Part shown: piece after piece, positions 1 to 64,000 of the stretch
Position numbering within the stretch: the first letter of the stretch is position 1
Layout: each line of letters starts with the position of its first letter
Assembly: GCF_004331955.1 (NCBI RefSeq)
Contig: NZ_CP036532.1
Span: 1,736,001 to 1,800,000 of the forward strand
DNA: 64,000 nt
Direction of reading: 5' to 3'
Source: Roseitalea porphyridii
GTDB taxonomy: Bacteria > Pseudomonadota > Alphaproteobacteria > Rhizobiales > Rhizobiaceae
Translations under genes and position numbers: made by a program
Notes under the pieces: generated by a model
What the model was told of the DNA's origin: nothing
What the model saw: only the letters and a program-made list of their open reading frames with translations
Databases searched by the model: none

Positions 1-415
1 CTCGGATTCGGTGGCCGCCGAGATCGCCGAATCGGAGAACCTGTCCGATTCGATCGCCGGTATCGTGCGCGAGGACGAACGCAGCCCCGTCACCGATATC
101 CTGGTGGATCTTGCCCGGCAGGAAACGCTGGGCTTTTCCGTGCAGTTCGCGCGGCTCGCCGTCTCGCACATCTCGCGCACCTCGCGCATCATCAACAATC
201 CGCACCGGTTCGCCGGTTTCCGCGTCCTGCGTGCGCCCGACGTGCCTTCGGTGCTGGTCGAACTTGGCTATCTGTCCAATCGCGAAGACGAAAAGCTGCT
301 CAACCGGCCCGAATGGCGTGCCGCGCTTGCCGAGGAACTTGCCGCCGCGGTGACCGAATTCGCCGAACTTTCCGGCCGGCGGCTGGTCGCGGGTACCGAC
401 GCGCCGGCGGAGTGA
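1..415 (+). CDS. amiC: N-acetylmuramoyl-L-alanine amidase, C-terminal part (partial)
   Basis: The gene is cut by the left edge; its frame is open from base 2, reading SDSVAAEIAESENLSDSIAG. It cleaves the amide bond between MurNAc and the stem peptide in the periplasm during cell separation. What is visible matches the end of the Amidase_3 domain: ENLSDSIAG, the helix ending in a serine-rich stretch, and VPSVLVELGYLSNREDEKLL, which holds the conserved zinc-site/catalytic glutamate region (VLVELGYLSN). The N-terminal zinc ligands and any AMIN domain lie outside the window. The neighbouring mrcA fits: amidase followed by PBP1A is a common rhizobial order. The family assignment is secure; the exact paralogue (AmiA/B/C) cannot be decided from the C-terminus. 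Confidence 0.9.
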   Translation, partial: SDSVAAEIAESENLSDSIAGIVREDERSPVTDILVDLARQETLGFSVQFARLAVSHISRTSRIINNPHRFAGFRVLRAPDVPSVLVELGYLSNREDEKLLNRPEWRAALAEELAAAVTEFAELSGRRLVAGTDAPAE

Positions 416-607
416 TCGCGGGTTCCGGCCTGATGGGTGCGGCGCGTAACCGTTACGCGGGATTTCGGCGCCGCTCACGCGCCAATGCGCTGAAATCTCT
501 GCTATGATGGCGACTGCCATGTTGATGTCGCATTGTGCCCGCAGCGCTAGCGGCAAGGGGGCGTATCGGTGCCTCGCAAGGGCATCGCAACGGGATAGAC
601 AGACACG

Positions 608-3085
<2,478 letters not shown>

Positions 3086-3185
3086 CCGCCGGGCTTTACA
3101 GCGTCGGCCGGCACCCCTAAGTGTCGGCCGTTGCGCCGTAACGGCGGCAGCCATCCAACCATCGGTACGAGGCATCACGCATCCC

Positions 3186-4311
3186 ATGCGCGCTGAAATC
3201 GCGACCCTGACCGACAGCATCAGGCAGGCCATAGCCCTGCTGAGGAGGCATCTTTGACTGGGATGCCTCCGTCAAGCGGCTCGAATATCTGAACGCGCGC
3301 GCCGAAGATCCCGAACTGTGGAACGACCCGGCCGAGGCGCAGAAGATGATGCAGGAGCGCCAGCGCCTCGAGGAGATGATCACCGCGATCCGCGGCTTCG
3401 ACCAGGCGCTCGAGGACAATGTCGAACTGATCGAACTCGGTGAGGAGGAAGGCGACGACGAAACCGTCGCCGAGGCCGAAAAGGCCATTCGCGATCTCGA
3501 GGGCCAGATCGAAGAGCGCCAGATCGAGGCGCTGCTGTCCGGCGAGATGGACGCCAACGACACGTTCGTCGAAATCCATTCCGGGGCAGGGGGCACCGAG
3601 AGCCAGGACTGGGCCAACATGCTCTTGCGCATGTACACCCGGTGGGCGGAGAGCCACGGCTTCAAGGTCGAGCTTCAGGAATATTCGGCGGGCGAGGAAG
3701 CCGGCATCAAGTCGGCGACGCTTCTCGTCAAGGGGCACAACGCCCATGGCTGGCTTAAGACCGAGACCGGCGTGCACCGGCTCGTGCGCATCAGCCCCTA
3801 TGATTCGAATGCGCGCCGCCACACCTCGTTCTCGTCGGTCGGCGTCTACCCGGTCATCGACGACAACATCGAGATCGACATCCAGGACAAGGACATCCGT
3901 GTCGACACGTACCGCTCGTCGGGCGCGGGTGGCCAGCACGTCAACACGACCGACTCGGCCGTGCGCATCACCCACCTGCCGACCGGCATCGTCGTGACGT
4001 CCTCGGAAAAGTCGCAGCATCAGAACCGCGCCAACGCGATGAAGGCGCTGCGCGCCCGTCTCTATGATCTTGAGATGAAAAAGCGCGAGGAAGCGGCACA
4101 GTCCGAGTTCGATTCCAAGACCGAGATCGGCTGGGGCCACCAGATCCGGTCCTACGTCCTGCAGCCCTATCAGCTCGTCAAGGACCTGCGCACCGGCGTC
4201 GAATCCACCGCGCCCTCGGACGTGCTCGACGGCGCGCTCGATCCGTTCATGGAGGCCGCGCTCGCCCACCGCGTCTCGGGCGAGCAAGTCGAAGTGGAAG
4301 ACGTCGAGTAG
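3186..4311 (+). CDS. prfB: Peptide chain release factor 2 (programmed +1 frameshift)
   Basis: RF2 recognises UAA and UGA and triggers peptide release. The reading frame must shift: codons 1-23 run from ATG at 3186 to CTT at 3252, followed by in-frame TGA at 3255. Translation continues in the +1 frame with GAC at 3256, giving RRHLDWDASVKRLEYL, the usual RF2 sequence. The product is 374 residues, near the 365 of E. coli. The catalytic GGQ is at 248-250 (SGAGGQHVN). The stop-codon recognition tripeptide appears as SPY (RISPYDS) where E. coli has SPF. A caller that ignores frameshifting would start about 90 bases too late and lose the N-terminus. Confidence 0.96.
3243..3258 (+). promoter_or_regulatory. 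prfB programmed +1 frameshift site
   Basis: AGGAGG (3243-3248) acts as an internal Shine-Dalgarno-like stimulator three bases before the slippery CTT-TGA-C (3252-3258). This is the same architecture as the autoregulatory E. coli prfB site: low RF2 favours slipping of the CUU-decoding tRNA to UUU, high RF2 favours termination at UGA. Here the stimulator is a perfect AGGAGG. Confidence 0.96.
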
Positions 4312-4522
4312 CGCGGGGTCGGATGAGGGGCCATCACCAGAGCCATGCCGAGCCTGCTGGCGGCACCGGATCGAGGCTTTGCGCTCCTCTTTCAACCCGC
4401 TGAAGAAGAACCGAGACCTGTAATCGGTCGCCCCTCACCCAACTGCGAGAAGTGCGCGCTTCACACGCGCGGTCTCGTATCCCACTTCCCGCCAGCGGGG
4501 AGAGGGAGGGCTGGATTGACGC
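4312..4522. repeat. Intergenic patch with a rhizobial short palindromic repeat
   Basis: The segment between prfB and the next gene holds one copy (about 4431-4509) of a repeat with the arms CCCCTCACCCAACTGCG and CAGCGGGGAGAGGG around a variable middle. The same arms occur inverted at 11299-11380 and 16291-16368 and in variant form at 11405-11470 and 16384-16464. This looks like the MITE-type, non-coding repeat common between rhizobial genes. No open frame here is convincing. Confidence 0.75.
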
Positions 4523-4903
4523 CTACCGATATCCCGCCATGTGCATCATCTTCAGATGCGCCACGGCGGCGAGCAGCGCCAGCGGCATGGCCTTGGCGTT
4601 GCCGATACCGACGAGCTGGTCGTCGTCGGGCCCGCGCGTTTCCTTCAGCGTACACCGCCAGACCGTGTTGGGCGCCTTGCTGGCGTGGCCGTCGAACGAC
4701 AGCGCCCAGCCCGGATAGGCATGGCCGACCACGTTCACCGCGCCATCGGTTCCGGCCAGAAGGGCCGCTCTCGCGTCGCGCGCGGTGAGCTTTCCGTCCA
4801 GCCGATCCTCCAGCATCCTTGCGGCTGCGTCGGCCAGCGTGTCGTCCATCGCCTCGGCCGCCTCGCAGCGCTCGTGCAACGCCTTCAGCTCCGCTTCATT
4901 CAT
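4523..4903 (-). CDS. Conserved small protein of unknown function
   Basis: A 126-residue acidic-to-neutral soluble protein that I do not recognise. It starts with an amphipathic, Glu-rich segment (MNEAELKALHERCEAAEAMD) and ends with an Ala/Leu/Met-rich helix (AMPLALLAAVAHLKMM), with a central part containing GHAYPGWALSFDGH. No signal peptide, membrane segment or cysteine pair is seen. I chose ATG at 4903 because GGGAGG lies five bases upstream; an in-frame ATG at 4924 would add seven residues without a ribosome site. It stands alone, opposite in direction to prfB and ppsA. Codon use resembles its neighbours, so it is likely a real gene, but function is open. Confidence 0.65.
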   Translation of the reverse strand: MNEAELKALHERCEAAEAMDDTLADAAARMLEDRLDGKLTARDARAALLAGTDGAVNVVGHAYPGWALSFDGHASKAPNTVWRCTLKETRGPDDDQLVGIGNAKAMPLALLAAVAHLKMMHMAGYR

Positions 4904-5040
4904 ATCCGCCTCCCGCAGGTTCACCTCATCAGCACCTTATTCGGCGTTGCGCGCCCTCCCTTGATACGGGTCAAGGAACGCGCTTCGCAACACCGATAGG
5001 GGTGGTGCAGCGATGATCAGGCCGCAAGGGAGGGAACCCG

Positions 5041-7422
5041 GTGCTTAGCTCAAACCAAAATGTGATCTTTTTCGAGCAACTGGCGCGCGGGGACGTCGCC
5101 AAGGTCGGCGGAAAGAATTCCTCTCTCGGCGAGATGGTCCAGCAGCTTGGCGGCAAGGGCGTCTCGGTGCCCGGCGGTTTCGCGACGACCTCGGATGCGT
5201 TCCGCGCCTATCTCGCCGCCAATGACCTCAACAGCTTCATCCGCGATCAGGTCGAGCGCTTCGATGATGGCCGGCTGACCCTCAAGCAGGCCGGTGAAGC
5301 CATCCGTGAGGCGATCTTCGCCGGCGACTGGCCCGACGACATCCGCACCGACATCCTGACCGCCTACAAGGAGCTCTCCGAACGGGCGGGCACGGAAAAT
5401 CTGTCGGTTGCCGTGCGTTCGTCGGCCACCGCCGAGGACCTTCCCGAGGCAAGCTTCGCCGGCCAGCAGGAGACCTATCTGAACGTCCATGGCGAAACCG
5501 CGCTGCTCGAATCGTGCCGGCGCTGTTACGCATCGCTGTTCACCGACCGGGCGATTACCTATCGCCGCCACCATGGCTTCGACCATCTGGAGGTCGCCCT
5601 TTCGATCGGCGTCCAGCAGATGGTGCGCGCCGACATCGGCGGCTCGGGCGTGATGTTCTCGATCGACACAGAATCCGGGTTCGACAAGGCGGTGCTGATC
5701 AACGCCGCCTGGGGCCTTGGCGAGAACGTGGTCCAGGGCGCGGTCAACCCGGACGAATACGAGGTCTACAAACCGTTCCTGACCAACGAGAAGCTCAAGC
5801 CGATCATCGAGAAGACGCGCGGCTCCAAGGACATCAAGATGGTCTATGCGCGCGAGGACGGGGCGATGACCCGCAACGTGCCGACCTCGAAGGCCGAGCG
5901 CGCCGCGTTCGTGCTCGACGATGACGAGATCATCGAACTGGCACGCATGGCGGTGACGATCGAGGACCATTACGGCCAGCCCATGGACATGGAGTGGGCC
6001 AAGGACGGCGAGACCGGCAAGCTCTACATCGTCCAGGCCCGGCCCGAGACGGTGCAGTCGCGCGCCAATGCGGGCACGCTGAAGAACTACACGATCGACA
6101 ACAAGGGCAAGACGCTGCTCACCGGCCTTTCGGTCGGCGGCGCGGTGGTCGCCGCGCCCGTCTGCCTGATCGAGCACGCCCGCGACATCGACAAGTTCAT
6201 CGACGGGGCGATCCTGGTTACCTCGACCACCGATCCCGACTGGGTGCCGATCATGAAGCGCGCCTCGGCGATCGTCACCGACCATGGCGGACGCACCTCG
6301 CACGCGGCCATCGTCAGCCGCGAACTGGGCCTGCCGGCGATCGTCGGCACGGGCGATGCAACGCACGTCCTGCACGACCACCAGGAGGTCACGGTCTCCT
6401 GCGCCGAGGGCGACCACGGCTTCGTCTATGAGGGGTTTGCGGACTACGCGTCCGAGGAAATCTCGCTGACCGACGTGCCAGAGACGAAGACGAAGATCAT
6501 GCTCAACATGGCAAGCCCGTCGGCCGCGTTCCGCTGGTGGCGGCTGCCCGCCGAAGGCGTGGGCCTGGCGCGCATGGAGTTCGTCGTCAACAACGTCATC
6601 AAGGTCCACCCGATGGCGCTGATCCATTTCGACACGCTCAAGGACGAGGACGCCAAGGCCGAGATCGCCGAGATTACGCGCGGCTATGACGACAAGGCCG
6701 ACTTCTTCGTCGACGAACTGGCGCGCGGCCTGTCGCGCATCGCCGCGGTCGCCTATCCGCACCGGGTCATCGTGCGCATGTCCGACTTCAAGACCAACGA
6801 ATATGCCGAACTGCTGGGCGGCCGCGACTTCGAGCCGAAGGAGGAAAACCCGATGATCGGCTGGCGCGGCGCCTCGCGCTACTATGCCGACGGTTACCGG
6901 CCCGGTTTCGAGCTCGAATGCAAGGCGATCAAGAAGCTGCGCGAGGAGATGGGCTTTGACAATGTCATCGTCATGATCCCGTTCTGCCGGACGCTGACCG
7001 AGGCCGACAAGGTGCTCGAGGTGATGGAAGGCGCCGGGCTCAAGCGCGGCGAGAACGGGCTTGAGATCTATGTCATGTGCGAGATACCGGCCAACGTGAT
7101 CCTCGCCGAGCAGTTCGCCGAGCGCTTCGACGGCTTTTCGATCGGCTCGAACGATCTGACCCAGCTCACCCTCGGCGTCGACCGCGATTCGGGCGAACTG
7201 GCCGACGTGTTCGACGAGCGCGACCCGGCTGTCCTGTGGATGATCAGGTCGATTGTCGAACGCGCGCACAAGGTCGGGGCCAAGGTCGGCTTCTGCGGGC
7301 AGGCGCCGTCCAACTCCCCGTCCTATGCGAAACTGCTGGTCGAGGCCGGCATCGACACCATCTCGGTCACGCCGGACAGCTTCCTTGACGTGAAGGGCCA
7401 TGTGAAGGAAGCCGAGGGGTAG
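5041..7422 (+). CDS. ppsA: Phosphoenolpyruvate synthase
   Basis: Converts pyruvate, ATP and water to PEP, AMP and phosphate, feeding gluconeogenesis. The 793-residue protein has the three expected domains in order: an ATP-grasp-like pyruvate/ATP-binding domain, the swivelling phosphohistidine domain with GGRTSHAAIVSRELG (catalytic His421, the same number as E. coli), and the TIM-barrel PEP-binding domain ending in VGFCGQAPS (active-site Cys752). The start is GTG with GGGAGGG eight bases upstream. It is monocistronic; the permease downstream is convergent. Pyruvate phosphate dikinase was considered, but length and the GFCGQAPS ending favour PpsA. With isocitrate lyase 2 kb away, this stretch serves growth on two- and three-carbon substrates. 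Confidence 0.96.
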   Translation: MLSSNQNVIFFEQLARGDVAKVGGKNSSLGEMVQQLGGKGVSVPGGFATTSDAFRAYLAANDLNSFIRDQVERFDDGRLTLKQAGEAIREAIFAGDWPDDIRTDILTAYKELSERAGTENLSVAVRSSATAEDLPEASFAGQQETYLNVHGETALLESCRRCYASLFTDRAITYRRHHGFDHLEVALSIGVQQMVRADIGGSGVMFSIDTESGFDKAVLINAAWGLGENVVQGAVNPDEYEVYKPFLTNEKLKPIIEKTRGSKDIKMVYAREDGAMTRNVPTSKAERAAFVLDDDEIIELARMAVTIEDHYGQPMDMEWAKDGETGKLYIVQARPETVQSRANAGTLKNYTIDNKGKTLLTGLSVGGAVVAAPVCLIEHARDIDKFIDGAILVTSTTDPDWVPIMKRASAIVTDHGGRTSHAAIVSRELGLPAIVGTGDATHVLHDHQEVTVSCAEGDHGFVYEGFADYASEEISLTDVPETKTKIMLNMASPSAAFRWWRLPAEGVGLARMEFVVNNVIKVHPMALIHFDTLKDEDAKAEIAEITRGYDDKADFFVDELARGLSRIAAVAYPHRVIVRMSDFKTNEYAELLGGRDFEPKEENPMIGWRGASRYYADGYRPGFELECKAIKKLREEMGFDNVIVMIPFCRTLTEADKVLEVMEGAGLKRGENGLEIYVMCEIPANVILAEQFAERFDGFSIGSNDLTQLTLGVDRDSGELADVFDERDPAVLWMIRSIVERAHKVGAKVGFCGQAPSNSPSYAKLLVEAGIDTISVTPDSFLDVKGHVKEAEG

Positions 7423-7448
7423 GGCGCTCGGCGGCCTCTGCCAATTAA

Positions 7449-7500
7449 ACCCCACCCTTCATCCCTCCCACGCTTGCGGGGGGGGTATGACGGGTGGGGG
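7449..7500. repeat. Imperfect palindrome between convergent genes
   Basis: CCCCACCCTTCATCCCTCCC and its near reverse complement (GGGGGGTATGACGGGTGGGG) flank ACGCTTGC. It may serve as a bidirectional transcription barrier between ppsA and the permease gene, although no T-run follows on either side. The CTTGCGGGG core resembles the repeat seen at 16291-16368, so it is probably a decayed copy of that family. Confidence 0.55.
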
Positions 7501-7540
7501 CATAACTGAACCGTGCGTGCGGGGGGTCCTGAGCCCGCCC

Positions 7541-9034
7541 TCAGGCAATCGCCCACACCATCAGCCCGGCAGCGATCAGCCCGACGAGCGCGACGGGCGC
7601 TGTCTTGCGCATCACCGAGCCTTCGCGCCCGGCCGCGTCGACCGTCGCGCAGCCGGCGATGATGTTGTGCGGCGCGATGATGTTGCCGATCGCCGCGCCG
7701 ACGCCCTGCGCTGCCGCCATGGCGACGGGGGCGAGGTCGAGCGCGGCCGCTGCCGAGGTCTGGAACTGGCTGAACAGGATGTTGGAGGCCGTCGCCGAAC
7801 CGGACACGAACGTGCCCGACGCGCCCACGAACGGCGCCAGCACCGGCCATGCCGGACCGGTCAGCGCCGCCGTCGCGGCCAGCGTCTCGATCATGCCCGA
7901 ATGGACCATCAGCCGCGAAAGGGCGAGCATGATCACCAGTGCGACGCCGACCGGCACGAGGCGCCTGAGCGCCGCGCCGAGCGACGGGCCGACGACCGCC
8001 CACTGGCCGACGAGCAGCGCCCCGGCGACGATGCTCGCCATCATCAGCGTGCCCGGATGATAGAGCGGCGCGAAGCTGCCCGCGAACACGTCGTGCCAGC
8101 GCCAGTCGAAACTGATGCCGGTCGACCATGCGCGCACCGGCGAGGCGAGCCGGGTGGCGAGAATGAGAACGGTCAGGAACAGGTAGGGCAGAAGGTCCGG
8201 CAGCAGCGACCGCAGATCGACCCGCTGCATCGGCGTGAAGGCGCGCAGGATGCCCAAAAACAGGCCAAGTCCGATCATCGCGCCGGCAAGTGCGGGCAGT
8301 TCCGGCCCGGTGAAGGCGGCGAGCGCGACGAACGGCACCAGAAAGCACACGCCGGCGATGAGCGCCCAGCCCGCATCGCGCCAAGTCAGCGGCCGGTCGT
8401 CGGCGATCCGCACCAGCACGAGCAGCAGGCCGATGCCGATCACCGCGTTGAGCCCGGAAGCCATGCCGGCGAGCGCCTGCGGGTCGATGCCGGTGATCTC
8501 GATCTGCGCAAGCGTCGGCGTGCCGACGGCGCCGAACGGCACCCCCGCCGCATGGCCGACGAGCGCCATCGTCACCGCGCGCAGCGGCGAAAAGCCGATG
8601 CCGACGAGCAGCGGCGCGGCAAGCGCCACCGGCGTGCCGAAGCCGGCCGCGCCCTCGAAGAAGAGGCCCAGGAACCAGGCGATCAGCAGCGCCTCGATCC
8701 GCCGGTCGCTGGTCACGCCGGCGAGCGCGGCGCGGATGCGGCCGATCCCGCCCGAGCGCTGCTGGTATTCGAACAGGATCAGCGCTGCCAGGATGATCCA
8801 CAGGATCGAGGCGGCCGAATGGGCTGTCTCGGCGGCGATGCCGGCGACCGCAGCAGCCGGCCCGGGCACCGTGGCCGGCGTGATCCCGAAGACGGACGCG
8901 GCCAGCACGAGCGCGACGGCAAGGCCAGCCGCCCCGGCGGTGATTGCCGACCAGCGCAGCACCGCCATCGCCACGATGACCGTCGCAAGCGGTGCTGCCG
9001 CAAGAAGCGCGGTGGCAACGGTCTGGTCGGTCAA
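7541..9034 (-). CDS. L-lactate permease family transporter (LctP/GlcA type)
   Basis: A 497-residue integral membrane protein with about 12-14 hydrophobic segments. The signature parts of the lactate permease family are visible: ILWIILAALILFEYQQRSGG, FFEGAAGFGTPVALAAPLL and GHAAGVPFGAVGTPTLAQIE near the middle, and FVGASGTFVSGSATASNILF with AIGNIIAPHNI towards the C-terminus. The family imports L-lactate, D-lactate or glycolate with protons. The gene is divergent from isocitrate lyase, which makes a C2/C3 acid substrate plausible; which one cannot be told from sequence. No lactate dehydrogenase or glycolate oxidase gene is adjacent. Confidence 0.93.
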   Translation of the reverse strand: MTDQTVATALLAAAPLATVIVAMAVLRWSAITAGAAGLAVALVLAASVFGITPATVPGPAAAVAGIAAETAHSAASILWIILAALILFEYQQRSGGIGRIRAALAGVTSDRRIEALLIAWFLGLFFEGAAGFGTPVALAAPLLVGIGFSPLRAVTMALVGHAAGVPFGAVGTPTLAQIEITGIDPQALAGMASGLNAVIGIGLLLVLVRIADDRPLTWRDAGWALIAGVCFLVPFVALAAFTGPELPALAGAMIGLGLFLGILRAFTPMQRVDLRSLLPDLLPYLFLTVLILATRLASPVRAWSTGISFDWRWHDVFAGSFAPLYHPGTLMMASIVAGALLVGQWAVVGPSLGAALRRLVPVGVALVIMLALSRLMVHSGMIETLAATAALTGPAWPVLAPFVGASGTFVSGSATASNILFSQFQTSAAAALDLAPVAMAAAQGVGAAIGNIIAPHNIIAGCATVDAAGREGSVMRKTAPVALVGLIAAGLMVWAIA

Positions 9035-9383
9035 GCGGTCGGTGCCCCTGCAATCTGGACGGTACGGCCGGGTGTGGAATTAGTCGATCGACCGCGCCCC
9101 GGCAAGCGCGCGCCCGCCGCACGTATCAAGCATGGCGCCTGTCACAATCGTTACAACTCGACACGTCGGCGCCCAATCACGCGCCCGATTTACACGAATT
9201 TGACAACGCATATGCAGCATTCGCGTGCCATCGGCGCCCGGAATCGCTATCGAAAAGCGCATCAGGCCGTTATGAGACCGGTTCCGCGCCGCAGAAGGCG
9301 TCTTCCTGACCGAGGCTATGACAGGCTTTTACAAATTCCGACGCGATCCCGACACGCCGGGACGCCATGCCAAGGAGCCGACC
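9035..9383. promoter_or_regulatory. Divergent intergenic region of the permease and isocitrate lyase genes
   Basis: About 350 bases without a gene between two outward-facing starts, so promoters for both genes must lie here. Only suggestive elements are seen: TTGACAACG near 9201 and the palindrome GCATATGC near 9208. A clear ribosome site, AAGGAG at 9372-9377, precedes aceA. No hairpin terminator or known operator could be assigned. Confidence 0.4.
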
Positions 9384-10988
9384 ATGAGCTACCAGACAGA
9401 AATCCAGACCGCGTCCGACCTGATCTCGGCGCAGGGGACGCCGTGGGACGGCATCAACGCCGAATATGTCGCCCGCATGCGGCTTCAGAACCGGTTCCGG
9501 ACCGGCCTCGACATTGCCCGCTACACGGCGAGGATCATGCGCCAGGACATGGCCGCCTACGACGCCGACCCCGCCAACTACACCCAGTCGCTGGGCTGCT
9601 GGCACGGTTTCATCGGCCAGCAGAAGATGATTTCCATCAAGAAGCACTTCGGCACGACCAAGGGCCGCTACCTCTATCTTTCGGGCTGGATGGTCGCCGC
9701 GCTGCGCTCCGAGTTCGGCCCGCTGCCCGACCAGTCCATGCACGAGAAGACCTCCGTGCCGGCACTGATCGAGGAACTCTACACGTTCCTCAGGCAGGCC
9801 GATGCGCGCGAGCTGGGCGGCCTGTTCCGGGAGCTCGACAAGGCGCGCGACGCCGGTGACGAGGTGACGGCGGCGGCCGTCCAGAAGAAGATCGACAATC
9901 ACGAGACGCACGTCGTGCCGATCATCGCCGACATCGACGCCGGCTTCGGCAACGAGGAAGCGACCTATCTGCTTGCCAGGAAGATGATCGAGGCGGGCGC
10001 CTGCGCCCTGCAGATCGAAAACCAGGTCTCGGACGAAAAGCAGTGCGGCCACCAGGACGGCAAGGTCACCGTGCCGCACGCCGATTTCCTCGCCAAGGTC
10101 CGCGCCTGCCGCTACGCCTTCCTCGAGTTGGGCGTCGATGACGGCATCATCGTCACGAGGACCGATTCGCTCGGCGCCGGCCTGACCAAGCAGATCGCGG
10201 TTTCCAACGAGCCCGGTGATCTCGGCGATCGGTACAACTCCTTCCTCGATTGCGAGGAGGTGTCGGAAGAGGAGATCGGCAACGGCGACGTGCTGATCCG
10301 CCAGGACGGCAAGCTGATGCGCCCGAAGCGCCTGCCGAGCGGCCTGTTCCAGTTCAGGAAGGGTTCGGGCGAGGATCGCGTCGTGCTCGACTGCATCACA
10401 TCGCTGCAGAACGGCGCCGATCTTCTTTGGATCGAGACCGAGAAGCCGCATATCGGCCAGATCGCGTCCATGGTGGACCGCATCCGCGCCGAGGTGCCGA
10501 ACGCCAAGCTGGTCTACAACAATTCGCCGTCCTTCAACTGGACGCTGAACTTCCGCCAGCAGGTTTATGACGCCTGGGTCGAGGCCGGAAAGGACGTCTC
10601 CAGCTACGACCGCGACCGGCTGATGAGCGTCGACTATGACGGATCGGATATTGCCGCCGAAGCCGACGAGCGCATCCGCACCTTCCAGGCGGACGCGGCG
10701 CGGCAGGCCGGCATCTTCCACCATCTGATCACGCTGCCGACCTACCACACGGCCGCCCTTTCGACCGACAATCTCGCCCGCGAATATTTCGGCGAGCAGG
10801 GCATGCTGGGCTACGTCAAGAACGTCCAGCGCGAGGAAATCCGCCAGACGATCGCCTGCGTCAAGCACCAGAACATGGCCGGCTCGGACATGGGCGACGA
10901 CCACAAGGAGTATTTCTCCGGCGAGGCGGCGCTGAAGGCCGGCGGCACCGAGAACACGATGAACCAGTTCGCCGTGCCGGCGGAGTGA
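9384..10988 (+). CDS. aceA: Isocitrate lyase (long, Pseudomonas-type form)
   Basis: Splits isocitrate to glyoxylate and succinate, the first step of the glyoxylate shunt. The 534-residue product belongs to the longer class of isocitrate lyases (about 530 residues) rather than the 430-residue E. coli class. The catalytic cysteine lies in EKQCGHQDG (Cys221), a class-specific variant of KKCGH. Metal-binding acidic stretches are visible in IADIDAGFGNEEA and the active-site segment in NNSPSFNW. ATG at 9384 has AAGGAG six bases upstream; an in-frame ATG at 9318 lacks one. Malate synthase is not nearby. The stop codon lies inside a strong hairpin. Confidence 0.96.
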   Translation: MSYQTEIQTASDLISAQGTPWDGINAEYVARMRLQNRFRTGLDIARYTARIMRQDMAAYDADPANYTQSLGCWHGFIGQQKMISIKKHFGTTKGRYLYLSGWMVAALRSEFGPLPDQSMHEKTSVPALIEELYTFLRQADARELGGLFRELDKARDAGDEVTAAAVQKKIDNHETHVVPIIADIDAGFGNEEATYLLARKMIEAGACALQIENQVSDEKQCGHQDGKVTVPHADFLAKVRACRYAFLELGVDDGIIVTRTDSLGAGLTKQIAVSNEPGDLGDRYNSFLDCEEVSEEEIGNGDVLIRQDGKLMRPKRLPSGLFQFRKGSGEDRVVLDCITSLQNGADLLWIETEKPHIGQIASMVDRIRAEVPNAKLVYNNSPSFNWTLNFRQQVYDAWVEAGKDVSSYDRDRLMSVDYDGSDIAAEADERIRTFQADAARQAGIFHHLITLPTYHTAALSTDNLAREYFGEQGMLGYVKNVQREEIRQTIACVKHQNMAGSDMGDDHKEYFSGEAALKAGGTENTMNQFAVPAE

Positions 10989-11024
10989 CGAACCAAGGGT
11001 GGCGGGCCAACCTTGGTTCGTCAC
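10985..11024. terminator. Hairpin overlapping the aceA stop codon
   Basis: GTGACGAACCAAGG (10985-10998) pairs perfectly with CCTTGGTTCGTCAC (11011-11024), a 14-bp stem with a 12-base loop. The left arm contains the aceA TGA. There is no T-run, so it may act as an mRNA 3' stabiliser or a weak terminator. Confidence 0.6.
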
Positions 11025-11152
11025 CCTCGGGCCTGACCCGAGGGTCCATTCCCTTCCGCTGCCTAAGCACGCCCGCTCTTCGTGAGCGGGCGCTTTTCGT
11101 TGGCATCACGGAATGGATCCTCGGCTCAAGGCCGAGGATGACGGCGGTGCCG
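11019..11152. repeat. Inverted pair of palindromic repeats around a terminator-like hairpin
   Basis: Two palindromic units face each other: CACCCTCGGGCCTGACCCGAGGGTC followed by CATTCC (about 11021-11053), and GGAATGG followed by ATCCTCGGCTCAAGGCCGAGGATGA (about 11110-11142). Units of this form recur widely in alphaproteobacterial genomes. Between them lies CGCCCGCTC-TTCGT-GAGCGGGCG (11070-11092), a 9-bp stem followed by CTTTTCGTT, which would serve as a rho-independent terminator for aceA. The second unit ends directly next to the duplicated gene end at 11153. Confidence 0.75.
11070..11100 (+). terminator. Rho-independent terminator downstream of aceA
   Basis: Nine-base perfect stem (11070-11078 with 11084-11092), loop TTCGT, then CTTTTCGT. 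It is the best terminator candidate for aceA transcription and sits between the two arms of the inverted repeat. Confidence 0.65.
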
Positions 11153-11206
11153 TCACCCCTCCAGGCGCTGCCCCAACCGCCCCGCCAGATCGGTGATAAA
11201 CTGCGA
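11153..11206 (-). pseudogene. Fragment: second copy of the 3' end of the DUF815 ATPase gene
   Basis: Read on the minus strand these 54 bases encode SQFITDLAGRLGQRLEG and a stop; the intact gene ends WQFITDLAGRLGTRLEG at 11477-11530. Fifteen of 17 residues agree, while many codons differ synonymously (TTC/TTT, GAC/GAT, CTG/TTG, GGA/GGG, CGG/CGC, TAG/TGA). No start codon or upstream domain remains, so it is a relic. It is flanked by palindromic repeats on both sides. Confidence 0.8.
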
Positions 11207-11476
11207 GCGCCGGTTCTCGTAGCGGGCGTTTCTCGGTTGCATCACGGAATGCAATGTCGACGGAAGACCGTGGATGGCGGGGAGGGGCGCGACACGCTTT
11301 TCCCTCTCCCCGCTCGGCGGGTAGAGGGATACGAGACCGCGCGAGCGATGCGAGCGCTGGTCGCAGTTGGGTGAGGGGCGCCGGTTTGACGTGTCGAGCG
11401 ATGGCGCCGCCCCTCATCCGTCCCCTCGCTGCGCTTGGGGCCACCTTCTCCCCGCACACGGGGAGAAGGGTTGGCG
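11207..11476. repeat. Repeat-filled spacer between the two copies of the ATPase 3' end
   Basis: Holds two copies of the rhizobial repeat: 11299-11380 (CCCTCTCCCCGCTCGGCGGG to GCAGTTGGGTGAGGGG) and 11405-11470 (GCCGCCCCTCATCC to TTCTCCCCGCACACGGGGAG). The second starts almost directly after the intact gene's stop codon. The first 90 bases contain GTTGCATCACGGAATG, echoing GGCATCACGGAATGG at 11102, so another partial palindromic unit is present. No gene is seen. Confidence 0.7.
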
Positions 11477-12352
11477 CTACCCCTCCAGCCGCGTTCCCAG
11501 CCGCCCCGCCAGGTCGGTGATGAACTGCCAGGCGACCCGCCCCGAACGGGCGCCGCGTGTCGTCGCCCATTCGAGCGCATCGCGGCGCAGTTCCTCGGGT
11601 TCCACATCGAGCCCGTAATGGGCGACATAGCCGTCGATCATCGCCAGATACTCGTCCTGCGAGCATTTGTGAAAGCCGAGCCACAGGCCGAACCGGTCCG
11701 ACAGCGACACCTTTTCCTCGACCGCTTCGGACGGATTGATCGCCGTCGACCGCTCGTTCTCGATCATGTCGCGCGGCAGCAGGTGCCGCCGGTTCGAGGT
11801 GGCATAGAAGATGACATTGTCCGGCCTGCCCTCGACGCCGCCGTCGAGCGCCGCCTTCAGCGACTTGTAGGACGTGTCGTCCTGGTCGAAGGACAGATCG
11901 TCGCAGAAGACGATGAAACGGAATGGCTCGGCCTTGATGCGGGTCAGGAGCCGGGGCAGGGCGTCGACATCCTCGCGGTGGATCTCGATCAGCTTGAGCG
12001 GCGGTTCGGCCCCGGCGGCGTTGATCGCCGCGTGAGCCGCCTTGACCAGCGAGGATTTGCCCATCCCGCGCGCGCCCCAAAGCAGCACATTGTTGGCCGG
12101 CAGCCCCCGTGCGAAGCGCTGCGTGTTGTCGACCAGGATGTCGCGGACCCGGTCGACGCCCTTGATCAGGCCGATGTCGATGCGATTGACCTTCGGCACG
12201 GCCGACAGATGGCCCTGATCCCAGATGAAACAGTCCGCCGCGGCAAGATCGGGGTCCGGCGGGGGTGGCGGCGCCAGCCGGTCGAGCGCGGCGACGAGCC
12301 TGTCCAGCCTGTCGCTCAGCGTGGTGGCGATGTCGGCATCGGTCCGGTTCAT
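11477..12352 (-). CDS. DUF815 family AAA+ ATPase
   Basis: A 291-residue P-loop ATPase. Walker A is WGARGMGKSS, Walker B is FRFIVFCDDLSF, and the sensor region reads VIFYATSNRRHL, all typical of the DUF815 (COG2607) family whose cellular role is unknown. The N-terminal 50 residues include a proline stretch (PPPPPDPD). ATG at 12352 has AGGA nine bases upstream. The gene is divergent from yajC-secDF, a placement I recall as frequent in rhizobia. Its 3' end exists again as a fragment at 11153-11206, with repeats in between. Confidence 0.9.
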   Translation of the reverse strand: MNRTDADIATTLSDRLDRLVAALDRLAPPPPPDPDLAAADCFIWDQGHLSAVPKVNRIDIGLIKGVDRVRDILVDNTQRFARGLPANNVLLWGARGMGKSSLVKAAHAAINAAGAEPPLKLIEIHREDVDALPRLLTRIKAEPFRFIVFCDDLSFDQDDTSYKSLKAALDGGVEGRPDNVIFYATSNRRHLLPRDMIENERSTAINPSEAVEEKVSLSDRFGLWLGFHKCSQDEYLAMIDGYVAHYGLDVEPEELRRDALEWATTRGARSGRVAWQFITDLAGRLGTRLEG

Positions 12353-12494
12353 GCGATCCTGTCGGGCTCGGCACCGGTCCGGCACGGCCGGCCGATTGTC
12401 CCCGGTTTCGGTTGCATCGGGGCTTTGCCTGACTATATTCGCGGCAAATTTCAAGGCCCGCTGCGGGCCGAACCGTTCCATGGAGTTCTGTTTG

Positions 12495-12845
12495 ATGTTT
12501 GTTTCACCGGCGTTCGCACAGGCTGGCGGCGCGGCCCAGGGGCCAAGCCTGATCATGAGCCTGCTGCCGTTCGTTCTGATCTTCGTGATCATGTATTTCC
12601 TGATCATCCGCCCGCAGCGCCAGCAGATGAAGAAGCGCGAGGAAATGCTCGCCGCGATCCGCCGCAACGACACCGTCGTCACCGGCGGCGGCGTCGTGGG
12701 CAAGGTGACCAAGGTGCACGAGGACGAGGGCGAACTGGAGGTCGAGATCGCGCAGGGCACCAAGGTGCGCGTGCTGCGCTCGATGGTCGCCGATGTGCGC
12801 GTGAAGGGCGAGCCGGTCGCGGCCAACGACGCCAAGAAGGGCTAG
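12495..12845 (+). CDS. yajC: Preprotein translocase subunit YajC
   Basis: A 116-residue single-span inner membrane protein that associates with SecDF. One membrane segment (LLPFVLIFVIMYFLII) is followed by the family hallmark RPQRQQMKKREEM and a small beta-rich cytoplasmic domain (VVTGGGVVGKVTKVHED). ATG at 12495 is chosen because GGAG lies nine bases upstream and rhizobial YajC proteins begin MFV.PAFAQ; an ATG at 12480 would add MEFCL. It is followed 115 bases later by secDF, so the two are probably co-transcribed. Confidence 0.95.
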   Translation: MFVSPAFAQAGGAAQGPSLIMSLLPFVLIFVIMYFLIIRPQRQQMKKREEMLAAIRRNDTVVTGGGVVGKVTKVHEDEGELEVEIAQGTKVRVLRSMVADVRVKGEPVAANDAKKG

Positions 12846-12959
12846 GGTCGGCGCCTGCGACGCGCCCCAGCGCGCGCGGACGACAACACGCCCCAATTTC
12901 GCCAGGCGGCGCCGGCAGGCAGGCCTTGGCCGACGGACAGTTTCGGGACATGATCTGAC

Positions 12960-15539
12960 ATGCTCTATTTCGCCCCCTGGAAGACGGTTCTGATCTGGCT
13001 GACGGTCGCGGTCGGCGTGCTGTTCGCGCTGCCGAACCTCTATCCGCAGTCGGTCCGCGACAGCCTTCCGGAGATCATCCCGAACGACACGCTGGCGCTC
13101 GGGCTCGACCTTCAGGGTGGCGTGCACCTGCAGCTCAGGCTCGACCGGCAGGATCTCGTCGAACAGCGGCTCGAAAGCGTCGCCGACGAAGTGCGCAGGG
13201 CGCTCAGGGCCGAAGGCATCGGCTACACCGGCCTGTCCGGTCGCGGCCAGCGGGTCAGCTTCACCCTGCGCGATCCGGCCGACGCGGAGGCCACGCGCGA
13301 GGCCCTTTCGGACCTGACGACGCCGATCCAGACCGGCGTCCTGACCGGCGGCACGGTGCGCGAGGTCACGATCGACGAGGGCGCCGATGGCCGTTTCGTG
13401 CTCGACATCACCGATCAGGGGCTCGACTACCGCATGGCGAGCGCGCTCAGCCAGACGGTCGAGGTCATTCGCGGCCGGATCGACGAACTGGGCACCACCG
13501 AACCGGTGATCCAGCGCCAGGGCGCCGATCGCATCATCGTGCAGGTGCCCGGGCTCGGCGATCCCGAGCGTCTCAAGGACCTGATCGGCACGACCGCGCG
13601 GCTGACCTTCCAGATGGTCGACACGACCGTTTCGACCGAGGAGGCGCTGCAGTCGCGCCCGCCGGTCGGCACCGAGCTTCTTTATTCGACCGACGATCCG
13701 CCCGTGCCCTATGTGCTCGAGACGCGCGAGATCGTCACCGGCGAGAACCTGGAGGACGCGCAGGCCGGCTTCGACCAGCGCACCAACGAGCCCATCGTCA
13801 CCTTCCGCTTCGACGGCACCGGCGCGCAGCGCTTCGGCCGCGCCACGCAGGAGAATGTCGGCCGTCCGTTCGCCATCGTGCTCGACGACCAGGTCATCTC
13901 CGCGCCGGTGATCCGCGAGCCGATCCTGGGTGGCTCGGGCCAGATATCAGGCAACTTCACGGTCGATGGCGCCAACGATCTCGCCATCCTGCTGCGCGCC
14001 GGCGCGCTGCCGCTCAAGCCGACCTTCGTCGAGGAGCGCACGGTCGGGCCCTCGCTTGGCGCCGATTCGATCGCGGCCGGCGAGATCGCCGGCATCATCG
14101 GCGCGATCCTCGTCGTCGGCTTCATGTTCGTCGCCTACGGCTTTCTCGGGCTGATCGCCAATCTGGCGCTGCTGATCAACATCACGCTGGTGATCGCGGC
14201 GCTCTCGGCGCTCGGCGCGACCCTCACATTGCCGGGCATCGCCGGCATCGTCCTGACGGTCGGCATGGCCGTCGATTCCAACGTGCTGATCTTCGAGCGC
14301 ATCCGCGAGGAACGGCTTGGCGGGCGAAGTCTGATCCAGGCGATCGACGCGGGCTTCCAGCGCGCCTTCACCACGATCGTCGACGCCAACGTGACCACGC
14401 TGATCGCCGCGATCATCCTGTTCTATCTCGGCTCCGGGCCGATCCGCGGCTTCGCGGTGACCCTTGCGATCGGTATCGTCACCACCGTCTTCACCGCGTT
14501 CATCCTGACGCGCTGGATGATGGCCTTCTGGTTGCGCCGCCGCAAACCCAAGGAACTGCCGCTCGGCCTTGGCAGGCATCTGCGCCCCGACACCCACATC
14601 AAGTTCATGTGGCTGCGCCGCTACAGCTTCACCCTGTCGGCGCTGGTCGTGGTCGCCTCGATGGCTTTGTTCGCCACGGTCAACATGAACCTTGGCATCG
14701 ATTTCAAGGGCGGCTCGCTGGTCGAGGTACAGGCGATCGAGGGCGAGGCCGACATCGGCGCCATCCGCACGGACCTTTCGGACCTCAATCTGGGCGACGT
14801 CCAGGTGCAGGGCTTCGGTGCGCCGAGCGACGCGCTGATACGCATCGAGAGCCAGGGCGGTGGCGACAATGCCGAGCAGAGCGCCATCGCCAAGGTGCGC
14901 GCCGTGCTCGAGGACGACTACAACATCCGCCGCGTCGAGGTTGTTGGGCCGACCGTCTCGGGCGAACTGGCGACCGCCGGCACCATCGCGGTTCTCGCCG
15001 CGCTCGCGGCGATCCTGATCTATATCTGGCTGCGGTTCGAGTGGCAGTTCGCGCTCGGCGCGATCATCGCCACCACGCACGACGTGCTTCTTACCATCGG
15101 CATGTTCGTGGTGACCGGGCTCGAATTCAACCTGTCGAGTATCGCGGCGATCCTGACCATCGTCGGCTATTCGCTGAACGACACCGTGGTCGTCTACGAC
15201 CGCGTGCGCGAGAATCTGCGACGATACAAGAAGATGCCGATTCCCGAGTTGCTCGACATGTCGATGAACCAGACATTGCCGCGCACCATCCTGACCTCGG
15301 TGACGACGCTTCTGGCGCTGCTGGCCCTGTTCTTCTTCGGCGGCGAGGTGCTTCGCTCGTTCGTCTCGGCGATGATCTTCGGCGTGGTGATCGGCACCTA
15401 TTCGTCGATCTTCATCGCGGCGCCGATCCTGATCATGTTCCGCCTGCGCCCCGGCGCCCTGTCGCAGGAGGACGACGAGGCGAAAAAGGAAAAGGCGGCG
15501 ACCGCCAACACCGCGCCCGTCGACATGGACACGGCTTAG
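12960..15539 (+). CDS. secDF: Protein translocase SecDF (fused SecD-SecF)
   Basis: An 859-residue fusion of SecD and SecF, the proton-driven accessory of SecYEG that pulls exported proteins through the membrane. The SecD half has an N-terminal span, LGLDLQGGVHLQL, the large periplasmic P1 domain and five spans including TLPGIAGIVLTVGMAVDSN. The SecF half starts near 545 with another span, then NLGIDFKGGSLVEVQ, and ends with spans containing SLNDTVVVYDRVREN. The fusion is usual in Rhizobiales, whereas most proteobacteria have two genes. The tail is acidic then lysine-rich and likely cytoplasmic. Confidence 0.97.
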   Translation: MLYFAPWKTVLIWLTVAVGVLFALPNLYPQSVRDSLPEIIPNDTLALGLDLQGGVHLQLRLDRQDLVEQRLESVADEVRRALRAEGIGYTGLSGRGQRVSFTLRDPADAEATREALSDLTTPIQTGVLTGGTVREVTIDEGADGRFVLDITDQGLDYRMASALSQTVEVIRGRIDELGTTEPVIQRQGADRIIVQVPGLGDPERLKDLIGTTARLTFQMVDTTVSTEEALQSRPPVGTELLYSTDDPPVPYVLETREIVTGENLEDAQAGFDQRTNEPIVTFRFDGTGAQRFGRATQENVGRPFAIVLDDQVISAPVIREPILGGSGQISGNFTVDGANDLAILLRAGALPLKPTFVEERTVGPSLGADSIAAGEIAGIIGAILVVGFMFVAYGFLGLIANLALLINITLVIAALSALGATLTLPGIAGIVLTVGMAVDSNVLIFERIREERLGGRSLIQAIDAGFQRAFTTIVDANVTTLIAAIILFYLGSGPIRGFAVTLAIGIVTTVFTAFILTRWMMAFWLRRRKPKELPLGLGRHLRPDTHIKFMWLRRYSFTLSALVVVASMALFATVNMNLGIDFKGGSLVEVQAIEGEADIGAIRTDLSDLNLGDVQVQGFGAPSDALIRIESQGGGDNAEQSAIAKVRAVLEDDYNIRRVEVVGPTVSGELATAGTIAVLAALAAILIYIWLRFEWQFALGAIIATTHDVLLTIGMFVVTGLEFNLSSIAAILTIVGYSLNDTVVVYDRVRENLRRYKKMPIPELLDMSMNQTLPRTILTSVTTLLALLALFFFGGEVLRSFVSAMIFGVVIGTYSSIFIAAPILIMFRLRPGALSQEDDEAKKEKAATANTAPVDMDTA

Positions 15540-15546
15540 GCGCGTC

Positions 15547-15960
15547 GTGGCCCACTCCATCCGCGCCGGCATCGAGATCCGCGATGCGCACTTTCCGGGC
15601 CGCGCGCCGATCGACGCTTACGGCAATGGCGGCTTCCGCTTCGCCGAGATGAGCCATCGCGGCTCGATCCTGGCGCTGCCATCGGGCATCTATGGCTGGG
15701 ATGCGGCGACCTTCGAGGACATCGACCTCACGCGCCTTGAGAAGGTGGTCGCCGACGCCGACGAGATCGAGGTGCTGCTGGTCGGCTGCGGGCCGGACCT
15801 GCGCGTGCTGCCGAAGGCGTTGCGCGACACGCTGCGCACCGAGCACGGCATCGTCACCGAGACGATGGCGACCGGTGCCGCCGTGCGCACCTTCAACGTG
15901 CTACTCGCCGAGGAACGCGCGGTGGCGGCGGCGCTGATCGCGGTGGAGGAGGCGCGCTGA
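15547..15960 (+). CDS. Mth938-domain protein (DUF498), NDUFAF3-like
   Basis: A 137-residue soluble protein of the Mth938 fold (PF04430). Family features seen: FRFAEMSHRGSILALPSGIYGW in the first half, EVLLVGCGPDLRVLP in the middle and the C-terminal TGAAVRTFNVLLAEERAVAAALI. The human member NDUFAF3 is a mitochondrial complex I assembly factor; the bacterial function is not established. It starts with GTG seven bases after the secDF stop, so it is coupled to export genes. The next gene resembles NDUFAF6, another complex I assembly factor. Its last 96 bases are found again at 16184-16279. Confidence 0.9.
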   Translation: MAHSIRAGIEIRDAHFPGRAPIDAYGNGGFRFAEMSHRGSILALPSGIYGWDAATFEDIDLTRLEKVVADADEIEVLLVGCGPDLRVLPKALRDTLRTEHGIVTETMATGAAVRTFNVLLAEERAVAAALIAVEEAR

Positions 15961-16183
15961 ACGCCTGAACCGGAGTTCTCCCAACTCGTTACGAATCGCT
16001 TGATTTCGCAGACGGACTGGACCCCAAAGCGCCGCACGGCGCCCCTTGCGCCGCGTCATTCCGGAACTTGTTTCCGGAATCCAGTGGCATCGACTTCGGC
16101 GCGGTTCGCAAACTGGCAACGGCGTGGCGTCGAAGAAGGCGCCGTGGATACCGGGATCAAGTCCCGGTATGACGGAGCCGGGC
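15961..16183. repeat. Spacer with an inverted pair of palindromic repeats
   Basis: CGTCATTCCGGAACTTG followed by TTTCCGGAATCCA (about 16054-16083) and TGGATACCGGGATCAAG followed by TCCCGGTATGACG (about 16144-16173) are two palindromic units facing each other, of the same general type as at 11019-11152. The outer bases GTCAT and ATGAC and the inner ATCCA and TGGAT match. About 90 bases before them show no repeat and no gene. Confidence 0.75.
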
Positions 16184-16279
16184 ATGGCGACCGGCGCCGC
16201 CGTATGCACCTTCAACGTGCTGCTCGCCGAGGAACGCGCCGTCGCCGCGGCGCTGATCGCGGTGGAGGAGGCGAGGTAG
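16184..16279 (+). pseudogene. Fragment: second copy of the 3' end of the Mth938-domain gene
   Basis: These 96 bases repeat the last 96 bases of the intact gene (15865-15960). They encode the same 31 C-terminal residues with one change (Arg to Cys in AVCTF). By eye 11 bases differ: one nonsynonymous, the rest in synonymous positions or the stop codon (TGA to TAG, and CGC to AGG both arginine). Homology stops exactly at the stop codon and at ATGGCGACC. The frame opens with ATG, but there is no ribosome site, so I treat it as a relic. Confidence 0.85.
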
Positions 16280-16575
16280 GGTGCACGCCGCCTCCCTCGC
16301 CCCGCTTGCGGGGAGAGGGATGTGAGGCTTGTGAGCGTAAGCGAACTAGCCGCAACTGGGTGAGGGGGCACTTCCCAAATAGCGGCCCCTCATCCAACTG
16401 CGACATCAACTCAGCTTCGCTTCGTTGTGTCTCGTATCCTTCTCCCCGCTCCGCAGGGAGAAGGAAGCCGCCGAACAACCGCCCCAGCCTGACCGATCAA
16501 GCAAGACGCACCGTCTGACGTCCGCTCAACCCCACCCCACTGGCCAACACCATCCACCGGTGCCATATCGGCCCC
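16280..16575. repeat. Two further rhizobial repeats before the NDUFAF6-like gene
   Basis: A first copy at about 16291-16368 runs from CCTCCCTCGCCCCGCTTGCG to CGCAACTGGGTGAGGGGG. A second, in the opposite orientation, at about 16384-16464 runs from GCCCCTCATCCAACTGCG to TCTCCCCGCTCCGCAGGGAG. The last 110 bases before the next ATG look unremarkable; no ribosome site stronger than GGCCCC is seen. Confidence 0.7.
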
Positions 16576-17415
16576 ATGGGCGATACCTCCGGCGATCTTC
16601 TGAACCAGCTGCGCGAGGCCGATCGCGAGCGCTACCTGTCGGTGCTTTTTGCGCCCGAGGGCCATCGTGCCGCGCTGGCGGCACTGTTCCTGTTCAACGC
16701 GGAGACAGCGCGGCTGCGCGACATCGTCTCCGAACCGCTGCCCGGCGAGATCCGCCTGCAATGGTGGCGAGAGGTGATCGACGGCGACCGCGCCGACGAG
16801 GCCGGCCAGCACCCCCTCGCAGCGCCGCTTCTGGAGACCATCAACCGCTATGACCTGCCTGCGACGGCCCTCGACAATCTGCTCGAAGCGCGCATCTTCG
16901 ATCTCTACGATGACCCGATGCCATCGCGCACCGATCTTGAGGGCTATCTCGGCGAGACCGCCTCGGCGCTGATCCAGATGGCCTGTCAGATCCTTGATGG
17001 CGGCGCGGCGCCGCCGACGGCCGATGCGGCCGGCCATGCCGGCGTCGCCTACGGCATCGCCAACCTGATCCGACAGATGCCGGTGCACCGCGCGCGCGGG
17101 CAGGTCTATCTGCCCGCCGACCTGCTCGCCGCCGCCGGCACGGATTCGGGCGGCTGGCTGGCCGAGGCCGACGATCCGGCGCATGGGCGTGCCGTCAGCG
17201 CCTTCATCGCCCTCGGCCGCGACCATCTTGCGCGCGCCGACAGGGCGCTGGCCGAGGTGCCCAAGCCGCTGCGTTCGCCGTTCGCCGTGCTCGGTGTCGC
17301 GCGTGCCGTCTTCGCGCGCGCGGACAAGGCCGGGGGCAGGTCGCGCACCACGCCCGTTGCGCTCTCGCCGGTGACCGTGCAGTGGGCGATGACCCGCCGC
17401 GCGTTCGGTTTCTGA
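16576..17415 (+). CDS. Squalene/phytoene synthase family protein, NDUFAF6-like pseudo-enzyme
   Basis: A 279-residue, mostly helical protein of the trans-isoprenyl diphosphate synthase head-to-head family. The Asp-rich substrate motifs needed for catalysis are not intact. The first region reads LFNAETARLRDIV instead of a DxxxD pattern, and the second reads YGIANLIRQMPVHRARGQVYLP where enzymes have RDVxED before GRxYLP. This matches the NDUFAF6-type subgroup that assists complex I assembly in mitochondria. No carotenoid or hopanoid genes are nearby. It follows the NDUFAF3-like gene after a 615-base repeat-filled gap, so it may have its own promoter. Confidence 0.85.
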   Translation: MGDTSGDLLNQLREADRERYLSVLFAPEGHRAALAALFLFNAETARLRDIVSEPLPGEIRLQWWREVIDGDRADEAGQHPLAAPLLETINRYDLPATALDNLLEARIFDLYDDPMPSRTDLEGYLGETASALIQMACQILDGGAAPPTADAAGHAGVAYGIANLIRQMPVHRARGQVYLPADLLAAAGTDSGGWLAEADDPAHGRAVSAFIALGRDHLARADRALAEVPKPLRSPFAVLGVARAVFARADKAGGRSRTTPVALSPVTVQWAMTRRAFGF

Positions 17416-17485
17416 ACATCGCCTTCTTCTTTGACGTTTACGTCAAAATCGCTATACTTGTCTCCTGTGTCGGGGAGGTGAGGCC

Positions 17486-17920
17486 ATGAATCTCCTGGTC
17501 CTGGTCGCCATCGTCGGTTTCGGGATCGGCCTGATCGTGCTGCTCGTGCATCTGACGGGCGGCTCGCGGCCGACGCCGATCGACGACAAGGCAACCGTGC
17601 GCAACCGCTTCGCCGAGGACTATCCGGATGCGGGCGTCCGGCACTGCGTGCTGAGCGCGGACGGGTTCGATGCCCTGCTGGCGCTGGAGGGCGGCGATAT
17701 CGGTTTGGTCCACGCCGTCGGCTCGAAGGCGCTGACCCGCCGGTACACGCACGCCGAATTCGCCGCGATGATTGAGCTGCAGGACAGCCGGTCGATCCTG
17801 CTCAGGACCGGGGAGATGACGTTGCCGCCGTTTGCGATCCGCTTCGCCGATGCCGAGGCCCGCGCCGAGGCGATGGCCGCGCTCGGCCTGTCCGTCGTTC
17901 CCGTTTCGAAAGCCGCCTGA
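17486..17920 (+). CDS. Membrane-anchored protein of unknown function
   Basis: A 144-residue protein with one N-terminal membrane segment (LVLVAIVGFGIGLIVLLVHL) and a small soluble domain of about 115 residues, probably cytoplasmic. I do not recognise the family. The domain contains NRFAEDYPDAGVRHCVLSADG, where the Asp/Glu-rich start could be structural. GGGGAGGTGAGGCC gives a good ribosome site before ATG. Its stop shares a base with the start of the next gene (TGATG), so the hydroxylase depends on its translation, suggesting a functional pair. Confidence 0.75.
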   Translation: MNLLVLVAIVGFGIGLIVLLVHLTGGSRPTPIDDKATVRNRFAEDYPDAGVRHCVLSADGFDALLALEGGDIGLVHAVGSKALTRRYTHAEFAAMIELQDSRSILLRTGEMTLPPFAIRFADAEARAEAMAALGLSVVPVSKAA

Positions 17921-18921
17921 TGAACCTCGACCAGCTCATTCCGAACTATCCGGACGTCACGCAGGTGGCGATCCCGTTCTTCATCATCGCGATCATTGCC
18001 GAGCTGTATCTGCTCAAGCGCTTCGCCGACCAGCGCAAGGCCGGCTTCGAGACGCGCGACACGCTGACCTCGCTGCTGATGGGCACGGGCAATGTCGTCT
18101 CCGGCCTCCTGTTCGGTTTCATCGCCTTCGGCGTGCTGATGTGGGCCTGGCAGTTCCGCATCCACGATTTCGGCTTTTCGTGGTGGGCTGTGCTCTTGTG
18201 CTTCATCCTCGATGATCTGCGTTACTACTGGTACCACCGCATCGCGCACCGCGCCCGTTGGGTGTGGGCCGAACATGTCAATCACCATTCCTCCCAGCAC
18301 TACAATTTGTCGACCGCGCTCAGGCAGAGTTGGACGGGAACCTTCACCGGCATGTTCATCCTGCGCATCCCGCTGGTCCTGATCGGCTTTCACCCGGTGA
18401 TGATCGCCTTCGTCGGCGGGCTCAACCTCGTCTACCAGTTCTGGATTCACACCGAGGCGATCGGCAGGATGTGGAAGCCGATCGAGGCGATCTTCAACAC
18501 GCCCTCGCACCACCGGGTCCATCACGCCACCAATCCGCGATATCTCGACGCCAACTATGCCGGCACGCTGATCATCTGGGACCGCATGTTCGGCACCTTC
18601 GTGCCCGAACTCGACGAGGACATGCCGCGCTACGGGCTGGTGCGCAACATCGGCACGTTCAACCCGATCAAGGTGGCGTTTCACGAATGGTGGGCGATGT
18701 TCGCCGATGCGAGCCGGCCGGGCCTGACGCTGAGAGAGCGGCTCGGCTACATCGTCATGCCGCCCGGCTGGAGCCATGACGGCAGCCGCGCCGACACCGC
18801 AAGGATCAAGGCGGACTATGTGGCCCGCCATCCCGACCAGGCGGGCATGCCGGGGCTGCCGGGCGGCCGTGACGGCGTGAACGAGGCGGGCAATGGTGCA
18901 CGCCGCGTGCCGGCCGAATAG
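17920..18921 (+). CDS. Sterol desaturase/fatty acid hydroxylase family protein
   Basis: A 333-residue membrane di-iron enzyme. The histidine clusters that bind iron are complete: YHRIAHRARWVW (HxxxH), HVNHHSSQHYN (HxxHH) and HHRVHHATNPRY (HxxHH), with about four membrane spans. Such enzymes hydroxylate or desaturate lipids, sterols or carotenoids; the bacterial substrate here is unknown, possibly membrane fatty acids or ornithine lipids. The start overlaps the stop of the preceding anchored protein. The C-terminal 30 residues are glycine-rich and probably disordered. Confidence 0.93.
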   Translation: MNLDQLIPNYPDVTQVAIPFFIIAIIAELYLLKRFADQRKAGFETRDTLTSLLMGTGNVVSGLLFGFIAFGVLMWAWQFRIHDFGFSWWAVLLCFILDDLRYYWYHRIAHRARWVWAEHVNHHSSQHYNLSTALRQSWTGTFTGMFILRIPLVLIGFHPVMIAFVGGLNLVYQFWIHTEAIGRMWKPIEAIFNTPSHHRVHHATNPRYLDANYAGTLIIWDRMFGTFVPELDEDMPRYGLVRNIGTFNPIKVAFHEWWAMFADASRPGLTLRERLGYIVMPPGWSHDGSRADTARIKADYVARHPDQAGMPGLPGGRDGVNEAGNGARRVPAE

Positions 18922-18936
18922 GGCGACCCTGTCCGG

Positions 18937-19491
18937 TCAGGCCGCGGCGGTCTGCGGCAGTTCGCCCGTATACTCGCCGCGCGCCGGGTAGTTCTTCTCG
19001 ATGGTGAAATCGAGCGCGGAGACGAGCTCGCGGAAATGCGGACGCACGAACGGCATGGTCTGCACCGAACCGTAGTAAAGGGTCTGCGCCGGCGTCACCA
19101 TGAACAGGCCGGGCTCGGAGAACAGCGCCGGCTCCTCGATGCCGATCGACGTCGTCCCGCGCGAGGTGGAGATGTAGAGCCCCCATTCGCGCGCCTTCGA
19201 AAGCGAAAGGTCGTAGCCGAAGCGCAGGTTCTTGTTGCCGATCTTGTCGGCCATGGCGCGGGCACGCTCGTCGTCATCGGAACTCAGCGCGAGCACACCG
19301 ACCCCGCGCTTGGCGAATTCCGGAGCCTGCTTGTCGAACTCCGTCAGGTAGTTCGCGCAGATCGGGCAATGCAGCCCGCGATAGAAACAGATCACCGTGC
19401 CGCGCTCGGCGTCCTGCCTGGACAGGTCGAACATGCCGTGATCGAGCGTCGGAACGACAAGGTCGGGCACTTTCTGGCGTGGTACGAGCAT
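18937..19491 (-). CDS. Peroxiredoxin-like (AhpC/TSA) family protein
   Basis: A 184-residue thioredoxin-fold protein. The active-site segment is FYRGLHCPICANYL, a CxxC in the position of the peroxidatic cysteine, followed by the usual VLALSSDDDERARAMADKIG and FMVTPAQTLYYGSVQ. It likely reduces peroxides or acts as a thiol oxidoreductase in the cytoplasm. ATG at 19491 is preferred, with GGGGGAAATC just upstream; an earlier in-frame ATG at 19533 would add a basic 14-residue extension. It is convergent with the hydroxylase gene, only 15 bases away. Confidence 0.9.
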   Translation of the reverse strand: MLVPRQKVPDLVVPTLDHGMFDLSRQDAERGTVICFYRGLHCPICANYLTEFDKQAPEFAKRGVGVLALSSDDDERARAMADKIGNKNLRFGYDLSLSKAREWGLYISTSRGTTSIGIEEPALFSEPGLFMVTPAQTLYYGSVQTMPFVRPHFRELVSALDFTIEKNYPARGEYTGELPQTAAA

Positions 19492-19604
19492 GATTTCCCC
19501 CGGTGGTCTGCGACTGGAGTGCCGACAAAGCACCGGTGGGCGAACACGGGCAAGTCACGGATTGGCGAGGGCCATCGGCAAAGGCCTTGTCGTCCGATGA
19601 GCCC

Positions 19605-20210
19605 TCAGCGCTCCGGATCGGGGATGGTCAGATCCGGCGCGGGCTCGTTCTGCTGCGTGATCGTCATGGGCGCGTCGCCGCCGAACTCGTGCATCACCTT
19701 CCATGGAAATCCGGTCTCGGCGTCCACCCAGTAGCGGCTTCGGGCGGGAACGCCGGAGGGTATGAGCACATACTCCGCCTCGAACCGGTGCACCGTCCTG
19801 CCATCGAGCGCGATGTCGTAGTCACAGATGAAGCCCGTCGCCTCCTCGGCCTGCTTGTGCAGATTGGCGGCCTGCTGGTCCATTTCCGCGTCGGACTGCT
19901 CACGCAACAAGGTCCACGTTTCGCCACCATCGCCGGTCGTATAGAACCGCCCGCCGATCCAGAGGCTGACGGGATTGTCGTTCGCGTCGAGCGCCATGCC
20001 GCGCCCGTTTGGCGTCGAAAGGGCGGCGCTCTCGATCGTGGTGTCGCCCATTTCGGTGATCACGTTCTGCCGCATCGGCACGGCATGGTTCACGTCGACC
20101 ATCACCGCGCGTGTGTCGGCATCGCAGCCGACGGTGGTGGCATGAGCGGGCACCGCAAAGGCCGCAATGATGGCGACCGAGCCAGAAACAATCGTATTCC
20201 GAGAACGCAT
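19605..20210 (-). CDS. Exported protein of unknown function
   Basis: A 201-residue protein with a Sec signal peptide (MRSRNTIVSGSVAIIAAFAV, likely cut after AHA). The mature part has two cysteines (VGCDAD and FICDYD) that could form a disulfide. It contains IGGRFYTTGDGGETWTLL, WVDAETGFPWKVMHEFGG and an acidic tail (PAPDLTIPDPER). I recognise no family; beta-rich lipoprotein-carrier-like folds are one possibility. The ribosome site is weak. It is in the same direction as trmFO upstream and the peroxiredoxin downstream, but the gaps are about 80 and 110 bases. Confidence 0.75.
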   Translation of the reverse strand: MRSRNTIVSGSVAIIAAFAVPAHATTVGCDADTRAVMVDVNHAVPMRQNVITEMGDTTIESAALSTPNGRGMALDANDNPVSLWIGGRFYTTGDGGETWTLLREQSDAEMDQQAANLHKQAEEATGFICDYDIALDGRTVHRFEAEYVLIPSGVPARSRYWVDAETGFPWKVMHEFGGDAPMTITQQNEPAPDLTIPDPER

Positions 20211-20287
20211 CGACCCGAATAGCCCCCTCGTGTCGCCTTTGACGACATGATTGGCGGCATGCGGCCCGTGCGTCAACGGCGTACGCG

Positions 20288-21709
20288 TTATTCGGCGGCG
20301 ATCGGCGCCTCGAGGCCGAGCCATGCTCTGGCGTCGGCGATCGCCCGGCCGGTCATCGCCCGCTTTTTGGCCATCGCCTTGTCCTTGCCGCGAAACCGGC
20401 CCTGATGGCCGTCCGGCTTGCGGATCGCGCCGTCGGGCAGGGGCGGGAACAGGCCGAAATTGATGTTCATCGGCTGGAACGAGCGCTTGCCCGGCTCGTC
20501 GTCGGCGGTCAGGTGCCCGCCGGTGATGTGGCCGAGCAGCGCACCGAACGCGCTCGTCTGCGGCGGCAGGTCGAGCGCCTGGCCGCGCCGTTCGGCGGCC
20601 GCGAAACGGCCGGCGAGCAGCCCGATGGCCGCCGATTCCACATAGCCCTCGCAGCCGGTGATCTGGCCGGCAAAGCGCAGGCCAGGCCGCGACTTCAGGG
20701 TCAGGTCCGGGCCCAGAAGGACGGGCGAATTGATGTAGGTGTTGCGATGGATGCCGCCGAGCCGCGCGAACTCGGCGTTCTCCAGACCCGGGATCATCCG
20801 GAAAATGTCCGCCTGCGCGCCGTAGCGCAGCTTCGTCTGGAAGCCGACCATGTTGTAGAGCGTGCCGAGCGCGTTGTCCTGGCGAAGCTGGACGACGGCA
20901 TAGGGTTTTTCGTCGGGCCTGTGCGCGTTGGTCAGCCCCATCGGCTTCATGGGCCCGTGGCGCAGCGTCTCGCGGCCGCGCTCGGCCATCACCTCGATCG
21001 GCAGGCAGCCGTCGAAATAGGGCGTGCCTTCCCACTGCTTGAACTCGGTCTTGTCGCCGGCCAGCAGCGCGTCGATGAAGGCGTTGTACTGCGCCTCGTT
21101 CATCGGGCAGTTGATATAGTCCTTGCCCGTGCCGCCGGGCCCGACCTTGTCGTAGCGCGACTGGTGCCAGGCGATGGTCATGTCGATCGTGTCCGTATGG
21201 ACGATCGGCGCGATCGCATCGAAAAAGGCGAGCGCGTCCTGACCCGTCTCGGCGGCGATCGCCTCGGCCAGCGACGGCGCCGTGAGCGGGCCGGTGGCGA
21301 TGATCGCCTGGTCCCAGTCTTCGGGAGGCAGGCCGGCCACTTCCTCGCGCACCACCGTGATCAACGCGTGGGCGGCGATCTTCTCGGTCACCGCCTGCGA
21401 GAACCCGTCGCGGTCGACGGCCAGCGCCGAACCGGCCGGCACCTGGTGGGCGTCACCGCAGGCCATGATCAGCGAGCCCGCAAGCCGCATCTCGGCGTGC
21501 AGAAGCCCGACCGCGTTCAGTTCGGCATCGTCGGAGCGGAACGAGTTCGAGCAGACCAGTTCGGCGAGCCCGTCGGTCTTGTGCGCGTCGGTGCCGCGCA
21601 CGCCGCGCATTTCGTGGAGGATCACGGGCACGCCGGCCTGCGCGATCTGCCAGGCCGCTTCGGAGCCGGCGAGGCCGCCGCCGATGACATGGACGGGTGT
21701 AGCGTTCAT
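20288..21709 (-). CDS. trmFO: tRNA (uracil-54-C5)-methyltransferase, folate-dependent
   Basis: A 473-residue flavoprotein that makes ribothymidine-54 in tRNA with methylene-THF as carbon donor. The N-terminal FAD motif is [16 protein letters not shown]. Other family markers are [43 protein letters not shown] and the C-terminal [16 protein letters not shown]-like stretch, where the active cysteine and [10 protein letters not shown] lie. The start at 21709 aligns with the FAD motif; upstream in-frame sequence is not homologous. This replaces the SAM-dependent TrmA of gamma-proteobacteria. Confidence 0.97.
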
Positions 21710-21781
21710 GCTCTGCAGGTAGCGCAAGGCCGGGCGGGCTTCAACATCATCGGCGAGGAGCCCCGGTCCGCGCAAACAAGA

Positions 21782-21806
21782 GACCCGCCGGCCAAGCCGA
21801 CGGGTC
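21782..21806 (-). terminator. Hairpin downstream of the first DUF1127 gene
   Basis: GACCCGTCGGC pairs with GCCGGCGGGTC on the minus strand (one G-T pair, loop TTG), followed by TCTTGTTTG. It probably ends transcription of the small gene at 21834-21983 before trmFO. Confidence 0.6.
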
Positions 21807-21833
21807 CAAATGATCGGGTTGTCCGTCGCGCGA

Positions 21834-21983
21834 TCAGCGCAGCGCGGCGGAGCGGGCCACGCCCGGAATGTCGCCGGGGGCGAAACCGATATCTTCCAGC
21901 TCGCGCTCGGAGAGACGGCGGAGCTGGTGTTCGGTGTTCCGGACCGAACGCCATTGCTTGAGCGAGTGAGCGAATTTGATCAT
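21834..21983 (-). CDS. DUF1127 small protein
   Basis: A 49-residue basic protein with the arginine-rich YjiS/DUF1127 pattern: [37 protein letters not shown]1127 proteins of alphaproteobacteria can bind RNA and influence phosphate or carbon metabolism. GGACAG lies six bases before the ATG. A hairpin terminator follows. A paralogue lies 275 bases upstream on the same strand. Confidence 0.88.
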
Positions 21984-22130
21984 CGTTCTGTCCTTTCCTG
22001 TTCCGGATGGTTGTCTTCGTTCGACCCCTAAATGGGCACCTCCACGCCATCTGAGAAGCGCCATTTGGGTATGGCAGCCATGAGGATATTGCAGTGCGGC
22101 ATGATCTCGAAACCGGGGCTGAAACGAAAA

Positions 22131-22165
22131 ACACCCGCCGGGGGAGGACCGGCGGGTGTTCTTCG
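22131..22165 (-). terminator. Rho-independent terminator of the second DUF1127 gene
   Basis: On the minus strand ACACCCGCCGG (22159-22149) pairs perfectly with CCGGCGGGTGT (22141-22131), an 11-bp stem with a 7-base loop. It is followed by TTTTCGTTTC. It separates the two DUF1127 genes into distinct transcripts. Confidence 0.8.
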
Positions 22166-22258
22166 AATGAAGGTGCGGCAAGGGAGGAGGTGCCGTGCAC
22201 CTTCATGGCCCGACCGGTCCGGGAGGAGGAAAGACCGGCGGGCGAAACGGTTGCAGCG

Positions 22259-22405
22259 TCAGCCGCGGACCGAGCGGCGTGCGATCTCGGCGATATCGCC
22301 GCGGGCAATGCCCAGATCGTCCAGTTCGCGCGTGGTCAGGCGGCTCAGTTCGTTGTAGGTACGGCGGGCTTTCCGCCATTCGGTGAATGAGCGAGCGATG
22401 TTCAT
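22259..22405 (-). CDS. DUF1127 small protein (paralogue)
   Basis: A 48-residue protein: MNIARSFTEWRKARRTYNEL followed by SRLTTRELDDLGIARGDIAEIARRSV. It is the same arginine-rich domain as the gene at 21834, with Leu-Gly-Ile-x-Arg-Gly-Asp-Ile in place. GGAAGAACA precedes the ATG. It is divergent from the DUF2157 gene; the 209-base gap contains two TGC-N3-GCA palindromes that may control either direction. It is too short for ordinary length cut-offs, but the domain match is clear. Confidence 0.88.
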   Translation of the reverse strand: MNIARSFTEWRKARRTYNELSRLTTRELDDLGIARGDIAEIARRSVRG

Positions 22406-22499
22406 TGTTCTTCCTTTCGGTTGACTCGCGGTTTTATCCGGCTTGTCGTTGTTTCACGACGCCGATATAGGCTTGGGGCAGGGCGCTGATAAGCGACAT

Positions 22500-22535
22500 T
22501 TGTGCATGGCACATATGCGCTTTTGCATTGCACAA
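22500..22535. promoter_or_regulatory. Tandem TTGTGC-N3-GCA palindromes (candidate PhaR-type operator)
   Basis: TTGTGCATGGCACAT (22500-22514) and, on the minus strand, TTGTGCAATGCAAAA (22535-22521). The centres are 21 bases apart, two helical turns, so two dimers would sit on one face. The same pattern precedes the phasin and citrate synthase genes. The TGC-N3-GCA core is what I recall for the PHB regulator PhaR of Rhodobacter (CTGC-N3-GCAG). Confidence 0.5.
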
Positions 22536-22614
22536 TCCGGCCATGATCCTTAACCGGCGCCGCCGGCCAGCGAAAACCTAAGATACTGTTCTTGAAGAGG
22601 GAATTCCGCGGCAC

Positions 22615-23796
22615 GTGGCAAGCTGGCTGGAGCACCAGATCCGAGATTGGCGAAATCGTGGCGTCATCGACGACGCCGTCGCGGCCGCGCTTGTCGAAGA
22701 CGTTCGCAAGGGCGTGAAAAACGCTCCCAATTCCGCCGCACGGCGCTTCTCCTTCTTCCGGATCGTCGCCCTTTTCGCGGCGGTCTCGTTTGCCGCGGCG
22801 ATCCTGATGTTCATCTCGGCGAACTGGGAGGCGATCCCGCGCCTGGTCAAGGCGGCCGGCGTCATGATGCTGATCGGCGCCGGGCTCGTCGGCGGAGCGC
22901 TCGTGCGCAGCCGCGGTGGACGTATCGGGCCGCGGTTGGAAGAGGCGTTCTACCTCCTCGCCGGTGCGGCCTATGTCGGGGGCGTCGCCCTTGTCGGCCA
23001 GATGTATCATCTGCCCGGCACGATCGGCGAAGCCATGGCGGGCTTTGCCCTCGGTCTCGGCATTGCCGGCGTGCTCGTGCGTGGCAATGTCCTGCTCGCC
23101 GGTGCGCTTGGCGCTTTGGCTTGGTGGTACGTCGAAACGCCAAACGCGGCCAACCTGCTCGATCGCCAGTTCGCCATCGTGGTCGCGGTCTGCGCCGCCT
23201 GCTTCGTCTTTGCGCACCTAACGGGCATGCGGCGAATGCGCATCGTCGCCGTTGCAGCGGTGCTCGTCAGCATGCTGCCGTTCCTGATCGCCACCGTCGT
23301 GCCGTGGATCATCGACATGATCGAGGCCGCCGTCGAGTTCTATCAGGGGCTGCCCGAAGGCACGCGGATCGCATTGTGGCTGCTTGTTCTGGTCGCCGGC
23401 GTGATCATCCTGCGGCTGTCGCGCGGCACGACCGAAGAAAGGGCAGGGGCGCAGCGCCTTGCTCCGGCCATCGGGTTCGCGCTCGGCGTGGGCGCGCTCG
23501 CGGTGCTGCATGCCGAAAGCGAGACGCTGCTGCCGCTGATCGTCGTGGGCCCGCTTGCGCTGGCGGTCGCGCTGTTCGCGCTGTTCGCGCATGGCGCCGC
23601 CTCGCGCCCGATCCGGTACCTGGCCTATGCGCTGTTCGTCGGCGAGATCCTGTTCCTTTATGCAGCCACCGTCGCGACGCTTCTGGGCACGGCGGGCTTC
23701 TTCTTTGCGATCGGGCTGATGCTGACCGTGCTTGCCGCGGTGATCTATGCATCCGAGCAGCGCTTCAGGCGGCGCGCGGCGGGGAGTGAACGGTGA
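22615..23796 (+). CDS. DUF2157 domain membrane protein
   Basis: A 393-residue protein with a 45-residue cytoplasmic N-terminus (MASWLEHQIRDWRNRGVIDD), typical of DUF2157, and about 11 membrane spans. Conserved pieces include LFISANWEAIPRLVK-like MFISANWEAIPRLVK and YLLAGAAYVGGVALVGQMYH. Function is unknown. The GTG start follows GAGGGA by 13 bases. It overlaps the next gene, whose GDYxxLxY domain is regularly found with DUF2157, so the two probably form a membrane complex. Confidence 0.87.
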   Translation: MASWLEHQIRDWRNRGVIDDAVAAALVEDVRKGVKNAPNSAARRFSFFRIVALFAAVSFAAAILMFISANWEAIPRLVKAAGVMMLIGAGLVGGALVRSRGGRIGPRLEEAFYLLAGAAYVGGVALVGQMYHLPGTIGEAMAGFALGLGIAGVLVRGNVLLAGALGALAWWYVETPNAANLLDRQFAIVVAVCAACFVFAHLTGMRRMRIVAVAAVLVSMLPFLIATVVPWIIDMIEAAVEFYQGLPEGTRIALWLLVLVAGVIILRLSRGTTEERAGAQRLAPAIGFALGVGALAVLHAESETLLPLIVVGPLALAVALFALFAHGAASRPIRYLAYALFVGEILFLYAATVATLLGTAGFFFAIGLMLTVLAAVIYASEQRFRRRAAGSER

Positions 23797-24380
23797 TGGC
23801 GCAAGCGACCCCGGCCAAGCCCTTCCTGTTGCCGGCCGCGATTGCCGCGACCCTCGTCCTTTGCGGGCTGATCGCCTGGATGATCGAGTCGCGCGCCGTG
23901 ATCCTGCGCGAGGGCACCGAGATTGTGCTTCAAAGCGAGCCGATCGACCCGCGCGATCTGCTGCGTGGCCGTTATGTCGTGCTCGGCTATCCGTCTCAGC
24001 GGATCGGTGGCCCGTTGCTCGACCCTCTGCGCGCCGAAATCGGCGAGGGCGAGACCATCGACGACGCCACCGTCTACGTCACGCTTCGACAGGGGCCGGA
24101 CGGTTACCATGAGCCTGTCGCGGTCTCGCTGGCGGAACCCGACGAGGGCCTCTTCATCCGTGCCCGCGCGACCCGCGTCGCACACGACATGACGTGGCTG
24201 TTCCTCGATTTCGGCATCGGCCGGTTCTACACCAACGAGCACCGCGCCCCCGAACTCGAACGCCGCATGCGCGAGGGCGCACTGACCGAGATCGTGGTGG
24301 CCGTTGCGCCCGATGGAACCGCGCAGATCAAGGCACTGCGGCAGGCCGGCGAAACCATCATCACCGAGCCGCTCTACTAG
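23796..24380 (+). CDS. GDYxxLxY domain membrane-anchored protein
   Basis: A 194-residue protein with an N-terminal anchor (FLLPAAIAATLVLCGLIAWM) and a periplasmic domain. The family motif appears as LLRGRYVVLGYPSQRI, with Arg instead of Asp in GDYxxLxY. Other visible parts are EGTEIVLQSEPIDPRDLLRG and LTEIVVAVAPDGTAQIK. ATG at 23796 shares a base with the DUF2157 stop (TGATG); GTG at 23793 is an alternative adding one residue. Function is unknown, but translational coupling suggests it works with the DUF2157 protein. Confidence 0.85.
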   Translation: MAQATPAKPFLLPAAIAATLVLCGLIAWMIESRAVILREGTEIVLQSEPIDPRDLLRGRYVVLGYPSQRIGGPLLDPLRAEIGEGETIDDATVYVTLRQGPDGYHEPVAVSLAEPDEGLFIRARATRVAHDMTWLFLDFGIGRFYTNEHRAPELERRMREGALTEIVVAVAPDGTAQIKALRQAGETIITEPLY

Positions 24381-24491
24381 CGTTCGGCCGCGACCGCTCC
24401 TACATCCGGCGAGCCGGCGTTTTTCATTTGATGCGCCGGACCATGATGCTATAGGGGCCGCCACTGGCGACATGCCCCGGCGTGTTGCGTC

Positions 24492-24576
24492 GCGGATATG
24501 GCGGAACTGGTAGACGCGCCGGATTTAGGTTCCGGTGCCGCAAGGCGTGGGGGTTCGACTCCCTCTATCCGCACCA
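24492..24576 (+). tRNA. tRNA-Leu (anticodon TAG)
   Basis: The acceptor arms GCGGATA and TATCCGC pair, followed by A and an encoded CCA (24574-24576). The anticodon stem CCGGA/TCCGG encloses TTTAGGT, giving anticodon TAG. A long variable arm (GTGCCGCAAGGCGT) identifies a class II tRNA, and GGTTCGACTCC is the T arm. It reads CUA and, by wobble, other CUN codons. Confidence 0.97.
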
Positions 24577-24656
24577 ATTCGCCACCCAGCAGGTCCAACA
24601 CCACCGGCGCCCCACACGAGGACAGGCCGACGCGCCGGCAAATCGAAGGTTCAAAC

Positions 24657-26117
24657 ATGCAGGTCACCGAAACCGTCAATGAAGGGCTCAAGCGCGAGAT
24701 CAAGGTCGTTGTGCCCAAGTCCGATCTCCAGGCAAAGCTGACCGACCGGCTGCACGACGCCAAGGGCAAGGTGCGCCTGAACGGCTTCCGCCCCGGCAAG
24801 GTGCCCGTCAGCCATCTGCGCAAGATGTACGGCAAGTCGTTCATGGCCGAGATCGTCAACGAGATCCTGTCCGAGACCCCGCGCTCGATCCTCGCCGAGC
24901 GTGAAGAGAAGTCGGCCACCCAGCCCGAGGTCGACATGACCGAGGACGAGGGCGAGGCCGAAAAGGTGCTGACCGGCGAGAGCGATTTCGAGTTCTCGCT
25001 CAAGTACGAGGTCATCCCGCCGATCGAATCCAAGGACTTCTCGTCGATTGCGATCACCCGGCCGGTGGTCGAGATCTCCGACGAGGAAGTCGAAGAGCAG
25101 GTCAAGCGCGTGGCCCAGTCGGCAGCCGAGTATTCCGAGAAGAAGGGCAAGGCCGCCGACGGCGATCGCGTGACGATCGACTATGTCGGCAAGCTCGACG
25201 GCGAGCCTTTCGAGGGCGGTGCCGACGAGGGCGCACAGCTCGTGCTCGGTTCCGGCACCTTCATTCCCGGCTTCGAGGAACAGCTCGTCGGCGCCAAGGC
25301 CGGCGACGAAACGCAGGTCACCGTAACCTTCCCCGAAGATTATCAGGCCGCGCATCTGGCCGGCAAGGAAGCGGTCTTCGACGTCAAGGTCACGCTCGTC
25401 GAAAAAGCTGCACCGGTTGAGATCGACGACGATCTTGCCCAGAAGCTCGGCCTTGAAAACGCCGAGCGGCTGCGGTCGGTCGTGCGCGAGCAGATCGAGG
25501 GCCAGTACGCCGGCATGACCCGTCAGAAGGTCAAGCGCCAGCTTCTCGATGCGCTCGACGAGATGTACCAGATCGACAGCCCCGAAAAGCTGGTCGAAAC
25601 CGAGTTCAACAACATCTGGGCGCAGATCACCGCCGAGCTCGAGCAGGCCGGCCGCACCTTCGAGGATGAGGAGACCACCGAGGAGGAAGCGCGCGAGGAA
25701 TATCGCAAGCTCGCCGAACGCCGCGTGCGGCTCGGGCTGGTGCTTTCGCACATCGGCGAAGAGGCCGGCGTCGAGGTGACCGAAACCGAACTGCAGCAGG
25801 CGGTCATGCGGCACGTGCAGCAATATCCCGGCCAGGAGCGGCAGGTCTACGAATTCTTCCAGAAGACGCCCGATGCGGTCGCGAACCTGCGCGCGCCGAT
25901 CTTCGAGGAGAAGACCGTCGACCATCTGCTCGCCGTCGCCAATGTCACCGACGAGACCGTCAGCAAGGAAGAGCTGATGGCCGAGGACGAGGAAGACGAC
26001 ATCGTGCCGGCCAAGAAAGAGGCCAAGAAGAAGGCTGCGCCCAAGAAGAAGGCCCCGGCCAAGAAGAAGAAGGCCGACGACGCGCCGGCGGAAGCCGAAG
26101 CCGACAAGGCCGAGTAG
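24657..26117 (+). CDS. tig: Trigger factor
   Basis: Ribosome-bound chaperone with prolyl isomerase activity, 486 residues. The ribosome-binding domain carries GFRPGKVP (signature of the GFRxGxxP loop), followed by the FKBP-type domain ([33 protein letters not shown]) and the helical substrate cradle. The last 35 residues are a Lys/Ala-rich tail ([16 protein letters not shown]), longer than in E. coli. ATG at 24657 is the first methionine consistent with the family; the open frame upstream only translates the tRNA gene. A strong terminator follows. Confidence 0.97.
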
Positions 26118-26143
26118 GCCCATCCGGCATGAAGATCTGATCG

Positions 26144-26169
26144 AGGCCGGCCGTCGCGCCGGCCTTTTT
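26144..26169 (+). terminator. Terminator of tig
   Basis: AGGCCGGC (26144-26151) pairs with GCCGGCCT (26158-26165), loop CGTCGC, then TTTTC. It also lies at the end of the convergent small gene at 26182. Confidence 0.85.
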
Positions 26170-26181
26170 CATGCGTGCTTT

Positions 26182-26343
26182 TCAGACGATCAGCCGCACG
26201 AGCGCCAGGGCGATGAGCGCGGTGACCGCGAAGATCGCCAGGAACTTCAGGTCCGGGAACCGGCGATCGCGCGCATACGTCACCGCCACGTAGATGACCA
26301 CCGCAACGGCGATCATGATCAGATCGTTGATATCGAGCGGCAT
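26182..26343 (-). CDS. Small two-span membrane protein
   Basis: A 53-residue protein, MPLDINDLIMIAVAVVIYVA then VTYARDRRFPDLKFLAIFAV and TALIALALVRLIV. Two hydrophobic segments flank a charged turn (YARDRRFPDLK), so both ends may face the same side. AGGA lies nine bases before the ATG. No family is recognised. It is short, but the ribosome site, clean membrane topology and position between terminator and divergent gene support a real gene. Confidence 0.6.
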   Translation of the reverse strand: MPLDINDLIMIAVAVVIYVAVTYARDRRFPDLKFLAIFAVTALIALALVRLIV

Positions 26344-26514
26344 GGTGGGCGTCCTTACCGGATTCTGCCCACCCCCCTGCCACCGAAGCGCAAGGCGCGC
26401 AACGCCGCGCTGGCCGGGCAGGCGACGGACCTATCGTCGCCACGCGGCTTGACGTTCACCGATCGCGCGCAATGTCGAGCACTCCATCGCAGCGCAAAGG
26501 AGGCGGAACAGCCA

Positions 26515-27237
26515 GTGGCGAAATATCTGATCTATGGTGGCAATGGCGGAATCGGCAATGCGGTGGCGAGAAGTCTCACGCAGGACGGCCATGCGCTGCA
26601 TCTGGTCGGCCGCAACGCGGACGAACTGGCGCGGGCCGCCGGCGAACTGGGCGCAAGCCACACCGTCGCGGACATCACCGACGCGGACCAGATCGCGCAC
26701 GCGGCGGCCGAAGCGGGCGACGATCTGGCCGGTCTCGTCTACGCGGTCGGCACGATCAACCTCAAGCCGATCGGCAAGCTGACCCATGATGATTTCCTGA
26801 CCGATTTCCGCGTCAACGCCGCCGGCGCGGCGCTCGCCATCAAGGCCTCGCTCGATGCGCTCAAGGCCGGGCAGGGCGGCTCGGTGCTGCTCTTTTCGAC
26901 GGTCGCCGTTCAGCAGGGCTTCGCCGCCCACGCCTCCGTCGCCATGGCCAAGGGCGCGGTCGAGGGGCTCGTCCGGGCGCTCGGGGCCGAACTGGCGCCG
27001 AAGGTCCGCGTCAACGCCATCGCGCCGAGCCTCACCGAGACGCCGCTCGCCGGTCCGATGCTCGCCTCCGACCAGATGAAGAAGGCGATATCGGGCATGC
27101 ACGCGATCCCGCGCATCGGTGCGCCCGACGATATGGCCGCGCTGGCGCGGGTGCTCCTGACCGACTCCGGCAGCTGGATCACCGGCCAGGTCATCGGCGT
27201 CGATGGCGGCCGGTCCACCCTGCGCACCAAGGGCTGA
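26515..27237 (+). CDS. Short-chain dehydrogenase/reductase-like protein lacking the catalytic tyrosine
   Basis: A 240-residue Rossmann-fold protein. The nucleotide-binding motif is YGGNGGIGNAVARSL. At the active site SDR enzymes have YxxxK; here the aligned stretch is HASVAMAKGAVEGL, which keeps the lysine but has valine in place of tyrosine. The catalytic serine region reads LLFSTVAVQ. The C-terminal ITGQVIGVDGGRSTL is normal. Start is GTG after AAAGGAGG. The photolyase gene begins four bases after its stop, so they form an operon. It could be a non-canonical reductase or a binding protein. Confidence 0.88.
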   Translation: MAKYLIYGGNGGIGNAVARSLTQDGHALHLVGRNADELARAAGELGASHTVADITDADQIAHAAAEAGDDLAGLVYAVGTINLKPIGKLTHDDFLTDFRVNAAGAALAIKASLDALKAGQGGSVLLFSTVAVQQGFAAHASVAMAKGAVEGLVRALGAELAPKVRVNAIAPSLTETPLAGPMLASDQMKKAISGMHAIPRIGAPDDMAALARVLLTDSGSWITGQVIGVDGGRSTLRTKG

Positions 27238-27241
27238 ACCC

Positions 27242-28777
27242 GTGGCGAAGACGCTGCGCCTGGTGCTGGGCGACCAGCTTTCGCGCAATCTCTCCAGCCT
27301 GAAGGACGCCGAACCCGGCCGGGACGTGATCGTCATGGCCGAACTCTCGGACGAGGCGACCTATGTGCGCCACCATGTCAAGAAGATCGCCTTCGTCCTT
27401 TCGGCCATGCGCCATTTCGCTGCCGACCTCGCCGGCGACGGTTTCGAGGTCGACTATCGTCGCCTCGACGAGGATGACGTTTCCATCACTTCGTTCACCG
27501 ACGCGCTCGAAGCGGCCGTCGCACGGCATACCCCCGAGCGCATCATCGTCACGGAAGCGGCCGAATGGCGCGTGCTGTCGATGCAGGAGGCATGGAAGGA
27601 TCGGTTCGACATACCCGTGGAGATCAGGCCCGACGACCGCTTCATTGCGACCCACGCCGAGTTCGCCCGCTGGGCCGAGGACCGCAAGAGCCTGCGCATG
27701 GAGTTCTTCTATCGCCGGATGCGTACCCGGACCGGCTACCTGATGGACGATGGCGAACCGGCTGGCGGTCAATGGAACTACGACGCCGAAAACCGCGCGC
27801 CCCCCAAGGAAGGACTGTCGTTCCCCGATCGGCCCGACTGGTCCGTGGACGAGACCACGCGCGCCGTGCTCGATCTCGTTGCGAGCCGGTTCGACGACCA
27901 TTTCGGCGATCTCGAACCGTTCGCCTATCCGGTCACCCGCCGGCAGGCCACGCACTATCTGAACTGGTTCGTCGACCATGCGCTCGCCGACTTCGGCACG
28001 TTCCAGGATGCGATGGTGCAGGGCGAGGCGCTGATGTTCCATTCGCACCTGTCGGCGCTGATCAATATCGGCCTGCTCGATCCGCGCGAGTGCTGCGACA
28101 GGGCCGAGGCCGCCTGGCGCGAGGGGCGCGTGCCGCTCAACGCGGCCGAAGGCTTCATCCGCCAGATCATCGGCTGGCGCGAGTTCATCCGCGGCGTCTA
28201 CTGGCTGCACATGCCCGCCTATGCCGACGAGAACGCGCTCGACGCCCGTCGCGACCTGCCGGACTGGTTCTGGACCGGCGAAACCCACATGAACTGCCTG
28301 CGCCAGGCGATCACGGAAACCCGGCAGAACGCCTACGCTCATCACATCCAGCGGCTGATGGTGATCGGCAACTTCGCGCTTCTGGCCGGGCTCGACCCGA
28401 AGCAGGTCCAGGAATGGTTCCTGATCGTCTACCACGACGCCTATGAGTGGGTGGAAATGCCGAACGTGGTCGGCATGGCGCTCTATGCCGATGGGGGGCT
28501 GTTCGCCTCGAAGCCCTATGCGTCCTCTGGCGCCTACATCAACCGCATGTCCGACTATTGCGGCAACTGCCGTTACGCGGTGACCAAAAAGAACGGTCCG
28601 AAGGCGTGTCCCTTCAACTATCTGTACTGGAACTTTCTGATCGACAATCGCGAACGGCTGTCGGGCAACCAGCGCATGGGCATGATGTTCGGCACGCTCG
28701 ATCGCATGGGCGACGAAAAACGGCGCGCCGTGCGCGAAGATTCGGAGCGTTTTCTTGCCGCGATCGGGGATGCGTGA
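27242..28777 (+). CDS. phrB: FeS-type bacterial cryptochrome/(6-4) photolyase
   Basis: A 511-residue protein of the FeS-BCP/COG3046 group, represented by Agrobacterium PhrB, which repairs (6-4) photoproducts using blue light, FAD and a lumazine antenna. The four cysteines expected to hold the 4Fe-4S cluster are present: Cys352 (HMNCLRQ), Cys440 and Cys443 (YCGNCRY) and Cys456 (KACPFNY), matching the PhrB spacing. N-terminal LRLVLGDQLSRNLSSL is characteristic. GTG at 27242 is the only sensible start after the SDR stop. The pairing with an SDR suggests a shared flavin or pterin cofactor role, which is inference. Confidence 0.95.
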   Translation: MAKTLRLVLGDQLSRNLSSLKDAEPGRDVIVMAELSDEATYVRHHVKKIAFVLSAMRHFAADLAGDGFEVDYRRLDEDDVSITSFTDALEAAVARHTPERIIVTEAAEWRVLSMQEAWKDRFDIPVEIRPDDRFIATHAEFARWAEDRKSLRMEFFYRRMRTRTGYLMDDGEPAGGQWNYDAENRAPPKEGLSFPDRPDWSVDETTRAVLDLVASRFDDHFGDLEPFAYPVTRRQATHYLNWFVDHALADFGTFQDAMVQGEALMFHSHLSALINIGLLDPRECCDRAEAAWREGRVPLNAAEGFIRQIIGWREFIRGVYWLHMPAYADENALDARRDLPDWFWTGETHMNCLRQAITETRQNAYAHHIQRLMVIGNFALLAGLDPKQVQEWFLIVYHDAYEWVEMPNVVGMALYADGGLFASKPYASSGAYINRMSDYCGNCRYAVTKKNGPKACPFNYLYWNFLIDNRERLSGNQRMGMMFGTLDRMGDEKRRAVREDSERFLAAIGDA

Positions 28778-29068
28778 GGGTCGCTTTGGCGCCGCATGCT
28801 GCGCTGCCGTTGCTGCACCGCGAACCGGTCTTGTGCGCCGCGCTGATCACGGCCTGTTTTTCGCCCGAAATATTGCCGATTGATGAACGTTTACGGTTCG
28901 TCTCAAGCGTTTGATCAAAAAGGAGAAAGTTCCTTCCGTCCACCGGCCCTCCGGAACTACTGCCGCAATTTGGCCCTTTTTCCCCCTTGCGGGGTCGAAA
29001 CGATCTGCCTATAGGCCGCGCCACCATAGCCGATGGACCCCGCCCCGAGGCGGACAACAGGAGCAATC
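28778..29068. other. Intergenic region after the photolyase gene, no gene seen
   Basis: About 290 bases. The middle is relatively AT-rich (CGTTTACGGTTCGTC near 28887, TTTGATCAAAAAGGAG near 28912), so promoter elements for the small gene at 29069 probably lie here. I looked for a GGAAC...CGTT stress sigma promoter and found no acceptable spacing. Confidence 0.4.
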
Positions 29069-29212
29069 ATGGATCGACAGACTGCGAAGCCGGGCTGGAA
29101 CCTGACACTTTGGGCTCTGGCCGGATTTCTCATCGTCGCGCTCGCCGTGTACGTGGCGGGTGGCAAGACCAGCCAGGACATGGCCGTCACCGAGGTCAGC
29201 GCGGTTTCCTGA
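29069..29212 (+). CDS. Small single-span membrane protein
   Basis: A 47-residue protein: MDRQTAKPGWNLTLWALAGF, then LIVALAVYVAGGKTSQDMAV and TEVSAVS. One membrane segment with a charged N-terminus inside and a polar C-terminus outside is predicted. AGGAG lies six bases before the ATG and a perfect hairpin terminator follows 30 bases after the stop, so it is a self-contained transcription unit. No family is recognised. Confidence 0.65.
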   Translation: MDRQTAKPGWNLTLWALAGFLIVALAVYVAGGKTSQDMAVTEVSAVS

Positions 29213-29243
29213 ACCGCCTCATGCCAAAGACGGGATTCTCGAA

Positions 29244-29268
29244 GGGCCGCCACGGGGCGGCCCTTTTG
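29244..29268 (+). terminator. Terminator of the small membrane protein gene
   Basis: GGGCCGCC (29244-29251), loop ACGG, GGCGGCCC (29256-29263), then TTTTGC. Confidence 0.85.
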
Positions 29269-29384
29269 CATCGGTGCCGATGAAGGGTACGGTGTCGCCG
29301 GCGCGCCATCGCATGTCGGTGCGGACCGCGCCCGGCCGGCCTTGGCCGCCGACAATGATGCATCTTCACCAGGGCGGCACGCGC

Positions 29385-30785
<1,401 letters not shown>

Positions 30786-30865
30786 AACGGCCTGCGACCG
30801 GTGCAAGCTGTGGATCGATCGGCCCGGGACGTTGATCGCCGCGCACGATGATCCATCTTCAAAAC

Positions 30866-31303
30866 ATGGCTTTGCATCTTCTCAAATTGTGCGTCGGTGC
30901 CGAAAGCGTCGACGATCATCGCGCCTGGATCGCGGCGCGCATGGCCGAAAAGCGCCGTCTCGGACTGGCCGAGGAATCGATCCACACCACCCGCATGATT
31001 CCGAAGCGCGCCGACGAGATCATCGGTCAGGGCTCGCTCTACTGGGTGACCAAGGGCCGCGTGCAGAGCCGCCAGCGGGTGATCGACATCCGGCCGTTCG
31101 TCGATGATGAGGGCATTTCGCGCTGCGATCTGGTGCTCGATCCCGAACTTATCCTCACCGTGCCGCAGCCGCGTCGCCCGTTCCAGGGCTGGCGCTATCT
31201 CAAGCCCGAGGACGCGCCGGCCGATCTCGGCGACGGCGCGGCGGGACTTGCCGAGATGCCGCCTTCGATGCGTGCCGAACTGGCCGATCTGGGTCTTCTG
31301 TAG
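30866..31303 (+). CDS. DUF1489 family protein
   Basis: A 145-residue soluble protein of DUF1489, conserved in alphaproteobacteria without known function. Typical parts: MALHLLKLCVGAESVDD at the start, TRMIPKRADEIIGQGSLYWV, and RRPFQGWRYLKPEDAP near the end. ATG at 30866 fits the family start; ATG at 30848 would add six residues. Neither has a strong ribosome site. The family always carries the WVxKG region, here YWVTKGRVQSRQ, which suggests nucleic acid or nucleotide binding only by analogy. Confidence 0.88.
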   Translation: MALHLLKLCVGAESVDDHRAWIAARMAEKRRLGLAEESIHTTRMIPKRADEIIGQGSLYWVTKGRVQSRQRVIDIRPFVDDEGISRCDLVLDPELILTVPQPRRPFQGWRYLKPEDAPADLGDGAAGLAEMPPSMRAELADLGLL

Positions 31304-31390
31304 CCGGACTGTCTCGCCGCATCGATGCGCGGGCGCCCTGCGGCGTCATTGCCATCTTGCAATGGCTGGCCGAAACGCCATTTTGCTTCC

Positions 31391-32122
31391 ATGAGCAAGA
31401 CACCGGTCAGAACCGATGCGCAACGGTCGCCGGACAAGCGTGCCTCCTCGTCCGGCGACATCGCCGCGTTCTTGGACGCGGCCAGAACCATCAAGCCCGG
31501 CGCCGGCGGAGGCGGGCGCATCGTGCTGGCGCTCGATGCAACGATGAGCCGGCAGCCGACCTGGGACATGGCGTCCCAGATCCAGGCCGAGATGTTTCAG
31601 AACGTCGCCCGGGAAACCGCGTTGACCATGCAGCTTGTCTATTTCCGCGGCTTCGGCGAGTGCCGGTCCTCGCGCTGGGCTCGCAACGGCCCGGAGCTGG
31701 CAGCCATGATGACCCGGATCGATTGTCGCGCCGGCCGCACACAGATCGAAAAGGTGCTCAAGCACGCGCTCAAGGAGCACAACAAGTCGCCCATCTCCGC
31801 GCTGGTCTATATCGGCGACGCGATGGAGGAGGATCCCGATGCGCTGGGTCATGCTGCCGGACAGCTCGGCGTGCGCGGGGTGCCGGCTTTTGTCTTCCAG
31901 GAAGGGCATGAGCCGGGCGCCGAGCGGATGTTCCGCGAGATCGCGCGGCTGACGCGCGGCGGCTGGTTCCGCTTCGATCCGTCGGCGCCGCAGGTGCTGG
32001 CTGATCTGCTCAAGTCGATCGCGGTCTATGCCACAGGCGGCCTGAAAGCGCTCGAGGCGCGCGGCACCGGTTCGGACCGCAAGCTTCTCACCCAGCTCAA
32101 GGGAGGCGGTTCGGGCCGATGA
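31391..32122 (+). CDS. VWA domain-containing protein
   Basis: A 243-residue protein whose core is a von Willebrand A-like fold. The metal site reads LALDATMSRQPTW, a DxTxS variant of the usual DxSxS. The rest of the fold is visible in VARETALTMQLVYFRG and SALVYIGDAMEED. The N-terminus is basic and disordered. Its stop overlaps the start of the J-protein by four bases (ATGA), so the two are translationally coupled. Function is unknown; VWA proteins often work with AAA+ ATPases or chaperones. Confidence 0.85.
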   Translation: MSKTPVRTDAQRSPDKRASSSGDIAAFLDAARTIKPGAGGGGRIVLALDATMSRQPTWDMASQIQAEMFQNVARETALTMQLVYFRGFGECRSSRWARNGPELAAMMTRIDCRAGRTQIEKVLKHALKEHNKSPISALVYIGDAMEEDPDALGHAAGQLGVRGVPAFVFQEGHEPGAERMFREIARLTRGGWFRFDPSAPQVLADLLKSIAVYATGGLKALEARGTGSDRKLLTQLKGGGSGR

Positions 32123-32823
32123 CCGCGCTGATCGCACTGGTCGGAACGCTCGGTTTCGCCGCGCTCGCGGTCTGGTATTTCGTGGTCACGCCCCCGGCGC
32201 AGGTGGCGACCGCGCTGCGCTATGTCGGCCCGGGCGCGCTCGGTCTTCTCGGTGCGGCGCTGACCTTCACCGGCCGGATCGGGATCGGGGCGCCGCTTCT
32301 GTTCTTCGCCTATGCGCTGTTCACGCGAGCCCGGCGCGGCGCGTCGGTGCGGTCGACCCCTGGCCAGCATTCGACCGTGCGCAGCGCGATGCTCGAGATG
32401 ATGCTGGATCACGACACCGGCGAGATGGACGGCATGGTGCTCGGCGGCACGTTCGAGGGGCGCCGTCTTGGCGAGATGAGCGATGCCGAACTGATGGATC
32501 TGGCGCGCGAGGTCGACGATGACGCCGAGAGCGCCCAGCTACTTGAGGCGTATCTTGACCGCCGCATGCCCGGCTGGCGCGACGACGCGGAGCCGGACGA
32601 CGGTGCGCGGCAGCGACGCACGCCCGAGTCTGGCGCCATGACAGAGCAGGAGGCCTACCAGATCCTTGGTCTTGAGCCGGGCGCGTCCGTTGCGGACATT
32701 CGCAAGGCCCATCGTGGCCTGATGCAGCGCGTCCACCCCGATCTCGGCGGCAGTTCCTTTCTTGCGCAACGGATTAACGAAGCGAAGGACTTTCTGTTGC
32801 GGCTTCATGACGAGCGGTCCTGA
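32119..32823 (+). CDS. Membrane-anchored DnaJ-domain protein
   Basis: A 234-residue protein with two N-terminal membrane segments (LIALVGTLGFAALAVWYFVV and ALGLLGAALTFTGRIGIGAP region). A cytoplasmic linker follows, then a C-terminal J-domain (EQEAYQILGLEPGASVADIR, with RVHPDLGG holding the HPD triad). The topology recalls mitochondrial Tim14/Pam18 and bacterial DjlA-like co-chaperones that recruit DnaK to the membrane. The four-base overlap with the VWA gene suggests the VWA protein is its partner or client. No dnaK lies nearby. Confidence 0.9.
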   Translation: MTALIALVGTLGFAALAVWYFVVTPPAQVATALRYVGPGALGLLGAALTFTGRIGIGAPLLFFAYALFTRARRGASVRSTPGQHSTVRSAMLEMMLDHDTGEMDGMVLGGTFEGRRLGEMSDAELMDLAREVDDDAESAQLLEAYLDRRMPGWRDDAEPDDGARQRRTPESGAMTEQEAYQILGLEPGASVADIRKAHRGLMQRVHPDLGGSSFLAQRINEAKDFLLRLHDERS

Positions 32824-32871
32824 TACGCGAAAACTTGAAACGGGACGCTTGGGCCGGGCAGGGCGCCCGGC

Positions 32872-34212
32872 CTAGTTCTGGTAGGCCAGGCACGAATAGT
32901 TGTAGCTCTCCAGCGCCGAGCAGGCGCCCCAGGCCTGCGACTTGGAGGCAAAGCCGGCAAAGCGGGCGCGGTGATACGTGACCCCGCCTTTGACGAATTG
33001 CTCGACATAGGGCTCGCGGTTGCCGAGCACGCCGGCCGCACGGTTCTGGGCGTTGCGCAGGAAGGCGACGGCCTGGCCCTCGGTTTCAAGGGCGGCGATC
33101 TGGATAACCCAGCCGGAGCGGTCCGGCGCCGAGGCGGTGGTGATCGGATCGACCGGCGCGGCGGGTTTCGGCTCGGGCGCATAGGCGACGACCGGCGCGC
33201 CGCCGCTGGAGCCGACCGGACGCGTCACCGACGGAACCGGCAGGCGATCGAGCGGGATCGAGGCGATCGAGGCCCCCTTGATCGCAAAGCTCGCCCGGCC
33301 GTTGCGCGCCACCAGTGGTCCCCGGTCGCGGCGCGAGGCCTTGTGCAGATATTCACCGATCAGCTTTTCCATCTGCGCGTTGCGCGAGGCGCCGGTGCGT
33401 CCGCCCATGACGACCGCGACGATCGAGCGGCCGCCCGTGTTCACCGAGGTGACGAGGTTGAAGCCGGAAGCGCGGATGTAGCCGGTCTTGATCCCGTCGA
33501 CGCCCTTGATGCGGCCGAGCAGGCGATTGTGGTTGCGGTGCGTCACGCCGGCATACGTGAACGAGCGCGTCGTGAACAGTTCGAACTGACGCGGGAAGTG
33601 CTCCTGCAGCGCGATGCCGAGCCTGGCCATGTCGCGCGCGGTGGTCACCTGTCCCGAATTGGGAAGGCCGGACGCGTTGCGGAACGTTGTCGAGCTCATC
33701 CCGAGCTGGCGCGCCCTTCGCGTCATCATCTGCGCGAAATTGCTTTCGGTGCCGCCCAGATGTTCGGCCACGGCCGCGGCGACGTCATTGGCCGACTTGG
33801 TAATCAGTGCCTTGATCGCCGCTTCGGCGGTGATCGTGCCGCCGACCCGGATACCGAGCTTGGAGGGCACCATCGAGGCCGCGTGGCTGGAGACGCGGAT
33901 CGGCGTGTTGGGCCGCAATTTGCCCTGCTCCATCGCCTCGAACATCATGTAGACCGTCATCATCTTGGTCAGCGAGGCCGGATACCGGGTGTTGTCGGCC
34001 CGGTATTCGTAGAGCGTCTTGCCGGTGTTCGCATCGATCACGATGCCGGCATATTTTGGGTTCGCCTGGGCCTGCTGGACGGGCGCGACCAGCACCAGGG
34101 CGAAAAGGGCGAGGAGGGCGGAAAAGGCGAGCCGGGCTGCGGGCGCGGCGCGGCGGGCGCTTGGGACGGACTGAAACACGGGGCGGGCACTCTCGTTACA
34201 CGGGACGCACAC
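32872..34212 (-). CDS. D-alanyl-D-alanine carboxypeptidase (PBP5/6 type) with SPOR domain
   Basis: Trims the terminal D-Ala from peptidoglycan stem peptides. With the GTG start used here the signal peptide ends near residue 50 (AQA before NPKYAG). The penicillin-binding motifs are SLTK (Ser80), SAN in ITKSANDVAA and KTG in DGIKTGYIRAS. The last 80 residues form a SPOR domain (WVIQIAALETEGQAVAFLRN) that binds denuded glycan at the septum. An in-frame GTG at 34179 would give a shorter, cleaner signal peptide; neither start has a strong ribosome site. The total of 446 residues fits rhizobial homologues. Confidence 0.93.
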   Translation of the reverse strand: MCVPCNESARPVFQSVPSARRAAPAARLAFSALLALFALVLVAPVQQAQANPKYAGIVIDANTGKTLYEYRADNTRYPASLTKMMTVYMMFEAMEQGKLRPNTPIRVSSHAASMVPSKLGIRVGGTITAEAAIKALITKSANDVAAAVAEHLGGTESNFAQMMTRRARQLGMSSTTFRNASGLPNSGQVTTARDMARLGIALQEHFPRQFELFTTRSFTYAGVTHRNHNRLLGRIKGVDGIKTGYIRASGFNLVTSVNTGGRSIVAVVMGGRTGASRNAQMEKLIGEYLHKASRRDRGPLVARNGRASFAIKGASIASIPLDRLPVPSVTRPVGSSGGAPVVAYAPEPKPAAPVDPITTASAPDRSGWVIQIAALETEGQAVAFLRNAQNRAAGVLGNREPYVEQFVKGGVTYHRARFAGFASKSQAWGACSALESYNYSCLAYQN

Positions 34213-34322
34213 GGGGCGGCGTCTGGCCGCCCATTGCCCGCAGGCTAGGGTGCCGGCGTTACCAATCGGTTTATGGTAACCGAAGCCTTGCCCGGTCGAG
34301 GCCAGTTTTCATCGAATTGTTT

Positions 34323-34367
34323 TTGTGCGTTGCAAAATCCGCCCTTGCAATTTTGTGCAGTGCACAC
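34323..34367 (+). promoter_or_regulatory. Two TTGTGC-N3-GCA palindromes before the phasin gene
   Basis: TTGTGCGTTGCAAAA (34323-34337) and TTGTGCAGTGCACAC (34353-34367), centres 30 bases apart, three helical turns, with TTGCAA between them. They end about 70 bases before the phasin ATG. Phasin genes are the classic targets of PhaR, which recognises TGC-rich palindromes and leaves DNA when PHB accumulates, so this is a good operator candidate. Confidence 0.6.
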
Positions 34368-34435
34368 TATACAGGGTGTCGAGGACGTCGCCTCCCGATG
34401 ATCCGATACCAAATGCCAAACCGACAGGTGACATT

Positions 34436-34765
34436 ATGATGAAAGCATTCGAAGACATGAGCAAATCCAACAAGGAAATGATGGACAGCGCTCTGAAGAG
34501 CTATGCGGCCATGACCAAGGGCATGCAGACCATCGCGACCGAAGCCACCGACTATTCCAAGCAGTCCTACGAAGCCGGCGCCGCCGCTTTCGAAAAGCTG
34601 GCCGCTTCGAAGTCGCTGGAAAAGGCGATGGAAGTGCAGACCGAGTATGCCAAGGGCGCCTACGAGTCGATGGTTGCACAGGCCACCAAGATGGGCGAAC
34701 TGTACACCGACCTCGCCAAGGAAGTGTACAAGCCCTTCGAAACGATGGTTCCCGCTTCCAAGTAA
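34436..34765 (+). CDS. phaP: Phasin family protein
   Basis: A 109-residue amphipathic, all-helical protein with the phasin pattern: MMKAFEDMSKSNKEMMDSAL, many alanines and repeated Met/Lys heptads, and EVQTEYAKGAYESMVAQATK near the end. Phasins coat polyhydroxybutyrate granules and control their size. AGGTGA is seven bases before the ATG. Two TGC-N3-GCA palindromes lie upstream. PHB synthesis genes are not in this window. Confidence 0.9.
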   Translation: MMKAFEDMSKSNKEMMDSALKSYAAMTKGMQTIATEATDYSKQSYEAGAAAFEKLAASKSLEKAMEVQTEYAKGAYESMVAQATKMGELYTDLAKEVYKPFETMVPASK

Positions 34766-35006
34766 GCGCGCCTTCGCGTCCGGCGGCTTCGGCCGCCTCT
34801 TCGATACCCGCGTGCCGTCCGGCGCGCGGGTATTTTGCGTTCGAGGGCATCGTCACGCGCACGCGACGCCCCGCTTCGAAAAGGCCGTCTTGCGCGTTTG
34901 ACCGAGGGTCTTAAAATGGTCCGAACATGACCTAGATTAGGCGAGGGATCGAACCTGAGAATCGGAGCCGCCGATCACCCCCCGCAGACAATCCAAGCCG
35001 GAGATC

Positions 35007-35402
35007 ATGCACAGCTTGCCGGAAACGAAGCAAACCGATGGCCGCGCCGCAGCCGCGATGAGTTGGCCGCTGCGGGCGGCGGGCGACGACGAGAAGGGTG
35101 GGGCCGGCCGCGGGACCTCGGTCATCACCCGAACCGAACCCAAGACCAAGAAGCCCAGCCTCTACAGGGTCCTGCTCCTCAACGACGACTACACGCCGAT
35201 GGAATTCGTCGTGCACGTGCTCGAGCGGTTCTTCCAGAAGGACCGCGATCAGGCCACGCGGATCATGCTGCACGTGCATAATCACGGGGTCGGCGAGTGC
35301 GGCGTCTTTACCTATGAGGTCGCCGAGACCAAGGTGACCCAGGTGATGGATTTCGCCCGCCAGAACCAGCATCCCCTGCAATGCGTGATGGAGAAGAAAT
35401 AG
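35007..35402 (+). CDS. clpS: ATP-dependent Clp protease adaptor ClpS
   Basis: A 131-residue N-end rule adaptor that delivers substrates to ClpAP. The core starts near residue 50 with [20 protein letters not shown], the signature with the N-degron pocket residues Asn-Asp, followed by [18 protein letters not shown]. The N-terminal 45 residues are unstructured and longer than in E. coli. GGAG lies four bases before the ATG. clpA begins at the base after its stop codon, so the pair is an operon. Confidence 0.96.
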
Positions 35403-37913
35403 ATGCCCGCCTTCACCCAGACCCTCGAACGCGCATTGCACCAGGCACTGACCTACGCCAATGAACGCGACCACGAATACGCCACGCTCGAGCATTTGCT
35501 GCTCGCGCTGATCGACGACAAGGACGCGCGCGCCGTGCTCGATGCGTGCAACGTCGATCTCGATGCGCTGCGCCGGACGCTGGCGCACTATGTCGACAAT
35601 GACCTCGCCAACCTAGTGACGGGCTATGACGAGGACGCCAAGCCGACCGCCGGCTTCCAGCGCGTCATCCAGCGCGCCGTCATCCACGTGCAGTCCTCGG
35701 GCCGCGAGGAAGTGACCGGCGCCAACGTGCTCGTCGCCATCTTCGCCGAGCGCGAGAGCCACGCCGCCTACTTCCTGCAAGAGCAGAACATGACCCGCTA
35801 CGATGCGGTCAACTACATCGCGCACGGCATCGCCAAGCGCCCGGGTGCTTCGGTCACCCGCACGCCGTCCGGCGCCGAGGAAGAGGGCGAGGCCGGTCCG
35901 GCCGGCGAGGCCGAAGAGGGCGCAAAGAAGCAGGAGAGCGCGCTCGGCGCCTACTGCATCGATCTGAACGCCAAGGCCAAGAGCGGCAAGATCGACCCGC
36001 TGATCGGCCGCACCGACGAGATCAACCGGACGATCCAGGTGCTGTGCCGGCGCTCCAAGAACAACCCGCTCTATGTGGGCGATCCCGGCGTCGGCAAGAC
36101 GGCCATCGCCGAGGGGCTGGCCAAGCGCATCGTCGATGGCGACGTGCCCGAGGTGCTGGCCGACTCGACCATCTTCTCGCTCGACATGGGCGCGCTGATC
36201 GCGGGCACCCGCTACCGCGGCGATTTCGAGGAACGGCTCAAGCAGGTCGTCAAGGAACTCGAGGAGTTCGACGGCGCGGTTCTGTTCATCGACGAGATCC
36301 ACACCGTGATCGGCGCCGGTGCGACCTCTGGCGGGGCGATGGATGCCTCGAACCTGCTCAAGCCGGCGCTGTCGAACGGCACCATCCGCTGTATCGGTTC
36401 GACCACCTACAAGGAGTTCCGCCAGTTCTTCGAAAAGGACCGTGCGCTCGTCCGCCGGTTCCAGAAGATCGACGTGGCCGAGCCGACGCTCGATGATGCG
36501 GTTGCGATCATGAAGGGCCTGAAGCCCTATTTCGAGGACTTCCACAAGGTCAAGTTCACCGAGGACGCGATCAAGTCGGCGGTCGAGCTCTCGGCCCGCT
36601 ACATCAACGACCGCAAGCTGCCCGACAAGGCGATCGACGTGGTCGACGAGACCGGCGCGCGGCAGATGCTCGTGCCCGAAAACAAGCGCAAGAAAACCAT
36701 CAACGTGCGCGACATCGAAGAGACGATCGCGACCATGGCGCGCATTCCGCCCAAGTCGGTCTCCAAGGACGACGAGAAGGTGCTCGCCAACCTCGAGAAG
36801 GAACTCAAGCGCGTCGTCTACGGCCAGGATCTGGCGATCGAGGCGCTCGCCTCATCGATCAAGCTGGCCCGCGCGGGCCTTCGCGAACCCGAAAAGCCGA
36901 TCGGCTCCTACCTGTTCTCGGGACCGACCGGCGTCGGCAAGACCGAGGTCGCGCGCCAGCTCGCAACGTCGATGGGCGTCGAACTGCTGCGCTTCGACAT
37001 GAGCGAGTACATGGAGCGCCACACGGTCTCGCGGCTGATCGGCGCGCCTCCGGGCTATGTCGGCTTCGATCAGGGCGGTCTTCTGACCGACGGTGTCGAC
37101 CAGCATCCGCACTGCGTGCTGCTGCTCGACGAGATCGAAAAGGCACATCCGGACCTGTTCAACATCCTGTTGCAGGTGATGGATCACGGCAAGCTGACCG
37201 ACCACAACGGCAAGCAGATCGACTTCCGCAACGTCATCCTGATCATGACGACCAATGCGGGCGCCGCCGACATGGCCAAGCCGGCGATCGGCTTCGGCTC
37301 ATCGCGGCGCGAGGGCGACGACATGGAGGCGATCAACCGCCTGTTCACGCCCGAGTTCCGCAACCGGCTCGATTCGATCATTCCGTTCGGCCCGCTGCCG
37401 GTGCCGGTGATCCACAAGGTCGTCCAGAAGTTCGTCATGCAGCTCGAGGCGCAGCTTTCCGAGCGTGGCGTGACCTTCGATCTGGACAAGGCGGCCGTCG
37501 CCTGGCTGGCCGACAAGGGCTATGACGAGCGCATGGGCGCGCGTCCGCTGGGCCGCGTCATCCAGGAACAGATCAAGAAGCCGCTGGCCGACGAGGTGCT
37601 GTTCGGCAAGCTCAAGAAGGGCGGCACGGTCAAGGTCACCGTCGACAAGGACGAGCTGGGCGAGGACAAGCTGCATCTGGAGGCGATCGCCGACGAGGTG
37701 CCCGTCAAGCCCAAGCGCGAGACGCCCGCAAAGCGCAAGACGCGCGGCAAGGCCAAGGCCACCGCCAAATCCGGCTCGAAGACGGCCGGCAAGGGCGATG
37801 GCGAGACCAAGTCGGGCGATGACGGTGCGGCCAAGCCCGAAGCGGGTCCGGAGGGCGGCGAGGACAGCCGCGCCAAGGCCCGTTCCGCCGTACCGCGCGT
37901 GCCGCGCAAGTAG
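35403..37913 (+). CDS. clpA: ATP-dependent Clp protease ATP-binding subunit ClpA
   Basis: AAA+ unfoldase of 836 residues that feeds ClpP. The N-domain is followed by an acidic linker ([18 protein letters not shown]), AAA1 with GDPGVGKT (226-233), AAA2 with GPTGVGKT (507-514) and the ClpP-docking loop IGFGSSR. E. coli ClpA ends near 758. Here the final 68 residues (about 769-836) are a low-complexity Lys/Ala/Gly tail ([17 protein letters not shown]) not found in the E. coli protein. A perfect terminator follows 25 bases after the stop. Confidence 0.97.
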
Positions 37914-37938
37914 GCCGCGACAGAACCTGCAGACGACA

Positions 37939-37968
37939 AAGGCCCGCCATGACCGGCGGGCCTTTTCT
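37939..37968 (+). terminator. Terminator of clpS-clpA
   Basis: AAGGCCCGCC (37939-37948) pairs perfectly with GGCGGGCCTT (37955-37964), 10 bp with loop ATGACC, then TTCTTG. Confidence 0.88.
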
Positions 37969-38015
37969 TGTCTCCTCAAGGGAAGGCGGTGATAAGTCGT
38001 GGCGCGGCTGTCGCT

Positions 38016-38276
38016 TCAGAGCGTCCGCATGCCCCGTTCCATGAGTTCGCGCATGAACCGCTGGTATTTGACCCCGCGCTTGGCCGCTTCGGCCTTGATC
38101 CGCTCAAGCTGGCTCTCCGGCAGCCGCATGGTGACACGGGCCGACTTGTCTTCGAACTCGTAATGAACCGGTTCGGCCGCGCTCCAGTCATACTCCGTCA
38201 GATCGGCCTGTTCGACGAACCTCTCCGCCTCCTCATCGGTCGGAAGGGTCGGCCATGGCTTTTTCGATTTGCTCAT
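38016..38276 (-). CDS. BrnA-like antitoxin (ribbon-helix-helix type)
   Basis: An 86-residue acidic protein. The N-terminal half (DEEAERFVEQADLTEYDW) would wrap the toxin, and the C-terminal half is a ribbon-helix-helix domain: SARVTMRLPESQLERIKAEA followed by AKRGVKYQRFMRELMERGM. It should neutralise the BrnT-like toxin and repress the operon. It lies downstream of the toxin gene and overlaps it by 44 bases, as in brnTA systems. CopG-like antitoxins are an alternative name for the same fold. Confidence 0.85.
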   Translation of the reverse strand: MSKSKKPWPTLPTDEEAERFVEQADLTEYDWSAAEPVHYEFEDKSARVTMRLPESQLERIKAEAAKRGVKYQRFMRELMERGMRTL

Positions 38277-38544
38277 AATGCCTGATCTCCTTGCTGTGCA
38301 TGAACCGCGCGCTTATCGGGCGCAGAAAGGTCTTCCCGGCACGGTCACGGTGGGTGAACACGACGAAGACGACGCGGCCCGACGGCAGTCTGCATGCAGT
38401 TCTGAACCGGCGCTCGGACGGATCGGGGTCGGCAATGCGAAAAGTCATGTGCCGCAACGCGTGCTCGATCTCGTCCTGGCCGACGCCGTGCTTGCCGCAT
38501 TTCGGCCAGTTGGCCTCGTCCCAATCGATCCCGGCGATCTTCAC
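38233..38544 (-). CDS. BrnT-like toxin (predicted ribonuclease)
   Basis: A 103-residue protein with BrnT pattern: IDWDEANWPKCGKHGVGQDE at the N-terminus (WDxxK-like and KHGV), a central RLPSGRVVFVVFTHRDRAGK, and the family ending LRPISARFMHSKEIRHYEQI. BrnT-type toxins are small RNases of the RelE fold. I chose GTG at 38544. The alternative in-frame GTG at 38571 lies upstream of the -10 element of the best promoter, so it could not be translated from that transcript. The gene precedes and overlaps the antitoxin gene. Confidence 0.85.
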   Translation of the reverse strand: MKIAGIDWDEANWPKCGKHGVGQDEIEHALRHMTFRIADPDPSERRFRTACRLPSGRVVFVVFTHRDRAGKTFLRPISARFMHSKEIRHYEQIEKAMADPSDR

Positions 38545-38579
38545 GTCGGAATTATGCACAATTGTACGCACACATTCAA
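38545..38579 (-). promoter_or_regulatory. Promoter and near-palindromic operator of the toxin-antitoxin operon
   Basis: Reading the minus strand: TTGAAT (38579-38574), 17 bases, CATAAT (38556-38551), then six bases to the GTG. This is a close match to the housekeeping sigma consensus and predicts a leaderless mRNA. Between the elements TGCGTACAATTGTGCA is a near-palindrome that could bind the antitoxin. Confidence 0.55.
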
Positions 38580-38599
38580 CTGTGCGAGGCCTGGGCCTG

Positions 38600-39028
38600 T
38601 CAGAGGTCGGCCAGGGCCTGCTTCAACTTCCGGGCGTTGGCCGCCAGCACGTCATTGTCTTCCATCTGGCCCGAATGCGGCCTCAGCGCCTGGCCGTCAT
38701 GGCGGGGGATGACATGGAAGTGCAGATGGAAGACGGACTGACCGCCAGCCGCCTCGTTGAACTGCATGACCGTGATCCCGTCGGCCGCAAAGGCGGTCTT
38801 CGAGGCGCGCGCGATGCGCTGGACGACCGCGATCAAAGCGCCGACGGTCATCGGCTCGGCGTCGAGCAGGTTGCGGGCCGGCGCCTTGGGCAGCACCAGC
38901 GCATGGCCGGGCGCCTGCGGCATCGCATCCATGATCACCAGCGTGTCGTCGTCCTCGTAGACCTTGTGGCTCGGCAGGTCGCCGCGCAGGATCTTGGCGA
39001 AGATGTTGTCCGGATCATAGTCGGCCAT
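38600..39028 (-). CDS. HIT family protein
   Basis: A 142-residue histidine-triad nucleotide-binding protein (HinT-like purine nucleoside phosphoramidase). The triad is HLHFHVIP, with DNIFAKILRGDLPSHKVYED and MDAMPQAPGHALVLPK as the typical N-terminal part. Its in vivo substrate is not known. It is preceded by GGGAGAACGCC. It stands between the toxin-antitoxin genes and the acyltransferase, all on the minus strand. Confidence 0.94.
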   Translation of the reverse strand: MADYDPDNIFAKILRGDLPSHKVYEDDDTLVIMDAMPQAPGHALVLPKAPARNLLDAEPMTVGALIAVVQRIARASKTAFAADGITVMQFNEAAGGQSVFHLHFHVIPRHDGQALRPHSGQMEDNDVLAANARKLKQALADL

Positions 39029-39080
39029 GGCGTTCTCCCGGGTGTCGGTCGCCGTCTGCTAGCGGCGCGGCGCGGGCGCT

Positions 39081-40289
39081 TCAACCGCTTTTCTTGAACG
39101 GGGCCGCGTCCGACAGAATTTCGCCGAACCGGGCGACGTCGGCGCGCTCATGATGCAGATAGTCCGCGATCGCGCGCCGGAACCCTTCGTGCGGAATGAA
39201 ATGGGCCGAGTGCGTCGTCACCGGCAGATAGCCGCGTGCCAGCTTGTGCTCGCCCTGTGCGCCGGCCTCCACGATCCTGAGCTTGCGGTCGATCGCGAAA
39301 TCGATGGCCTGGTGATAGCAAACCTCGAAATGCAGGAACTTGTGGTGCTCGACGCACCCCCAGTGCCGGCCGAAGATGGTGTCGCCGCCGATGAAGTTGA
39401 TCGCGCCGGCGATGTAGCGTCCGCCGCGCACCGCCATCACGAGCAGAATGTCCTCGGCCATCCGCTCGGTGACGAGCGAGAAGAACCGCCGGTTCAGATA
39501 GGGCCGGCCCCATTTGCGGCTGCCCGTGTCGGTATAAAAGCCGTAGAAGGCGTCGAGCGCATCCTCGGTGATGTCCGAGCTGGTCAGCCACATGATCTCG
39601 ATGTCGTTTTCGACCGCCGTGGCGCGCTCCTTCTTCAGGTTCTTGCGCTTGCGCGACGACAGCGTCTCCAGGAACTCGCCATAGGAGCCATAGCCTTCAT
39701 TGGTGAAGTGGAACTGCTGGTCGGTGCGATGCAGGAAACCGGCGCCGACGAGCGCGTCCATGTCCTGTTGCTGAGCAAAGGTGACATGAGCCGATGACAG
39801 CCCCAGACGCTCGGTCAGTTGCGCGATCGCGCCGGCGAGTGCCGCGCGCGCCGCCTCGGCATTGACGTTCGGGCCGACGAGCAGACGCGGGCCGGTGGCG
39901 GGCGTGAACGGCACCGAGCACTGCAGTTTGGGATAATAGCGCCCGCCGGCGCGCTCCCAGGCGTCCGCCCAGGCATGGTCGAACACATACTCGCCCTGGC
40001 TGTGGCCCTTCAGGAAGGCGGGCACAGCGGCGAGCGCGTTGCCTTCGGCGTCTTCCAGAACGAGGTGCTGGCCGTGCCAGCCGGTCTGCGCCACCGCGCA
40101 CCCCGCCTCCTCGAGCGCGCTGAGAAAGGCGTGGCTGATGAAGGGGTTGTAATCGGTGCCGCTCGCGCGGCTCGCCCCGGTGAACCCGGCCCACACCTCG
40201 GCCGGCACGTCGGCCACGCGCTCGTGCACGCGCACCGAGTAGGTGGCTGGTGAAGCTTCGGATGCGGTCGATGCGGCCATGCTAACCAT
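39081..40289 (-). CDS. COG3146 (DUF482) GNAT-like N-acyltransferase
   Basis: A 402-residue cytoplasmic protein with two GNAT-like halves. It carries SGTDYNPFISHAFLSALEEA at the start, SSRKRKNLKKERA in the middle and HEFVCYHQAIDFAID-like FEVCYHQAIDFAIDRKL near the end. Old annotations call it a peptidoglycan biosynthesis protein, but its substrate is unknown. Start at 40289 gives MVSMAAS; ATG at 40280 is also possible. GDPD and RidA follow upstream on the same strand, so the three may form a transcript. Confidence 0.88.
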   Translation of the reverse strand: MVSMAASTASEASPATYSVRVHERVADVPAEVWAGFTGASRASGTDYNPFISHAFLSALEEAGCAVAQTGWHGQHLVLEDAEGNALAAVPAFLKGHSQGEYVFDHAWADAWERAGGRYYPKLQCSVPFTPATGPRLLVGPNVNAEAARAALAGAIAQLTERLGLSSAHVTFAQQQDMDALVGAGFLHRTDQQFHFTNEGYGSYGEFLETLSSRKRKNLKKERATAVENDIEIMWLTSSDITEDALDAFYGFYTDTGSRKWGRPYLNRRFFSLVTERMAEDILLVMAVRGGRYIAGAINFIGGDTIFGRHWGCVEHHKFLHFEVCYHQAIDFAIDRKLRIVEAGAQGEHKLARGYLPVTTHSAHFIPHEGFRRAIADYLHHERADVARFGEILSDAAPFKKSG

Positions 40290-40331
40290 CTATTGCAGCG
40301 CAACGGCGCCGCAAGTCGCCGGGCACGCTTT

Positions 40332-41048
40332 TCATGGCGCGTCCGGATCGAACCCCTCGAACGTCATCTGGTCGGCATGGGCGCGGGTCAGCGCCACCTC
40401 CTCGGGCGTGCGCACCGTCCATGTGATCACCGGCATGGCACGCGCCCGGACCTGTTCGACGAAGCGGTTCGGCAACGCCGCGACATGATAGGACACGAAC
40501 GCGATGCCGAGATCGAACGCGCTTTCGTGGGAGGCGAGGGCGGCCTCGCCGGTCCCCATGGCGGTCAGGCCGACCGGCACGGGCGAGCCCGTCGCGGCGA
40601 ACGCCGCGATCAGATCGTGTTTGAACGACATGACCGCGCAAGGCCCGCCATAGTCGGCCAGATCGTCGGCGACGGCGCGCGCCAGTTCGCCATTGCGCGC
40701 GCCATTGTCCTTCATCTCGATGACCACCGGAACGCGGCCGCCGATCCGCGCGAGCGTTTCGGCCAGCGTCGGGATCGTGTCCGCCGTGCCGCCCACGGGC
40801 AGGGCGCCGAGCGCCGCCGCCGTCCACGCCACCACCGGCCCTTCCCGGTCCGTCAGCCGGTCGAGCGTGTCGTCGTGGAAGACCATCGCGACGCCGTCGG
40901 CCGAGAGCTGGACGTCGAGCTCGATCGAGAAATCGCGCGCGATCGCCGCATCGAACGCCGAGGCGGTGTTCTCCCAGCGTGCGTTGTTGCCGTCATGCCG
41001 GCCGCGATGGGCGATCGGCCGCACGGTCAGGAAACCGGTATCGGCCAT
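40332..41048 (-). CDS. Glycerophosphodiester phosphodiesterase family protein
   Basis: Hydrolyses glycerophosphodiesters to glycerol-3-phosphate and alcohols. The 238-residue TIM-barrel has the GDPD motifs IAHRGRHDGNNARWENTASAF (HR and EN), ELDVQLSADGVAMVFHDD (ExD and HD) and VVIEMKDN. No signal peptide is seen, so it acts in the cytoplasm. Its start overlaps the RidA gene stop by one base (TGATG), which shows co-translation. Confidence 0.93.
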   Translation of the reverse strand: MADTGFLTVRPIAHRGRHDGNNARWENTASAFDAAIARDFSIELDVQLSADGVAMVFHDDTLDRLTDREGPVVAWTAAALGALPVGGTADTIPTLAETLARIGGRVPVVIEMKDNGARNGELARAVADDLADYGGPCAVMSFKHDLIAAFAATGSPVPVGLTAMGTGEAALASHESAFDLGIAFVSYHVAALPNRFVEQVRARAMPVITWTVRTPEEVALTRAHADQMTFEGFDPDAP

Positions 41049-41509
41049 CAGCTCTCGATGATCGCCTCGATCTCGACCGGCGCGTTCAGCGGCAGGCAGG
41101 CCATGCCGATCGCCGAGCGGGCGTGGCGGCCATCATCGCCGAGCACTTCGACCAGAAAATCGGACGCTCCGTTTGCCACCAGATGCTGGCTGGTGAAATC
41201 GGGCGCCGAGGCGACGAACACGGAGATCTTCACGATGCGCCGAATCGCATCCAGATCGCCGAGCGCCGCACGGGCCTGCGACAGGATGTTGACCGCGCAC
41301 CAGCGGGCCGCTTCCTGGCCCTGTTCGAGCGAGACGTCGGCGCCCACGATGCCGGTCGCCGTCAGCGCGCCGTCGCGGAAGGGCAACTGCCCGGAGGTGA
41401 ACAGCAGATTGCCGCTGCGCGTGTACGGCAGATAGTTGGCCGCCGGCGCCGTGGCTTCCGGAATGGTGATGCCCATGGCCGCAAGGCTTTCTTCGATCGT
41501 CTGGCTCAT
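41048..41509 (-). CDS. RidA family protein
   Basis: A 153-residue member of the YjgF/YER057c/UK114 family, reactive enamine/imine deaminases that protect PLP enzymes. SGNLLFTSGQLPFRDGALT, DLDAIRRIVKISVFVASAPD and the C-terminal RSAIGMACLPLNAPVEIEAI fit; the active-site arginine is in ARSAIG. The longer N-terminus places it in the RidA-like subgroup rather than the archetypal 128-residue RidA. ATG at 41509 is the internal start consistent with the family. Confidence 0.92.
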   Translation of the reverse strand: MSQTIEESLAAMGITIPEATAPAANYLPYTRSGNLLFTSGQLPFRDGALTATGIVGADVSLEQGQEAARWCAVNILSQARAALGDLDAIRRIVKISVFVASAPDFTSQHLVANGASDFLVEVLGDDGRHARSAIGMACLPLNAPVEIEAIIES

Positions 41510-41610
41510 ATCTGTTTCTTCCTGTCCCCAATGACGCGGCGCTTGGCCCTCTTGCCTCGCTTCCGCCAATAGGTTTCCTATAGTGGCGGCAAAAAGGAAA
41601 GTGAGTCCCG

Positions 41611-42435
41611 ATGACTGATTATCGAGAGGCCGGCACGCTGGCCGTTGCCGTCTGCGCGCTGGCCGCATCGATGTCGCCTGCGCTGGCGGCGGGCGTGCAA
41701 CTGGTGCCGCACCGCGCCGTCTACGCCGTCGCGCTCGACGAGGCCAGCGACCGGAGCGGCATCAACGACATGCGCGGCCGCATCGTCTACGAGTTTCGCG
41801 GCTCCGCCTGCGCCGGCTACACGACGAACTTCCGTTTCGTCACGCAGATCGCCTCGCGCGCCGGCGCGCGCGTCACCGACCAGCAGACCACCACGTTCGA
41901 GGAAGGCGACGGCTCGCTGTTCCGGTTCGTCACGCGCACCTTCGTCGACCAGGAACCCGACCGCACCATAGAGGGCACGGCGGAACGGACCGATGATGCC
42001 ACGCTGGTCACGCTCACCGAACCCGAGGACGCCGCGTTCGAACTCGACCCGGCCGCATTTCCGACCGCGCACATGATCGACCTCATCGAAAGGGCCGACG
42101 CCGGCGAGCGCTTCTACGAGAAGAAGATCTATGACGGCTCGGACGACGCCGACAAGGTGATGACCACGACGGTGATCATCGGGCCGGAAAAGACCGAGGA
42201 AGCGGAGGACCGGGACGCGCTCGATCCGATCGCGGACAGCCCGTTCCGCAACGTCTCGGTCGCCTATTTCGACGAGCTGGCCCAGGGCGAAGGCGAGGGG
42301 CTTCCCGACTACCGCATCGCCTTCAAGATGCACGACAACGGCATCACCCGCTCGCTGGAGATGGACTATGGCGACTTCAGCCTGACCGGGACGATGGAGG
42401 AACTGGAACTGTTCGAACTTGAAGAGTGCGACTGA
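41611..42435 (+). CDS. eipB: EipB-like cell envelope integrity protein (DUF1849)
   Basis: A 274-residue periplasmic protein; Brucella EipB is a beta-spiral protein needed for envelope integrity. There is a signal peptide (VAVCALAASMSPALA, cut near ALA-AG). The family's disulfide cysteines are present: one in RGSACAGYTT and one in the final LEECD. Characteristic stretches include LVPHRAVYAVALDEA and the C-terminal SLEMDYGDFSLTGTMEELEL. AAGGAAAGTGAGTCCC gives a ribosome site. It is divergent from the RidA operon and followed by the rpsB leader. Confidence 0.92.
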   Translation: MTDYREAGTLAVAVCALAASMSPALAAGVQLVPHRAVYAVALDEASDRSGINDMRGRIVYEFRGSACAGYTTNFRFVTQIASRAGARVTDQQTTTFEEGDGSLFRFVTRTFVDQEPDRTIEGTAERTDDATLVTLTEPEDAAFELDPAAFPTAHMIDLIERADAGERFYEKKIYDGSDDADKVMTTTVIIGPEKTEEAEDRDALDPIADSPFRNVSVAYFDELAQGEGEGLPDYRIAFKMHDNGITRSLEMDYGDFSLTGTMEELELFELEECD

Positions 42436-42462
42436 ACCCTCCATCTGTTCGGCAGTTGCAAT

Positions 42463-42490
42463 GACGGGCGCTTTGCGATAAGCGCCCGTC
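42463..42490. terminator. Strong hairpin between eipB and rpsB
   Basis: GACGGGCGCTT (42463-42473) pairs perfectly with AAGCGCCCGTC (42480-42490), loop TGCGAT. No T-run follows, so it is either a 3' stabiliser of eipB mRNA or part of an rpsB leader structure. Confidence 0.5.
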
Positions 42491-42597
42491 CATTCCACAC
42501 ACGGCGCACGGCTTGCTTCGGGAGACATCCGGACGGGCCACCGGTGGCGGGAAACCGCTGACGCGCCGTGGAGGCCAAACCGGAAAGGAAAAACCGC

Positions 42598-43431
42598 ATG
42601 GCAATGCCAGACTATTCCATGCGCCAGCTTCTCGAGGCTGGCGTTCATTTCGGCCACCAGACGCACCGCTGGAACCCGAAAATGGCGCCGTACATCTTCG
42701 GCGACCGCAACAGCATCCACATCATCGATCTGTCGCAGACCGTGCCGCTGCTCGAGCAGGCGCTCAAGAAGGTGTCGGACACCGTCGCCGGCGGCGGTCG
42801 CGTGCTGTTCGTCGGCACCAAGCGCCAGGCATCCGAGATCATCGCCGACGCGGCCAAGCGCTCGGCCCAGTATTTCGTCAATGCCCGCTGGCTCGGCGGC
42901 ATGCTGACCAACTGGAAGACGATCTCGCACTCCATTTCGCGGCTGCGCAGCCTTGAGGAACTGCTCGAAGGGGATGCGCAGGGCTTCACCAAGAAGGAGC
43001 GTCTGAACCTCGAGCGCGAACGCGAAAAACTCGACCGCGCGCTCGGCGGCATCAAGGACATGGGCGGCCTGCCCGACCTGATGTTCGTCATCGACACCAA
43101 CAAGGAAGCGATCGCCATCCAGGAAGCCCACCGGCTGGGCATTCCGGTCGTCGCGGTCATCGATTCCAACTGCGATCCGGACGTCGTCGACTTCCCGATC
43201 CCGGGCAATGACGATGCCGCGCGCGCGATCTCGCTCTATTGCGACCTGATCGCACGCGCCGCCATCGACGGCATCGAGCGCCAGCAGGGCGCCTCGGGCG
43301 TCGACGTGGGCGCGCAGGCCGAGGCACCCGCCGAGACGGCGATCCTCGAAAGCGCCGAGCCCGCCGCCGCCGAGGCGCCGGCCGAAACGAAGGCCGAAGC
43401 TCCCGCCGAGGATCAGCCCGCCCAGGCGTGA
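42598..43431 (+). CDS. rpsB: 30S ribosomal protein S2
   Basis: A 277-residue S2: [40 protein letters not shown] and MVDTNKE-like [16 protein letters not shown] are all family hallmarks. ATG at 42598 has GGAAAGG nine bases upstream and matches the usual MA-P-Y start; an upstream in-frame ATG at 42568 would add ten residues. The last 40 residues are an Ala/Glu-rich tail ([20 protein letters not shown]) typical of rhizobial S2. It leads the rpsB-tsf-pyrH-frr operon. Confidence 0.97.
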
Positions 43432-43437
43432 ACGCGT

Positions 43438-43498
43438 GCCGGACCATCGGTCCGGCCGTTCATGACCCCGTCACACGAACCGGGCAAGAGCCCGGTTC
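43438..43498. terminator. Two consecutive hairpins between rpsB and tsf
   Basis: GCCGGACC-ATC-GGTCCGGC (43438-43456, 8 bp) and GAACCGGGC-AAGA-GCCCGGTTC (43477-43498, 9 bp). Neither is followed by a T-run (the second ends AAAAGC), so these are more likely attenuator or mRNA-processing structures than full terminators. Confidence 0.55.
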
Positions 43499-43563
43499 AA
43501 AAGCATAATTCGAGTTCAGGCCGACCGCGCCACGGCGTGGTTGGCGCGATGAGAGGCACGACA

Positions 43564-44487
43564 ATGAGCATATCCGCCGCATTGGTGAAACAGCTGCGCG
43601 AACTGACCGGCGCAGGCATGATGGACTGCAAGAAGGCGCTCGAGGAAACCGGCGGCGACCTCGACGCGGCCGTCGACTGGCTGCGCACGAAGGGCATCGC
43701 CAAGGCCGAGAAGAAGTCCGGCCGGACCGCCGCCGAAGGGCTGATCGGTGTTGCCTCGGCCGGCGCGAGCGCCGTCGTGGTCGAAGTCAATTCCGAGACC
43801 GACTTCGTCGCCCGCAACGACGCCTTCCAGGCGCTGGTCGCCGACATCGCCAGGGTCGCGCTCGACACCGACGGTTCGGTCGAAGCGGTCGCAGCTGCCC
43901 CCTATCCGGGCGCCGACAAGACCGTCGAACAGGCGATCAAGGATGCCGTCGCCACGATCGGCGAGAACATGAGCCTGCGCCGTTCGGCCAAAGTCTCCGT
44001 CGGCTCGGGCACGGTCGCCACCTACATGCACAACGCGGTCAAGACCGATCTGGGCAAGCTCGGCGTGCTCGTGGCCGTCGAGACCGAGGGCGATGCCGAT
44101 GCGGCCGGCGCGATCGGCCGGCAGATCGCCATGCATGTCGCCGCGACCAACCCGATGGCGATCGATGTCGACGATCTCGACCCGGCCGCCATCGAGCGCG
44201 AGCGCGCGATCTTCTCCGAGCAGGCCAAGGCCTCCGGCAAGCCCGAGAACATCATCGAGAAGATGGTCGAGGGCCGGCTGCGCAAGTTCTACGAGGAGGT
44301 CTGCCTTCTCAAGCAGTCCTTCGTGATCAACCCGGACCTGACCGTCGAGCAGGCGCTCAAGGAAGCCGAAAAGGACATCGGCGCGCCGGCCAAGGTCACC
44401 GCGTTCGAACGCTTCGCGCTGGGCGAGGGCGTCGAGAAGGAAGAAAGCGACTTCGCCGCCGAGGTTGCCGCAGCCGCCAAGGGCTGA
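43564..44487 (+). CDS. tsf: Elongation factor Ts
   Basis: Exchanges GDP for GTP on EF-Tu. The 307-residue protein has the UBA-like N-domain ([20 protein letters not shown] with [11 protein letters not shown]) and the core with [20 protein letters not shown], containing the TDF motif that contacts EF-Tu. The C-terminal coiled part has [13 protein letters not shown]-like [18 protein letters not shown] at 43564 is preceded by GAGAGG and agrees with the family; ATG at 43549 is an unlikely alternative. Confidence 0.97.
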
Positions 44488-44606
44488 GGCTCCCGCCTCA
44501 TGACGGCCGGGTCGCGGCCGCAACGACTGCGGGCATCGCGTGACAAGGCGGTGCCCGTGTTGTATCGGGACGCAACGATTCCGCCCGCCCTTCCAGCGAA
44601 CCCTTC

Positions 44607-45329
44607 ATGACCGATCCGATTGCCTACAAACGCGTGCTGCTCAAAGTGTCCGGCGAGGCGCTTATGGGCAATCAGGGTTTCGGCATCGACGTTGAGGTCG
44701 CCGACCGCATCGCAGCGGACGTCAAGCAGGCGGTCGATCTTGGCGTGCAGGTCGCCATCGTCATCGGTGGCGGCAACATCTTCCGCGGCGTGGCGGTGGC
44801 CTCGCGCGGCGGCGACCGGGTGACCGGCGACCATATGGGCATGCTGGCGACGGTGATAAATTCGCTCGCGCTGCGCACTTCGCTCGTCAAGTATGGTCTC
44901 GATGCCGTGGTGCTGTCGGCGATCGCCATGCCGCAGCTTTGCGAGAGCTTCTCGCAGCGCAAGGCGATGTGGAACATCGAGCAGGGCCGCGTGGTCATCT
45001 TCGCCGGCGGCACGGGCAATCCCTATTTCACGACCGATTCGGCCGCCGCGCTCAGGGCGGCCGAGATCGGCGCGGACGCGCTGCTCAAGGGCACGCAGGT
45101 CGACGGCATCTATTCGGCCGATCCCAAGACCGACCCCTCGGCCGAACGCTACGACCGGCTGACCCACGCCCAGGTCATTCAAAAGGGCCTGAATGTCATG
45201 GACATCGCGGCGGTGGCCTTGACCCGCGAGAACCGCATTCCCATCGTCGTCTTTTCGATCCACGAGCATGGGGGCCTCGCCCTCATCCTTAAGGGGCAGG
45301 GCCGCTCGACCGTCGTCCATGAATCCTAA
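44607..45329 (+). CDS. pyrH: UMP kinase
   Basis: Phosphorylates UMP to UDP. The 240-residue amino acid kinase-fold protein has [18 protein letters not shown], the glycine-rich [31 protein letters not shown] and [15 protein letters not shown]. All are hallmark segments of bacterial PyrH, a hexamer regulated by GTP and UTP. About 120 bases separate it from tsf. The end of the gene overlaps no other, and frr follows after 28 bases. Confidence 0.97.
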
Positions 45330-45357
45330 CGACCGACGTTCCGGAGGAACTGGTGCC

Positions 45358-45915
45358 ATGAGTGAATTCGACATTGCCGATCTGACCCGGCGCATGGAAG
45401 GCGCCATCAATGCCTTCAAGAGCGATCTGAGCGGCCTTCGCACCGGCCGCGCCTCGGCATCCCTGCTCGATCCGATCATGGTGCCGGCCTATGGCAGCGA
45501 GATGCCGCTCAACCAGGTGGCCAACGTCACCGTGCCCGAACCGCGCATGCTGGCGGTCAACGTCTGGGACAAGTCGATGGTCAGCGCCGTCGAGAAGGCG
45601 ATCCGCGAATCGACGCTCGGTCTCAATCCGATGACCGACGGCACCACCGTTCGCGTGCCGCTGCCCGAACTGAACGAGGAACGTCGCCGCGATCTGGTCA
45701 AAGTCGCGCACCAATACGCGGAAAATGCGCGGATTGCTGTGCGCCATGTGCGCCGTGACGGCATGGAGACCTTGAAAAAGCTCGAAAAAGACGGCGAGAT
45801 CGGTCAGGACGAGAGCCGCTCGCAATCCGAGGCGGTGCAGAAGAAGACCGATCATTACATCGGCCGCATCGACGAACTGCTGGCCGAGAAAGAGACCGAA
45901 GTCCTTCAGGTTTGA
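45358..45915 (+). CDS. frr: Ribosome-recycling factor
   Basis: Splits post-termination ribosomes with EF-G. The 185-residue protein shows [40 protein letters not shown] and [20 protein letters not shown], all signatures of RRF. ATG at 45358 has GGAGGAA eight bases upstream. It works next to RF2 (prfB, 42 kb upstream) in termination but is not linked in transcription to it. Confidence 0.97.
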
Positions 45916-45972
45916 CGCGCACCCGTTTCCCATATCCAGTCCCGGCGCCCGGCGTCCCCACGGAGAGGTCCA

Positions 45973-46722
45973 TTGCTGTCCAAAGCGCCCGTTGACGAGA
46001 TCGCCGGTCCCGAACACGTGGCCATCATCATGGACGGCAACGGTCGCTGGGCCAATGCGCGCTCGATGCCGCGCGCCTTCGGCCACAAGGCCGGGGTGGA
46101 AGCGGTCCGGCGCACGGTCAGGGCAGCCCCGCGGTTCGGCATCCGGCACCTGACGCTCTACGCCTTCTCCTCGGAGAACTGGTCGAGGCCGCCCGACGAG
46201 GTGCGCGATCTGCTCGGCCTCTTGCGGCTCTACATCCATCGCGACCTGAGCGAACTGGCGGCGAACGGCGTGTGCGTGCGCGTCATCGGCGGCCGCGAAG
46301 GGCTTCAGCCCGATCTGCTCGACCTGATCGAGCGTGCCGAGCAGCGCACGCGCGGCAATGTTCGGCTCAACCTCAACATCGCCTTCAACTACGGCTCGCG
46401 CGACGAGATCCTCAGGGCTGCCCAGAAGCTGGTCGATCAGGCCCGTCAGAGCCCCGATTGCGACCGCCGCCTGACCAGCGCCGACATCACCGCGGCACTC
46501 GATACCGCCGGTCTGCCCGATCCCGACCTGATCATCCGCACCAGCGGCGAGATGCGTCTGTCCAATTTCCTGCTCTGGCAGGCCGCCTATTCCGAGTTCG
46601 TGTTTCTCGACTGCATGTGGCCGGACTTCGACGAGGCCGAACTGGTCCGGGCGCTTGAGGAATATGGCCGGCGCGAGCGCCGCTACGGCGCGGTGGCGAC
46701 GGCGCGGGACGCCGCCCTATGA
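45973..46722 (+). CDS. uppS: Isoprenyl (undecaprenyl) diphosphate synthase
   Basis: Makes the C55 lipid carrier for peptidoglycan and O-antigen. The 249-residue cis-prenyltransferase has [13 protein letters not shown] (catalytic Asp21), [14 protein letters not shown] and the C-terminal [20 protein letters not shown]. The start is TTG at 45973 with GGAGAGG a few bases upstream; no better ATG fits the N-terminus. It overlaps cdsA by four bases (ATGA). Confidence 0.96.
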
Positions 46723-47528
46723 GCAATCTGGCCACCCGGGTCTGGTCCGGCGTGGTGCTCGGCACGATCTTCCTCCTGGCGACGCTGGCGGGCGGCACGC
46801 CCTTTGTCATCCTGGTCACGCTGATGGCCGCCGTCTTCTGGGCCGAATGGATCGGCATGAAGATGCCTGGCGCGGACGACCGGTTGCAGGGCACCGGCAT
46901 TCTGGCGCTGATCGCATGCGCGCTGATCGTGCTGTTCGCGCCGGCGTCGGTCCAGGGCCTGCTGCTGGTTCTCGTGCTCGCGCTTTTCGCGATCGCCGCC
47001 ATCGGCCTCAAGGACCGCCGCGCGATCGGCGGGTTCCTCTATGCCGCGCTGCTGCTGACGAGCCTTGGCCTCTTGCGCGGGCACTGGGGCTTTCAGCCGG
47101 GCCTGGTGGCGATCATCTTCCTGGTGGCCGTGGTCTGGGCAACCGACATCGGCGGCTACTTCGTCGGGCGCGCCGTCGGCGGGCCGAAGCTGGCGCCGCG
47201 CGTGTCGCCCAACAAGACCATCGCCGGCGCGCTCGGCGGACTTGCCGGCGCGATCGTTGCAGCCCTGATCGTCCATGCCGCGTTCGGCGTCTCGGGATGG
47301 GGCGCGGCGGCCGCACTGGCCGTTTTCCTGTCGGTCCTGTCGCAGGCCGGTGACCTGTTCGAATCATGGATCAAGCGGCGCGCCGGCGTGAAGGATTCAG
47401 GCCGCGTGATTCCGGGCCATGGCGGTGTCATGGATCGCGTCGACGGTCTTGTTTTCGCCGCGATTGGCCTATGGTTTGCATGTGTGCTCAGCGCCGGCAT
47501 GACCGAGCCGGCCCGGGCCTTCTTCTGA
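46719..47528 (+). CDS. cdsA: Phosphatidate cytidylyltransferase
   Basis: Converts phosphatidic acid and CTP to CDP-diacylglycerol, the branch point of phospholipid synthesis. The 269-residue protein has about eight membrane spans and the signature [16 protein letters not shown] together with [20 protein letters not shown] and [13 protein letters not shown], which hold the catalytic Asp and metal-binding residues. Its start overlaps uppS, its stop lies 17 bases before rseP. A dxr gene, present here in many other genomes, is absent. Confidence 0.96.
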
Positions 47529-47545
47529 CCGCTTCCGGACGTTCC

Positions 47546-48694
47546 ATGCTCGATTTCTTCGCCAATCTGGCTTCCACCGACGGCTTCATCATCGGCATCC
47601 TGCTGCCGTTCCTGTTCGTGTTGACGATCGTCATCTTTTTCCACGAGTTGGGGCACTATCTGGTCGGCCGCTGGTGCGGCATCGGCGCCAAGGTCTTCTC
47701 GGTCGGCTTCGGCCCGGAACTGGTCGGCTTCACCGATCGCCGGGGCACGCGCTGGCGGTTGTCGGCGGTTCCGCTCGGCGGCTACGTCAAGTTCATCGGT
47801 GACATGAACGCCGCATCGGCCGGCGCGACCGACGAAGACGATCTGACCGAAGAGGAGCGGCGTCAGGCCTTCCACACCAAGAGCGTGTGGCGCCGCGCCG
47901 CCACCGTCTTTGCCGGCCCGGCCGCCAACTTCATCCTGGCGGTGGTCATCTTCGCCTTCGTGCTGGCGCTGTTCGGCCGCACGGTCGCCGATCCCGTCGT
48001 CGCCGAACTGCGCGACGGTGGCGCCGCGCAGGAAGCCGGTCTTGAGGTGGGCGACCGGTTCGTCAGCCTCGATGGCCGACCCGTTTCGAGCTTTTCAGAC
48101 GTTCAGCGCTACGTCGCCCCGCGCGCCGGCCAGCCGATCGACATGGTCGTCGAACGCGACGGCGCCGAGATTGCGCTGACAATCACGCCCGAGCGCCTGG
48201 AAATCGAGGACCGGTTCGGCAACCAGATCGAGCAGGGCATCATCGGCGTCGTCAACAATCCCGAACTCGGGCGCTACCGCGTGGAGACATACGGCCCGGT
48301 CGAGGCCGTCGGCCTCGGCTTTCAGGAAACCTGGTACGTCATCGCCCGCACCGGCGGCTATCTCGCGGGCGTCGTCACGGGCCGCGAGAACGCCGACCAG
48401 ATCGGCGGACCGATTCGGGTCGCGCAGGTCTCCGGTCAGGTCGCCACGCTCGGTTTCGTCGCACTGCTCAACCTGACCGCGATCCTGTCTGTCTCCATCG
48501 GTCTTCTGAACCTGCTTCCGGTGCCGATTCTCGATGGCGGCCACTTGCTCTTCTACGCCTACGAGGCCGTGCGCGGCCGGCCGCTCTCCGAAGCCGCGCA
48601 GGAATATGGCTACAGGATCGGATTCGCGCTGGTTCTGGGCCTGATGGTGTTCGCGACGTGGAACGACATCACGATTCTTTTCGGCAGCGGATAG
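47546..48694 (+). CDS. rseP: RIP metalloprotease RseP (site-2 protease)
   Basis: An intramembrane zinc protease of 382 residues that cleaves anti-sigma factors and signal peptide remnants. The zinc motif is HELGH (residues 33-37) in the first span. The third zinc ligand is in LLPVPILDGGHLLFYA near the C-terminus. One PDZ domain is visible (VGDRFVSLDGRPVSSFSDVQ), whereas E. coli RseP has two. It lies between cdsA and bamA as usual. Confidence 0.96.
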   Translation: MLDFFANLASTDGFIIGILLPFLFVLTIVIFFHELGHYLVGRWCGIGAKVFSVGFGPELVGFTDRRGTRWRLSAVPLGGYVKFIGDMNAASAGATDEDDLTEEERRQAFHTKSVWRRAATVFAGPAANFILAVVIFAFVLALFGRTVADPVVAELRDGGAAQEAGLEVGDRFVSLDGRPVSSFSDVQRYVAPRAGQPIDMVVERDGAEIALTITPERLEIEDRFGNQIEQGIIGVVNNPELGRYRVETYGPVEAVGLGFQETWYVIARTGGYLAGVVTGRENADQIGGPIRVAQVSGQVATLGFVALLNLTAILSVSIGLLNLLPVPILDGGHLLFYAYEAVRGRPLSEAAQEYGYRIGFALVLGLMVFATWNDITILFGSG

Positions 48695-48917
48695 AACGTG
48701 ACGCCACGCCGGCCGGCTGCGAAATCGGTCGGATTTGAGATATTTCGTTTACCATAGCGGGGCGCGATGCGTTGCGAAAACGCCACTAAGCGGCACAAGC
48801 TAAACGCTTTTTAACCCGACTGCTTGCGTGTGCGGAAAAACCCTGCAATACGGATTTCGGCATTTGAGTGATGGTTCTGGTCTGGCTCGGACCCAAGCAG
48901 ATTGGGGACACTACCGC
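48695..48917. promoter_or_regulatory. Intergenic region before bamA
   Basis: About 220 AT-richer bases between rseP and bamA, with TTGAGATATTTCGTTTACCAT near 48735-48755 and CTTTTTAACCCG near 48809. This suggests bamA has its own promoter in addition to read-through. No hairpin or known operator could be identified. Confidence 0.35.
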
Positions 48918-51272
48918 ATGAAAGCGGCTCCTAGGTTTCTAAGCGCCGTCTCGGCAGCAGCTCTGGCGATTGCGCCGGCTGTCGGCGGTGCGGTGGCAGT
49001 CAGCGTGCTGACAACCGCAAGCGCACAAGCCGCTGTCGTTACGTCCATTTCCGTGCGCGGCAATCAGCGCGTCTCCGAACAGACGATCGCCGATTTCGTT
49101 GGCTACCGCTCAGGCCGCAACTATTCGGGTTCGGACATCAACGATGCCGTGCGTGCGCTGTTCCGCTCGGGCCTGTTCGCCAATGCCGCTGTCGTCACTT
49201 CCGGGTCGACGCTCGTCGTCACCGTCGAGGAGTATGCGACCGTCAACCAGGTGCTTTTCCAGGGCAACCGTCGGCTCGACGACGATCGCCTGCGTAACGT
49301 GGTGGAACTGACGCCGCGCAGCCGCTTCGAACAGGCGATTCTCGATGCGGACGTCGAGGCGATCGTCGAGGCCTACAGCCGCACCGGCCGCAGCGACGTG
49401 ACGGTCAATGCCAGCGTCGTCGATCTGGGCGAGAACCGGGTCAACGTGATCTTCCAGATCCTGGAAGGCGACCGGACCAAGATCGCGCGAATCAATTTCA
49501 CCGGCAACAACGCGTTCGGCGACCGCCGCCTGCAGGCGGTGATCTCGACCAAGGCGTCCAACCCGCTGTCCTGGCTGACGCGCAATGACGTCTATGACGA
49601 TCAGCGTCTGGCGGCCGACGAGGAAGCGCTGCGCCGCTTCTATTTCAACCGCGGCTATGCCGACTTCCGGATCATCTCCTCGTCCGCCGAGGTCGATCCG
49701 TCGACCGGCAACATCGTCATCAACATCGAGGTCGACGAGGGCGATCGCTACACGTTCGGCAACATCGAGATCGACAGCACGGTCACCGGCGCCGACACGA
49801 ACGCGCTCGCGCGCACCATCTCGACCCGGTCGGGAAGCGTCTACAGCGCCCGCGAGGTCGAGGACACGCTGATCTCCATGTCCGAACGGCTGGCCGGTGC
49901 CGGTTTCCCGTTCGCCGAGGTCACGCCCGTCGGCAACCGCAACTTCGACAACCGCACGATCGACGTCACCTATATCGTCGATCAGGGCCAGCGCGCCTTC
50001 ATCGAGCGGATCGAGATCGTCGGCAACACCCGGACCCGCGACTACGTCATCCGCCGCGAGTTCGATGTTTCCGAAGGCGATGCGTTCAACCAGGTCCTGA
50101 TCCGTCGCGCCCAGCGCCGCCTCGAGGCGCTCGACTTCTTCAGCACGGTGCGGATCTCCACGCGTCCCGGCTCTTCGCCCGACCGCGTCATCGTCGTCGT
50201 TCAGGTCGAGGACAAGTCGACCGGCGAGTTCGGTGCAGGCGTTGGCTATGCCACCGGCGGTGAGAACGAGGGCGTCAATCTCGAAGGTTCGATTTCCGAA
50301 CGCAACTTCCTTGGCCGCGGTCAGGCGATCCGGATCGGCATCGGTGGCAGCACATCCTCGCGCACCTACAATTTGTCGTTCACCGAGCCCTACTTCCTCG
50401 GCTATCGTGTCGCCGCCACGTTCGGCCTCTACCAGAACCGCAACGATCTGGGCGACTACGAGCGCACTAGCACCGGCGGTACCGTGTCGTTCGGCCTGCC
50501 ACTGACCGACGATCTGACGGCCAATGTCGGCTACAACTATCAGCGCGACGTTTATTCGGCCGATGGCACAGACTGTACCGATCTGCCGGGCGATCCGGAC
50601 GCCAACTGCGGCGCGCCGGCCTTCGTTCAGGGCCGCATCGTCAGCGGTCAGGCACGGATCAAGTCCTCGGTCATCTACGGGCTCGTCTACAACACGATCG
50701 AGGATCGCAACGATCCGCGCGACGGCTTGTTCATGCGCGTGAACCAGGAAGTTGCGGGCCTTGGCGGCGATGCGCGCTTCATCCGGACCACGGCGGACGC
50801 GTCCTACTACATGACGCTCGCCGAGGATGCCGAGTTGATCGGCCTGCTGCGGGGCGGCGCCGGCAACGTGACCGGGCTTGGCCAGAGCGTCGAGGGCTTC
50901 GACCAGTTCGAGATGAGCCCGCGCCGGCTGCGCGGTTTCGCCTTCAACGGCATCGGTCCGCGTGATGCGGCCGGCAACTTCATCGGCGGCAAGACCTATT
51001 TCAACGCCACCGCCGAATTGCAGTTTCCGCTGCCCGCGCTGCCGCGCGATCTCGGCTTCAAGGGCGCTGTCTTCGCTGACGCGGCGACGCTGTTCGGCTC
51101 CGATGTCGCCGGTGCCCAGAACACCAATCTCGAATGGCGCGCTTCGGCCGGTCTCAGCGTGATCTGGCAGTCGCCCTTCGCTCCGCTGCGCTTCGATTAT
51201 GCCTGGCCGCTGGTCAAGGAACCGCAGGACGACGAGCAGCGCTTCAACTTCTCGGTGTCGACCGCATTCTGA
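48918..51272 (+). CDS. bamA: Outer membrane protein assembly factor BamA
   Basis: Inserts beta-barrel proteins into the outer membrane. The 784-residue product has a long signal peptide (MKAAPRFLSAVSAAALAIAP, cut near AQA-A), then five POTRA domains, with the first starting VTSISVRGNQRVSEQTIADF and the last AFIERIEIVGNTRTRDYVIR. The 16-strand barrel includes the conserved VRGF-type loop, here RRLRGFAFNGIGPRD. It ends with aromatic Phe (FSVSTAF), the recognition signal for assembly. ATG at 48918 is chosen because it gives the signal peptide; the frame is open further upstream. Confidence 0.96.
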   Translation: MKAAPRFLSAVSAAALAIAPAVGGAVAVSVLTTASAQAAVVTSISVRGNQRVSEQTIADFVGYRSGRNYSGSDINDAVRALFRSGLFANAAVVTSGSTLVVTVEEYATVNQVLFQGNRRLDDDRLRNVVELTPRSRFEQAILDADVEAIVEAYSRTGRSDVTVNASVVDLGENRVNVIFQILEGDRTKIARINFTGNNAFGDRRLQAVISTKASNPLSWLTRNDVYDDQRLAADEEALRRFYFNRGYADFRIISSSAEVDPSTGNIVINIEVDEGDRYTFGNIEIDSTVTGADTNALARTISTRSGSVYSAREVEDTLISMSERLAGAGFPFAEVTPVGNRNFDNRTIDVTYIVDQGQRAFIERIEIVGNTRTRDYVIRREFDVSEGDAFNQVLIRRAQRRLEALDFFSTVRISTRPGSSPDRVIVVVQVEDKSTGEFGAGVGYATGGENEGVNLEGSISERNFLGRGQAIRIGIGGSTSSRTYNLSFTEPYFLGYRVAATFGLYQNRNDLGDYERTSTGGTVSFGLPLTDDLTANVGYNYQRDVYSADGTDCTDLPGDPDANCGAPAFVQGRIVSGQARIKSSVIYGLVYNTIEDRNDPRDGLFMRVNQEVAGLGGDARFIRTTADASYYMTLAEDAELIGLLRGGAGNVTGLGQSVEGFDQFEMSPRRLRGFAFNGIGPRDAAGNFIGGKTYFNATAELQFPLPALPRDLGFKGAVFADAATLFGSDVAGAQNTNLEWRASAGLSVIWQSPFAPLRFDYAWPLVKEPQDDEQRFNFSVSTAF

Positions 51273-51285
51273 TCGGCCTGTGAAC

Positions 51286-51305
51286 GCCCGGCCAGCCGGC
51301 CGGGC
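51286..51305. terminator. Hairpin between bamA and lpxD
   Basis: GCCCGGCC (51286-51293), loop AGCC, GGCCGGGC (51298-51305), 8 bp, no T-run. It may moderate transcription into the lipid A genes rather than stop it. Confidence 0.45.
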
Positions 51306-51323
51306 GCAGCCAGTGGTGCCGCT

Positions 51324-52394
51324 TTGGCCATTGACCCGCATTTCCACCATGCCGACCTGCCGGCGACGCTTGGCCATCTGGTCAAGCTGGCCGGGATCGA
51401 CCTCGGCGATGATGGCCTTCGGTCCGTGCAGATCCAGACGCTTGCGTCGGCCGCCGATCCCGCACCGGGCAGCCTCGTCTTCGTCGACAATGCCCGCGGC
51501 ATCGATCTTCAGGCGCTTTCGGTCTGCGCGGCGGTGATCGGCGCGGATGATCTGCAGGACAGGCTACCGGCGGGACCCGTCCTCGTGCCGGCACGGCGGG
51601 CGCGCCATGTGTTTCAGGATATCGCGCTGGCGCTCTTTCCCGCCAGCATCGGGGACGCTTCGCCCTTCATCGATCCGGCCGCGACGCGGCCCACGCAACA
51701 GGGTGCGGTGATCGCCGAAAACGCGCGGCTCGAGGACGGTGTCGTCGTCGAAGCCGGCGCGATCATCGGCGATGGCGTCGAGATCGGCTCCGGGACTATC
51801 GTTGGCGCCAACGCGGTCATCGCGCGGGGCTGCCGCATCGGCCGCCACAGCCGCATCGGCGCCAACAGCACGATCCAGTATGCGCTGATCGGCGACCGCG
51901 TACGCATCCTGCCCGGCGCGGCGATCGGCCAGGACGGTTTCGGCTACGTGCCGCGCGAGGACGGCCTGCGCAAGGTGCCTCAACTCGGCCGTGTGATCAT
52001 TCAGGATGATGTCGAGATCGGCGCCAACACCGCGGTGGATCGGGGCACGCTCGGCGACACGGTGATCGGGCAGGGCACCAAGATAGATAATCTGGTGCAG
52101 ATCGCCCACAATGTGCGCATCGGAATGCACACGGTGATCGCCGGTCACTGCGGCATTTCCGGTTCGGTCACCATCGGCAGCGGCTGCATGATCGGTGGCG
52201 GGGTCGGCATCGCCGACCAGATCACCATCGGTGATAAGGTGCAGATTGCCGGCGGCTCTGGCGTCATGGACGACATTCCCTCCGGCGAACGGTGGGGCGG
52301 CTCGCCCGCCCGGCCGGCAAAGCAGGCGCTTCGCGAACTGCTGGCGTTGCGCAAGCTCGCCGATGACCGTAAGAGGTCGCCTCGATCCGAGTGA
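51324..52394 (+). CDS. lpxD: UDP-3-O-acylglucosamine N-acyltransferase
   Basis: Third step of lipid A synthesis. The 356-residue protein has a uridine-binding N-domain and the left-handed beta-helix of hexapeptide repeats from about residue 105 ([20 protein letters not shown]). The catalytic histidine lies in [13 protein letters not shown]. The start is TTG at 51324; no ATG or GTG in frame lies between the bamA stop and the domain start. The segment downstream is continuous with fabZ, lpxA, lpxI and lpxB. Confidence 0.95.
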
Positions 52395-52411
52395 AACCGA
52401 ACTGGGCCGCA

Positions 52412-52900
52412 ATGACAGAAACAAAGACCGACGGCGCGCTCGGAACCGCCGATCTCGCCGACATCATCAAGGCCCTGCCGCACCGCTATCCGATGCTGCT
52501 CGTCGATCGCATCGTTGATATTGACGGGCTCGATTCGGCGGTCGGCATCAAGAACGTCACCTATAACGAGCCGCACTTTCTTGGCCATTTTCCCGGCAAT
52601 CCGATCATGCCGGGCGTGCTGATTATCGAGGGGCTGGCGCAGACGGCAGGCGCGATCGGCATCCGCAGCCTGGGCATGGACAGGCCGGCGCTCGTTTATT
52701 TCATGTCGATCGACAAGGCGAAGTTCCGCAAACCCGTCGTCCCCGGAGATGTGCTCGAATACCACGTGCGGCTGATCAAGCGGCGCGGTTCGATCTGCCG
52801 TTACGAATGCATCGCCAGGGTCGCCGGCGAGACGGTCGCCGAGGCCGAACTGACCGCCATGCTTTCGCCCGACGACGCCAAGCGCGGCGGCGGGGTGTGA
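52412..52900 (+). CDS. fabZ: 3-hydroxyacyl-ACP dehydratase FabZ
   Basis: Dehydrates 3-hydroxyacyl-ACP during fatty acid synthesis; it competes with LpxA/LpxD for 3-hydroxymyristoyl-ACP. The 162-residue hot-dog protein has [18 protein letters not shown] and [19 protein letters not shown], with catalytic His59 and Glu73. ATG at 52412 is preferred; GTG at 52391 overlaps the lpxD stop and would add seven residues. lpxA starts two bases after its stop. Confidence 0.95.
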
Positions 52901-52902
52901 TC

Positions 52903-53742
52903 ATGGACGCAAAGCCCACATTCATCCATCCCACCGCGCTCGTCGAGACCGGCGCGCAACTGGGCGCGAACGTGCGCATCGGCCCGTTCTGCCATGTCGG
53001 CTCCGATGTGACGCTTGGCGACGATGTCGAGCTGATGAGCCACGTCTCGATCACCGGCCCGACCGAGATCGGCGCGGGTTGCACGGTTCATCCGCAGGCC
53101 GTTCTCGGCGGGGCGCCGCAGAACGCCGCCTACAAGGGCGAGCCCACGCGCCTGATCGTCGGCCGCAACGTGACGATCCGCGAAGGCGTGACCATGCACC
53201 GTGGCACCGGCAATGCGCGCGGCGAGACCGTTGTCGGCGACCATTGCATGTTTCTGGCCTATTCCCATGTCGCCCACGACTGCATCATCGGCGACCATGT
53301 CACCTTCGCCAACAACGTCATGATCGGTGGCCACGTGACCATCGGAGACCGGGTGATTGTCGGCGGTGGCGGCGCCATCCACCAGTTCTGCACGATCGGC
53401 AACAATGCCTTCATCGGCGGTCTGACCGGCGTCGCCCACGACGTCATCCCCTACGGCCTGGCGATGGGCAGCCGCGCCTATCTCAGCGGGCTCAACCTGG
53501 TCGGCATGAAGCGTGCCGGCATGAGCCGGGAGCAGATCGGTCGCGTCCGTCAGGCATTCAATGAACTGTTCGCAGACAACGGACTTTCGGTGCGCGACAA
53601 CGCAAGGCGCCTGGCTTCGGACTTCGCCGACATCGAACCGGTCCAGCAGATCGTCCATTTCGTGCTCGAACAGGCCAAGCGCCAGCTCACCACCCCGCTC
53701 AGCGGCGCGGGCGCGCGCAAGGCCGAAGGCCGCGCGGAGTAA
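52903..53742 (+). CDS. lpxA: UDP-N-acetylglucosamine acyltransferase
   Basis: First step of lipid A synthesis. The 279-residue beta-helix protein begins FIHPTALVETGAQLGANVRI and carries the catalytic histidine in YSHVAHDCIIGD (His125, the same number as in E. coli). GGAPQNAAYKGEPTRLIVGR and the C-terminal helices fit LpxA. It overlaps nothing; lpxI follows after three bases. Confidence 0.97.
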   Translation: MDAKPTFIHPTALVETGAQLGANVRIGPFCHVGSDVTLGDDVELMSHVSITGPTEIGAGCTVHPQAVLGGAPQNAAYKGEPTRLIVGRNVTIREGVTMHRGTGNARGETVVGDHCMFLAYSHVAHDCIIGDHVTFANNVMIGGHVTIGDRVIVGGGGAIHQFCTIGNNAFIGGLTGVAHDVIPYGLAMGSRAYLSGLNLVGMKRAGMSREQIGRVRQAFNELFADNGLSVRDNARRLASDFADIEPVQQIVHFVLEQAKRQLTTPLSGAGARKAEGRAE

Positions 53743-53745
53743 ACG

Positions 53746-54639
53746 ATGGCCCGGGCGCCCGAGGACGGTTCCGGCGCACCGATCGCGATCATCGCCGGGG
53801 GCGGGCAGGTGCCCGTGCATCTCGCCCGGTCGATGGCCGATCGCGGCCTTTCGTTCGTGGTCGTCATGCTCAAGGGTGATGCCGATCCGGCGCTCGCCGC
53901 CTATGACCACATCGCGGTGAACCCGGTCGAACTGGCGCGCTTCAAGCGCTTCATGCTTGATCGTGGCGTGCGAACGGTCACGCTGGTCGGCTCGGTCCGC
54001 GGCCGGCCCGACATCGGGCGCTTCCGCCCCGACTGGACGACCCTGCGCTTCATCGGCCGCATCGTCGGCGCTCTTGGCCGGGGTGACGACGCGCTGCTGC
54101 GCGCCGTGGTACGCATGATGGAAGACGGCGGGCTCACCGTCGTCGGGGCCCACGAACTCGAGCCCGATCTGGTCGCGCCCGCCGGCCTGCTGGGGTCGGT
54201 CGCGGTACCAAGGGGGCAGCGCGCGTCGATCGACACCGGGGTTGCGGCCGCCACCACGCTCGGCGCGCTCGATGCCGGCCAGGCTGTGGTCGTCGTCGGT
54301 CGGCGCGTTGTCGCGCTGGAAGGCGCCGAAGGCACCGACGCCATGATTGAACGCGTCGCGCAGTTGCGCGCGATCGGCCGGCTCGGCCGCAAGAAGGGGG
54401 GCGTCCTCGTGAAGCTGCGCAAGCCGGGCCAGGATATCAGGGTCGACATGCCGACGATCGGCCCGCAGACGGTGCGCAACGCCGCCGCCGCAGGCCTTTC
54501 CGGCATCGCAGTCCACGGCGAAAACACGCTCGTCATGGATCGGGCCGCGACGGTCGAGGCGGCCGACCGGGCCGGCCTGTTTCTGGTCGGCCTGACGCCC
54601 GATCCCGTGGCGTTGATCGCGGGGGAGGGGCCGGGATGA
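53746..54639 (+). CDS. lpxI: UDP-2,3-diacylglucosamine diphosphatase LpxI
   Basis: Hydrolyses UDP-diacylglucosamine to lipid X. It is the alphaproteobacterial replacement for LpxH, a different fold. The 297-residue protein starts with IAIIAGGGQVPVHLARSMAD and shows HELEPDLVAPAGLLG, VGRRVVALEGAEGTDAMIER and VDMPTIGPQTVRNAAAAGLS, the typical LpxI segments including the catalytic Asp region. It overlaps lpxB by four bases. Confidence 0.95.
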   Translation: MARAPEDGSGAPIAIIAGGGQVPVHLARSMADRGLSFVVVMLKGDADPALAAYDHIAVNPVELARFKRFMLDRGVRTVTLVGSVRGRPDIGRFRPDWTTLRFIGRIVGALGRGDDALLRAVVRMMEDGGLTVVGAHELEPDLVAPAGLLGSVAVPRGQRASIDTGVAAATTLGALDAGQAVVVVGRRVVALEGAEGTDAMIERVAQLRAIGRLGRKKGGVLVKLRKPGQDIRVDMPTIGPQTVRNAAAAGLSGIAVHGENTLVMDRAATVEAADRAGLFLVGLTPDPVALIAGEGPG

Positions 54640-55823
54640 CCGGTGACGTCGCGCGCGCGCCGCTGATCGGCATCGTCGCCGGGGAGACCTCGGGCCAGCT
54701 CTTGGCGGCCGAACTGATCGAGGCGCTAAATGCCCGGCTCGGCGCGCCGGCCCGGCTGATCGGCGTCGGTGGCCCGCCGCTCGATGCACTCGGCCTCAAC
54801 TCGCTGTTCGACGCGGACGAAATCGCCCTGATGGGGTTGAGCGCGGTACTCAAGAGCCTGCCGCGTCTCGCCCGTCGCATCGGCCAGACCGCCGATGCGC
54901 TGATCGCGGCAAAACCCGACTGCCTGATCATCGTCGACAGCCCCGATTTTTCGCTGCGCGTCGCGCGACGGGTGAAGCTGCGGCTGCCGCATTTGCCGGT
55001 CGTGAAGTATGTCGCCCCGACGGTCTGGGCCTGGCGGCCCGGCCGCGCCCGCGACATGGCGGCCTTCGTCGACCATGTCCTGGCGATCCTGCCGTTCGAG
55101 CCGCAGGTGATGGCTGATCTCGGCGGGCCGGAGACACACTATGTCGGCCACCGGCTGATGGCGGACGCGGAGCTTGAGCGCTGCTGGCAGGCCAACCGCA
55201 CGCGCGGCCCACGCGCCCAGGGCGACGATACGATCAACCTGCTTCTGCTGCCCGGCTCACGCCGCTCGGAGGTGCGCGCCCTGCTCGGCGATTTCCGCCG
55301 GGCTGTCGAAATCCTGCGCGAGCGGGGCCGGGCGCTGTCCATCAGCCTGCCGACGCTTCCGCATCTGGAGCGACCGGTGCGCGATCACGTTCTGGAATGG
55401 CCCGACATGGTGCGCGTGACAACCGGGCGTGAAGCACAGATCGAGGCCTATGGACGTGCCGACGTGGCGCTGGCGGCATCGGGCACCGTCCTGCTCGAAC
55501 TGGCGTTGGCCGGCGTGCCGGCGATTTCGTGCTACCGCGCCGATCCGCTGATCCGGCGTGTCGCCGAACGAATGCTGACGACCTGGTCGGCGGCGCTGCC
55601 CAACATCATCGCCGACAAGGTGGTGATCAACGAATATTATGACGAGATGATCCGGCCGGGCATGCTGGCGCGGCTGGCCGAAACGCTCGCGCGCCCCGGC
55701 AGTGCCGAACGGGCCCGCATGATGGATGACTATGCGGATATCCGCGCCCGCATGAGCGTTGACGTGCCGCCCAGCGAGAAGGGCGCGGACATCGTCGCCG
55801 CGGCCCTGCGTCGCGATGGCTGA
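54636..55823 (+). CDS. lpxB: Lipid-A-disaccharide synthase
   Basis: Condenses lipid X with UDP-diacylglucosamine. The 395-residue GT-B glycosyltransferase has GIVAGETSGQLLAAELIEAL (the GExSGD region with Gln instead of Asp), GVGGPPLDALGLNSLFDADE, KYVAPTVWAWRPGRARDM and LAASGTVLLELALAGVPAIS. It ends the lpx operon; a short GC-rich hairpin follows at about 55831-55848. The SGQ variation in the first motif is uncommon but lies outside the known catalytic core. Confidence 0.95.
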   Translation: MTGDVARAPLIGIVAGETSGQLLAAELIEALNARLGAPARLIGVGGPPLDALGLNSLFDADEIALMGLSAVLKSLPRLARRIGQTADALIAAKPDCLIIVDSPDFSLRVARRVKLRLPHLPVVKYVAPTVWAWRPGRARDMAAFVDHVLAILPFEPQVMADLGGPETHYVGHRLMADAELERCWQANRTRGPRAQGDDTINLLLLPGSRRSEVRALLGDFRRAVEILRERGRALSISLPTLPHLERPVRDHVLEWPDMVRVTTGREAQIEAYGRADVALAASGTVLLELALAGVPAISCYRADPLIRRVAERMLTTWSAALPNIIADKVVINEYYDEMIRPGMLARLAETLARPGSAERARMMDDYADIRARMSVDVPPSEKGADIVAAALRRDG

Positions 55824-55854
55824 ACGAGACGGGGCTGCCGGCGGCCCCTTGACC

Positions 55855-57144
55855 TCAGCGCTTTGAGAGCGGGATGTAGTCGCGCTGCGGCTCGCCGGTA
55901 TAGAGTTGTCGCGGCCGGCCGATCTTCTGGCTCGGATCCTCGATCATTTCCTTCCACTGGGCGATCCAGCCGACGGTGCGCGCCAGCGCGAACAGCACTG
56001 TGAACATGTTGGTCGGAAAGCCCAGCGCCTTCAGCGTGATGCCCGAATAGAAGTCGATGTTCGGATAGAGCTTTTTTTCGATGAAATACTCGTCGGTCAG
56101 CGCGATCTGCTCAAGCTCCATGGCGACCTCGAGCATCGGATCGTCCTTGATGCCCAGTTCGCCGAGCACCTCGTGCGTCGTCTTCTGCATGATCTTGGCG
56201 CGCGGATCGTAGTTCTTGTAGACCCGGTGGCCGAAGCCCATCAGGCGGAACGGATCGTCCTTGTCCTTGGCGCGGTCGATGAACTCGGGAATGCGGTCCG
56301 GCGTGCCGATCTCGGCCAGCATGTTCAGCGCCGCCTCGTTGGCGCCGCCATGCGCCGGTCCCCAGAGGCATGCGATGCCGGCTGCGATGCAGGCGAACGG
56401 ATTGGCGCCCGACGAGCCGGCGAGCCGCACCGTCGAGGTCGAGGCGTTCTGCTCGTGGTCCGCGTGCAGGATGAAGATGCGGTCCATGGCGCGGGCCAGC
56501 ACCGGATTGACCTCATACTCCTCGCACGGCACCGCAAAGCACATGCGCAGGAAGTTCGAAGCGTAGTCCAGATCGTTCTTCGGATAGACGAAGGGTTGGC
56601 CGATCGAATATTTGTAGGCCATCGCCGCGATCGTCGGCATCTTGGCGATCATGCGCAGGCTGGCGACCATGCGCTGGTGTTCGTCCGAAATGTCGGTGGA
56701 GTCGTGATAGAAGGCCGACAGGGCGCCGGCGACGCCGCACATGATGGCCATCGGGTGCGCATCGCGGCGAAAGCCGGTGAAGAACCGGTTCATCTGCTCG
56801 TGCACCATCGTGTGGTGCGTCACGCGGTAGTCGAAATCGGCCTTCTGCGTCTTGTTGGGCAGCTCGCCGTAGAGCAGCAGATAGCAGGTCTCCAGGAAGT
56901 CGCCATGCTCGGCGAGCTGGTCGATCGGATAGCCGCGATGCAGCAGGATGCCATTGTCGCCGTCGATGAAGGTGATCTTGGATTCGCAGCTCGCCGTCGA
57001 GGTGAAGCCCGGATCGTAGGTGAACTTGCCCGTCTGCGCATAGAGCTTCGAGATGTCGATGACTTCCGGACCCACGCTGCCCGATTTCACGGCGAAGGAG
57101 TGTTCGGCGTCATCCACGTTCAGCGTTGCACTCTTGTCAGCCAT
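55855..57144 (-). CDS. gltA: Citrate synthase (type II, hexameric)
   Basis: Condenses acetyl-CoA and oxaloacetate. The 429-residue protein has the three active-site regions: [17 protein letters not shown] (His), [15 protein letters not shown] (His) and the Asp in the segment after [11 protein letters not shown]. The long N-terminal extension marks the Gram-negative NADH-sensitive class. One TTGTGC-N3-GCACAA palindrome lies 136 bases before the ATG, which may tie it to the PHB regulator. It is convergent with lpxB. Confidence 0.97.
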
Positions 57145-57279
57145 AACCTCTCCTCCTGTCGTCGTGTGGGATTCCGCTTCCTGTCCGGTGCCGCGCTGCG
57201 CAGGGGGTCCGGGGGCGGATTGTGGTTTGCGGTTTGCTAGCCCATTTGCCGATGGGTGCCAAGCTAGCCCAAAGCCCTA

Positions 57280-57294
57280 TTGTGCGACGCACAA
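57280..57294 (-). promoter_or_regulatory. Perfect TTGTGC-N3-GCACAA palindrome before citrate synthase
   Basis: TTGTGCGACGCACAA (57280-57294), a 15-bp palindrome in the gap between gltX and gltA. It is the best of five occurrences in the window; the others precede the phasin gene and lie between the DUF1127 and DUF2157 genes. Confidence 0.55.
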
Positions 57295-57314
57295 ATCACG
57301 TTGCCGCCACCGGG

Positions 57315-58736
57315 TCAAGCCATCTGGTCGGCGATACGGCCGAGCGATTCCTCGCGACCGAGCACCGCGAGCACGTCGAAGACGCCCGGTGACGTGGCCC
57401 GTCCCGTCAGGGCCGCGCGCAGCGGCTGCGCGACCTTGCCCAGTTTCAGCTCTTGGCTTTCGGCGAAGGCGCGCACCGCGGCGTCCAGGTGATCGGCGTC
57501 CCATGTCCCGACGGCCGAAAGCGCGGCATGGGCGCCCGTCAGCATGGCGCGCGCATCCTCGGTCAGGATGCCGGCGGCTTTCTCGTCGAGCGCGAGCGGG
57601 CGGACGGCGAACAGGTAGCCTGCGCTGTCGACGAGCTGCACCAGGGTGCGCGCTCGCTCCTTCAGGCCCGGCATGGCAGCCAGAAGCTGGCCGCGCCTGT
57701 CATCGTCCAGTCGGCCCGCGATCGCCGCGCCGCCTTCGATCTCCGGCAGCAGAGCTTCGATCCGCTCGACCAGATAGGCATCGTCCGCCTGGCGGATGTA
57801 ATGGGCGTTCAGAGCCTCGAGCTTGGCGATGTCGAAGCGCGCCGCGCCCTTGTTGATGTCGGTGACCTCGAACCACTCGATCATCTGGTCGGTCGACATG
57901 ATCTCGTCGTCTCCATGGCTCCAGCCGAGCCGGGCCAGATAGTTGCGCAGCGCCTCGGGCAGATAACCCATGGCGCGGTAGGCCTCGGCGCCAAGCGCGC
58001 CGTGCCGCTTGGACAGTTTCGCCCCGTCCGGTCCGTGGATCAGCGGAATGTGCGCCATGACCGGCGCCTCCCAGCCCAGATGACCGTAGATGATCTGCTG
58101 GCGCGCGGCGTTGGTCAGATGGTCGTCGCCACGGATGATGTGGGTGACGCCCATGTCGTGGTCGTCGACGACCACCGCCAGCATGTATGTCGGCGAGCCG
58201 TCAGAGCGCAGGATCACGAAATCGTCCAGATCGACGTTCGGAAAGCGCACGTCGCCCTGCACCTGGTCGCGCACGACCGTTTCGCCCTCGCGCGGCGCCT
58301 TGATGCGGATCACCGGATCGATGCCTTCGGGCGCTTCGGCCGGATCGCGATCGCGCCAGCGCCCGTCATAGCGCGGCGGCCGGCCCACGGCCCGCGCCTG
58401 TTCGCGCATGGCGGCGAGTTCTTCCTGGCTGGCGTAGCAGCGATAGGCGTTGCCCGCCTCGAGAAGCTGATGGGCGATTTCCGCATGCCGTTCGGCCCGC
58501 GCCGCCTGCGAGACCGGCTCGCCGTCCCAGCCGATGCCGAGCCAGCTCAGACCGTCCAGGATCGCCGCGACCGCGGCCTTCGTCGACCGGGCGCGGTCGG
58601 TGTCCTCGATCCTGAGCAGCATCTTGCCGCCGGTGTGGCGGGCGTAGAGCCAGTTGAACAGCGCGGTGCGCGCGCCGCCGATGTGCAGGTAGCCCGTGGG
58701 CGAGGGGGCAAAGCGCGTGACAACGCCGCTCGTCAT
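57315..58736 (-). CDS. gltX: Glutamyl-tRNA synthetase
   Basis: Charges tRNA-Glu. The 473-residue class I synthetase has the HIGH motif as HIGG (residues 18-21) and the KMSKS motif as KLSKR (from Lys240), with [16 protein letters not shown] and [20 protein letters not shown] in between. ATG at 58736 has GGAG nine bases upstream; earlier in-frame sequence to 58838 is not homologous. The lack of zinc-binding cysteines in the middle is usual for alphaproteobacterial forms. Confidence 0.96.
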
Positions 58737-58917
58737 GGTCCGCTCCGGTTCTGTTGGCAGTGGGCCGTCAGTGCTGGCACGGCCGATGGCGGCCAATACA
58801 TGTGAAGGCCGCAGATGTCGCGCTCTGGTACCACACAATTGCCAACTTGCAAGCGCGCCCGCCCGGCCGCAGGATGACCGGGGTCACGGCTGAGGACGTG
58901 GCCGTCAGGGTGGCGTC

Positions 58918-61632
58918 GTGGCGGGTCCGGGTGAGACAACGACCAGGAAGCGACGTGGCTGGGAACCGGTAGCGGACGAGACCGCCGCACCGGCCGAATG
59001 CCGCGCGTTCCTGCATGCGCCTGCAATTCCGAAGAGACCGACATCGGCTGAAAAACGCGCCGAGCGCACGGCCGCCGAAATCCCGGCGCCTGCACCGGCC
59101 GCACCGTCTCCGCGCGCCCGCCCGCGCCTTCAGGCCCTGCGCGCGCGATGGACGGCGCATCTGGCGCGCGCGCTCGACGACGAGGCGGCGTTCGGCACGC
59201 CTTTCCTGCTCGTCCCGGTCCTGCTGCTCGTCGGCGTCGCAGGCTATTTCGCGCTGCCGGCCGAACCGGCGGCCCACAATTTGCCGCTGGCGCTGGGCTT
59301 TTGTGCCTTGCTGTGGCACATCGCCCGGTCACGCTCGCGACCGGTTGCGCGGGTGCTGCTGACGGGCGTGCTGCTGCTCGCCGGCATGGCGCTGGCGCAA
59401 TGGCACACCATGGCACAGGCGACGCAGATGCTCGGCGCGGAAGTCACCACCCATCTGACCGGCCGGATCGTGCGCATGGAGCAGCGGCCCGACGGGTCGG
59501 TCCGCTACACGCTCGATGTGCTGGCGACCGAGCGGCCGCGGCTTCGGCACGTGCCCGACCGGCTGCGCGTGACCGCCCGCGTCCCGGTAAGCGACGTGCG
59601 CGCGGGCGACGGACTGAAAGGGGTCGCGCGGCTGTTCCCGCTGTCCGGTCCGGCCCGGCCGGGCGGCTACGATTTCACATTTCACGGCTATTTCGCCGGC
59701 CATGGCGCCAACGGCTTCTTCTACGGCGCGCCGGAAAAGGTCGCCGCGCCACCGCCGGACGGTTGGCGCGCGGCCGTCGCGGCACGGCTGCAGAACGCCC
59801 GGCTGTGGCTCGGCCAACGCATCCGCGCGGCCGCGCCCGGCGAAGCCGGCACGGTCGCCGCCGCGCTCGTCAATGGCGACAAGTCGGCGATCCCCGAACC
59901 GGTCAACGAGGCGCTGCGCATCTCCGGCCTTGCGCACATTCTGACAATATCTGGCCTTCATATGGCCCTCGTCGCCGGCACGGTGATGATCGGGCTGCGG
60001 GCGGGCCTTGCCCTGTCGGGTCCGCTGGTGGCCGGACACGCGGTCAAGAAGCATGCGGCGCTCGTAGCGCTGGCGGCGATCTTCGTCTATCTGTTCATGG
60101 CCGGGGCGGGCGTCGCCACGCAGCGCTCCTTCACCATGCTGGCGGTGATGCTCGCGGCGCTGCTGCTCGACCGGCGCGCCATATCCAAACGCAACCTGGC
60201 GATCGCGGCGATCGTCATCATCGCGCTGCATCCGGCCGCCGTCGTCGGGCCCAGCTTCCACATGTCGTTTGCGGCGACGCTCGCCCTGATCGCGCTCTAC
60301 GACCTCTGGAACCGCCGCCGCGCAGAGCGGGCAAGCCGAAGCCCGGCGAAACCGCGGCCCGAGGGGATCGCGGCCGCCGGCAGTGGCGCGTTTCGCTTCT
60401 TCGTCGCGCTCGCCGCCACATCGCTGGTCGCCGGCGCGGCGAGCGGGCTCTATGCCGCCTACCACTTCCAGCGCGTCGCCGTTCTGGGCCTCGTGACGAA
60501 CCTTGCGGCGATGCCGATCGTCTCGCTGATCACCATGCCGCTGGCGATCCTGGCGACGCTGGCCATACCGTTCGGTGTCGATGGCCCGCTCTACGCGATG
60601 ATGGCGGCCAGCGCGGGCTGGATCCTCGCCATAGCCCAATGGGTCGCCGCCCGTTCGCCGGACGGCATGGTCGGCGCCATGTCGAACGCGGCGATGCTGT
60701 GGGCGACGGCCGCCATGGTCTGGTTTTGCGTGTGCCGCACGTGGCTGCGCTGGGGCGCGGTGCTGCCGGCGCTGGCCGCGACGATGTTCATGGGCCAGCG
60801 CGACCTGCCCCTGGCGGTGATCTCCGAGGACGGCCGCCAGATGGCCGTCGTCGGCACCAGCGGCGCACTCGCCGTGAACAGGGCGCGGCCGAACGCGTTC
60901 ATCGTCGAGCAATGGCAGCAGGCCTATGCGGCGCGGACGGTGATCAAGCCGGTTGGTCTGGAAGACGGTGTTGCAGAATGGGTGCTCCCGGACGCGGCAG
61001 CGGCGGTTCCTGCGCATCGCGCGGCCGATGCCGAGCCGGGCGGTCGCCGCGCGCAAGGCGCCGACCCTGTCGCCCCGATGCGCTGCGCCGAACAAATCTG
61101 CATCGCGACGGTCTGGCGCGGCGCCGAGCGATACGATCTTGTGATCCTGTCAGCGCCTTTTCCAGACGGTCCCACGAACGCGACGGCGGAGACCGGTGGG
61201 TTGAAGGCTATCGATGCAGAGGCCCATGACGGCGGCCACCACCACGCGTCCGTCCTCTGCGGGCGGTTCGATCTGATCGTTCTCGCCTACGCGCCGGCGG
61301 AGTCACCCTGCGACGACGGAACGCTCGTGCTCACGGCACGGGATCTGGCGTTCGCCGGCAGTGCGGAGATCAGACCTGCGCCGCGGGGTCGTCTGCGAAC
61401 TCGGGAAAATGGAACGGCACCCGACCCGCCGCATGAAACAAGGCTTTCGCAGGAAACCGCACCGCAGACCCGGTCCGAATCGGAACGCTTGGAGGCCGAG
61501 GCGGGGACCGCAAAGAAGAGTGGCGCGGTTTCGCCAAGGCTCGCCGTCCGCCACGCCGTCTCGACGCCGTTGCGCCCCTGGCATGACGCTCGCCGCTGGA
61601 GCCGGGCCGCGCGCAATCTGGCACCCTATTGA
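58918..61632 (+). CDS. comEC: ComEC/Rec2-family competence protein
   Basis: A 904-residue polytopic membrane protein. The N-terminal 80 residues are an Ala/Pro/Arg-rich cytoplasmic tail, followed by an OB-like DUF4131 domain and the Competence domain with ISGLAHILTISGLHMALVAG. There are about 10 membrane spans. Unlike the Bacillus protein, no metallo-beta-lactamase HxHxDH motif is visible; the C-terminal 250 residues are hydrophilic and poorly conserved (RAADAEPGGRRAQGADPVAP). It would carry single-stranded DNA across the inner membrane. GTG at 58918 is the start. Confidence 0.9.
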   Translation: MAGPGETTTRKRRGWEPVADETAAPAECRAFLHAPAIPKRPTSAEKRAERTAAEIPAPAPAAPSPRARPRLQALRARWTAHLARALDDEAAFGTPFLLVPVLLLVGVAGYFALPAEPAAHNLPLALGFCALLWHIARSRSRPVARVLLTGVLLLAGMALAQWHTMAQATQMLGAEVTTHLTGRIVRMEQRPDGSVRYTLDVLATERPRLRHVPDRLRVTARVPVSDVRAGDGLKGVARLFPLSGPARPGGYDFTFHGYFAGHGANGFFYGAPEKVAAPPPDGWRAAVAARLQNARLWLGQRIRAAAPGEAGTVAAALVNGDKSAIPEPVNEALRISGLAHILTISGLHMALVAGTVMIGLRAGLALSGPLVAGHAVKKHAALVALAAIFVYLFMAGAGVATQRSFTMLAVMLAALLLDRRAISKRNLAIAAIVIIALHPAAVVGPSFHMSFAATLALIALYDLWNRRRAERASRSPAKPRPEGIAAAGSGAFRFFVALAATSLVAGAASGLYAAYHFQRVAVLGLVTNLAAMPIVSLITMPLAILATLAIPFGVDGPLYAMMAASAGWILAIAQWVAARSPDGMVGAMSNAAMLWATAAMVWFCVCRTWLRWGAVLPALAATMFMGQRDLPLAVISEDGRQMAVVGTSGALAVNRARPNAFIVEQWQQAYAARTVIKPVGLEDGVAEWVLPDAAAAVPAHRAADAEPGGRRAQGADPVAPMRCAEQICIATVWRGAERYDLVILSAPFPDGPTNATAETGGLKAIDAEAHDGGHHHASVLCGRFDLIVLAYAPAESPCDDGTLVLTARDLAFAGSAEIRPAPRGRLRTRENGTAPDPPHETRLSQETAPQTRSESERLEAEAGTAKKSGAVSPRLAVRHAVSTPLRPWHDARRWSRAARNLAPY

Positions 61633-61692
61633 CCGCCTACCGATCGCGCGGACCCGGCCGCGACCACCGGTCGACCGGCCGCTTGTGCCGCG

Positions 61693-62409
61693 TCAGTAGC
61701 GCCGTACGAGGCCCACGAGCCGGCCCTGGATGCGCACCCGGTCGGGGCCGAAGATGCGGGTCTCGTAGGCAGGGTTGGCCGCTTCGAGTGCGATCGAGGC
61801 ACCTTTGCGCCGGAAACGCTTGAGCGTGGCTTCCTCTTCGTCGACGAGAGCGACGACGATCTCGCCCGGATTGGCGGTGTCGGTGCGCTTGATGACGACC
61901 GTGTCGCCATCGAGAATACCGGCCTGGATCATCGAATCGCCCTCGACATCGAGCGCGTAATGCTCGCCCTTGCCCATCATGTCCGGCGGCACGGAAAGGA
62001 CACGCGTCTGGTTCTCGATCGCTGAAATCGGCACGCCCGCGGCGATCTTGCCCATCACCGGAACGGCCCGGTCGTCATTGGCGCCGGCCTGCGGCATCGC
62101 TGGCGGCGATTCGGCCGGTGCCGACGGGCGGCCGAGACCGCCTTCGACGACGCTCGGCGAAAAACGCTGGCGCACCTGGTTAATCGGCTGCATCGCGTCG
62201 GGCAGCTTGATCACTTCGAGCGCACGAGCGCGATTGGGCAGGCGGCGGATGAAGCCGCGTTCCTCGAGCGCCGTGATCAGGCGATGGATGCCCGACTTGG
62301 AGGCCAGGTCCAGCGCTTCCTTCATCTCGTCGAAGGAAGGAGGGACACCGGTCTCCTTGAGCCGCTCATTGATGAACATCAGAAGGTCGAGTTGCTTGCG
62401 CGTCAGCAT
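61693..62409 (-). CDS. lexA: LexA repressor
   Basis: SOS repressor and self-cleaving protease, 238 residues. The winged helix covers [17 protein letters not shown] to about residue 70. The cleavage site is in GKIAAGVPI (Ala-Gly), the catalytic serine in [11 protein letters not shown] and the lysine in [15 protein letters not shown] at 62409 is preferred; ATG at 62436 would add nine residues. The operator GTTC-N7-GTTC lies 48 bases upstream, so it controls itself. Confidence 0.96.
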
Positions 62410-62456
62410 GGCGATTCCGGAAACAAACGAAAACAAACGTCGAACAGACGTTAACT

Positions 62457-62471
62457 GTTCCAGTTGTGTTC
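62457..62471 (-). promoter_or_regulatory. SOS box of lexA (GTTC-N7-GTTC)
   Basis: GTTCCAGTTGTGTTC (62457-62471) is an exact alphaproteobacterial SOS box, GTTC twice with seven bases between. It lies 48 bases before the lexA start, close to where the promoter must be. No other copy was noticed in the window. Confidence 0.85.
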
Positions 62472-62546
62472 CGCAAGCAATAAAATCCGGTTAACCGCCG
62501 GCCGATTTCCTTTGCGCGCCGCGTTACCGGCCCTCCGGGCGCGGAA

Positions 62547-62639
62547 TCACTGGCGCGGACGCAGCATCAGGCCGAAGGAAAGGGCGCTCGCGCCCGTCAG
62601 GACGGCAACTGCGACGGTCACTGCGTAAATCGTGAACAT
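62547..62639 (-). CDS. Small membrane peptide
   Basis: A 30-residue open frame: MFTIYAVTVAVAVLTGASAL then SFGLMLRPRQ. One membrane segment ends in a basic tail. The ribosome site GGGAGG is strong and well spaced (five bases). It is too short to identify; it could be a small regulator or a leader peptide. Confidence 0.45.
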   Translation of the reverse strand: MFTIYAVTVAVAVLTGASALSFGLMLRPRQ

Positions 62640-62769
62640 GGGAACCTCCCGATTGCTTGTGTTGTCGACTATGCTTCCAACAACGACATGCGGATGTGCG
62701 AAGTTGCACACGGGGCGGTCAAAGCAACGTGAACGGCGCGCGCCGATCGCCGGTTATGGGGAGCGATCC

Positions 62770-63183
62770 ATGAAGACGATCATGAAAATTGCGCCGATCG
62801 GCATGGTTTTGGCGGTCCTTTCGGGGAGCCCGGCCGCCGCCACCGGCACGGTGGAATGCACGGGCGCCGACAGCGCCGATGCCAGTGTCTTCCTGTCGGT
62901 CGGCCGGCTTCCGGTCCTCGCCGTCCTGGGCGCCGTGATCGAGGCGGAGGGGACGACCTATGCAACCGACACGGACGTCAATCCGGATGCGGAACCCATC
63001 GTCTTCGGACAGGGCTTCTCCGATGGCGACCGGCTGCGCGCCGATTTCACCGATCCGAACATCGAGCAAATCCTCGTGAGCGTGCGAATCGAGCGCGCCT
63101 TCGAGGACAAGGCCGGCGCGGAGGCGGGCATCGTGCGTGTCGCCGGCCGGGGCGCCTGGCCAATCGTCTGCGTCTCGGGCTGA
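62770..63183 (+). CDS. Exported protein of unknown function
   Basis: A 137-residue protein with a signal peptide ([20 protein letters not shown], cut near AAA-TG). The mature part is short, acidic in the middle and contains two cysteines (VECTGADS and the final IVCVSG) that could pair. Repeated hydrophobic strands ([37 protein letters not shown]) suggest a beta-sandwich. GGGGAG lies seven bases before the ATG. No family is recognised; coaD follows after 73 bases. Confidence 0.75.
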
Positions 63184-63256
63184 GGGCGGCCGGCCAGCGC
63201 CTGCCTTCGGGCGCGAGGGGCTTTGCAGGCGCGCCATATTTGCCTACACGCTTCCC

Positions 63257-63754
63257 ATGACCCAACGCACGGCGATCTATGCGGGTTCGTTCGATCCGCT
63301 GACCAACGGCCACCTTTCGGTGCTGCGCGCGGGCCTGGTGCTGTTTGATCGCGTCACCGTGGCGATCGGCGTGCATGCGGGCAAGAAGGGCCTGTTCGCT
63401 TTCGAGGAACGCGAACGGCTTATCCATGCGGCGCTCGGGGAGACCGGTCTCGCCGGCGAACGGGTTTCGGTGGCCGCGTTCGACGGGCTGGTGGTTGAGG
63501 CCGCGCGCGCGCACGGCGCCATCGCCATGCTGCGCGGTCTGCGCGATTCGACCGACTATGCCTACGAGATGCAGATGGCGGGCATGAACACGGCCATGGC
63601 GCCGGACATCGAGACGGTCTTCGTGCCGGCCGAGGCCGAGACGCGTCCCATCGCGGCCACATTGGTGCGCCAGATCGCGGCGATGGGCGGCGACGTTTCC
63701 CCCTTCGTGCCGCCATCGGTGGAAAAGGCGCTGCGTGCGCGCTTTTCCGCCTGA
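63257..63754 (+). CDS. coaD: Phosphopantetheine adenylyltransferase
   Basis: Penultimate step of coenzyme A synthesis. The 165-residue protein has the nucleotidyltransferase motif [12 protein letters not shown] (HxGH-type) at the N-terminus and the family signature [20 protein letters not shown]. The C-terminal [19 protein letters not shown] is typical. It is in the same direction as the exported protein and the peptidylprolyl isomerase that follows 28 bases later. Confidence 0.96.
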
Positions 63755-63782
63755 ACCCGATCCACTTGAACGAGGCACCTTG

Positions 63783-64000
63783 ATGCGTTTGACACGACGA
63801 ACCCTGACCGCGGCGGCCGCCGGCATGGCGCTGGCGATGACCATGGCCGGTCCCGTGACCGCCCAGTCCGACCCGGAAAACACGCTGATCATCGAACTCA
63901 AGGACGGCGAGGTGGTGATCGACCTGCGGCCGGACCTTGCACCGCGCCATGTCGAGCAGATCAAGACGCTCGCCCGCCAGGGCGCCTATGACAATGTCGC
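63783..64000 (+). CDS. Cyclophilin-type peptidylprolyl isomerase (partial)
   Basis: The gene runs off the right edge after 72 codons. A signal peptide (MRLTRRTLTAAAAGMALAMT, cut near TAQ-SD) shows export to the periplasm. It is followed by the start of a cyclophilin domain (NTLIIELKDGEVVIDLRPDL, then APRHVEQIKTLARQGAYD). The pattern KTLxRxGxYDN is typical of bacterial PpiA/PpiB. The position next to coaD is common in rhizobia. Confidence 0.93.
   Translation, partial: MRLTRRTLTAAAAGMALAMTMAGPVTAQSDPENTLIIELKDGEVVIDLRPDLAPRHVEQIKTLARQGAYDNV

What the first reader, a model, noticed from the sequence alone, without database searches (positions are those of the whole stretch)
15865..16279. The 3' end of the Mth938-domain gene exists twice, separated by palindromic repeats, with synonymous divergence
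The last 96 bases of the gene (15865-15960) recur at 16184-16279, ending exactly at the stop codon. By eye 11 bases differ but only one amino acid of 31 changes. A simple duplication of a non-coding relic should accumulate changes at all codon positions; synonymous-only differences mean both copies evolved as coding sequence, probably in different lineages. The simplest model is an incoming allele that replaced the gene's 3' part by recombination while the old end stayed behind. A repeat pair (16054-16173) fills the gap.
Basis: partly seen in the sequence, partly recalled or inferred. Interest (0 to 1): 0.68.

Follow-up and report, generated by a model that had tools for sequence, protein, structure and literature searches.

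The report
Leftover gene ends bracket swapped DNA
The spare gene end is best read as an old allele's tail left behind when about 5,000 bases from a related bacterium replaced the resident genes; a second leftover tail marks the other edge, so both borders of one DNA exchange appear to be preserved.

Summary
15865-15960 recurs at 16184-16279 with 11 of 96 bases different and one of 31 residues changed. Copy 2 is continuous with the 3' flank of the same gene in relative G003, so it is the resident gene end. Copy 1, attached to the gene body, came in. Only the window's genome, of 61 searched, has a second tail.

A second scar lies 4.7 kb to the left: the DUF815 ATPase gene (minus strand, stop at 11477) has its 3' end repeated at 11153-11206, next to a repeated aceA flank. 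The two relics bracket 11204-16183. The simplest account is one replacement of about 5 kb, joined non-homologously at both ends. Two one-sided events remain possible.

A third displaced end lies near 2,531,800. The genome encodes Ku and LigD and a gene-transfer-agent cluster, which suggests a route but proves none. The donor was not found, and sister grouping of the copies is not formally rejected (p-AU 0.088). It is a well-preserved example of a known kind.

The parts
15547..15960 (+). Mth938/DUF498-type gene (137 aa); gene body plus tail copy 1 (inferred incoming allele)
   Evidence: PF04430 E 4e-29; matches in 59 of 61 genomes
15865..15960 (+). tail copy 1, in the complete gene, stop TGA
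15961..16053 (.). intergenic stretch inferred to have come in with copy 1; no match outside the own genome covers 15961-16024 among 297 family genomes (at most 2 candidates scored per genome)
16054..16174 (.). pair of inverted palindromic (REP-like) units, 16054-16083 and 16145-16174; the same unit occurs elsewhere in the genome, in 5 doublets at 47-49 base spacing within 864 kb scanned
   Evidence: DNA fold z -3.58
16175..16183 (.). right junction: bases after the repeat, joined to the resident gene at ATGGCG
16184..16279 (+). tail copy 2: displaced resident gene end, stop TAG
16280..16575 (.). resident 3' flank with a dispersed repeat at about 16293-16474; orthologous to the G003 flank
11477..12391 (-). 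DUF815 ATPase gene (start codon uncertain); tail at 11477-11530, stop TAG
   Evidence: PF05673 E 2e-106
11153..11206 (-). second relic: extra 3' end of the DUF815 gene, stop TGA, one aa change in 16 past the boundary codon
11085..11144 (.). first copy of the aceA downstream flank (terminator-like hairpin plus REP), inferred resident
   Evidence: similar stretch next to aceA in G004
11221..11280 (.). second copy of the same aceA flank (77% identical), inferred incoming
11297..11476 (.). DUF815 3' flank attached to the complete gene, inferred incoming; 88% identical to G001 at the same place (11297-11539)
11204..16183 (.). inferred incoming block, about 4,980 bp (DUF815, yajC-like by eye, secDF, Mth938-type gene); the left edge is uncertain by a few bases
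   Evidence: inference

Best explanation
A linear piece of about 5 kb of homologous DNA from a related lineage (11204-16183) replaced the resident copy of the same genes but was joined to the chromosome out of register at both ends. The resident sequence was cut 96 bases before the end of the Mth938-type gene on the right and about 50 bases before the end of the DUF815 gene on the left. The incoming piece ran past both gene ends into its own intergenic DNA. Each complete gene is therefore incoming, while the resident's last codons remain outside as relics with the resident stop codon and flank. Shown: both relics, their reading frames, the orthology of the right-hand flank, the repeated flank on the left, and (by eye) few or no shared bases at the joins. 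Inferred: that one event made both scars, that the inside is the incoming part, and the route. Homology-anchored illegitimate recombination after DNA uptake is the default route; Ku/LigD end joining, possibly of a GTA-delivered fragment, I put at about 0.2.
For: Copy 2 and its flank align to G003 as one block. The relic copy of both tails is nearest G002 (6 of 96 and 5 of 51 differences), nearer than to the gene's own end (11 of 96 and 9 of 51). In the joint tree relic + G002 has support 89/87. The DUF815 relic shares G002's TGA stop and Q codon. At the left edge the order is flank, relic, second flank copy, complete gene, with the aceA flank itself present twice. A flank like the relic's occurs in G004 and one like the complete gene's in G001. 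Scans of 1.264 Mb of this genome gave three clear relics, two of them facing outward within 5 kb of each other. The third shows the same order.
Against: Site patterns inside and outside the block do not differ significantly (chi-square p 0.115), so no donor lineage is visible; the one region that stands out there is phytoene synthase, outside the block. Grouping of the two copies is not formally rejected (p-AU 0.284, 0.051, 0.088; neither supported branch is starred), and one site (position 54, C in both copies, G in the four congeners) favours them as sisters. At the DUF815 end both flanks have counterparts in congeners (G004 for the relic's, G001 and partly G003 for the gene's), so which side is resident there rests on the bracket model. 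The second aceA-flank copy also resembles G004. The tails are short (96 and 51 bases). One fragment with two illegitimate joins is mechanistically rarer than one join plus homologous recombination.
Confidence: 0.6

Rival explanations
1. Two independent one-sided events (homology-facilitated illegitimate recombination): each had a homologous crossover somewhere inside the block and one illegitimate join at a gene end, one leaving the DUF815 relic and one the Mth938 relic.
For: This mechanism is documented and needs one illegitimate join per event (PMC3240628 abstract; PMC2884548 passages). A third, apparently one-sided scar exists elsewhere. The spacer behind the Mth938-type gene holds different inserts in congeners, so the locus may be a hotspot.
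Confidence: 0.27
2. Site-specific integration into the gene's 3' end, as prophage e14 does in icd, followed by loss of the element. Copy 1 would be the element-borne end and copy 2 the displaced end.
For: e14 left a 165-base copy with 12 base changes and two residue changes (PMC11148124 passages), the same signature. At the differing sites G002 matches copy 1 in the first 38 bases (3 of 3) and copy 2 afterwards (7 of 8), as a crossover inside the tail would give.
Against: The gap is 223 bases, and at the DUF815 scar 270; neither leaves room for an integrase. It would need two decayed elements at two genes, and it does not explain the second copy of the aceA flank.
Confidence: 0.07
3. Local tandem duplication within the genome followed by divergence.
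For: Copies lie in direct orientation 319 bases apart, share one private base (position 54), and sister grouping is not rejected.
Against: The sequences after the two copies are not alike. Copy 2 is closer to another species than to copy 1. Changes respect codons (0.017% by chance). The stop codon and one codon of the DUF815 relic match G002.
Confidence: 0.06

Closest known systems
Homology-facilitated illegitimate recombination (HFIR), and double illegitimate recombination in Acinetobacter (the latter seen only as a reference title)
   Same: Incoming linear DNA with homology, non-homologous join, resident sequence partly kept
   Different: Here both edges seem illegitimate and the outcome replaces core housekeeping genes by their own allele; natural, not selected in the laboratory
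Displaced T6SS immunity genes in Vibrio, and Rhs C-terminal displacement as cited there (PMC5361080, passages)
   Same: Old 3' part left downstream of an incoming module; HFIR is the mechanism proposed there
   Different: Those are effector-immunity arrays thought to be selected; these relics look like non-functional ends of core genes
e14 prophage in icd (PMC11148124, passages)
   Same: Duplicated 3' end with mostly synonymous differences, displaced original end
   Different: No integrase or element between the copies here
REP/REPIN-like palindromic doublets (label recalled, no family search made)
   Same: Two inverted palindromic units, dispersed in the genome
   Different: Wider spacing (91 instead of 47-49); they look like passengers in the incoming flank, not the agent

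Membership tests
Illegitimate allelic replacement (HFIR / double illegitimate) | Resident remnant adjoining incoming homologous DNA in direct order | tested here: met
   Right: relic with resident flank. Left: relic and repeated flank, resident side there inferred
Illegitimate allelic replacement (HFIR / double illegitimate) | Join without long homology | tested here: met
   No similarity across 16175-16183 to the gene upstream of ATGGCG; the left join shares 0-2 bases; both read by eye
Illegitimate allelic replacement (HFIR / double illegitimate) | Homologous crossover on the other side (HFIR proper) | tested here: inconclusive
   No ancestry change visible inside the block
Illegitimate allelic replacement (HFIR / double illegitimate) | Donor lineage identified | tested here: not met
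   No match outside the own genome covers 15961-16024 in 297 genomes, at most 2 candidates scored each
Site-specific integration into a gene 3' end | Integrase gene or element between the two ends | tested here: not met
   The gap is only 223 bases; the gap ORF 16046-16279 hits only PF04430
Tandem duplication | Duplicated unit includes the same downstream sequence | tested here: not met
   Downstream sequences differ directly after the stop codons
REPIN-like doublet | Two inverted palindromic units repeated in the genome | tested here: met
REPIN-like doublet | RAYT transposase in the genome | not tested
   no search made
Ku/LigD end joining | Ku and LigD genes present | tested here: met
   Ku in 2 of 5 genus genomes including this one; LigD with phosphoesterase, ligase and polymerase domains next to it
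Ku/LigD end joining | Scars depend on Ku | tested here: inconclusive
   Too few: 3 clear relics in 1.264 Mb here; none clear in 0.4 Mb of Ku-less G002; none clear but one unresolved 545-base repeat in 0.4 Mb of Ku-bearing G003
Gene transfer agent delivery | RcGTA-like cluster present | tested here: met
   GTA_TIM in 5 of 5 genus genomes; terminase, portal, capsid and baseplate genes beside it in this genome
Gene transfer agent delivery | Particles made and DNA transferred | not testable with these tools
   needs experiment

The most novel reading that the evidence does not exclude
The block is a single fragment delivered by a gene transfer agent (RcGTA packages about 4 kb; this block is about 5 kb) and sealed at both ends by Ku/LigD end joining. 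That would make gene-end relics a genome-wide record of end-joined DNA exchange between congeners in Ku-bearing alphaproteobacteria.
Probability: 0.12. Interest if true: 0.75.

Novelty: new variant of a known kind. Interest (0 to 1): 0.42.

Why it matters
Homologous replacement of core genes normally leaves no physical mark, so fragment ends are inferred statistically. Leftover gene ends would give exact borders, fragment length and join chemistry for a natural exchange, without needing the donor. If such scars can be counted by genome (three clear ones in about a third of this one), the contribution of end joining to gene exchange becomes testable by comparing Ku-bearing with Ku-less relatives.

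Tried and rejected
Donor search by DNA: no match outside the own genome covered 15961-16024 in 297 family genomes. Ancestry step at the borders: none visible in 500-base windows or in site-pattern counts (p 0.115). Full small gene for copy 2: rejected. RNA family in 10900-16700: none of 4227 families reached the gathering score. REP pair as the agent: the same doublets occur elsewhere in this genome, so I treat them as passengers; I did not check those sites one by one for gene-end copies. Ku-scar correlation: too few scars to judge.

Papers: a search for remnant-type wording found no paper (5 terms, at least 4 required). I make no claim that two-sided scars are absent from print beyond searches. 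Hulter and Wackernagel 2008 on double illegitimate recombination and Dupuy 2019 on NHEJ and heterologous DNA were seen only as reference titles.

Errors and limits: one tail was misaligned (34 of 53 differences); one search replaces it. The gene sets (607 non-overlapping ORFs; 2577 ORFs; 1253 in G000, 1232 in G002, 1204 in G003) are mechanical, so relics will be missed: one search missed the DUF815 one and the third one. Rows set aside by eye: repeat elements, tandem paralogues, repeat proteins, wrong-frame matches. Not resolved: a 60-base pair near G000 798106, a 545-base 82% direct repeat in G003 contig 33 near 93963, a 31-base match behind a GroEL-like gene in G002, and several short matches that I did not examine.

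Full report
Observation. The 96 bases 15865-15960, the end of a 137-residue gene of the DUF498 family (PF04430), recur at 16184-16279. Eleven bases differ, one of 31 residues changes, and the two stop codons differ. Random placement of the nine coding differences gives at most one residue change in 0.017% of trials. Both copies therefore diverged, for the most part, while translated.

Which copy is native. The window lies in an unnamed 3.54-Mb genome; four other genomes of its genus are held. Equal contig lengths link G002 to Oceaniradius stylonematis and G001 to a Roseitalea MAG. In G003, gene end, intergenic repeat and phytoene-synthase gene align to 16184-17385 as one block (alignment). Copy 2 is thus the resident end in its resident context, and copy 1 belongs to the gene body. 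Of 61 genomes searched, 59 have the gene. Only the window's genome has an extra C-terminal piece; G058 also shows two matches, but they cover successive parts of the query on one contig. Distances out of 96: copy 1 to copy 2, 11; copy 1 to G002, 9; copy 2 to G002, 6. Copy 2's R to C change is private among these sequences, as expected for a relic freed from selection.

The second scar. A scan for local repeats found another pair in the same window, 11155-11207 and 11479-11531. It is the 3' end of the DUF815 ATPase gene (PF05673), which runs on the minus strand to a stop at 11477. The relic (11153-11206) reads SQFITDLAGRLGQRLEG-stop against WQFITDLAGRLGTRLEG-stop. Past the boundary codon, 7 of 48 coding bases and one of 16 residues differ; chance of at most one residue change is 0.26%. 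The relic carries the TGA stop and the Q codon of G002. Distances out of 51: relic to gene, 9; relic to G002, 5; gene to G002, 8; gene to G003, 6. Beside it the aceA downstream flank also occurs twice, 11085-11144 and 11221-11280, 77% alike. G004 has a similar stretch next to aceA. The flank attached to the complete gene is 88% identical to G001 at the same place (11297-11539). The order is flank, relic, second flank copy, complete gene. Here both flanks have counterparts in congeners, so which side is resident is inferred from the right-hand scar and the bracket.

One block. The two relics face outward and bracket 11204-16183: DUF815, a yajC-like gene (by eye), secDF and the Mth938-type gene. 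The simplest reading is one incoming fragment of about 4,980 bases that overlapped, at both edges, the resident sequence left in place. The joins share few or no bases (read by eye). Two separate one-sided events would give the same picture. Against them stands the rarity of relics: three clear ones in 1.264 Mb of this genome, by repeat scans and scans of mechanical ORFs. Scans of 0.4 Mb of G002 and 0.4 Mb of G003 gave none that I judged clear; a 545-base direct repeat in G003, 82% alike, is unresolved.

The third scar. Near 2,531,800 a peptidase-like gene (name by eye, not family-searched) has an altered end. The end shared by G001, G002 and G004 sits about 0.5 kb downstream, right before the next gene. 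In those three of the four congeners the matches to the two genes adjoin directly; G003 matches only the second gene there. This is the same architecture with an unrelated gene.

What speaks against. Identity in 500-base windows shows no step at the borders. Site patterns inside and outside the block do not differ significantly (p 0.115); phytoene synthase, outside, shares more sites with G003 than the other regions do. The tails are short: holding the two copies together costs 4.7 log units with p-AU 0.088 for both tails joined, 0.284 and 0.051 for each. One private shared base unites them. The donor may be a lineage of the same branch as the recipient, about as distant as the known congeners.

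Route. The genome has Ku beside a LigD with phosphoesterase, ligase and polymerase domains. G003 has Ku too; none was found in G001, G002 or G004. All five have the GTA_TIM gene of RcGTA-type clusters, with terminase, portal, capsid and baseplate genes beside it in this genome, and a ComEC-type gene (PF03772). RcGTA packages about 4 kb (PMC9662315, passage). These are compatible with a GTA- or uptake-delivered fragment sealed by end joining, but none is evidence that it happened so.

Known kinds. Homology-facilitated illegitimate recombination is documented (PMC3240628 abstract; PMC2884548 passages) and has been invoked for displaced immunity genes in Vibrio (PMC5361080 passages). The e14/icd case shows the same synonymous signature by integration of a prophage (PMC11148124 passages), but no integrase fits in these gaps. 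The case here is a two-sided, core-gene version of a known kind.

Noticed in passing
G000 about 2531741-2532320 (L183:11741-12320): Third displaced gene end: peptidase-like gene with a new C-terminus, and the native-type end left before the next gene after about 0.5 kb of insert.
   Followed up: partly
window about 16293-16474 and 11302-11470: Dispersed repeat of roughly 170-180 bases with palindromic ends, at gene ends; matches to one or the other copy in all 5 genus genomes searched.
   Followed up: partly
window 15961-16575 and the same spacer in G002, G003, G004: The spacer between the Mth938-type and phytoene-synthase genes is about 0.6, 2.9, 0.3 and 0.6 kb in G000, G002, G003 and G004 (the two genes lie on different contigs in G001), against mostly about 14-150 bases in other genera whose coordinates I compared by eye. 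It looks like an insertion hotspot.
   Followed up: partly
G000 583784-584317 (L161:3433-4353 Ku, L161:907-3429 LigD): Ku and LigD pair in this genome; Ku also in G003, none found in three congeners.
   Followed up: partly
G000 about 472516-473006 (joined L152-L171 position 72516-73006): Tandem repeats of 140-base period overlapping and following the end of a GroEL-like gene (by eye); the gene's last 17-21 bases recur in the units.
   Followed up: no
G003 contig 33, about 93963-95082: Direct repeat of 545 bases, 82% alike, 575 bases apart: gene-end scar or tandem duplication, not resolved.
   Followed up: no
window 59866-60741: ComEC/competence-domain gene lies in the same window.
   Followed up: no
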